Source: Gemmatimonadota bacterium
GTDB lineage: Bacteria; Gemmatimonadota; Gemmatimonadetes; Longimicrobiales; Gaopeijiaceae
Assembly (NCBI GenBank): GCA_028874995.1
Contig: JAPPGM010000102.1
Coordinates: 1 to 32,776 of the forward strand
Length of the DNA: 32,776 bases
Direction of reading: 5' to 3'
The notes beneath the pieces are model-generated. The model searched no databases and had not been told where the DNA came from. It worked only from the letters and a program-made list of their open reading frames with translations. The translations under genes were made by a program, and so were the position numbers. Position 1 is the first letter of the stretch. Every line of letters begins with the position of its first letter. Of this stretch, positions 1 through 32,776 are shown piece after piece.

Positions 1-81
1 CCGGTTGGCCAGGATCCCGATCACGATGGTCGCGATCAGGTAGATGAAGATCAGCGAGGTGGAGACGACCCAGGGTTCCAT
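1..81 (-). CDS. Sodium:solute symporter, N-terminal fragment (runs off left edge)
   Basis: On the minus strand an ATG at 79-81 opens a frame that stays open to the window edge, giving 27 residues that begin MEPWVVSTSLIFIYLIATIV, a strongly hydrophobic first membrane segment. The short luminal start followed at once by a transmembrane helix is typical of sodium:solute symporters (SSS family). The gene lies 7 bp downstream of a DUF3311 protein, a pairing that is recurrent for SSS permeases of organic acids. Only the start is visible, so the substrate cannot be inferred. The identification rests mostly on the DUF3311 neighbour. Confidence 0.6.
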   Translation of the reverse strand, partial: MEPWVVSTSLIFIYLIATIVIGILANR

Positions 82-88
82 TTTTCTG

Positions 89-313
89 CTAGACCCCCTT
101 CCGGAGGGCCCAGATCAGGACGGCGATCATGAGGCAGTAGACGCCGAACAGGTAGGCGAAGAGGAAGGGCGTGCCGAGGATGAGCGGCTCGGTGCGGTTC
201 ATGAGGCCGTGCACGATGGGGGGCTGCGCGAGGACCATGGCCGCGAGGAAGGCGATGGTGGCGATGCGGCCTGAGCGGGTGCGGGGGAGGTAGTGGGAGC
301 GGGGGGGGGTCAT
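89..313 (-). CDS. DUF3311 family small membrane protein
   Basis: A 74-residue protein with a basic N-terminus (about residues 1-16) followed by two hydrophobic segments, roughly residues 18-36 (IATIAFLAAMVLAQPPIV) and 45-70 (ending MIAVLIWALRKGV). Small two-helix proteins of this length encoded directly ahead of a sodium:solute symporter are the DUF3311 family. The role is presumed to be an accessory subunit or assembly factor for the symporter, but no biochemical function is established. The stop lies 7 bp before the symporter start, so the two are almost certainly cotranscribed leftward. The ATG at 311-313 follows a very G-rich stretch. Confidence 0.65.
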   Translation of the reverse strand: MTPPRSHYLPRTRSGRIATIAFLAAMVLAQPPIVHGLMNRTEPLILGTPFLFAYLFGVYCLMIAVLIWALRKGV

Positions 314-359
314 GGGTATGGTGTGCTCCGGGGGGGGTGGGTGCGGTGGTGGAAGGTTA

Positions 360-390
360 GGGGGGGTGGGGGTGGGGGGACAATGGGGGG
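360..390 (+). other. G-quadruplex-forming motif in divergent intergenic region
   Basis: Four uninterrupted G runs lie on the plus strand: 360-366 (7 G), 368-372 (5 G), 374-379 (6 G) and 385-390 (6 G). Loops are 1, 1 and 5 nt. This satisfies the usual G4 pattern with a wide margin, and more G runs lie at 331-341. The motif sits between the divergent DUF3311/symporter genes and the ACP gene, where it could affect transcription in either direction. Function is inference only. Confidence 0.6.
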
Positions 391-438
391 TGGTCGAAGC
401 GATCGACGATGAAACCGGCGTGAGTACATGAAATCCGC

Positions 439-444
439 TATATT
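439..444 (+). promoter_or_regulatory. Possible -10 element for the ACP gene
   Basis: TATATT at 439-444 lies in a short AT-rich patch within otherwise GC-rich DNA, 45 bp ahead of the ACP start. It matches the -10 consensus at 5 of 6 positions. No convincing -35 box is seen 16-18 bp upstream, so this is only a weak candidate. Confidence 0.25.
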
Positions 445-476
445 CACTTCCGTCTCATCCAACCACCCACAGCCTT

Positions 477-481
477 AGGAG
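477..481 (+). promoter_or_regulatory. Ribosome binding site of the ACP gene
   Basis: AGGAG at 477-481 lies 7 nt before the ATG at 489. This fixes the start of the small ACP gene. Confidence 0.7.
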
Positions 482-488
482 TCGAGCG

Positions 489-719
489 ATGACCGGAACC
501 GAGAGCCGTCTAGTGGAACTGATGGACGAACACCTGGACCTTGGCCGTGAGCCCGATCTCAATCGCGGATTCGCGGATTCAGGCATCTCCTCACTGAATG
601 CCGTGGCCTTCATCAAGGTCGTCGAGCGGGAGTTCGACGTTGCGATCGCCCCGGAGGATTGCGACAAGATCGGAACCCTCGGGAAGCTCATCGCCTACCT
701 GGACTCCAAGCTCGGCTGA
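489..719 (+). CDS. Discrete acyl carrier protein
   Basis: A 76-residue acidic protein with the four-helix ACP pattern. The phosphopantetheine attachment site is in DSGISSLNAV (residues 30-39), with the modified serine at S35. The residue before it is Ser rather than the usual Asp. Helix III and C-terminal features (APEDCDKIGTLGKLIAYLD) fit the fold. It would carry acyl thioesters in the cytosol for a fatty acid or polyketide enzyme. It stands alone, 240 bp upstream of the his promoter and divergent from the symporter genes, so its partner is not given by operon context. It is a clear paralogue of the frameshifted ACP at 11823-12135 (shared REPD and DSG[IV]SSLNA segments), which lies by the PKS locus. 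It contains a perfect tandem 8-mer GCGGATTC at 565-580. Confidence 0.85.
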   Translation: MTGTESRLVELMDEHLDLGREPDLNRGFADSGISSLNAVAFIKVVEREFDVAIAPEDCDKIGTLGKLIAYLDSKLG

Positions 720-799
720 CGCCAATCGGGCCGGCCACCCCTCAACTTCTGAACCTCGGGGGGGTGTCCACGGCTTGCCTCGCTCCCTCCAACTGGAAC

Positions 800-823
800 C
801 AGGTGCTGAAAACCACGCACCTG
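800..823 (+). other. Inverted repeat downstream of the ACP gene
   Basis: CAGGTGC (800-806) and GCACCTG (817-823) form a perfect 7-bp stem with a 10-nt A-rich loop. No U-tract follows, so it is not a canonical intrinsic terminator. It could still be an mRNA 3' structure. Nothing else recognisable lies between 720 and 964. Confidence 0.3.
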
Positions 824-964
824 CTCGGGGAGAGGGCGCGAGTCACGCCGGTAGTTTGTCCCATTCCGACATGCTCGTGTCCCGGATTTTGCCGCGGCGA
901 CGGGTGGGCGGGTGAATACGTGGTGGGGTGGCGGCGTGTGCCCGCCTGGTGACGTCCGAATCCA

Positions 965-993
965 TTGACACGACCAGCCCGACCCGCGAGAAT
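965..993 (+). promoter_or_regulatory. Promoter of the histidine operon
   Basis: A perfect -35 TTGACA at 965-970 is followed after a 17-bp spacer by GAGAAT at 988-993, which matches 4 of 6 positions of TATAAT. Predicted transcription start is about 1000, only one or two bases before the ATG of the leader peptide. The leader peptide would then be translated from a nearly leaderless mRNA. Confidence 0.6.
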
Positions 994-1001
994 CAGATCC
1001 C

Positions 1002-1064
1002 ATGAACACCCGCACCCACACCCCGGCCCATCATCGCCACGGCCACCGAGAGGCGGTCGCGTGA
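1002..1064 (+). CDS. hisL: His operon leader peptide
   Basis: A 20-codon ORF starts at ATG 1002 and ends at TGA 1062-1064. Its peptide MNTRTHTPAHHRHGHREAVA contains five histidines within ten residues (6, 10, 11, 13, 15). Such a His-rich peptide between the operon promoter and an intrinsic terminator is the hallmark of histidine attenuation. Stalling on His codons when charged tRNA-His is scarce would alter folding of the downstream leader RNA. The ATG has no Shine-Dalgarno sequence and lies about 2 nt from the predicted transcription start. A hairpin (1056-1063 with 1074-1083, two-base bulge at 1079-1080) overlaps the stop codon and may be the pause structure. Confidence 0.75.
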   Translation: MNTRTHTPAHHRHGHREAVA

Positions 1065-1100
1065 CGGCATAGCCACGCCAGACGGACGGGCTTGACCGGC

Positions 1101-1132
1101 ACCGGCTTCCTCGACGGGAGGCCGGTTTTTTT
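1101..1132 (+). terminator. Intrinsic terminator acting as his attenuator
   Basis: The stem ACCGGCTTCC (1101-1110) pairs with GGAGGCCGGT (1117-1126), ten pairs including one G-U, around the loop TCGACG. It is followed at once by seven T residues (1126-1132). An extra ACCGGC copy directly upstream (1095-1100) could compete for the same GCCGGT arm. The terminator lies between the His-rich leader peptide and hisG. Confidence 0.8.
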
Positions 1133-1213
1133 GCGCATGGAAGTCTGGTCACGGGACCGGCGAGCCGCCACGGAGGCCGAATACCCGCCCCGGGCGATAC
1201 GGAGGACCACGAA

Positions 1214-2128
1214 GTGAGAACGCAGTTGGAGACAAAGAACATCAGAGGCGTCGGCGCCGCCCCGCGCGCGGGCCAGGTCCGCATCGGGCTGCCCAAGGGA
1301 AGCATGCAGTCCGGCGTGCTCTCGCTCCTCGCCGACGCGGGTATCGAGATTCGCGTGGGCGAGCGCAACTACCGCCCCAGGCTCTCGTGGCCCGGCTTCG
1401 CGGCCAAGCTGCTCAAGCCGCAGAACGTGGTTGAGATGCTGCACGCCGGGTCGCGCGACGTGGGCTTCGCGGGCGCGGACTGGGTGGCCGAGCTGGACGC
1501 CGACCTCGTGGAGCTGCTGGACACCGAGCTGGACCCCGTTCAGGTCGTAGCGGCCGCCCCCGCCGGACTCCTGGTCGACGGCGCCCTCCCCCCCCGCCGC
1601 CCCCTGGTCGTCGCATCCGAGTACGCACGCCTCACGCAGCGCTGGATCGCATCCGGGTCCATCGATGCCGTCTTCGTGCGGTCCTACGGGACCACCGAGG
1701 TCTTCCCCCCCGAGGACGCCGACCTGATCGTCGACAACACCGCCACCGGATCCACGCTGCGCGCCAACGGACTCGCCATCGTGGACACCCTCATGCGCTC
1801 GTCCACCCGGCTCTACGCCGCCCGCCCCGCCCTCGACGACCCCACCCGCCGCGGCCCGATCGAAGACCTCGTCCTCCTGCTCAAATCCGTCCTCGAGGCG
1901 CGCCGCCGCGTCATGCTGGAACTCAACGTCGCGGAAGAGGACTTCGAGCGGGTCGTCTCCATCCTTCCCTGCATGCGCGAGCCCACCGTGTCGCGCCTCC
2001 ACGGCGAAAGCGGCTACGCGGTCCGCGCCGCCGTCCCCCGAACCGCGCTGCCGGCCCTCCTTCTCGACATCAAGGCGCGGGGCGGCACCGATCTCGTCGT
2101 CTCCGAACCGCAGCAGATCGTGCCATGA
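1214..2128 (+). CDS. hisG: ATP phosphoribosyltransferase, long form (HisG)
   Basis: A 304-residue protein catalysing the first, committed step: ATP plus PRPP to phosphoribosyl-ATP. The N-terminal catalytic part begins near residue 22 (VRIGLPKGSM). The PRPP-binding region is seen around 168-188 (DLIVDNTATGSTLRANGL). The C-terminal 80 or so residues form the ACT-like regulatory HisG_C domain of the long hexameric form, so feedback inhibition by histidine and independence from HisZ are expected from family knowledge. The GTG start at 1214 is supported by GGAGG at 1201-1205. The first 20 residues are a poorly conserved extension. The stop overlaps the next start by ATGA (2125-2128). Confidence 0.93.
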   Translation: MRTQLETKNIRGVGAAPRAGQVRIGLPKGSMQSGVLSLLADAGIEIRVGERNYRPRLSWPGFAAKLLKPQNVVEMLHAGSRDVGFAGADWVAELDADLVELLDTELDPVQVVAAAPAGLLVDGALPPRRPLVVASEYARLTQRWIASGSIDAVFVRSYGTTEVFPPEDADLIVDNTATGSTLRANGLAIVDTLMRSSTRLYAARPALDDPTRRGPIEDLVLLLKSVLEARRRVMLELNVAEEDFERVVSILPCMREPTVSRLHGESGYAVRAAVPRTALPALLLDIKARGGTDLVVSEPQQIVP

Positions 2129-3780
2129 ACCCGGGTGACCGCGACATCATCGACCTCAGCATGAACGAGGGCGAACCGCCCAGCCGCGCCTGCCTCGAGG
2201 TCCTCGAACGGCACGGCCCAGCGCTGCTCCGCAAGTACGCCGACCCCGCCCCCCTTGAAGCCGCCTACGCGGCCTACCTCGGCACCGACCCCGCCAACGT
2301 CCTCGCCACGACCGGCGGCGACGACGCCATCGACCGCGTCTTCCGCGCCTTCCTCGCGCCGGGCCGGGAAATGGTCTTTCCGACCCCCACCTTCGAGATG
2401 GTCCCGGCGTGCGCGCGCATGGCCCGGGGGGACCTCGTCCCGATCGAGTACGACTGGGGCACGCTGCCGCACGACGACATCCTCGCCGCGGTGAACCAAC
2501 GGACCGGCGTCGTGGCAGTGCTCACCCCCGACAACCCCACCGGCTGCGCCTTCACCACCGAGTCCCTGCTCCGCCTCGCCGCCGCGCTCCCCCCCGAGGT
2601 CACCCTCATGGTGGACCTGGCCTACGCCGAGTTCGCCGACGAGGACCCCACCCCCGCCCTCCTCGAAGTCCCCCGCGCGATCATGATCCGCACGATGTCG
2701 AAGTCGTGGGGACTGGCCGGGCTGCGGGTCGGCTTCGCGGTGGGCGCGAAGGAGCGGATCGACGTGCTGCGCGGCTACGGCGGCCCCTACGCGCTGACCG
2801 GGCCCTCGATCGCGATCGCGCTGGACCGGCTGCGCAACGGCGTCGACGAGATGCGCGAGTTCGTGGAGTACATCCGCACCCGGCGCGAACGGCTGGACGC
2901 GCTGCTATGGGACGTCGGCGGTGTGCCCGGGCAGTCGCAAACGAACTTCGTGCTCTGCTCCTTCACGGACGCGCGCTGGATCCACAGGGGGATGGCCGCG
3001 CAGGGCGTGCTGGTGCGGTACTTCGCGCACCTGCCCGAGTACGTGCGCATCACCGTGCCGCGCGACGACGCCGAGTTCCGCCGCGTGGAGCGCGCGCTGA
3101 GGTGCCTCGACCGCCCCGAGGCGCTGCTCTTCGACATGGACGGGGTGCTGGCCGACGTGCGGCGCTCGTACCGCGAGGCGATCGTCCGCACCTGCGCCTC
3201 GTTCGGGGTGGAGGCCGGTCACGACCTGATCGAGGCCGTGAAGGCCGCCGGGCAGGCCAACGACGACTGGGCGGTGACGCACGGCGTGCTGGCCCGCGCC
3301 GGAGTGCGGGCCTCGCTGGAGGAGGTGACCGAGCGGTTCGAGGAGCTGTACCAGGGCACCGAGGCCGAACCGGGACTCCGCCGCCACGAGACGCTGATCC
3401 CCATGCGCGAACTGCTTGAGGGGCTGGCGCAGGTTTTCAAGCTGGGCGTCGTGACGGGGCGGCCGCGCGCGGACGCCGAACGCTTCCTGCGTGAGCACGG
3501 CGTGCGCGGCCTCTTCGGCGCCGTGGTCTGCCGCGAGGACGCGCCGCTCAAGCCGGATCCGGCGCCGGTGCGGCTCGCGCTGGAGCGCCTCGAGGTGCGG
3601 AGCGCGTGGATGCTGGGCGACACCCCCGACGACGTGCGGGCGGCGGTGGGGGCGGGGGTCGTGCCCGTGGGGGTGGTGCCGCCGGGGGGTGGGGAGACCG
3701 TCTGGACGGCGCTCGAAGAGGCGGGCGCCGCGCGGATCATGACAGCGGAACCCGACTTCGGAGGATTGTTCCATGGCTGA
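2125..3780 (+). CDS. hisC: Histidinol-phosphate aminotransferase fused to HAD phosphatase
   Basis: A 551-residue two-domain protein. Residues 1-330 are a fold-type I aminotransferase of the HisC group: D164 in MVDLAYAEF contacts the PLP ring, and K193 in RTMSKSWGLAG is the Schiff-base lysine. Residues 331-551 are a HAD hydrolase with all four motifs: DMDG (nucleophile D337, D339), T444 in VVTGRP, K476 in KPDP, and D499 in GDTPDD. HisC makes histidinol phosphate. The attached HAD is the obvious candidate for the following dephosphorylation, because the HisB here lacks the phosphatase half. HAD proteins of this subfamily are known in fusions with histidine enzymes, but the phosphatase assignment is inference. 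It overlaps hisG by 4 bp and hisB by 8 bp, so translation is likely coupled. Confidence 0.9.
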   Translation: MNPGDRDIIDLSMNEGEPPSRACLEVLERHGPALLRKYADPAPLEAAYAAYLGTDPANVLATTGGDDAIDRVFRAFLAPGREMVFPTPTFEMVPACARMARGDLVPIEYDWGTLPHDDILAAVNQRTGVVAVLTPDNPTGCAFTTESLLRLAAALPPEVTLMVDLAYAEFADEDPTPALLEVPRAIMIRTMSKSWGLAGLRVGFAVGAKERIDVLRGYGGPYALTGPSIAIALDRLRNGVDEMREFVEYIRTRRERLDALLWDVGGVPGQSQTNFVLCSFTDARWIHRGMAAQGVLVRYFAHLPEYVRITVPRDDAEFRRVERALRCLDRPEALLFDMDGVLADVRRSYREAIVRTCASFGVEAGHDLIEAVKAAGQANDDWAVTHGVLARAGVRASLEEVTERFEELYQGTEAEPGLRRHETLIPMRELLEGLAQVFKLGVVTGRPRADAERFLREHGVRGLFGAVVCREDAPLKPDPAPVRLALERLEVRSAWMLGDTPDDVRAAVGAGVVPVGVVPPGGGETVWTALEEAGAARIMTAEPDFGGLFHG

Positions 3781-4411
3781 AGGAAACGGAACCCGGCGCG
3801 AACGCGGCCCAGCGGCCCGCGTGTCCCGCGAGACCGGGGAGACGAAGGTCGAGGTGCGTCTCGACCTGGACGGACGCGCAAAGGACCCGCCGGACGACGC
3901 GCCCCGGATCGAGGTGAAGACCGGGATCGGATTCCTCGACCACATGCTGCACGCTCTGGCCTTCCATGGGGGATGGAGCCTTGAGTTGACTTGCGACGGA
4001 GACCTCGAAATCGACGACCACCACACCGTCGAGGACACCGGATTGGCGCTGGGCCAGGCGGTGGCCCACGCGCTCGGCGACCGGAAGGGCATCGCGCGAT
4101 TCGGCCACTCCTACGCCCCCCTGGACGAAGCCCTGGCACGGGCCGTCGTGGACATCTCCAGCCGCCCCTTCTTCGCAGGCGAGCTGAGCCTGGAGCGGGA
4201 ACGCGTCGGCGCGCTCTCCTGCGAAATGGTGCCGCACTTCTTCCATTCCTTCGCCCAGGCGGCCGCCCTCACCCTGCACGTCGACGTGATCCGCGGCGCC
4301 AACGACCACCACCGCATCGAGGCGTGCTTCAAGGCGGTGGCGCTGGCGCTCAGGGCCGCGCTGGCCCGGGCCGATGGAGACCGGGTGCCGTCGACGAAGG
4401 GGGTGCTGTGA
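3773..4411 (+). CDS. hisB: Imidazoleglycerol-phosphate dehydratase (HisB, monofunctional)
   Basis: A 212-residue protein that dehydrates imidazoleglycerol phosphate to imidazole-acetol phosphate. Family signatures are intact: GIGFLDHMLHALAFHG (51-66), the metal-binding DDHHTVEDT (81-89), HFFHSF and a second DHHR motif near residue 182. The tandem HxxEH/DHH repeats are those that bind two Mn ions in the 24-mer enzyme. The protein has about 20 extra N-terminal residues but no N-terminal phosphatase domain, so it is unlike the bifunctional enterobacterial HisB. Its ATG at 3773 overlaps the hisC-HAD stop by 8 bp. Confidence 0.93.
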   Translation: MAEGNGTRRERGPAARVSRETGETKVEVRLDLDGRAKDPPDDAPRIEVKTGIGFLDHMLHALAFHGGWSLELTCDGDLEIDDHHTVEDTGLALGQAVAHALGDRKGIARFGHSYAPLDEALARAVVDISSRPFFAGELSLERERVGALSCEMVPHFFHSFAQAAALTLHVDVIRGANDHHRIEACFKAVALALRAALARADGDRVPSTKGVL

Positions 4412-4472
4412 GTTTTCCGAGTCCCCTTCGCGGCCGGCGAACCGCGCGGTGGCCGCGGAGAGCGATTTGCGG

Positions 4473-5087
4473 ATGACCTCCGTTGCTCCCGCCGTCGCCG
4501 TCGTGCGCACCAGCACCGCCAACCTGGCCTCGGTCCTGACCGGACTGGAACGCCTTGGGTGCCGCGTGCGCACCACCGCCGATCCTGGCGAGGTGGCCGT
4601 TGCGGACCGCGTGGTGCTCCCCGGCGTGGGTGCCTTCGCGGCGGCCCAACGCGCCATTGCCGCGCACGGTCTGGCCGATTCCCTGCGCGAACGCATCGAG
4701 CGGGGCCGCCCGACGCTGGGCATCTGTCTCGGCATGCAGCTCATGGCGCTCGGCAGCGAGGAGGCGCCCGGCGTGCCCGGCCTCGGCGTCCTCGACGGAG
4801 TGGTCGAGAGCTACGAGCCGGGTGAAGAGGGCTGGCGGGTCCCGCAGATGGGGTGGAACCTGGTCACCCCGGATGACGGGTGCGGGATCGTGCCGCGCGG
4901 CCATGCATACTTTGCGAACTCGTACCGGCTGGCCGCGGCGCCGGAGGGATGGCTGCCGGTGTGGAGCGAATACGCCGGCAGGTTCGTGGCCGCCGTGGAG
5001 CGTGGACCGGTGGTGGGGTGCCAGTTCCACCCGGAGTTGTCGGGTGAATACGGCAGGGCGCTGCTTGGGCGCTGGCTGGAGGCGTAG
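4473..5087 (+). CDS. hisH: Imidazole glycerol phosphate synthase, glutaminase subunit HisH
   Basis: A class I glutamine amidotransferase that feeds ammonia to HisF. With ATG 4473 as start the protein has 204 residues, the normal family length. The nucleophile is C85 in TLGICLGMQ, and the catalytic His and Glu are in CQFHPELSG near the C-terminus. The oxyanion region LPGVGAF is also present. An upstream in-frame ATG at 4374 would add 33 arginine- and cysteine-rich residues and overlap hisB, so it is disfavoured. The 61-nt gap from hisB is the largest inside the operon and holds a GGAGAG ribosome site. Two bases separate it from hisF, its heterodimer partner. Confidence 0.92.
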   Translation: MTSVAPAVAVVRTSTANLASVLTGLERLGCRVRTTADPGEVAVADRVVLPGVGAFAAAQRAIAAHGLADSLRERIERGRPTLGICLGMQLMALGSEEAPGVPGLGVLDGVVESYEPGEEGWRVPQMGWNLVTPDDGCGIVPRGHAYFANSYRLAAAPEGWLPVWSEYAGRFVAAVERGPVVGCQFHPELSGEYGRALLGRWLEA

Positions 5088-5089
5088 CC

Positions 5090-5950
5090 GTGCTCCCCGT
5101 CCGCATCATCCCCTGCCTGGACGTCCGTGACGGGCGAGTTGTAAAGGGCGTCCGGTTCCGCGGCCTCACCGACCAGGGCGACCCCGCCGCGCTGGCCCGC
5201 GCCTACGAGGAACAGGGCGCCGACGAGGTGGTCGTCCTGGACGTGACCGCCACTCCCGAAGGGCGTGGGACGCGCCGCGACACCGTGGCCGCCGTGAGGA
5301 CGCGGCTGTCGGTGCCGCTCACGGTCGGGGGCGGGATCGGCGGGGTGGGGGACGCTGCCGCCCTGCTCGAGGCCGGTGCCGACAAGGTGGCGGTCAACAC
5401 GGCCGCGCTCCGGCGCCCCGAGCTGCTGACCGAACTGGCGGCTAGGTACGGGTCGCAATGCGTGGTGGTCTCGATCGACGCGCTGCGGACGGTCGGTGGC
5501 CGCGTCGGCGGCGATGACGGCGAGCGGGCGGCGCAATGGCGGAATGGGCCGCCTCCGGTCGGCGGTCGCGCACGCCAACCCCGCTACGAGGTGGTCGTCC
5601 GCTCCGGCACCGAACGGCTGGCCCGGGACGCGATCGCCTGGGCGCGCGAGGCGGTGGACCGGGGCGCCGGCGAGATTCTGCTCACGAGCATCGACCGCGA
5701 CGGCACGCGGAGCGGCTATGAGCTCTCCCTGCTGCGCGCGGTGCGCTCGGCGGTGCGGGTCCCGATCGTCGCGTCGGGGGGCGCGGACTCTCCCGGGCAC
5801 ATGGCCGAGGCGGTGTGCGCGGGGGCGGACGCCGTGCTGGCCGCGTCGATCTTCCACCAGGGCAACTGGACGGTGCGGGCCGTGAAGGAGGCGCTGGCCG
5901 TGCTCGGTGTGGCAGTGCGGCCTGACTACCAGGAGGCGCGAACCCCATGA
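5090..5950 (+). CDS. hisF: Imidazole glycerol phosphate synthase, cyclase subunit HisF
   Basis: A TIM-barrel cyclase that converts PRFAR and ammonia to IGP and AICAR. The catalytic aspartates are D11 (PCLDVRDGR) and D130 (VVSIDALR), at the positions usual for the family. Phosphate-binding glycines are in LTVGGGIG and IVASGG. At 286 residues it is about 30 longer than typical HisF. The excess is an insertion after D130, about residues 133-165, rich in Gly, Arg and Pro. This lies in the beta5-alpha5 region, which faces the active site end of the barrel. The GTG start at 5090 follows the hisH stop by 2 bp. The stop overlaps hisA by ATGA. Confidence 0.92.
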   Translation: MLPVRIIPCLDVRDGRVVKGVRFRGLTDQGDPAALARAYEEQGADEVVVLDVTATPEGRGTRRDTVAAVRTRLSVPLTVGGGIGGVGDAAALLEAGADKVAVNTAALRRPELLTELAARYGSQCVVVSIDALRTVGGRVGGDDGERAAQWRNGPPPVGGRARQPRYEVVVRSGTERLARDAIAWAREAVDRGAGEILLTSIDRDGTRSGYELSLLRAVRSAVRVPIVASGGADSPGHMAEAVCAGADAVLAASIFHQGNWTVRAVKEALAVLGVAVRPDYQEARTP

Positions 5951-7257
5951 TCATCCCCTCCATCGACCTCATGGACGGCCGGGCGGTGCAGCTGGTCCAG
6001 GGCCGCCGCAAGGTGCTCGACGCCGGTGATCCCCGTCCCATCGCCGAGCGTTTCGGCCGGGTGGGCGAAGTGGCCGTCGTGGACCTCGACGCCGCGCTCG
6101 GACGGGGCTCCAACGCCGCCGTCATCGAGGAGTTGTGCCGATTGGCCCCTTGCCGCGTGGGCGGAGGAATACGCGACCGGGACGCCGCCCTCGCGTGGCT
6201 CGATCGTGGCGCGGCGAAGGTGGTGCTCGGCACCGCCGCCGTCCCCGAGGTGCTGGAAGGCCTCCCCCGGGACCGCGTCGTCGCGGCGCTGGACGCGTGG
6301 GAGGGCGAGGTGGTCGTCAAGGGATGGACCGAACGCACGGGCCGCACCGTCCTCGACGGCATGCGCGAGCTCCGCGGCCTCGCGGGCGGTTTCCTGGTCA
6401 CCTTCGTCGAAGGCGAGGGAATGGAGGCCGGTTTTCCCCGCGACCGGATCGCGGCACTGGTCGAAGCGGCCGGCACCGCACGCCTGACGGTCGCCGGGGG
6501 GATCACGACCGCCGAAGAGGTTGCCTGGCTGGACCGCGCGGGTGCTGACGCGCAGGTCGGGATGGCCCTCTATCGCGGCACACTCGACCTGGCCGAAGCG
6601 TTCACCGCACCACTCCGCAGCGAACGCCCCGACGGACTCTGGCCCACGATCGTGACGGACGACCGGGGAGCCGCGCTGGGCCTGGTCTGGTCCAGTCCGG
6701 AGAGCGTGCGCGCGGCGATCGACGAAGGCCGCGGCGTTTATCAATCGCGCGCGCGGGGACTGTGGCGCAAGGGGGCGACCTCGGGTGCCACCCAGAGGCT
6801 GCTGCACATCGCACCCGACTGCGACCGGGACGCGCTGCGCTTCACCGTCGCGCAGGCCGGCGACGGGTTTTGTCACACCGGCGAATGGACCTGCTTCGGT
6901 CCCGCGCGGGGACTGCGCGGGCTGGAACGAACGCTGAAGTCACGGCGGACAGCGCCGGTGGGCGGGTCGCTCACCACCCGGGCGCTCGCCGACGATGCCT
7001 TTCTGCGTGGCAAGCTCGTCGAGGAAGCGGGAGAGCTGGGCGATGCGGTGGCGGGTTTGGGACCCACGGAGCCGGATGCACCGGGGGGCGCGGACCGGGT
7101 GGTTGAAGAGGCAGCGGACGTCATGTACTTCCTGACCGTGGCACTGGAGCGTGCCGGCGCCACCATGGCCGATGTGGACCGCGAGTTGGACCGGCGCGCC
7201 ATGAAGGTCAACCGGAGGAGGGCGTCGGAGCCGAAGGGGGCGGGGCTGCGTGGCTGA
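5947..7257 (+). CDS. hisA: Trifunctional HisA-HisI-HisE fusion protein
   Basis: A 436-residue fusion of three enzymes. Residues 1-225 are HisA (ProFAR isomerase), a TIM barrel with D7 in PSIDLMDGR and D116 in ALDAWEG as the catalytic pair. Residues 229-320 are HisI, phosphoribosyl-AMP cyclohydrolase: RGLWRKGATSG, metal-binding DCDRD (291-295) and zinc cysteines C292, C309 and C316. Residues 340-436 are HisE, phosphoribosyl-ATP pyrophosphatase, with the all-alpha MazG-like acidic motifs LVEEAGE (357-363) and VVEEAADVMY (385-394). It would carry out steps 2, 3 and 4 of the pathway in one chain. HisI-HisE fusions are common. Joining them to HisA is unusual. It overlaps hisF by 4 bp and hisD by 8 bp. 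Confidence 0.92.
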   Translation: MIIPSIDLMDGRAVQLVQGRRKVLDAGDPRPIAERFGRVGEVAVVDLDAALGRGSNAAVIEELCRLAPCRVGGGIRDRDAALAWLDRGAAKVVLGTAAVPEVLEGLPRDRVVAALDAWEGEVVVKGWTERTGRTVLDGMRELRGLAGGFLVTFVEGEGMEAGFPRDRIAALVEAAGTARLTVAGGITTAEEVAWLDRAGADAQVGMALYRGTLDLAEAFTAPLRSERPDGLWPTIVTDDRGAALGLVWSSPESVRAAIDEGRGVYQSRARGLWRKGATSGATQRLLHIAPDCDRDALRFTVAQAGDGFCHTGEWTCFGPARGLRGLERTLKSRRTAPVGGSLTTRALADDAFLRGKLVEEAGELGDAVAGLGPTEPDAPGGADRVVEEAADVMYFLTVALERAGATMADVDRELDRRAMKVNRRRASEPKGAGLRG

Positions 7258-8629
7258 GGGTCGGGCGCGCGGGTCGGGCCGGCAGGTGCGGGCGACGGCC
7301 GGCGCCGCGGGTTCCGGAACTGTCCGGTCGTCCGGGTCGGGAGGGCGCGCACAAGTCCGCTTGCGACGAGTCCCGTTGGCAGAGGTCGGCCGGGTCCGCC
7401 CGCCCGCCGTCCGTCCCGAGATGATCGCGTCCGTGCTGGAGATCATCGAATCGGTGCGCAGGGGCGGAGAGGCGAAGCTTCGCGAGTACGCCGAGCGGTG
7501 GGACGGTCTGGAGGCTGGTGGGGCGCTGGTCCGGACCCCGGCCGAGATGCGGGCGGCGCTCAAGTCGCTGCCTCCTTCCGATCGCGGGGTATTGGAGCGC
7601 GCCGCCGGCCGGATCGCGCACTTCGCGCGTGCGCAGTTGGAATCGGTGGCCCCGGTGGACGTGGCGGTCGAGGGGGGGAGGGCCGGCGACCGGGTGGTGC
7701 CGGTACGCGTGGCCGGGTGCTATGCGCCGGGGGGGCGGTATCCGCTGCCGTCGTCGGTGCTCATGACGGCGGTGACGGCCGGGGTGGCGGGGGTGCGCGA
7801 GGTCTGGCTGGCCTCGCCGAAACCGTCCCGCGAAGTGATGGCGGCGGGGGCGGTGGCGGGGGTGGCGGGGTTGCTGGGGGTGGGGGGGGCGCACGCCGTG
7901 GCTGCCATGGCGTACGGCGCCGGTCCCGTCCCGCGATGCGATGTGGTGGCGGGGCCGGGGGGGGAGTGGGTGACCGCGGCCAAGCTCCTTGTGTCGGGGG
8001 TTGTGGGAATCGACATCCTGGCGGGTCCATCCGAGCTGGTCGTCCTGTCCGACGAGAGGGGCGATCCGGCCCTCATCGCCGCCGACCTGCTCGCGCAGGC
8101 GGAGCACGATCCCGCCGCGCTGCCGATCCTCATCACAACCTGCGCCGATCTGGTTCAAGGCGTCGAGGCCGAACTTGAGCGCCAGCTGGCCGACCTCCCC
8201 ACCGCCGATACCGCGCGCGCCGCCCTTCGCAACGGATTCACCGTGGTCGCCACGGAGGACGAAGCACTCCGCTGCTGCGAGGAACTCGCCCCTGAGCACC
8301 TGCAACTCCACGGTAGCCGTGCGCAGCACTGGGAAGAGTCTCTGGACAGATTCGGGGCACTATTTGTCACCGAATCTGTCGCGGAAGTCTTCGGGGACTA
8401 CGGCGCCGGGCCCAACCACACCCTTCCCACCGGCGGCACGGCCCGGTTCACGGGAGGTCTGTCGGTGATGTCGTTCCTGCGCCGACCGATCTGGCTCAGG
8501 CTCGAAGACGGGCCGCAACTCGATACGTTGGCGAGAGATACGGCCACACTGGCTCGCATGGAGGGGCTCGAAGCCCACGCCCGCGCGGCGGAACTCAGGA
8601 TCGGGAGGAGGGGGAGAGGGGACAGGTAA
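7250..8629 (+). CDS. hisD: Histidinol dehydrogenase (HisD)
   Basis: A zinc-dependent NAD enzyme that oxidises L-histidinol to L-histidine in two steps. Recognisable features: YAPGGRYPLPSSV (158-170), GPSELVVLSD (259-268), zinc ligands Q283 and H286 in AQAEHDP, catalytic E349 and H350 in LAPEHLQLH, and GDYGAGPNHTLPTGGTARF (382-400). Residues 1-36 (Gly/Arg/Ser-rich) are not part of the family and could be trimmed by the alternative GTG at 7286. The GTG at 7250 overlaps the previous stop by 8 bp, which favours coupled translation. It is the last gene of the operon. The 3' end carries two copies of the GACAGATTC motif repeated in the downstream gap. Confidence 0.93.
   Translation: MAEGRARGSGRQVRATAGAAGSGTVRSSGSGGRAQVRLRRVPLAEVGRVRPPAVRPEMIASVLEIIESVRRGGEAKLREYAERWDGLEAGGALVRTPAEMRAALKSLPPSDRGVLERAAGRIAHFARAQLESVAPVDVAVEGGRAGDRVVPVRVAGCYAPGGRYPLPSSVLMTAVTAGVAGVREVWLASPKPSREVMAAGAVAGVAGLLGVGGAHAVAAMAYGAGPVPRCDVVAGPGGEWVTAAKLLVSGVVGIDILAGPSELVVLSDERGDPALIAADLLAQAEHDPAALPILITTCADLVQGVEAELERQLADLPTADTARAALRNGFTVVATEDEALRCCEELAPEHLQLHGSRAQHWEESLDRFGALFVTESVAEVFGDYGAGPNHTLPTGGTARFTGGLSVMSFLRRPIWLRLEDGPQLDTLARDTATLARMEGLEAHARAAELRIGRRGRGDR
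7846..7889 (+). other. G-quadruplex-forming motif inside hisD
   Basis: Five G runs of 5, 5, 4, 5 and 8 bases lie at 7846-7850, 7858-7862, 7867-7870, 7876-7880 and 7882-7889, with loops of 7, 4, 5 and 1 nt, on the coding strand. They encode the Gly/Ala/Val-rich segment around residues 199-214 of HisD. The Gly and Val codons chosen are all GGG or GTG types, more than the protein sequence needs. Confidence 0.5.
8344..8380. repeat. GACAGATTC dyad within the hisD 3' end
   Basis: GGACAGATTC at 8344-8353 and its complement GAATCTGTC at 8372-8380 form an inverted pair with an 18-bp spacer inside the coding sequence (LDRFG and TESVA segments). The same 9-mer recurs five more times at 8640-8725. Confidence 0.55.
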
Positions 8630-8639
8630 TCTTCAGTCG

Positions 8640-8725
8640 GTCAGATTCACGCCAGAATCTGTCCAAAGACAAAGCGCCCAATGATTGTGGACAGATTCCC
8701 CCTGGAATCTGTCCAAGAATCTGTC
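8640..8725. repeat. Cluster of palindromic GACAGATTC repeats between hisD and the LRR gene
   Basis: Two hairpin-forming units with identical 6-nt loops are seen. The first pairs CAGATTC (8642-8648) with GAATCTG (8655-8661). The second pairs GGACAGATTC (8689-8698) with GAATCTGTCC (8705-8714), a perfect 10-bp stem. A further GAATCTGTC follows at 8717-8725. The cluster fills the convergent gap between hisD (stop 8629) and the LRR gene (stop 8724-8726). No T-run follows either stem, so they are not standard intrinsic terminators, though they could protect 3' ends of both mRNAs or be protein-binding dyads. Confidence 0.65.
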
Positions 8726-11567
8726 ACGGTTCCTTGGAGCCCGACGACGAAGGCCCACACGGGACCGTCCAAGTCCCAGGCGGTCCGTTCCCGACCCGGG
8801 TAGACTCCGCCGCCCGCCAACCCGGATCACCCCGAGTCGCCCCGGTGCCCCCGGACCAGCCCCGCCCCCCGAGTGGTCTCGCCGCCGCCACCGTCACCGT
8901 ACAGCTGGTCGGGGCCGCAGTTCCGGTACCGGCACCCTGCACCGATCCCGAGTCGTCTCCGCAGTAGATGTCGGACGAATTCGCAATGCTGTCCAACCAT
9001 TCTCTGAACGCCTGGTTGTTCGGGGCGCACAGTCCGTTGTTCCCCCGCCAGAACAGCAAATCGAGACGCCGCAGCTTCAGCATGGATGTCGGGAACTCGC
9101 CGGTGAGCCGATTGGCCGAAAGGTGCAGGGCCACCAGGCCGGTCAGGTTGCCCAGCTCCGGCGGCAGGTCCCCGGTCAGGTTATTCGAGCAGAGGAAGAG
9201 GCGGCGGAGCGCCCGCAGTCTGCCGATTTCCCCGGGAATCGGGCCGGACAGGCTGTTTGGGCACACGTTCAGCCAGGCAAGCCGGCTGGCGTCGCCAAGT
9301 TCCGGAGGGATCTCGCCCGTCAGCTCATTGGTGCCGAGCTCCAGGAATTCCAGCCTGTCGAGGCGCCCGAATTCCCCCGGGATCATGCCGGTCAGGCGGT
9401 TGGCGCCGAGATCCAGCGTGTGCAGCCTGGTGAGGTTGCCGAGTTCGGAGGGGATGGTGCCGCTCAGTATGTTGTCACCGCTGGTCCGCCCCCTTCCGAG
9501 GCGCAGCGTGAGCAGCTTCGTGAGGTTTCCGATCTCGTTCGGAATCATCCCGGTGAGCCGGTTTCCGTAGAGCGACAGGAACTCGAGCTTCGTGAGATTG
9601 CCAAGCTCCGGGGGCAGGCTCGTAAGCAGATTGCTGTGCAGCGAAAGGGAATCGAGGTTCTCCAGCCTGCCGATCTCCGGCGGGACAGGTCCTTCGAGCC
9701 GGTTCGCGCCCAGGTCCAGCAATCTGAGGTTGGTGAGGTTTCCGATCTCGGGCGGAATCGGGCCGCTCAGGCGATTGCCGGTTTCGGGATCGTAGTCGAC
9801 GCCACAGAGCGCCAGCACCCGCAGCGTCTCGATCCGGCCGATCTCCGGCGGAATCGGGCCGGTGAGCTTGTTGTAGCAGAGATCCAGGACCTCCAGACTC
9901 TGGAAGTCTCCGATCCGTGGGGGAATCGAGCCGCTCAACTCGTTGCCGAAGAGCCCGAGGTGCCACAGGTACGGGAGGTCGATGACCTCGTCGGGAATCG
10001 AGCCGGTGAAGCTGTTGTAGGTCAGATCCAGGACCTCCAGCTGTTCGAGCCTGCCGATCTCGCGAGGGATGGGCCCTTCCAGGTAGTTGTCGAACAGACC
10101 CAGCACCGTCAGGCTCTCCAGGTCCCCGATCTCGGGCGGCAGCGGGCCCTCGAGCAGGTTCTCCTCGAGGTGGATTTCCCGCAGTGCTTTGAGCCTGCCG
10201 ATCTCGGGCGGCAGCGGACCCTCGATCAGGTTTGTCGTCAGATGCAGTTCCTCGAGCTCGGTGAGCTTGCCGATCTCGGGCGGCAGTCGGCCGACGAGGT
10301 TGTTCTCGGAGAGGTTGAGAGACCGGACCCGCCCGCGTTCATTGAGTTCGACGCCGTACCAGTCGGAGAGCGGTGCGTCCGTGGTCCAGTTGGTGCTGTT
10401 GGCCCACAGAGGTCCGTTGGCCGACTGGAAGAGGGCTCGGAGTGCGAACTCGTCCCGGTGCATCGTGGTCACGGGCGCGGACGCGCTCAGGTGGTGCAGG
10501 GTCGCGCTGATCTCGGCGGTTCCCGGGCCGACCGCGTGCACCCGTCCCACGGGGGTCACCGTGGCGACGGCCGTATCGCTGGAAAGCCAGGTGAAATGGC
10601 TTGCGGGGATCGGGCTGCCGCCCGCGTCGTAGGCTTCCGCCTCCATCTGGAGCGAGTCGCCGACGGCCACTAGATCGAGCGGCGAACTGACCTCGAGGCT
10701 GGTCGGCACCTGCTCCACCTCGACATGGATCGAGCCGGAGGCGCTGAGGGCGGTTGCCGTGATGGTCGCGCTGCCGTTGCCGGCCGACGTGACCAGCCCC
10801 TCGCGGTCGACCGAGGCGATGGCCACGTTGCTTGTCGACCACGACACGGACAACCCCGGAATCGGATGGCCGTTCGCGTCCACCACCTGCGCGGCGAGGC
10901 GGGCCGTGTCTCCCAGCGACTCGAATGTCGGCAGTTCGGCGGGGCGAATCCGCACGTCTGCCGGGACCTGTCTCACCTCGGCGGTGACGGAATCCGCGAG
11001 CTCGCCCAACGTAGCGCGGATGACGGCGGTCCCGGTCGCGACCGCAGTCACCAGTCCATTGTCGCGCACGGTCACGATCGTCGTGTCGCCGCTGGACCAC
11101 GACACCACGGCATCCGCGATCGGACGCCCGTTGGGATCGAACACCGATGCCGTCACGCGCACCGTGTCTTCGAGCGCCTTGAGCATCGGCCGCCGCGGGG
11201 GAGCGATCCTCACGGAAGCGGGGCGCTGCAGCACCTGGACGCGGGCCGAGTCCGTCGCGTCGCCGGCGGCCGCCACGATGTACGCCGATCCGTTGTCGAC
11301 CGCGGTGACCAGCCCGGACTGATCCACTCGCGCGACTTCGAAGCTGGAAGACTGCCAGGCGACGGCCGCGCCCGCCATGACGTTCCCGTCCTGGTCGAAG
11401 ACCGTGGCTGCGAGCCTGGCCGTGGCGAAGAGGGCGTCGAAGTCAACCGAGTCCGGCGAGACTTCGAGTCTCGTCGGGACGAGTTCGCGGGGCTCGACGC
11501 GCGGGTCCGCACAGGCGGTGGCGAGGGCGAGGGTGAGGAGCGGGAGGGCGGAAATATGGCGTGGCAT
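8724..11567 (-). CDS. BIG-domain and leucine-rich-repeat surface lipoprotein
   Basis: A 947-residue exported protein. Residues 1-19 form a signal peptide ending in a lipobox-like ATAC (Cys19). Residues about 30-375 hold four bacterial Ig-like (BIG2) repeats, each with the pattern of a WxS segment then VDxxGLVTAVxxGxAxIxA. After an LRR N-cap (NGPLWANSTNWTT, near 392-404) come about 17 leucine-rich repeats of 24 residues of the plant-like type, consensus LxxLxxLxLxxNxLxGxIPPEIG. Repeats 8 and 12 carry short insertions. The last about 70 residues are Gly/Ser/Thr-rich with no recognised fold. Anchored to the outer membrane, it would display the LRR solenoid outward, probably for adhesion or ligand binding. 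That role is inference. It is transcribed alone, convergent with hisD. Confidence 0.88.
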   Translation of the reverse strand: MPRHISALPLLTLALATACADPRVEPRELVPTRLEVSPDSVDFDALFATARLAATVFDQDGNVMAGAAVAWQSSSFEVARVDQSGLVTAVDNGSAYIVAAAGDATDSARVQVLQRPASVRIAPPRRPMLKALEDTVRVTASVFDPNGRPIADAVVSWSSGDTTIVTVRDNGLVTAVATGTAVIRATLGELADSVTAEVRQVPADVRIRPAELPTFESLGDTARLAAQVVDANGHPIPGLSVSWSTSNVAIASVDREGLVTSAGNGSATITATALSASGSIHVEVEQVPTSLEVSSPLDLVAVGDSLQMEAEAYDAGGSPIPASHFTWLSSDTAVATVTPVGRVHAVGPGTAEISATLHHLSASAPVTTMHRDEFALRALFQSANGPLWANSTNWTTDAPLSDWYGVELNERGRVRSLNLSENNLVGRLPPEIGKLTELEELHLTTNLIEGPLPPEIGRLKALREIHLEENLLEGPLPPEIGDLESLTVLGLFDNYLEGPIPREIGRLEQLEVLDLTYNSFTGSIPDEVIDLPYLWHLGLFGNELSGSIPPRIGDFQSLEVLDLCYNKLTGPIPPEIGRIETLRVLALCGVDYDPETGNRLSGPIPPEIGNLTNLRLLDLGANRLEGPVPPEIGRLENLDSLSLHSNLLTSLPPELGNLTKLEFLSLYGNRLTGMIPNEIGNLTKLLTLRLGRGRTSGDNILSGTIPSELGNLTRLHTLDLGANRLTGMIPGEFGRLDRLEFLELGTNELTGEIPPELGDASRLAWLNVCPNSLSGPIPGEIGRLRALRRLFLCSNNLTGDLPPELGNLTGLVALHLSANRLTGEFPTSMLKLRRLDLLFWRGNNGLCAPNNQAFREWLDSIANSSDIYCGDDSGSVQGAGTGTAAPTSCTVTVAAARPLGGRGWSGGTGATRGDPGWRAAESTRVGNGPPGTWTVPCGPSSSGSKEP

Positions 11568-11742
11568 GGTCTCGTCTCTGTCGGGCCCTCCAAGCCGGAA
11601 TGGCCTGCCGTTTCCGTACGACGCGGAAGTGGGCCGCAGTTGTCATTCAACCTACGGGCCGGAAGTAATCGCAAAAAGGGGGGTCAGGAGGGGCGCGACA
11701 GGGGTCAGAGGGGCCATACTGTCTTTTGGGGACCGGTCTTCC

Positions 11743-11771
11743 TTGACATCGTGCCCACGCGTGCAGATCAT
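11743..11771 (+). promoter_or_regulatory. Candidate promoter for the ACP-hydrolase pair
   Basis: TTGACA at 11743-11748, a 17-bp spacer, then GATCAT at 11766-11771 (4 of 6 matches to TATAAT). It lies about 50 bp ahead of the ATG at 11823 in the divergent gap to the LRR gene (11568-11822). Nothing comparable was seen for the LRR gene on the other strand. Confidence 0.4.
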
Positions 11772-11822
11772 ACGCGGACCCAGGATCTTCCCACCCCCCT
11801 GTCACGAAAGGGTTTGAGCCCG

Positions 11823-12135
11823 ATGTCGGCTCCCGGAGCACGCTTGCGGGAACTCGCCAACCAGCACCTCGGTCTGAACCGGGAACCGGATTTCGACGAA
11901 AACGCTCGCGGATTCAGGTGTTTCCTCCCTGAACGCGGCTGCTTGGATGAAGCTCGTCGAAAAGGAATGCAACCTCTCGATCTCCGCCGATCAGTGGGCG
12001 GGAATCGGTACTCTGCGCCGTCTGGTTGACCATATCGACTCCGCCCGGCCGCGGTTTGGCCCGCCGCCGGGGCCTGCGATGATCCCGGTCTCCGGTGGGG
12101 AGCGTGCTTCACAACCTCGGGACCGGGGACCCTGA
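11823..12135 (+). pseudogene. Second acyl carrier protein, broken by a frameshift
   Basis: From ATG 11823 the frame reads MSAPGARLRELANQHLGLN, REPDFDENAR and then loses the ACP sequence. From 11911 the +1 frame reads DSGVSSLNAAAWMKLVEKEC and continues with an ACP C-terminal half (IGTLRRLVDHIDS) and a 30-residue Pro/Arg-rich tail to TGA 12133-12135. The halves align with the intact ACP at 489-719, including the serine attachment motif. Treating one G near 11910 as extra restores a 103-residue ACP with the same spacing as its paralogue. The gene ends 2 bp before the hydrolase start, so the two form one transcript. It may be a true recent pseudogene or a base-calling error; both halves still look conserved, which favours error or a very young mutation. 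Confidence 0.75.
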
Positions 12136-12137
12136 AC

Positions 12138-13055
12138 ATGGCGACCGATCCGGTGTGGGAGCTTCCCGAACCCCTCTCGCTGTGCAGGGTCCGTCATGAT
12201 GACGGCAGCGTCACGATCGCCCGGAGGCACGGGAATCCCGCGGGTCCGCGGCTCCTGCTGAGCCACGGCAACGGGCTCGCGATCGACTTCTACTACCCCT
12301 TCTGGTCGCTCCTCACGGACGACTTCGACCTGATCCTCTACGACATGAGGAACCACGGCTGGAACGCCGTGGGTTCTCGCGCCGAGCACAACTTTCCGAA
12401 TCTGGTCCGGGATCAGAACCAGGTCGTGGAGGAAGTGGAAGCCCACTACGGCGCAAAGCCGATGGCGGGTGTCTTCCATTCGCTGTCGGCACTGGGGACG
12501 CTCGTGGCGCCGGCTCTCGGCGCGGCCTCGACCGGTGGACTGTCGGCCTGGGTCCTCTTCGATCCCCCCGTGCACAAGCCCGGCAGCGGCGACCGCGAGT
12601 TCGACGAGGCGACCGAGCTGGCCGCGCGGATGGTGCGGCAACGCTCGGATCGGTTCCACCTGCGGAAGGACTTCACCGAGTTGCTGAAGTACATGCCGCT
12701 GCTCATCCGGGCGGTTCCCGGCGCGGGAGAGCTGATGTCGAGGACCGTGTTGCGGAAGTCGCGCGACCGCCGGTGGTGGGAACTCCGGTGTCCCCGCGAC
12801 TACGAGGCGCAGATCGCCCAGTACGTGAGAACGTATTCGTGCCTCGTGGACTTCAAGGGATTGCCCTGTCCCACGAAGGTCATCGGGGCCGATCCGACGG
12901 TCCCGTACTCGTATCTGCCGACGCTGGACCTGAGCCATGTGGTCAGCATCGAGTACGATTTCATTCCCGAGACGACCCACTTCCTCCAGGTGGAGAAGCC
13001 GGAGGAATGCGTCGAGGCGATGTGTGATTTCCTGAAGCGTTGCGGGTTCATGTAG
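12138..13055 (+). CDS. Alpha/beta hydrolase
   Basis: A 305-residue alpha/beta-hydrolase-fold protein without a signal peptide. The oxyanion HGNG motif is at 43-46 (LLSHGNGLAID). The nucleophile elbow is a relaxed FHSLSA around S115 instead of GxSxG. The catalytic acid is probably in the region after GADPTVPY, and the catalytic His is H282 in ETTHFLQVEKPEE. The family covers esterases, thioesterases and C-C hydrolases. Placement 2 bp after a carrier protein gene and next to a PKS that lacks a thioesterase makes acyl-ACP hydrolysis or chain release a reasonable idea, but the substrate is not shown by sequence. Convergent with the permease, with a 43-bp gap. Confidence 0.85.
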   Translation: MATDPVWELPEPLSLCRVRHDDGSVTIARRHGNPAGPRLLLSHGNGLAIDFYYPFWSLLTDDFDLILYDMRNHGWNAVGSRAEHNFPNLVRDQNQVVEEVEAHYGAKPMAGVFHSLSALGTLVAPALGAASTGGLSAWVLFDPPVHKPGSGDREFDEATELAARMVRQRSDRFHLRKDFTELLKYMPLLIRAVPGAGELMSRTVLRKSRDRRWWELRCPRDYEAQIAQYVRTYSCLVDFKGLPCPTKVIGADPTVPYSYLPTLDLSHVVSIEYDFIPETTHFLQVEKPEECVEAMCDFLKRCGFM

Positions 13056-13098
13056 AGAGGCGGGCCGGAGGGCGCCGCCGGGAGGATCCTGTCCGCGG

Positions 13099-14832
13099 CT
13101 ATGTCTCCACGTGGATCGTGACGATGTCGGTGTCGTGGTATTGGTGGTGCTTCACGGAAGATGCGAGGTGTCGTAGCAATCGGGTGGAGACTTCGCTCTC
13201 CAGGGTCGTCTCCCCGGTGTCTTCGCGGAGCAGCGCAATCCGGTTCTGAAGGTTTGCGTCACGGGGCGCGACGAACAGTTCCAGAACCGCGATGTTCCTC
13301 TTCCGCTGGGCTGTCAGGAGAAGGCGGCGGGTGTCGTTGCGGGCCTCTTCCTCCAACAGCGTCACGAGTGTCTCTTCGGTGGCGGCCGCCAGGCGACCGG
13401 CCGTGGCGCGGTCCCAGCCGTTGCGCGATGCGAAGTCGTTGAGGAATTCCCGGATTGCGGGCAGTTCCGCCGGATCGAGACGGGTCCGGATGCGGCTGGG
13501 CCGGGGGTCCGTCAGGCGCAGGAAGAGGGTCATCAGGATGGCGGCGAAACCGCCCGCGTTCATCCCGTTCTCGAAAAGCCCGCCGGCGAACCGGGACACA
13601 TGGTCGGGGAAGATCATGCCGTACTGAAAGCCGACTCCGGCGAGGAAGGCGACGCCCACCACCATGCCTTCGCGGTAACCGAGCCCGTCCTGCAGCACGA
13701 TCTTCATGCCGATCGCGAAGAGCATGGCCAGGAGGATCGCCAGGTAGCCCGCGAAGACCGGATCCGGGATGGCGAAGACGACGGCGAAGGCCTTGGGCAG
13801 GAAGGCGAAGGCGACGAACGCGGCCCCGGCGACGATGCCGACGACGCGTGCCGCCACCCCCGTGAGCTGGGTCAGGGGGACGCTGGTCGTGGTGGCGCTT
13901 CCGGGTACCGTGCCGGCCAGTCCGGCCAGAAGATTGCCCAGACCGTCCACGGTCATGGCCCCCTGCACCGCGCGAAAGTCGACCGCCCGGCTCTTCCGGC
14001 GCCACGAAACCCGCTGGACGGCGATGGCGCTGCTCATCGTGCGAACGGCCGCGATCACGGCCACCAGCAGGAACGAGACCAGCGGTGGCCAGAAGCCGGG
14101 TCCGAAGCCGAGGTCGAAGCCGGGCGGCTGGAAAGGCGGCAGGTCGACCCAGCGCGCGGCGGCGACGCGATCCAGGTTGTAGAGGCCGTGGGAGGCGGCG
14201 ATCGCGGAGCCCGCGACCACGCCGATGACCGGGGCCCAGAGGCGCAGCTGTCCCGTCGCCTTGAGCGCGAGGGCACCGATGACCACGACGGTTGCGAAGA
14301 AGCTGAGAGGGGCGCCCTGTGCCGTACCGCCGCCGGGTGCGCCGGAGAGGAGGCCGGAGATGAAGGGGAGGACCGTGACCGGAATGAGCATGATCACGGT
14401 GCCCGAGACGGCCGGGGTCAGGATTCGCTGGAAGAGCGACAGCCGCCATGATAGCAGGAGTGGGACCAGCGCCGAGATGGTGACGAGGGTGGCGAGCAGG
14501 GCGGGGCCGCCCCTGTCGAGCGCCATGATGCAGGCAGGGATGAACGCGCCGGATGTGCCCATCACCATGACGTGTCCGGTGCCGATGCGGCCGGCGCGCA
14601 GGGCCTGCAGGATGGTGGCCAGGCCGCAAATGGTTACGGATGCGAGAACGGCCCAGGACAGATAGGCGTCGGGCAACCCCGCCGCCCGCATGACCACCAT
14701 CGGGATCAGCATCACGGCGGCGATGTTGAGGACCGCGAGTTGCAGCCCGACCCCGATGGCGAGCCTTGGTGGGGGCTTTTCGTCGGGCTGGTAGCGCAGC
14801 GTGGGACCGCCGCCGGGCGTCCCGGTGCTCAA
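13099..14832 (-). CDS. NCS2-type permease with C-terminal HATPase-like domain
   Basis: Read from TTG at 14832-14830, the protein has 577 residues. Residues about 24-440 contain some 12-14 hydrophobic segments and the pattern of the nucleobase-cation symporter 2 (xanthine/uracil permease, SLC23) family, including VMGTSGAFIPACI (90-102) and GSATTTSVPLTQLTG (311-325). Residues about 450-577 are soluble and resemble RsbW-type HATPase modules (ATEETLVTLLEEE and LLRHLASSVKHHQYHDTDI), but the N-box Asn is replaced by Thr and the glycine boxes are missing, so ATP binding is doubtful. The start overlaps the PKS stop (TTGA, 14829-14832), which implies translational coupling. Longer in-frame extension to 16353 is Arg/Gly-rich, antiparallel in nature to the PKS reading, and is rejected. 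Confidence 0.82.
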   Translation of the reverse strand: MSTGTPGGGPTLRYQPDEKPPPRLAIGVGLQLAVLNIAAVMLIPMVVMRAAGLPDAYLSWAVLASVTICGLATILQALRAGRIGTGHVMVMGTSGAFIPACIMALDRGGPALLATLVTISALVPLLLSWRLSLFQRILTPAVSGTVIMLIPVTVLPFISGLLSGAPGGGTAQGAPLSFFATVVVIGALALKATGQLRLWAPVIGVVAGSAIAASHGLYNLDRVAAARWVDLPPFQPPGFDLGFGPGFWPPLVSFLLVAVIAAVRTMSSAIAVQRVSWRRKSRAVDFRAVQGAMTVDGLGNLLAGLAGTVPGSATTTSVPLTQLTGVAARVVGIVAGAAFVAFAFLPKAFAVVFAIPDPVFAGYLAILLAMLFAIGMKIVLQDGLGYREGMVVGVAFLAGVGFQYGMIFPDHVSRFAGGLFENGMNAGGFAAILMTLFLRLTDPRPSRIRTRLDPAELPAIREFLNDFASRNGWDRATAGRLAAATEETLVTLLEEEARNDTRRLLLTAQRKRNIAVLELFVAPRDANLQNRIALLREDTGETTLESEVSTRLLRHLASSVKHHQYHDTDIVTIHVET

Positions 14833-17800
14833 CCGACCGTCTCGATCCAGTGGCGTGCGCGCTCGAATGGATATCCCGGCAGCGGGATCCGGCGCCGCGT
14901 CTCTCCCGCGAACAACCCGGCGAAGGATACCGGAAGTCCGGCCTGGTATGCCCTTGCGACCGACTCGGGGAATGAGGGATCCGTGTGTTCCTGCGCCCCG
15001 GGCCAGGCTGCCGGTTCGATGGGGCCGGGCGTCGCGTGCGGACCGATCTCCGCTACGAGGCTCACGTCCAACTCCGCCAATTTGCCGTTGCACCGGTGAA
15101 GTGGTTTCGGGGCGAGGAGCTGATCGCGCCAGCAATCCCAAGCGGGGGACTCGCCCGTGTTGATGGGTTGGCCGGTGGATTGGCTCAGGAGCGTCAGCGA
15201 CGGGGGCGAGGTTTCGATTGCCGCGTAGGTGGCTTCCATTTCCGCAAAGGGATCCTGTCCGGGTCCGGAGGGGTCGCCGGTCGGCATGGCGGCCGCCACA
15301 CGGGCTTTGGGCCGGGCCACCGTAGCGCCGCGGGTGGCGGCGAGGCGCAGTCCGTCTTCCAGGGTGAATACGCCGGCGGTCCATGCCGCGGCCAATTCGC
15401 CGACGCCCTCTCCCACGGCGACGGCGGGCCGGATGCCCACGCTGGCCCAGAGCGCGGTGAGCGCGCATTCCAGTGCGTAGAGGGCCGGCTGGGCCCACTC
15501 CGGGTCGTCCAGCCTTCCGTCCGTGCCGTTTCGGCCGAACATCACGTCGAGCAGGGACGTCCCGGCGCGCGCTTCCCGCAACACCGCGTCGCAGCGATCG
15601 AGGACGGCGCGCGCTACCGGTTCGCAATCGTAAACGTCCTTGCCCATGCCGACTCGTTCGCTTCCCTCGCCGACGTAGGCGAAGGCCAGCTTCCGGGGTG
15701 TGTTCGTCTCCGGGCCTCTCGCCTGGACGCCCGTCGGCCGCATGCCAGCGATTGCGCGCAGTTCCTCGCGCAATGATCCCGCGGTTTGAAAGGGAATGCC
15801 CGAGCGGTGGGCGAAGTGACTTCGTCCGACGCCCGCCGTCCAAGCCATGTCGGCGAGCAGCGATTCCATGGCGGCGCCGTTGGCGGACGGGACCGCCTCG
15901 CGTTCGTCCAGCCAGGCGAGATACCGGTTTGCCAACTCCCGCAACGCACCGGGGGACTTTCCGGAGAGCGGCAGGATTCGCGTGCCGCGCGGGGCCATGT
16001 CGGCGGGCGACAGGGGCAGCTCGGCCGTCCGTTCCGGCAGCCGTGCCGCGATCGTCCGTGCGGCACCGGCGGGCCAGGCCAGTCCCGCGACCCTCCCCGG
16101 GGTCCCATCCGGCTGTTCCGCGCGTTCGACCACGACGTGCGCGTTCGTCCCGGAGAGCCCGAACGAACTGACCCCCGCGCGGGGCGGACGATCGGCGTGG
16201 GAGGGCCATTCGGTATCCGCCGAGGTGACTCGCACCGGAAGCCGGTCCCACTCGAGATGGGGGTTCGGGTCGTGGAAGTGCAGCTGTCTCGGAATCCGGC
16301 CCTCGTTCATGGCGAGGACCGCCTTGATGAGGCTTGCGATGCCGGCGGCGCACTCAAGGTGGCCGATATTGGTCTTGACCGAGCCGATCAGCAGCGGGCG
16401 CTCCGAGTCCCGTCCGCGACCGTAGGCCGCCGCCGCCGCCTGCACCTCGATGGGATCGCCCAGATCGGATCCGACGCCGTTCGCCTCCAGGTAGTCCACC
16501 TCGCCCGGCGCTATTCCGGCACGGGCCAGTGCCTCTTCGATCACACGCTCCTGGGCGGGTCCGTTCGGGACCGTCAGTCCCGCGCTCGCCCCGTTCTGGT
16601 TCACCGCCGACCCGCGGATCACGCCCCAGATGCGGTCGCCGTCCGCCTCGGCCTCCGCCAACCGCTTGAGGACGACGACCCCACATCCCTCTCCCCGCAC
16701 GAAGCCGTCCGCCGCGGCGTCGAAGGTGCTGCAACGGCCGCGCTTCGACAGCAACCCCATCTCCGCCATGGCAGCCGAGACCTCGGGGTGCAGGATCGCG
16801 TTCACCCCTCCGACGAGGGCCAGCTCCACGTCATTTTGCCGGAGGGCGGAAACGGCCTGGTGCACAGCCGCCAGCGACGAAGCACAAGCGACGTCCACCG
16901 GCACGGCGGGCCCGGCCAGCCCGAGCACGAAAGCGATCCGTCCGGCGGTAACGCTGGGAGTGGTGCCCAGGTAGCCGTGGTGTTCGCCGGCTGCCAGGGC
17001 GAGATCACGATAGTCGCCGCTGGTGACACCGACGTACGCGCCCGTGGGGCTTCCGCGGAGCCCTTCCGGATCGATCCCCGCGTCCTCCAGCCCGTGCCAT
17101 GTCGTTTCCAGCAGGAGGCGCTGTCGGGGATCCATCGTGCGCGCCTCGATCGGCGGGATGCGGAAGAACCGGCCGTCGAACTTGTCGATGTCCTCGAGGA
17201 AAGCGCCGCGCCGGGAAACGGCGTCCGTCCCGCCGGGATCGCCGGCGACGCCGTGCCACGGACCTTCGTCTCGGCGCCCGTCGGTGACCAGGTCCGCTCC
17301 GGCCTCGAGTTGCCGCCAGAAGGCGGCGAGATCAGGCGCGCCGGGGAAGCGGCAGGCCATGCCCACAATCGCGATGGCGCCGCTCGCCGCCTGAATCGTG
17401 GGCGCGCGTGGCGGTTCGGGTGGAGCGGCTGGTGTGGGTGCCTCTCCGGATGGGCCACCGGGTGCCGGCGCGCCGCCGTCGACGACCAGTTCTCCGGCCA
17501 GATGGGCGGCGAGCGAGGCGATGTCCGGGTAGTCGAACATGAGCGTGTTGGGAGCCGTGTACGTTCCGGAGAAGGCCCGGTTGAGCCGGTTGCGCAGCTC
17601 CACCGCCATCAGGGAGTCCATCCCCAGGTCGAAGAAACCGATCGTCGGCGCCGGGGCCGACGGCAGCCGCAAGACGGCCTGCACCTCGCCCTGCAGGAAC
17701 GATACCAGGAGGTCCTCGCGTGCGGTGGCGGGCGTCTCTCCGAGTTGCGAGAGCACGTCCTTCGGGGCGGCCGACGCGTCCTCTCCGTCCTCCGAGTCCG

Positions 17801-17957
17801 TGGACAGCAATTCCTCCAGGAGTGGCGGACGCTCTTCCACCGCCTCCTCGAACACCGACCAGTCCATCGCCATGACGACCGAATTCGTGACATCCTGGCG
17901 CACCAGCCGTTCGAACGCCCTGATCCCCTGCTGTGGAGTGAACCAGCGGCCGCCCAA
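14829..17957 (-). CDS. Type I PKS, 3' part after frameshift: ACP, degenerate terminal KS-AT
   Basis: This is the continuation of the PKS begun at 25263. The nominal TTG at 17957 is just inside the end of the module 1 KR; real homology in this frame starts near 18014 (SEIGEAAEQRERID). In this ORF's numbering: KR tail 1-40; ACP about 80-155 with S115 in LGMDSL; KS 193-610 with Cys358 (VDVACASS) and H533 (NIGHLE), but the first His motif reads NGVGS with N493 in place of His. AT about 755-985: GQGSQ is GEGSE, GHSxGE is GEGVGE (nucleophile Ser851 replaced by Gly), and about 60 residues with the second catalytic His (the AFHS region) are missing. The protein ends right after the post-AT linker (PLPGYPFERARHW) with no ACP or thioesterase. 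It overlaps the permease start by 4 bp. Confidence 0.88.
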   Translation of the reverse strand: MGGRWFTPQQGIRAFERLVRQDVTNSVVMAMDWSVFEEAVEERPPLLEELLSTDSEDGEDASAAPKDVLSQLGETPATAREDLLVSFLQGEVQAVLRLPSAPAPTIGFFDLGMDSLMAVELRNRLNRAFSGTYTAPNTLMFDYPDIASLAAHLAGELVVDGGAPAPGGPSGEAPTPAAPPEPPRAPTIQAASGAIAIVGMACRFPGAPDLAAFWRQLEAGADLVTDGRRDEGPWHGVAGDPGGTDAVSRRGAFLEDIDKFDGRFFRIPPIEARTMDPRQRLLLETTWHGLEDAGIDPEGLRGSPTGAYVGVTSGDYRDLALAAGEHHGYLGTTPSVTAGRIAFVLGLAGPAVPVDVACASSLAAVHQAVSALRQNDVELALVGGVNAILHPEVSAAMAEMGLLSKRGRCSTFDAAADGFVRGEGCGVVVLKRLAEAEADGDRIWGVIRGSAVNQNGASAGLTVPNGPAQERVIEEALARAGIAPGEVDYLEANGVGSDLGDPIEVQAAAAAYGRGRDSERPLLIGSVKTNIGHLECAAGIASLIKAVLAMNEGRIPRQLHFHDPNPHLEWDRLPVRVTSADTEWPSHADRPPRAGVSSFGLSGTNAHVVVERAEQPDGTPGRVAGLAWPAGAARTIAARLPERTAELPLSPADMAPRGTRILPLSGKSPGALRELANRYLAWLDEREAVPSANGAAMESLLADMAWTAGVGRSHFAHRSGIPFQTAGSLREELRAIAGMRPTGVQARGPETNTPRKLAFAYVGEGSERVGMGKDVYDCEPVARAVLDRCDAVLREARAGTSLLDVMFGRNGTDGRLDDPEWAQPALYALECALTALWASVGIRPAVAVGEGVGELAAAWTAGVFTLEDGLRLAATRGATVARPKARVAAAMPTGDPSGPGQDPFAEMEATYAAIETSPPSLTLLSQSTGQPINTGESPAWDCWRDQLLAPKPLHRCNGKLAELDVSLVAEIGPHATPGPIEPAAWPGAQEHTDPSFPESVARAYQAGLPVSFAGLFAGETRRRIPLPGYPFERARHWIETVG

Positions 17958-20900
17958 CGCCGACCGCCTCTGATCGATGCGTTCCCGCTGCTCGGCCGCC
18001 TCGCCGATCTCCGACCACGATGGCCTGTCCCGCGAGACCCAGCGCGCGCCGGTGGCCCGCCAGCTGGTCGAGGAAGGCGTTGGCGGAGGCGTGGTTCGAC
18101 TGGCCCGGATTGCCCATCACGCCGACGCGGCTGGAGAAGAGGCAGAACATGTCCAGGTCGCGGTCGAGGGTGGCCCGGTGCAGATGCCACGCACCCAGAA
18201 TCTTCGGCCACAGCACCTGTTCGAACCGGTCCCAGCTCTGGTTGGTCAGCGCGCCGTCGGAGAGCACGCCCACGCTGTGGATCACCCCTGCGAGCGGCGG
18301 CAGCTCCCGGTCCACGCGGTCCAGCATTCGGTCCACCGCGGCCGTGTCGGTGATGTCCGCCAGCTCCACCTCGACGGTGACGCCGCGGGCTCTGAGCCCG
18401 TTGATGATCTCTTCGGCGGCGGCGTCCGGGCCACGGCGCCCATTCAGCACGATCGCGCCCGCCCCCTGGTCCGCGAGCCACACGGCCACCGCGCACCCGA
18501 TTCCCCCCAGCCCCCCCGTCACCAGGTAGGTCCCGTCCTGCCGCAGCCCACCGCTCCGGAGCGGCGGCGTGGTCACCACGATCTTGCCCAGGTGTCGCGC
18601 GGCGCGCATGAAGCTGAGCGCGGCTCCCGCCTCGGCCAGCGGCCACCGGCTGTGCACGATCGGTTGCAGTTCTCCCGTGGAGATGCGGGCCATCACCTCG
18701 CGCAGGACCCTCCCCGCGTGTGCGGGGTCCGTCTTCTTCACGACGTCCAGCTCCAGGATGTGGTAGGGCACGTCGGGTCTCACCTTGGCCATTTCCTCGT
18801 AGCTGAGGATGTCCCGTCTGGCCATTTCCACGAACCGGCCGCCGTGCTTCAGACAGGCCAGACTCGCCTCGATGAACCCCTCGCTCGTCAGGCTGTTCAG
18901 CACCACGTCGACGCCTTCGCCGCCCGTCGCCTCCAGGATCTCTTCGCCGAAAGCCGTCTGGCGGCTGTCGAAGATGTGCTCCACGCCCAGCGACCGCAGA
19001 TACGCCTGTTTGGGGGCGCTCGCAGTCGCGAAGACCTCCGCCCCCGCGGCCTGCACCCACTGAATGGCGGCGAGGCCGACGCCTCCCGCGCCCGCGTGGA
19101 TGAGTACGCGCTCGCCGGGCTCGAGTCCCGTGAACTCGAAGGACAGCGCGGCCGACACGAAAGCACTCGGCACCGCCCCGAGACCGGTCACGGAAAACCC
19201 GTCCGGCGCCGGGGCCACCAGCTCTTCGTGCGTCACCATCTCCGGTCCGAAGGCGCCGAATCCCATGCCCACCACGTGATCGCCGACCGCGACCTTCGAC
19301 ACCTCGGCACCCACGTCGATGATGTGCCCGCACATCTCCCTTCCCAGCAGACCCTCCTCGATGAAGCCCAGCGAACGGAACACGTCCCAGAAATTGAGCC
19401 CGGCCGCCTCGACCGCGACGCGCACTTCGTGCGGCTCCAGAGGGCGCGCCTGCAGAGGCTGGACGTGCGGCCGGTCGAAGACACCGCCCGGATCCGGCGC
19501 CAGCACCCAGTTCGACTCCTCGGGCAGGGCCAGCCGTTCGGCCCCGGACTCGGCGCGCACCACCCGCGCCACGCGGCGGCGTCCCAGCCGATACGCGATG
19601 TGGTTCTCGGGGTCGGGGTAGAGGAGTTCGTTCGCGAGGTCGGGTTCGGGCGCCATTCGCCCCGGGTCCAGGTCGATCATTCTCGGTTGCAGATGCGGCG
19701 CTTCGCGGGCCACGCCCTTGCCGAAGCCCCACAGGGTGGCCCCGGAGAGCTCGCCGCCGCGCTCGCGCTCCAGCACCTGCGCCCCCCTGGTGACGAACCA
19801 CACGCCCTTTTCGGGGGTAGCGCCGGAGTCGGTGACGCCCTGCACCATGGCCAGGGCGCTCGCCCCCGCCCGGGTCACGTCGTGGGCCATCTCGTCGGTC
19901 GTCGCCGCTTCGCCACGGCCGTCGAGGGCCAGGAGGTGAACCACGCCCGCCAGGGGGACGTCGTCCGGGAGACTCTCCAGGAGCGAGCGCCACGACTCGC
20001 GCTGGTCCATGGCCACGGTTGCGTGGCGAACCCCCGCCCCCGCGCCCTCCGCCAGTCCCCCGTCCACCGAATCCCCGCCCACCACCACCACCGTCTGATT
20101 CCGCGCGGCCAGGTCACCCGCCAGCTCCGCCGCCACCCCACCCCCGTCCGCCGCCAGCACCCACACGCCCGCCGGCTCCCGCACCTCCGCCGGCCCCCGC
20201 GCCACGATCACCCCCTTGTCCGGCACCCTGGTCAGGTCGGACTCGTCCACCCCCACCACCTCCACCTCCCCGAAGCCCGCGTCGCCGAGCGCGCGCCGCC
20301 ACACGGCCGGGCTCGCCAGCGCGTGGTGCGGCCGGTAGTCGTCGGCGAAGCGCCACCAGCCGTCGAGCTGCCCGAAGGTCAGGTCCATCCAGCCCAGCCC
20401 GCTCAGGTTCTCCAGCGCGACCAGCTGCCCCGAGGGGGCGAGCAGCTTCCTGCAGTGGCCCAGCGTCTCCTCCAGGTACCGGGTCGCGTGTAGCACGTTC
20501 GAGGCGAGCAGCAGGTCGTAGCCGTGCTCGTCGAAGCCCTGCGCGACCGGGTCCTTCTCGATGTCCAGCGGACGGTACTCGATGCATCCGCCGCCGTCGC
20601 CGAACCGCGCCTCCGCCTCGGCGAAGAAGCCCGCGGAGATGTCGGTGTACATGTAGTCGAACTGACCCTCCGGCAGCAGCGGCAGGACCGACGCGGTGGC
20701 CGACCCCGTGCCCGCCCCCACCTCGATCACCCTGAGCCGCCGTCCCTTCGGCAGCGCGTCCACGAGCGCCTGGACCGCCACTTCGAGCATCCGGTTCGCC
20801 GCGCGCGCCACCGGCGCCTTCAGGTACAGATCGGCCGCGGTCGGTTCGCCGCTGCTGAACAGGAGAGTCAGCGGATCCTCCCGGCCGCGAAGCACCTCGG

Positions 20901-23900
20901 CCAGGGCGCCGCCCGAGCGCCGGAACAGCCCGATCTCGGTCAGGCCGTGCGAATACCGTCCCGCCATGACCTCGTGGTGGCCGCTGGGGTCGTGCGGTAT
21001 CGCTTTGGGCCACGTATCCCCCGATCCGACGACCACGCGGAACCCGCCGTCATCCTCCTCGTACAGCACACCCGCCTTGGCCGCCATCTCGAGCATGCGG
21101 CGAAACAGCCGACTGTGGTCGGCCATCACACGGAGCTGCTCTCGCAGCGTCTCGGACCGCACCACCTCGCCGGCCGTGCGTTTCCAGCCCAGCGTGTCCA
21201 GGGTGGCGACCGCGTACGACCACGACCAGTACTCCAGGTCCGTCAGCAGGGCGTTCCGGTCGTCGGGATCGACACCGGCCTCGACCAGGTACTCCGCCAG
21301 GAGCCGGGCACCGGCCTTCACCGATCCCGGATCCGGGAAGAAGTCGGCCGAGGGCATCCCCTCCGGAAGCGCCCGCTCGCGCCACACCACCTCGTACAAC
21401 AGATCCTTGACGCTTTCGCCCGCCGAGAGCAGCGCAGCCCGCGTGGCGCGCTTGATCGTGTACCCGTCCAACCCGCCGAGAAGAGACCCGTTCAGGTCGT
21501 AGATGCGAAGTTCGCCCGTCAGCACCTCGGGGGGCTCGCCCTCCTGCGCATCGGCCGCGCGGGACGCGTCGCTCATGCGAACGTGACAGACGACCCGGTC
21601 CGGCAGCCTGCCCGTAGTCAGCCAGAGCCGCTCCCAGCCGAAGGGCAGATAGGTGACCGAGCCATGAGGTCCGTCCAGGTTGCGCGCCGAGCCCACAACC
21701 TGGAAGCAGCCGTCGAGCACCAGGGGATGCACATCCAGTTCGTTCCGGCCGAGATCCTCCGGGAAGGCCACCTCGCCCATTGCCTCGCCCGGCCCGGTCC
21801 AGGCCCTGGCGAGCGTTTGGAAGGACGGACCCAGGTCGACCCCCGTCTCCAGCCTGGCGCGGTAGTAGCCCGCCACGTCCACCGGCGACAGCCGAGCCTT
21901 CAAACCCTCCAGATCGATACGCCCGTCGGCCTCCCGTACGGCGGTGCCCGGCGCGACGTGACCCTCGACGTGAACCACCCACTCCCCCTCGCTCCCCTTG
22001 CTGAAGATCCGGAAATCGCGCGTCGCCGTACCCTCGGAGGCGTCGAGCACCATTTGCAGGGTGCGGCCGGCGTCACCGCTTCCGTCTTCGGAGCCGTCCT
22101 CCGGGAAGACCAGCGCATTGTGCAGCTGCATCTCCTCCACGACCACGGGGCCGCGCCCGCCGGTACGCGATACCGCCGCCGCCATGGCCCCGTACAGCGC
22201 CCCCGGCACCACCACCCGGCGGTACACCCTGTGGTCGTCCAGCCACGCGGGTTCCGCGGGAAACACCTCGGTCTCGAAGGTCGTCTCGCCGCCGGCCGAC
22301 TCGTGGCGCGTTCCCAGCAGGGGATGGTCCACGCGGCCACGCCGCCGCCTCGGCGCGTCCAGCCAGTGCCGGGTCCGCTGGAACGGGTATCCCGGCAGCG
22401 AAATCCGCCGTCTCGACTCCCCGGCGAAGAGCCCCTCGAAGCGAACCGGCAGGCCTGCCTCGTACGCCTCCGCGACCGCGCGGACAAAGTCACCTGCACC
22501 ACCCGCGAACGGGTCGTCCGCCGACGGCGCCTGCAAGCTTGCCTGCACCCCCGGGGCCTCGACCGCCTCGGGCCAGGCGGTAAGCGCCATCGGGGCCAGC
22601 ACCGAGCGCGGACCGATCTCGACCAGCAGGTCCACACCGAGACCCGCCACCGTGCGGACGCCGCTCGAGAACGCGACCGCTTCCCGGGCATGCCGCCGCC
22701 AGTACGAACCGTCCAGTGCCTGGTCCGGCCCCACCGGGCGCCCCGTCAGGTTGCTCACCAGGGTCAGCGAGGGCGGCGCGACCGCCACACCATCCAGCGA
22801 GGCCTCGAGCGCGTCCAGGATCGGGTCGACCAAAGCGCTGTGGAAGGCCTTGGTCGTGTTCAGCCGCCGGACCCGGATCTCCTCCGATTCGAACCGTTTC
22901 GATAGGGCTTCGACAGCATCGACGGGGCCGCTCACAACCTGGTGCGCCCCATTGTCGCCCGAAACGCTGAGCCCCACACCGCCGGATGTCGCGTTCCAGT
23001 CCGCGACCGCCGCCGACACTCTGTCCGGCGGCGCGAAGACCGCCGCCATCGCGCCCTCTTCCATGCCGGACATCAAGGCGCCGCGGGTGCAGGCGAACCG
23101 CATGCCGTCCTCGAGGCTGAACACTCCCGCCGCCTGGGCCGCCGCGATCTCCCCGACGCTGTGCCCCAGGACCACGTCGGGGCGGATGCCCACACTCGCC
23201 CACAGGGCCGTCAACGCGGACTCGATCGTATAGAGGGCCGGCTGCTCCCAGGCCGTGTCACCCAGGTCGCCGTTTGCGTCGTCGCGGCCGAGCATCACGT
23301 CGAGGAGCGAGGTCCGCCGTTCTTCCCGGAACACAGCCTCACAACGGTCCATGACCGCCCGCGCGACCGGTTCGCTTTCGTAGAGTGCCCGTCCCATGCC
23401 GGCCCACTGGCTCCCCTGTCCGGTATACGCGAACGCGATCCGGGTCGCCGTCCCGCGCGTCGGGCGATCGCCTGTCCCGGCCACGGCCTCCAGCCCTTCG
23501 CGCAGCGATTCGGTGTCCCGAAAGACCACTCCCGCGCGATCGTCGAAGTGGCTCCGCCCCACGCCAGCGGTCCACGCCATGTCCGAAAGCACCGCTGCCG
23601 AAACCGCGTCCGCATCCGACAGCTCGCCCACCCGCTCGTCGAGCCACGCCAGGTAACGCCCAGCGAGTTCGCGCAGCGCTACCTCCGACTTGCCCGACAG
23701 TGGCAGCAGTCGGGTGCCGCGCGGCTGGATCCCCGGTTCCGGCACCCTGGAATCCACGTCAGCTCTGCTCTGCTCCGACGTTGCCGAATCCGCGGGGACT
23801 TCGGTCCCAAGCTCCAACCCGACCGACTCCGCGCCAGCTCTGGGCCCCGGTTCGAACCCGGCCGACTCCGCGTCGGCGCCGAGCCCCCGAACCGCCACCC

Positions 23901-25263
23901 GCTGCGGAGCTCCCACCGGCGTGAATCCTCGTGGGGACCCTCCGTCGGGACCGCAATACTCCTCCACCACCAGATGCGCATTCGTCCCCGAAATCCCGAA
24001 ACAGTTCACCCCCGCGACGCGCGACCGCCCCGGCCGATCCGGCCACTCCATCATCTCCGACGTCACCTGCAACGGCAGATTGTCCCAATCCAGCGCCGGG
24101 TTCGGATCCCGGAAGTGCAGGTGCTTCGGAATCACGCCCCGCTTCACCACCAGCGCCGCCTTGATCAGACCGACCACGCCCGCCGCCGACTCCAGGTGGC
24201 CGACATTCGTCTTCACGGACCCGATCAGGAGCGGCCGGTCCGCCTCGCGTCCCTCGCAGTAGACGTGGGACACGGCGTTGATTTCGATCGGATCGCCCAC
24301 CGTGGTTCCCGTTCCGTGCGCCTCGATGTAGTCCACCTCCAGCGGATCGACGCCGGCCTGCGACAGCGCGTCCTCCATGACCTGTTCGAGCGCGGGCGTG
24401 TTCGGCACCGTCAGACCGACACCCGTCCCGCCGTGGTTCACCACCGAGCCCCGGATCACGGCCCAGATCCGGTCGCCGTCCGCCTCCGCTTCGCTCAGTC
24501 GCTTCAGCACCACCACCCCGCACCCCTCCGCCCGCACGTACCCATTCGCGGCCGCGTCGAAGGTTTTGCACTGCCCATCGGGGGACAGCATCATCGCGTC
24601 CGCGCGGAGTTCGTAGATGCGCCCGTTCAGAATCGCCTGCACCCCGCCCGCGATCGCCAGGTTGGCCTTGCCCTGCTGCAGATCAGCCACCGCGTCGTTG
24701 ATCGCCACCATCGCCGACGCGCACGCCGCGTCGACCGCCTTGGCGGGGCCCGTAAGCCCCAGCACGAAGGAGACCCGCCCGGCCGTTCCGTTCAGGTTGG
24801 TGCCGCTCAGCGCGTAGAGGCACGACGCGGCCTCGGAGGGCTTCGCCGAGTCCACCACCAACATGCGGTACTCGTCGTTGCTGATCCCGCTGTAAACCCC
24901 GGTGCGGCTCCCCCTGATGCGCTCCGGGTCGATCCCCGCGTCCTCGAGCGCCTGCCAGGTCACCTCCAGCATCATGCGCTGCTGCGGGTCCAGGAGCTGG
25001 GCCTCGACCGGGGAGATGCGGAAGAACGCGTCGTCGAACAGTTCGATGTCGTCGACGAAGGCGCCGTAGCGGCACCCCTCGCTCTGCACGGCTTCGTCCC
25101 CGAAGATGAGCCCCCAGCGCCCGACTCCCGAACCCGGGATTCCCTCGGTGACGGCATTGCCGCCTTCCCGCAGCAGGCGCCAGAAGGCTTCGATATCGTT
25201 CGCGCCGGGGAACCGGCAGGCCATGCCCACGATCGCGATGGGCTCGTTGCTTGATTTGGGCAT
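17332..25263 (-). CDS. Type I PKS, 5' part: KS-AT-DH-cMT-ER-KR (frameshift near 18015)
   Basis: Numbered from ATG 25263-25261 (MPKSSNEPIAIVGMACRFPG). KS 6-432 with Cys181, His316 (HGTGT) and His356. AT 605-897 with GHSVGE (Ser702) and AFHS (His808), the latter suggesting malonyl-CoA. DH 975-1270: His1011 and DGCFQ Asp1184; the usual Gly of HxxxGxxxxP is Arg. C-methyltransferase about 1285-1680, SAM motif EVGAGTG near 1514. ER 1920-2232 with HAGAGGVG. KR from 2240, TGGLGGIG; the catalytic Tyr position is His2391 (GQSNHASAN). Near residue 2416 the frame breaks: true homology shifts to the frame of the 14829-17957 segment, and the part of this ORF from about 18014 to 17332 is out-of-frame. Restored, the gene spans 25263-14829, about 3480 residues. 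It would make a reduced, alpha-methylated acyl chain. Upstream starts (to 25377) lie outside the KS homology. Confidence 0.88.
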   Translation of the reverse strand: MPKSSNEPIAIVGMACRFPGANDIEAFWRLLREGGNAVTEGIPGSGVGRWGLIFGDEAVQSEGCRYGAFVDDIELFDDAFFRISPVEAQLLDPQQRMMLEVTWQALEDAGIDPERIRGSRTGVYSGISNDEYRMLVVDSAKPSEAASCLYALSGTNLNGTAGRVSFVLGLTGPAKAVDAACASAMVAINDAVADLQQGKANLAIAGGVQAILNGRIYELRADAMMLSPDGQCKTFDAAANGYVRAEGCGVVVLKRLSEAEADGDRIWAVIRGSVVNHGGTGVGLTVPNTPALEQVMEDALSQAGVDPLEVDYIEAHGTGTTVGDPIEINAVSHVYCEGREADRPLLIGSVKTNVGHLESAAGVVGLIKAALVVKRGVIPKHLHFRDPNPALDWDNLPLQVTSEMMEWPDRPGRSRVAGVNCFGISGTNAHLVVEEYCGPDGGSPRGFTPVGAPQRVAVRGLGADAESAGFEPGPRAGAESVGLELGTEVPADSATSEQSRADVDSRVPEPGIQPRGTRLLPLSGKSEVALRELAGRYLAWLDERVGELSDADAVSAAVLSDMAWTAGVGRSHFDDRAGVVFRDTESLREGLEAVAGTGDRPTRGTATRIAFAYTGQGSQWAGMGRALYESEPVARAVMDRCEAVFREERRTSLLDVMLGRDDANGDLGDTAWEQPALYTIESALTALWASVGIRPDVVLGHSVGEIAAAQAAGVFSLEDGMRFACTRGALMSGMEEGAMAAVFAPPDRVSAAVADWNATSGGVGLSVSGDNGAHQVVSGPVDAVEALSKRFESEEIRVRRLNTTKAFHSALVDPILDALEASLDGVAVAPPSLTLVSNLTGRPVGPDQALDGSYWRRHAREAVAFSSGVRTVAGLGVDLLVEIGPRSVLAPMALTAWPEAVEAPGVQASLQAPSADDPFAGGAGDFVRAVAEAYEAGLPVRFEGLFAGESRRRISLPGYPFQRTRHWLDAPRRRRGRVDHPLLGTRHESAGGETTFETEVFPAEPAWLDDHRVYRRVVVPGALYGAMAAAVSRTGGRGPVVVEEMQLHNALVFPEDGSEDGSGDAGRTLQMVLDASEGTATRDFRIFSKGSEGEWVVHVEGHVAPGTAVREADGRIDLEGLKARLSPVDVAGYYRARLETGVDLGPSFQTLARAWTGPGEAMGEVAFPEDLGRNELDVHPLVLDGCFQVVGSARNLDGPHGSVTYLPFGWERLWLTTGRLPDRVVCHVRMSDASRAADAQEGEPPEVLTGELRIYDLNGSLLGGLDGYTIKRATRAALLSAGESVKDLLYEVVWRERALPEGMPSADFFPDPGSVKAGARLLAEYLVEAGVDPDDRNALLTDLEYWSWSYAVATLDTLGWKRTAGEVVRSETLREQLRVMADHSRLFRRMLEMAAKAGVLYEEDDGGFRVVVGSGDTWPKAIPHDPSGHHEVMAGRYSHGLTEIGLFRRSGGALAEVLRGREDPLTLLFSSGEPTAADLYLKAPVARAANRMLEVAVQALVDALPKGRRLRVIEVGAGTGSATASVLPLLPEGQFDYMYTDISAGFFAEAEARFGDGGGCIEYRPLDIEKDPVAQGFDEHGYDLLLASNVLHATRYLEETLGHCRKLLAPSGQLVALENLSGLGWMDLTFGQLDGWWRFADDYRPHHALASPAVWRRALGDAGFGEVEVVGVDESDLTRVPDKGVIVARGPAEVREPAGVWVLAADGGGVAAELAGDLAARNQTVVVVGGDSVDGGLAEGAGAGVRHATVAMDQRESWRSLLESLPDDVPLAGVVHLLALDGRGEAATTDEMAHDVTRAGASALAMVQGVTDSGATPEKGVWFVTRGAQVLERERGGELSGATLWGFGKGVAREAPHLQPRMIDLDPGRMAPEPDLANELLYPDPENHIAYRLGRRRVARVVRAESGAERLALPEESNWVLAPDPGGVFDRPHVQPLQARPLEPHEVRVAVEAAGLNFWDVFRSLGFIEEGLLGREMCGHIIDVGAEVSKVAVGDHVVGMGFGAFGPEMVTHEELVAPAPDGFSVTGLGAVPSAFVSAALSFEFTGLEPGERVLIHAGAGGVGLAAIQWVQAAGAEVFATASAPKQAYLRSLGVEHIFDSRQTAFGEEILEATGGEGVDVVLNSLTSEGFIEASLACLKHGGRFVEMARRDILSYEEMAKVRPDVPYHILELDVVKKTDPAHAGRVLREVMARISTGELQPIVHSRWPLAEAGAALSFMRAARHLGKIVVTTPPLRSGGLRQDGTYLVTGGLGGIGCAVAVWLADQGAGAIVLNGRRGPDAAAEEIINGLRARGVTVEVELADITDTAAVDRMLDRVDRELPPLAGVIHSVGVLSDGALTNQSWDRFEQVLWPKILGAWHLHRATLDRDLDMFCLFSSRVGVMGNPGQSNHASANAFLDQLAGHRRALGLAGQAIVVGDRRGGRAAGTHRSEAVGVGRPLVHSTAGDQGVRTAGAPGCHEFGRHGDGLVGVRGGGGRASATPGGIAVHGLGGRRGRVGRPEGRALATRRDARHRTRGPPGIVPAGRGAGRLAAAVGPGADDRFLRPGDGLPDGGGAAQPAQPGLLRNVHGSQHAHVRLPGHRLARRPSGRRTGRRRRRAGTRWPIRRGTHTSRSTRTATRAHDSGGERRHRDCGHGLPLPRRA

Positions 25264-25428
25264 TGTTCTAGAGTTGAATTTGTCCGGCAATTGGTCCACG
25301 ACCCTGTTCCTCGGAAGATAGCGTTCGCTGCATCCGGCGACAGCCGTGGCCGGACATCGGTGGGCCTGATCACCCACAGTGGTCGAATCGGGAGTTGCTC
25401 ACCAGATTGGAGTTGCCTTGCGGGAACC

Positions 25429-27192
25429 ATGCCGTCCGGACCGAACAGCCGTGCAGACACCTTTGACATGCCCTACCTGATCGCCTCCCTCGGAGCCCTC
25501 GCGGCCGGACCGCTCCTGCACGCGGGTGCCGGCCATCGGCGCGGCTTCGCTCCCGTGCTCGACGGCCTGTCCAGGACCGCGATCCCCGGGCTGGTCTTCC
25601 TGGCGTTCGTTCCCGCGGCGGTCGGCGAGGGGGACTGGTTCATCCTGCTGGCGCTCGCGGCCGGGTTCCTGATCCCCGTTGCGATCGAAAGAACCTCGAG
25701 ACGGGCCACCCGGCCGACCCACCGCCTGGCCCTGCTGGCCGGCCTGTCCGGATTCGTGGTTCATACGGGACTCGACGGCGCGGTCCTGGCCACGGTTCCG
25801 CTCGACGCCGCCCCGTCGTTCCCCATGGCCATCGTGCTGCACCGGCTGCCGGTGGGCGTCGCGGTCTGGTGGCTGGTGGCCCGGGAGATCGACCGCCGGG
25901 CCGGCATTGCCGCGCTGGGGGCGCTCATGCTCGCGACGGTGGGCGGGTATCTGTTCGGAGTCCTGGTGGGCGGAGCGGTATCCGATTCCCCGGCGCTGAC
26001 GCTCTACCAGGCCGTCGTGGCGGGTTCGCTCGTGCATGTCGTGGTCCACCAGCATGGAGCGGCCGCCAGTCCGGCCGACCGCCGCCGCGAGGGATGGGGC
26101 GCGATTCTGGCGCTGACGCTGCTCCTGGCCGTGTTCGTGATCGGTTCGGACGCCGATGCCGGCGGACCGGCGGCCTTCGTGTCGCGCCTGTACGTGCTCA
26201 GCGCCGAAAGCGCACCCGCCCTTCTGCTGGCCTACCTCTTCGCGGGGCTGCTCAGCGCGTTTCTGCCGCAGAGGTCGGTGCGGTGGATGGAAAAGGGCGG
26301 AGGAGTCTCCCAGTCCGTCCGCGGAATGGCGATCGGTCTTCCCTTTCCGATCTGCTCCTGCGGAGTCGTGCCGCTTTACCGCAGCCTGATCCAGCGGGGC
26401 GCCCCGCCGGCCGCGGCGATGGCGTTCCTGGTGGCCACCCCGGAGCTCGGTCTGGACGCGGTGCTGCTCTCGATCCCGCTGCTCGGGCCCCAGGTGACGG
26501 TCCTGCGGCTGGTCACGGCGGCTCTGGTAGCGATGCTGGTGGGGTGGTGGGTGGGGGGAAGGTTGAAGAAGGCGGAGCGTGCCGACGAGTGGGTCGGCGT
26601 GCCGGGGGAGACGCCGAGCGTCGGCCGGCGCCTGGTCGCCGCGCTGCGAACCGGGACTGGGGACGTGGTCGACCATACGGCTCCCTGGATCGTGCTGGGG
26701 CTGGGGGTGGCCGCCCTGGTGACGCCCTTCCTGGAGAGCGGGTGGCTGGGCAGCCTGCCTCCGGTGGCCGATGTCTTCCTCTTCGCCCTGCTGGGCTTCC
26801 CGACCTACGTCTGCGCCGCCTCGGCCACGCCGCTGGTCGCCGCGTTTCTGGCGACGGGACTCTCCCCGGGGGCCGGAATCGCGTTCCTCATCACGGGACC
26901 GGCCACCAACATCTCGACCCTGGGCCTGGTCAGCAGCCTGCACGGGCGCCGCGCGGCGATCGCCTTCGCCCTGGTCATGGTGACCCTGGCGGTGACCTCC
27001 GGCATAGCGATCAACACCGCATTCGGGGCGCTGTCGGTGCCGTCTCTCGCGACGCTGATCGAGGAGGCTCCGAGTCTGCTCCAGCAGGGCAGCCTGGTTC
27101 TACTCGCCGCTCTCTTCCTCCGCTCGGTGGTGCGGCGTGGGCCGCGGGCCTTCGCGGGGGAGTTGCGGGAGGGGCTTGGCTGGGCGCACTAG
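25429..27192 (+). CDS. ZIP-like and ArsP-like (SO_0444-type) fused metal permease
   Basis: A 587-residue membrane protein from ATG 25429 (another ATG at 25468). Residues 14-240 resemble a ZIP metal transporter: HTGLDG (112-117, compare HNxxDG) and LHRLPVG (137-143, compare HExPEG), with HVVVHQH at 203-209. Residues 255-587 are a permease of the DUF318/ArsP type, with the diagnostic PICSCG at 307-312, ATPELGLDA (336-344), and the second repeat CAASATPLVAAF with GPATNIS (490-496). The cysteine motif is characteristic of SO_0444-like Cu/Zn efflux and ArsP permeases. Transport of a soft metal or metalloid across the inner membrane is therefore likely, with direction and substrate unknown. The gene is divergent from the PKS across a 165-bp gap and convergent with the FMN reductase. 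Confidence 0.8.
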   Translation: MPSGPNSRADTFDMPYLIASLGALAAGPLLHAGAGHRRGFAPVLDGLSRTAIPGLVFLAFVPAAVGEGDWFILLALAAGFLIPVAIERTSRRATRPTHRLALLAGLSGFVVHTGLDGAVLATVPLDAAPSFPMAIVLHRLPVGVAVWWLVAREIDRRAGIAALGALMLATVGGYLFGVLVGGAVSDSPALTLYQAVVAGSLVHVVVHQHGAAASPADRRREGWGAILALTLLLAVFVIGSDADAGGPAAFVSRLYVLSAESAPALLLAYLFAGLLSAFLPQRSVRWMEKGGGVSQSVRGMAIGLPFPICSCGVVPLYRSLIQRGAPPAAAMAFLVATPELGLDAVLLSIPLLGPQVTVLRLVTAALVAMLVGWWVGGRLKKAERADEWVGVPGETPSVGRRLVAALRTGTGDVVDHTAPWIVLGLGVAALVTPFLESGWLGSLPPVADVFLFALLGFPTYVCAASATPLVAAFLATGLSPGAGIAFLITGPATNISTLGLVSSLHGRRAAIAFALVMVTLAVTSGIAINTAFGALSVPSLATLIEEAPSLLQQGSLVLLAALFLRSVVRRGPRAFAGELREGLGWAH

Positions 27193-27211
27193 CGGTTCCC
27201 GGCCCGCCAAG

Positions 27212-27784
27212 CTAATCCCCCTCGCGCGCCGTTGCCGCCCCGATCACGCGCGCGTACCACTCGAGGGTCTCGACGAAACCGGCGAAGGACTTCTCGTAGT
27301 GCTCCTCCCGGGGCTCCCCGTCCTCACCGAAGCTGCGCGACACGTTGGATACCGCCATGTGGGCGACCGGGAGCGCCTTGACGCGCAGGAAGAGGAGCTG
27401 GAGGTGGTTGTGCAGCTGTACGCCGCCGAAACCGCCCGCCGACACCGTCACGATCCCGACCGGCTTGCGGAACCACTCGCCGTAGATGTAGTCGAGCGCG
27501 TTCTTGAGGACCCCCGGCATGGATCCGTTGTATTCGGGACTGACGATCACCACGGCGTCGGCGGAAGCGATGGTGTCCGAAAAGCGCACCAGACCGGGCG
27601 GGGGATCGTCGCGCATGTGCAGGCGTTCCTCCATGATCGGGAGGTTCAGCTCCGCGAGGTCGACGAGGGTGGCGTCGGCACCCGACCTGGCCAGGCGGTC
27701 GACGACGAAGCGGGCTGTCCGGATCGACTGGCGGCCGCGCCGCACCGAGCCGGCGACTACCGGGATGCGAAGGGGCGCGGTCAT
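27212..27784 (-). CDS. NADPH-dependent FMN reductase family protein
   Basis: A 190-residue flavodoxin-fold protein. The phosphate-binding loop is VVAGSVRRGRQS (9-20), and the family signature SPEYNGSMPGVLKNALDYI lies around 82-100, followed by GGFGG in the 110s, which contacts flavin. Members reduce FMN, quinones, azo compounds or chromate with NAD(P)H. The precise substrate is not predictable. Its ATG overlaps the stop of the aryl-CoA ligase by ATGA (27781-27784), so it is the last gene of the leftward unit. It may supply reduced flavin to an aromatic-CoA monooxygenase outside the window; that link is inference. Only 19 bp separate its stop from that of the metal permease. Confidence 0.9.
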   Translation of the reverse strand: MTAPLRIPVVAGSVRRGRQSIRTARFVVDRLARSGADATLVDLAELNLPIMEERLHMRDDPPPGLVRFSDTIASADAVVIVSPEYNGSMPGVLKNALDYIYGEWFRKPVGIVTVSAGGFGGVQLHNHLQLLFLRVKALPVAHMAVSNVSRSFGEDGEPREEHYEKSFAGFVETLEWYARVIGAATAREGD

Positions 27785-29301
27785 CGAGTCCGCCCCTTGA
27801 GCGCCCCCCGGTCCACCTTGCCCAGGTGGGTGCGGGGCAGGTCGTCCAGCAAATGGATCTCACGGGGATGCTTGTACGACTCCAGGCGCCCTCGCAGGTG
27901 CGCGCGCAACGTCGTCCGGACGGTCCCGGAGTCGGCGCCGTCAGCCAGCACCACGAACGCCACCGGGACCGTCAATCCGTCCATTGCTTCGATTCCCACC
28001 ACCACCGCCTCCTTGACGTTCCGGTGTTCGACGAGACACTCCTCGGCCTCGCGCGGCGAGAACCACTTCCCCGAGACCTTGAGGAGATCGTCGTCGCGGC
28101 CCTGGTAGGTTAAGTAGCCGTCGTGGTCGCGAGTCATCATGTCGCCCGAAATGTACCACTCGCCGGCGAAGGCGTTCCGCGTGGCCCGGGGGCGCTGCCA
28201 GTAGCCGTGCGCGCGCGAGCCGCCCCGAACCCGCATCCGGCCGACCTCACCGGGGCCGACCTCGCGGCCGTCGTCGTCACACAGCCGCACTTCGAAGCCG
28301 GGAACGGTCGTGCCGAGGGTGCCGGGACGGACCCGGCCGGGCCGGTTCGAGATGAAGACGTGCCACATCTCGGCCGTGCCGAGGCCGTCGAGGAGCTCGA
28401 CGCCGAAGGTCTCGTTCCAGCGGTGGTGGAGGGGGACGGGGAGGGGTTCGCCGGCGGAGGTGGCCAGCCTGAGACAGCTGAGGTCGCGGGTGGGCGCCCC
28501 GGGGTGCGAGACCATGTGGTTCACCATGGTGGGGACGTTGATGAGGATCGTGGGGCGGTGCCTCTCGATCTGGGCGAAGAGCTCGTCGGCGGTGCAGCGC
28601 TCGGGAAAGAGGACGGCGGACCCGCCCGCCGCGAGGGGGAAGAAGAGGTTGGAGCCGGTGGCGTAGCCGAAGTAGAGCTTGGGGACGGAGAGTGTGATGT
28701 CGTCGGCGGTGTAGCCGATGACCTGCTTCGCGTAGCACTCGGTGGAGTTGGCGAAGGACGCGTGGCTCTGGACGACGCCCTTGGGACGCCCCGTGGTTCC
28801 GCCGGAGAAGAGCCAGATGGCGGGATCGTCGGAATGTGAAGCGTAGTTGACATAATGTGAACTGGAGTTGTCAATCCGCGCGTCGCCTTCGTCGGTGCCG
28901 AGGACGAGAAGGTGTGGGGGATGGTTCGCGCCGCGGGTCGCGCGGGTGAAAGTGTCGGCGTGGTCGGCGGGGACGACGGCGGCGGTGGCGCGCGTGTAGT
29001 CGTACAGGTCGCGGATGCGCTTCTCGTCCAGGTAGCAGTTGACCATCACGCCCACGGCGCCGCGCTTCAGCGCGCCGAAGAGGGCGGCGGGAAAGCCGGG
29101 CACGTCGGGGAGGCCGATCAGGACACGTTCTTCAGGGCGCACCCCGATGGATTCGAGTGCGTTGGCAAAGCGGTTGGCGCGCGCCTGCAGGTCGGCATAG
29201 GTGACCGCGCCGTCACGGGTTCGGAGCGCGATCCGGTCTCCCAGCCCCTCGCGGATCCGGTCGTCGAGGAAATGGTCGGCGATGTTGCAAGGGGTGTCCA
29301 A
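27781..29301 (-). CDS. Benzoate/2-aminobenzoate-type aryl-CoA ligase
   Basis: A 506-residue adenylate-forming enzyme that activates an aromatic acid with ATP and CoA. Core motifs: A3 WLFSGGTTGRPKG (163-175), the benzoate-CoA-ligase signature PKLYFGYATGSNLFFP, A5 DGLGTAEMWHVFIS, A8 GRDDDLLKVSGKWFSP, and the A10 lysine K495 in HLGKVDRG. These fit the benzoate-CoA ligase family rather than general acyl-CoA synthetases. Substrate could be benzoate, 4-hydroxybenzoate or anthranilate. The TTG start at 29301 directly precedes the conserved NIADHFLDDRI. It lies 13 bp after the vapC stop and has no clear Shine-Dalgarno. The divergent SDR/Rid/hydratase operon supports a role in CoA-dependent aromatic catabolism. 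Confidence 0.88.
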   Translation of the reverse strand: MDTPCNIADHFLDDRIREGLGDRIALRTRDGAVTYADLQARANRFANALESIGVRPEERVLIGLPDVPGFPAALFGALKRGAVGVMVNCYLDEKRIRDLYDYTRATAAVVPADHADTFTRATRGANHPPHLLVLGTDEGDARIDNSSSHYVNYASHSDDPAIWLFSGGTTGRPKGVVQSHASFANSTECYAKQVIGYTADDITLSVPKLYFGYATGSNLFFPLAAGGSAVLFPERCTADELFAQIERHRPTILINVPTMVNHMVSHPGAPTRDLSCLRLATSAGEPLPVPLHHRWNETFGVELLDGLGTAEMWHVFISNRPGRVRPGTLGTTVPGFEVRLCDDDGREVGPGEVGRMRVRGGSRAHGYWQRPRATRNAFAGEWYISGDMMTRDHDGYLTYQGRDDDLLKVSGKWFSPREAEECLVEHRNVKEAVVVGIEAMDGLTVPVAFVVLADGADSGTVRTTLRAHLRGRLESYKHPREIHLLDDLPRTHLGKVDRGALKGRTR

Positions 29302-29314
29302 GGTCGTCGCCAGG

Positions 29315-29710
29315 TCAGTCCCTCAGCCGCACCCAGGCGATCCCGTCCACGTGCCTGAAGTGGCAGTCGGCCGACACGAGATCGGCACCCGTCTCCATGG
29401 CGTGAGCCGCGATCCAGACATCGTTGGTGGGAATGGGACGGCCCTTCGAGCGGAGCGACGCCGCGATCCTCGAATAGCGGTCGGCGGTTGTCGCTCCCAC
29501 AGGCACGAGTGACACATACGGACTGGCGAGGAAAGCGCGCACGCCGCGAACGTTGCGCTCGTGGCGCGAGCCGTGACGGAATCCGTACAGAAGCTCCCCG
29601 AGCACGACGGCCGACAGCAGGATCTCCTCGGCGGTCCGCACGATCCGACTCACCTGCTCGCGCCCTCTCATGAGCTGGGAATAGGCGTTCGAGTCGATCA
29701 GCGCCCTCAT
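29315..29710 (-). CDS. vapC: PIN-domain toxin, VapC family
   Basis: A 131-residue PIN-domain ribonuclease. The acidic metal-binding residues are all visible: D6 in LIDSNAYSQL, E39 in VVLGELLYG, D97 in PTNDVWIAA and D115 in SADCHF. Length and layout are typical of VapC toxins, which cleave tRNA or rRNA when freed from their antitoxin. The ATG at 29710 overlaps the antitoxin stop by ATGA, so it is preferred over the GTG two codons upstream. The aryl-CoA ligase starts 13 bp downstream on the same strand. All catalytic residues are intact, so the toxin is presumably active. Confidence 0.88.
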   Translation of the reverse strand: MRALIDSNAYSQLMRGREQVSRIVRTAEEILLSAVVLGELLYGFRHGSRHERNVRGVRAFLASPYVSLVPVGATTADRYSRIAASLRSKGRPIPTNDVWIAAHAMETGADLVSADCHFRHVDGIAWVRLRD

Positions 29711-29967
29711 TCCCACCTGGCCTCGTCAATGGTCTCGAAGTGCCGCAGCGCCCTGTCGATTTCGTCCGCCTCCGCACAGCTCCAGGTCCCGATAAGGTGG
29801 TCGAGCGACGAACCGACCACATCGGCTTCCCGTCCATCCTCCAGTCCCGCTCCGCGGCGCATCAGCTTCACGGCAGCCCGATTGAGCGACGTCCCGTCAC
29901 GGTTGGCAAGTCGCCGAATCGTCCTGGCCAACTCGTCTCCCAGGCCACGAACGGTAAGCTGATTCAC
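29707..29967 (-). CDS. vapB: Ribbon-helix-helix antitoxin (FitA/VapB-like)
   Basis: With GTG 29967 as start this is an 86-residue protein beginning VNQLTVRGLGDELARTI, the classical beta strand and first helix of FitA/VapB ribbon-helix-helix antitoxins. SLNRAAVKLMRRG follows as the second helix. The acidic C-terminal half (EADEIDRALRHF) would wrap the toxin. A frame open to 30075 adds 36 unrelated residues across the operator and is disfavoured; GGGAG lies at a good distance upstream of the GTG. It pairs with vapC through a 4-bp overlap, and probably represses its own promoter through the palindrome at 29995-30011. Confidence 0.82.
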   Translation of the reverse strand: MNQLTVRGLGDELARTIRRLANRDGTSLNRAAVKLMRRGAGLEDGREADVVGSSLDHLIGTWSCAEADEIDRALRHFETIDEARWE

Positions 29968-29994
29968 GGCTGTCTCCCGGGATGCATCATGAGT

Positions 29995-30011
29995 TGATTC
30001 ATTATGAATCA
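29995..30011. promoter_or_regulatory. Palindromic operator of the vapBC operon
   Basis: TGATTCAT, one T, then ATGAATCA form a perfect 17-bp inverted repeat, AT-rich in a GC-rich region. It lies 27 bp upstream of the antitoxin GTG, and the minus strand reads CATAAT within it, a possible -10 box. RHH antitoxins bind such dyads to autoregulate. The site is also in the divergent gap (to 30197) before the creatininase operon, so it might influence both. Confidence 0.65.
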
Positions 30012-30183
30012 CAATACGATCTGGCCGTTCGCGGGTCAAGGCGGGGAACGGGATGGAACGGATGGCCCCGGTCACGGCATCATTTATCTTGTGGAGAGCC
30101 CGGAAGCGCGGCCGATCGGGATCCGGGCGGCGGGAGGGGGTGGATGGCGTCCAGCAACAGCGTCGGTCGGTCGGCGGACCGGC

Positions 30184-30189
30184 GAGGAG
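30184..30189 (+). promoter_or_regulatory. Ribosome binding site fixing the creatininase-family start
   Basis: GAGGAG at 30184-30189 lies 8 nt before ATG 30198. It decides this start over several upstream in-frame options extending to 29982. Confidence 0.6.
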
Positions 30190-30197
30190 CGGTTGGC

Positions 30198-31019
30198 ATG
30201 AGCACAGCGTCCGGAAGTCTGGCTGGATCCACGCCTCGGGAGGGGCGGGCGTTCCGCTGCGGACCGTCCTGGGGCCATGCCACTTGGACCGAGCTGGCCC
30301 GCGAGGGGCTGGGGGCGGGTGGGGAGAGGGCCCGGGTGGTCGCCCTTCTACCCGTCGGTGCCGTCGAGGCCCACGGCCCCCACCTCCCCCTCGTCACCGA
30401 TGTCGTGATCGCCGCGGCGGCCGCGGAGGCCGCACTGCCGGGCCTGCGCCGCCTGGCCCTCCGACCCGTGCTCCTCCCGCCCCTCCCCTACACCGCCGCC
30501 CCCTTCGCCGCCGCCTTCCCGGGCACGATTTCTGTGCGCCCCGGCACCGTCACGGCCCTGCTCGTGGACATCGCCGCCTCCCTGGAGAATCAGGGCGTGG
30601 CCGCGCTGGTGATCGTCAACGTGCACCTCGACCCCGCCCACCTGGCCTCGCTCCTGGAGGTTGTTCACGGATACCCCGGCGCGATGCCCCTCATCCACCC
30701 CGACCTTACCGAACCGCGATGGGCACGGCGCCTGACCGACGAGTTCCGGAGCGGGGCATGCCATGCCGGCTGCTACGAGACCTCGGTGGTGATGGCGGCC
30801 GCGCCGGAGCTGGTGCGCGAGGAGTCGCGCCGCAGGCTGCCCGAGAACCCGGCGTCGCTGTCGGTGGCGATCCGCGCGGGGAAGACCGGCTTCGAGGAGG
30901 CGGGGGTCGTGGAGGCGTACTGCGGGGACCCGGCCGCGGCGACCGCGGAAGAGGGGAGGGAGACGCTGGCCGTATTGGGGCGGATCGTGGTGGATGCAGT
31001 GGAAGAGGTGGTCTCGTGA
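30198..31019 (+). CDS. Creatininase-family amidohydrolase
   Basis: A 273-residue protein of the creatininase / mycofactocin MftE fold. Predicted metal ligands are present: E57 and H59 in PVGAVEAHGPH, D68 in LVTDVV, H143 in IVNVHLD (in place of the common NGHGGN) and E194 in HAGCYETS. Members hydrolyse cyclic or linear amides such as creatinine, formamides and FAPy, using two metal ions. The substrate here is unknown. It starts an operon with an SDR, a Rid protein and an enoyl-CoA hydratase. In a 2-aminobenzoyl-CoA type pathway an amide or imine hydrolase would be plausible, but this is inference. The stop overlaps the SDR start by GTGA. Confidence 0.85.
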   Translation: MSTASGSLAGSTPREGRAFRCGPSWGHATWTELAREGLGAGGERARVVALLPVGAVEAHGPHLPLVTDVVIAAAAAEAALPGLRRLALRPVLLPPLPYTAAPFAAAFPGTISVRPGTVTALLVDIAASLENQGVAALVIVNVHLDPAHLASLLEVVHGYPGAMPLIHPDLTEPRWARRLTDEFRSGACHAGCYETSVVMAAAPELVREESRRRLPENPASLSVAIRAGKTGFEEAGVVEAYCGDPAAATAEEGRETLAVLGRIVVDAVEEVVS

Positions 31020-31789
31020 CGCTTTCCGGGAAGCGTGCCGTGGTGACCGGGGGGGGGCGTGGGATCGGGGCGGCCGTGGCGCGGGCACTGGCGGGGGAGG
31101 GGGCGGCGGTGGCGGTGACGGCGCGCAGCCGGGACGAGATCGAGGGGGTGGCGGAAGGGCTCCGGGCGCGCGGCCGCCCGGCGCACGCGATCGTCTGCGA
31201 CGTGACCGACCCCGATTCCGTCGCCGCGATGGCCGCCCGCGCGTGTGAGCTCCTGGGCAGCGTCGACATCCTCGTCAACAACGCCGGAGTGGCCCGCTCG
31301 GCACCGTTTCTGAGGGTGACGGTTGAGCAGTGGGAGGAGGTCCACCGTGTCAATGCAACCGGGCCGCTGCTGGTCACGCAGGCCTTCCTTCCGGGGATGC
31401 TGGAGCGCGGATGGGGACGGATCGTGAACGTGGCTTCGGTGGCGAGTCTGCGGGGAGCCCGCTACATCACCGCATACGCGGCCTCCAAGCACGCCCTGCT
31501 CGGGATAACCCGCTGTCTGGCGGACGAGCTCGCGGGAACGGGGGTGACCGTCAACTCCGTCTGCCCGGGCTACGTGGACACGCCCATGACGGACGAGAAC
31601 ATCGAACGGATCGCGGCGAAGACGGGCCGGGACGCGGAGGATGTCCGCGGCGGACTGGAGGAGATGCAGCCCGGCGGCCGCCTGATCACGCCCGAGGAGG
31701 TGGCGCACGCCGTGATGACCTTCATACCGGAGGCGGCGTCGTCGCTGCAGGGCGCGGAGCTGGTGGTGCGGGGCGGGGGTGCCCGGTGA
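31016..31789 (+). CDS. Short-chain dehydrogenase/reductase (3-hydroxyacyl-CoA dehydrogenase-like)
   Basis: A 257-residue classical SDR. The nucleotide-binding motif is TGGGRGIG (11-18), DVTD at 62-65 and NNAG at 88-91. The catalytic triad is S141, Y154 and K158 (YAASK), with PGYVDTPM typical of the substrate-loop start. It would oxidise or reduce a hydroxy/keto group with NAD(P). In this operon a 3-hydroxyacyl-CoA dehydrogenase role is likely. The GTG start at 31016 overlaps the creatininase stop by GTGA. A longer frame reaching back to 30053 only reads through the creatininase gene out of frame. Confidence 0.9.
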   Translation: MTLSGKRAVVTGGGRGIGAAVARALAGEGAAVAVTARSRDEIEGVAEGLRARGRPAHAIVCDVTDPDSVAAMAARACELLGSVDILVNNAGVARSAPFLRVTVEQWEEVHRVNATGPLLVTQAFLPGMLERGWGRIVNVASVASLRGARYITAYAASKHALLGITRCLADELAGTGVTVNSVCPGYVDTPMTDENIERIAAKTGRDAEDVRGGLEEMQPGGRLITPEEVAHAVMTFIPEAASSLQGAELVVRGGGAR

Positions 31790-31847
31790 GCGGGGTCGGA
31801 GGGTCCGGCGGCGGCGCTTGGGTCGGCGAGGACCGGGTACCCGCGCG

Positions 31848-32342
31848 ATGACCTTCGAGATCTTCAATCCGGAGGTGCTGGGGGCGCCCCGCGGATGGAA
31901 CAACGGGATGCTCGCGCCGGATGGGGGACGCGTGCTGTTCGTGGCGGGGCAGATCGGGGTGGGTGGGGAAGAGGGCGTGGCCGGGCCGGCGAGGGCGAGG
32001 GGTGCCGGCGGGGCGTCCGGGGCGCGACTTGCCGCGCAGTTCCGGGCGGCTCTCGCCAACGTCGCGGTGGTGGTGGAGGAGGCGGGGGGGACGGTCGCCG
32101 ACGTGGGACGGCTTACCATCTACGTGACCGACATGGAGGCGTACCGGGAGTCGCCGGCCGAGGTGGGGGCCGCGTACCGGGCCGTCTTCGGGAAGCACTT
32201 TCCGGCCATGGCTCTGGTGGCCGTGACGGAACTGGTGGATCCGCGCGCGGTGGTGGAGGTCGAGGCCACCGCGGTCATCCCGCAGGCGAAACCGGGTGGG
32301 CACTCCGCCATTGACCTGCCCACGAAGAAGGGACAGCCATGA
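31848..32342 (+). CDS. Rid family protein lacking the catalytic arginine
   Basis: A 164-residue protein with the YjgF/YER057c/UK114 fold: VLFVAGQIG (29-37), a helix with QFRAALANVAVVVEEAG, the DVGRLTIYVTDM strand, and AAYRAVFGKHFPAM before the last strands. In true RidA imine deaminases an arginine follows the FPA motif. Here it is M121, so classic 2-aminoacrylate deaminase activity is not expected. Catabolic operon members of this superfamily often belong to other Rid subgroups with unknown reactions. An insertion rich in Gly and Ala is seen near residues 42-62. The ATG at 31848 is chosen because homology starts there; a GTG at 31779 would overlap the SDR. The stop overlaps the hydratase start by ATGA. 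Confidence 0.85.
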   Translation: MTFEIFNPEVLGAPRGWNNGMLAPDGGRVLFVAGQIGVGGEEGVAGPARARGAGGASGARLAAQFRAALANVAVVVEEAGGTVADVGRLTIYVTDMEAYRESPAEVGAAYRAVFGKHFPAMALVAVTELVDPRAVVEVEATAVIPQAKPGGHSAIDLPTKKGQP

Positions 32343-32776
32343 CCGCACTTGAATCCCTCACCCTGGCACCGCCGCGTTCGTTCCTGCTGGACTTTGACGA
32401 GAAGACCGCGGTTGCGCGGGTCACCTTGAACCGGCCGGAGCGGCTGAACGCGCTGACCTTCGAGGTCTATGACGAGCTGAGGAACACGTTTCGCGGGCTG
32501 GACGGCGAAGCCGGGGTGCGCGCCATCGTGATCACGGGTGCTGGGCGCGGATTCTGTACCGGCGGGGACGTCGAGGACATCATCGGGGCGCTCTTCGGGC
32601 GGGATTTCGAGGGCCTGCTGGAGTTCACGCGCATGACCTGCGACCTGATCGCGGCGATTCGGCAGTGCCGGCAGCCCGTGGTGGCGGCGCTGAACGGGAC
32701 GGTGGCGGGCGCGGGGGCGGTTATCGCGACGGCGTGCGACGTGCGGATCGCGGCCGAGTCGGCGCGGATCGCGTAC
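32339..32776 (+). CDS. Enoyl-CoA hydratase/isomerase family protein (cut at right edge)
   Basis: The first 146 residues of a crotonase-fold protein are in the window, with no stop before the edge. The frame shows VTLNRPERLNALT (28-40), the first oxyanion-hole segment GAGRGFCTGGDV (67-78), and the second NGTVAGAGAVIATACDVRIA (119-138). The catalytic glutamate region lies partly beyond the edge. It would hydrate an enoyl-CoA or, in some aromatic pathways, open a ring or shift a double bond. The ATG at 32339 overlaps the Rid-family stop by 4 bp, so it belongs to the same operon as the creatininase, SDR and Rid genes. More genes of the pathway probably follow to the right. Confidence 0.9.
   Translation, partial: MTALESLTLAPPRSFLLDFDEKTAVARVTLNRPERLNALTFEVYDELRNTFRGLDGEAGVRAIVITGAGRGFCTGGDVEDIIGALFGRDFEGLLEFTRMTCDLIAAIRQCRQPVVAALNGTVAGAGAVIATACDVRIAAESARIAY

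Follow-up and report, generated by a model that had tools for sequence, protein, structure and literature searches.

The window analyzed here is a 32,776-nucleotide stretch of contig JAPPGM010000102.1 from a Gemmatimonadota bacterium (GenBank assembly GCA_028874995.1). It encodes a protein of 574 amino acids in which a ZIP-like N half is joined to a permease-like C half (Table 1). The four motifs from which a sequence-only reading had deduced a fusion of two transporters, HTGLDG, LHRLPVG, PICSCG, and GPATN, indeed all fall within one open frame. The start that it used, 25429, is an upstream in-frame ATG, and ATG 25468 is the most likely start. In the two nearest sister species (L051 and L052), a one-base gap between both ATG positions places the upstream ATG out of frame, and comparison with their DNA shows that conservation sets in exactly at 25468; homologs were placed with starts at the equivalent position. 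The region upstream of the fusion gene contains one weak 9-bp inverted repeat and no recognizable operator. The neighbors of the gene are an FMN reductase and an AMP-binding enzyme, and a 2681-residue frame with polyketide-synthase-like motifs recognized by eye (17332-25377, minus strand) starts near it and runs divergently. No metal gene was found beside the fusion gene, and with neighbors of these kinds nothing local points to metals.

Table 1. Features of the fusion gene and its product, with positions in the window
Feature	Position	Strand	Basis
Fusion CDS, 574 aa + stop	25468..27192	+	Start placed by homologs
N half, residues 1-231, divergent ZIP-like domain, eight helices in model	25468..26160	+	
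Glu74, aligned with BbZIP D144 (metal-release side); E in 40/42 fusions	25687..25689	+	ZIP-profile alignments
HTGLDG, residues 99-104, TM4 metal motif; H99 = BbZIP H177, D103 = BbZIP E181	25762..25779	+	
LHRLPVG, residues 124-130, TM5 motif; H125 = BbZIP Q207, R126 = D208 (M2), V129 = E211 (M1 ligand lost)	25837..25857	+	
GSLVHVVVH, TM7; H190 (41/42 fusions), H194 (40/42, = BbZIP H275)	26023..26049	+	
C half, residues 232-574, ArsP_1 permease, SO_0444-like	26161..27189	+	
PICSCG, residues 294-299; C296, C298 in 42/42 fusions (alignment A1), 54/55 and 55/55 in wider set	26347..26364	+	
VDHTAPW; D402 in 55/55, H403 in 52/55 fused rows	26668..26688	+	
YVCAAS; C449 in 55/55 fused rows	26806..26823	+	
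GPATN permease motif, residues 477-481	26896..26910	+	
His492; 55/55 fused rows, 2/18 unfused-labeled rows, both (L069, L078) cut at contig ends	26941..26943	+	

The C half matches the ArsP_1 family (PF03773; E = 1e-40, 140.2 bits against a cut-off of 32.3) and is the sole PF03773 match in the window genome. It also covers NF033936, the 351-residue NCBIfam model for SO_0444 Cu/Zn efflux proteins, with the PICSCG and GPATN motifs in common. At 203.4 bits, its score lies below the cut-off of 300, so we regard it as related to the SO_0444 family without filing it as a member. It scores better against this Cu/Zn efflux model than against SaoE. According to PMC3219624, Shewanella needs SO_0444 to grow when stressed by Zn or Cu. 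In the full-length model (pLDDT 85.1, pTM 0.84), the C half aligns best with ArsB (Z 13.5), YdaH (13.2), NaCT (12.2), and other structures of the ion-transporter superfamily; the overall fold is alike, whereas identity is 8-12% and families and substrates differ. His492 is found only in fused rows and in the cut genes L069 and L078. Among the 18 rows labeled unfused in our C-half tree, Asp402 occurs only in L151 and the cut genes L069 and L078, and His403 only in the cut genes and in L029 and L030; with the cut genes set apart, this amounts to one and two of 16 unfused rows, respectively. A plasmid search with the C half returned four records, all distant permeases, and one with the N half of L098, a Myxococcales fusion, found none.

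The N half of the window protein has no Pfam match up to E = 1 and no match in a PDB sequence search, and a PDB search with the N-half profile gave nothing useful. Its relationship to ZIP transporters emerges from comparisons of profiles and structures. Among 44 aligned N-domains (fused and free-standing, the window's included), 23 are matched by the ZIP family model PF02535 at E <= 1, the best at 4e-11; the best match, L098, keeps HRLPEG and scores 43.1 bits against a cut-off of 35.1. A profile of ordinary ZIPs was made from 16 sequences of this phylum, selected through their TM4/TM5 motifs, the picking motif admitting no Arg at the M2 position and requiring E, H, or Q at the Glu position. 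An hhalign comparison of this profile with the N-domain profiles gives a probability of 98% and pairwise E values of 4e-13 and 1e-13. The ZIP profile matches 39 of the 44 N-domains at E <= 1e-3, a level reached by none of 44 reversed sequences, 44 shuffled sequences, or 42 C halves. In the opposite direction, the N-domain profile matches frames in 12 ZIP loci with E down to 4e-14, and across the 9445 reading frames in the loci examined its matches are limited to fusion, free-standing, and ZIP loci.

Structure prediction, one of the checks proposed in the sequence-only reading, yields an eight-helix AlphaFold2 model of the N domain (pLDDT 92). In Foldseek, the first ten rows for this model are all BbZIP at a probability of 1.00, with TM values of 0.33-0.49; the eleventh has a probability of 0.13, and the other 40 rows listed are all at or below 0.28. 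In the VIA structure comparison, the first eight entries are BbZIP (Z 8.3-9.2) and the next, unrelated, entry reaches 7.6; for a helical protein, these Z values by themselves would be weak support. Structure and sequence evidence together therefore lead us to take the ZIP relationship of the N half as shown. It is a divergent ZIP relative that adopts, in the predicted model and at moderate Z, an eight-helix ZIP-like fold, and we do not file it as a canonical ZIP because the M1 Glu of the TM5 "PEG/PHE" motif is lost. One chain thus holds two different transport folds, as had been proposed, the C half being of the ion-transporter-superfamily type. The N half is also distinct from the normal N-terminus of SO_0444 permeases, an origin that the earlier reading had left open: the C half alone covers the SO_0444 model, and an annotated SO_0444 protein from Aureibacter lacks such a half.

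ZIP-profile alignments supplied the residue equivalences with BbZIP given in Table 1. Passages in PMC9278863 list H177, E181, Q207, and E211 as the BbZIP zinc ligands and place a Lys at M2 of hZIP2, and a passage in PMC11549095 reports that disruption of M2 in BbZIP lowers activity only modestly, with M1 taken as the transport site. The His plus Asp/Glu of TM4 and the His/Gln of TM5 required for M1 are present in all 42 aligned fusions, with His99 and His125 invariant and residue 103 an Asp in 39 and a Glu in 3. Residue 126 is Arg in 32 and Gln in 10, and residue 129 is Val, Ile, or Leu in 41 and Glu in one; the window protein, with Val129, lacks the M1 Glu (or His/Gln) of TM5. Conservation extends to the free-standing domains: His99, Gly104, and His125 are invariant in all 44, and His190 and His194 are nearly so. 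The earlier claim that an Arg replaces the usual metal-binding Glu stands in part, in that Arg126 is present but sits at M2 (BbZIP D208), whereas the lost M1 Glu (BbZIP E211) is Val129. Arg126 is also less remarkable than first thought, as Lys occupies that position in 8 of the 16 ordinary ZIPs, whose picking motif did not admit Arg; because this motif constrained both the M2 and the Glu position, the 16 are uninformative about the rate of variation at either. Judged from the alignments, it is the missing M1 Glu that sets the domain further apart from ZIPs.

The TM7-TM8 loop contains 6-24 His in 13 of the 42 fusions, a content that would suit a cytosolic receiver, and at most three in the other 29, the window's included. 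In the window protein the loop is Arg-rich, in agreement with the cytoplasmic side expected from ZIP topology. We considered whether unfused SO_0444 permeases were the source of the His-rich loop in the ZIP half and rejected this: 17 of the 18 rows labeled unfused have 0-3 His in the central loop, and the loop of the Aureibacter protein is not His-rich. The one row with many (19) is L151 (G061 contig 21, 1221-4706), from a genome of the window genus. Here a second permease, SO_0444-like, comes after a ZnuA-like gene; besides its His-rich central loop, it has a long extension at the C-terminus. This locus was set aside as a possible contaminant, its contig being 4.7 kb long and also carrying a transposase-like frame.

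The N domain also exists without a permease. Among 24 genomes from other genera of the same family with a match, the match is confined to the N domain in 21, is the fusion in two, and is a partial C half in one. We took 20 free-standing genes, 16 from the same family (L101-L114, L118, L119) and four from a second family (L115-L117, L120). Their products have 198-225 aa, are 35-43% identical over the domain, and share the conserved His with the fusion. They end after TM7, without the eighth ZIP helix, in a short His-containing tail, and 19 of the 20 have at least four His in the last 25 residues. Among the 12 free-standing loci surveyed for neighbors, a CDF gene lies upstream in L116 and L119 and FeoB within 4 kb in L105 and L107; the scanned neighbor in L103 is a multicopper oxidase.

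A search with the fusion protein over one genome per species, in which four of the six probe peptides lay in the C half, retrieved 50 relatives. By profile, 48 carry both halves, including L092 and L093, in which a contig end leaves the N half incomplete; the remaining two (L069 and L078) are cut at contig ends before it. The fusion is found in Gemmatimonadota, Acidobacteriota, Myxococcota, Pseudomonadota, and others, with named isolates in Sulfidibacter corallicola and Archangium violaceum; many other bearers are MAGs, for which mis-binning is possible. Within the window genus, the fusion is matched in 21 of 23 genomes; in one of these the match is divided between two contigs, and in another it is truncated by a contig end. 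Two candidate exceptions proved only apparent, since the N-half-only gene in G253 stops at a contig end and both pieces of the split copy in G053 lie at contig ends.

In a C-half tree of 73 rows (55 fused and 18 labeled unfused), the fused rows group with five unfused-labeled ones, namely, two genes cut at contig ends, L029, L030, and one very long branch. Support for the branch holding the fused rows is 93/77, under the tool's mark, and four label changes were counted, some of them cut genes. The tree therefore allows, without proving, one origin of the fusion. The permeases L029 and L030 branch within the fusion clade, yet the ZIP-like profile no longer finds a match in their N-terminal part; they have likely lost the N domain. 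The junction is nearly fixed in length, with 37-38 residues between the conserved Gly of TM8 and the conserved Ala of the first permease helix in 36 of 42 fusions (range 34-43). In seven species pairs, dN/dS values indicate purifying selection on both halves, less tight on the N half (0.18-0.37) than on the C half (0.07-0.14), with N-half dN 1.4-3.1 times C-half dN. By these comparisons the fusion is old and under selection; conserved as it is in several phyla, it probably serves as a functional device for balancing metals and is not an accident. Two sequence variants deserve mention. In genome G197 (L060, 4050-4395; also L153), a short tandem remnant lies ahead of the complete fusion gene. 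It corresponds to residues 1-64 followed by residues 210-252, as would be seen in a duplicate whose central part had been deleted. A fusion from a Pseudomonadota MAG (L100, 5908-8433; 842 residues) has LHTLPVG for LHRLPVG, SSC for CSC, and a very long His/Gly-rich C-terminal tail.

In a survey of the neighborhoods of 22 distant fusion loci, 10 have a metal-linked neighbor by profile above cut-off, a frequency taken from fusion loci alone. ArsR-type neighbors occur in L068, L071, L074, L082, and L099, those of L068 and L071 also exceeding the ArsR/SmtB metalloregulator cut-off; Fur-family neighbors in L094, L098, and L100; COG0523-type GTPases in L082, the same locus as one ArsR, and L088, the latter over the ZigA cut-off; and a ferritin in L075. 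We take ZigA to be tied to Zur, and its presence in L088 points to zinc shortage, not excess. Of the 12 loci without such a neighbor above cut-off, seven (L072, L073, L077, L079, L080, L081, and L083) had one scanned neighbor each and nothing metal-related among them (that of L083 is MnmE), and L076, L085, L090, and L095 lay outside the scan. In L084, from an Aminicenantes MAG, a MerC-like gene (2992-3417) directly follows the fusion gene and scores 26.7 bits against a cut-off of 27.6. Between the ArsR and fusion genes of L068 (5481-5819) and L071 (5450-5788) lies a gene for a 113-residue His-rich protein (HGPDCGH...), neither copy of which has an NCBIfam match; that of L068 also has no Pfam match.

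The wider genome adds a further line of context. Profile searches of the window genome (96.7% complete, 191 contigs) gave no PF02535, ZnuA, or CDF match, and Nramp matches are present. Across the 23 genomes of the genus, ZnuA is matched in 1, CDF in 15, and Nramp in 20. This setting makes it plausible that the fusion is a zinc gene; the direction of transport is not given by it.

From the whole we infer a metal substrate, outward movement by the C half, and capture or gating by the ZIP half. We see an even chance that this conserved one-chain fusion uses its divergent ZIP-type domain to capture metal and to load or gate an SO_0444-like ArsP_1 permease exporting a soft metal. Outward movement of a soft metal ion, with zinc or copper as the first candidates, would fall to the C half. 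The ZIP half would capture cytosolic metal through H99, D/E103, and H125, in about a third of the fusions perhaps aided by the His-rich TM7-TM8 loop, and load or gate the permease, so that export would respond to the metal level. That the halves are coupled or regulated, as the earlier reading suggested, would fit the metal-related neighbors of distant relatives and the strict conservation. The Arg at the second site and the missing M1 Glu suggest, at the level of sequence, weaker, single-ion binding for sensing or hand-over and not high-affinity import. An export role for the ZIP half is a guess, because ZIPs are importers. More tentatively, and at somewhat less than an even chance, the protein may represent a new class of metal homeostat made of two elevator-type carriers of unrelated folds, in which the ZIP domain acts as a cytosolic metal receiver that sets exporter activity. 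The one-ion site, the Arg in the second site, and the His-rich loop of some members would then provide direct post-translational control of export in one polypeptide.

Of the alternatives, the one that fares best, which we nevertheless think unlikely, is that both halves are working carriers, the ZIP half importing and the C half exporting the same or different metals. Such an exchanger or two-way homeostat may also be a main zinc entry in the genus. In favor of this alternative, the fusions retain the M1 ligands H99, D/E103, and H125 as well as E74 and H194 on the release side, no PF02535, ZnuA, or CDF match was found in the window genome, the fusion is matched in 21 of 23 genus genomes and ZnuA in only one, and the ZigA beside one fusion would fit a zinc-shortage role. 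However, Val, Ile, or Leu takes the place of the M1 Glu in 41 of 42 fusions and M2 has given way to Arg or Gln, Nramp matches are present and importers of other families are possible, and simultaneous import and export would be futile without regulation. Loss of the M1 Glu could instead mean that the ZIP half does not transport and is only a scaffold, dimerization, or membrane-packing domain for the permease, a reading that we judge improbable. The higher dN of the N half in all seven pairs and the failure of L029 and L030 to match the N-domain profile are in keeping with it, but a pure scaffold would not need His99, Gly104, and His125, invariant in 44 of 44 domains, or the nearly invariant His190 and His194, and free-standing copies occur, almost all with His-rich ends.

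It is quite improbable that the C half is an ArsP-like permease for organoarsenicals or other oxyanions or thiols, with a fusion that has nothing to do with Zn or Cu. The Cu/Zn efflux model scores above SaoE, the partner domain is of a metal-binding type, and ArsR, Fur, and ZigA neighbors occur; the top fold match to an ArsB, which might favor an arsenical substrate, is tied with YdaH and common to many transporters of the same superfamily, leaving on that side the three conserved Cys of the C half and the scope of PF03773, which we take to include organoarsenical ArsP. A chance resemblance to ZIPs, the N half being in truth some unrelated membrane domain, could be suggested by the missing Pfam match of the window sequence and the moderate structural Z but is scarcely credible given the reciprocal profile matches, the pairwise hhalign E of 1e-13, L098 above the PF02535 cut-off, and ten BbZIP rows at 1.00 in Foldseek against at most 0.28 for the 40 others listed; nor are the motifs themselves due to chance, because their residues are conserved in 42 aligned fusions, purifying selection acts on both halves in the seven pairs, and the reversed, shuffled, and C-half controls were passed.

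The fusion is real and conserved and is built from two known kinds of carrier. With BbZIP and other ZIPs (SLC39, PF02535) it shares the eight-helix fold, the H..DG of TM4, the H..P of TM5, and the release-side acidic and His residues; it differs in having no direct Pfam match, Val for the M1 Glu, Arg for the M2 Asp, and an attached permease. From the SO_0444 family it is set apart by its lower score and the added ZIP half. Our literature search, with most subscription journals outside it, found no title or abstract opening naming a ZIP-permease fusion. One paper containing the words ZIP, fusion, and ArsP (PMC7997004) was set aside, as ArsP and fusion stand in unrelated passages in the text retrieved.

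Importer-type and exporter-type metal carriers are usually encoded by separate genes and balanced by transcription. Retained across phyla with a linker of almost constant length, such a fusion would offer a natural test of whether two transport folds are directly coupled. That a ZIP-like domain persists although its metal site is altered is relevant to the question of which ZIP ligands are needed for which purpose, and the fusion might explain zinc handling in a genome without recognizable ZIP, ZnuA, or CDF matches.
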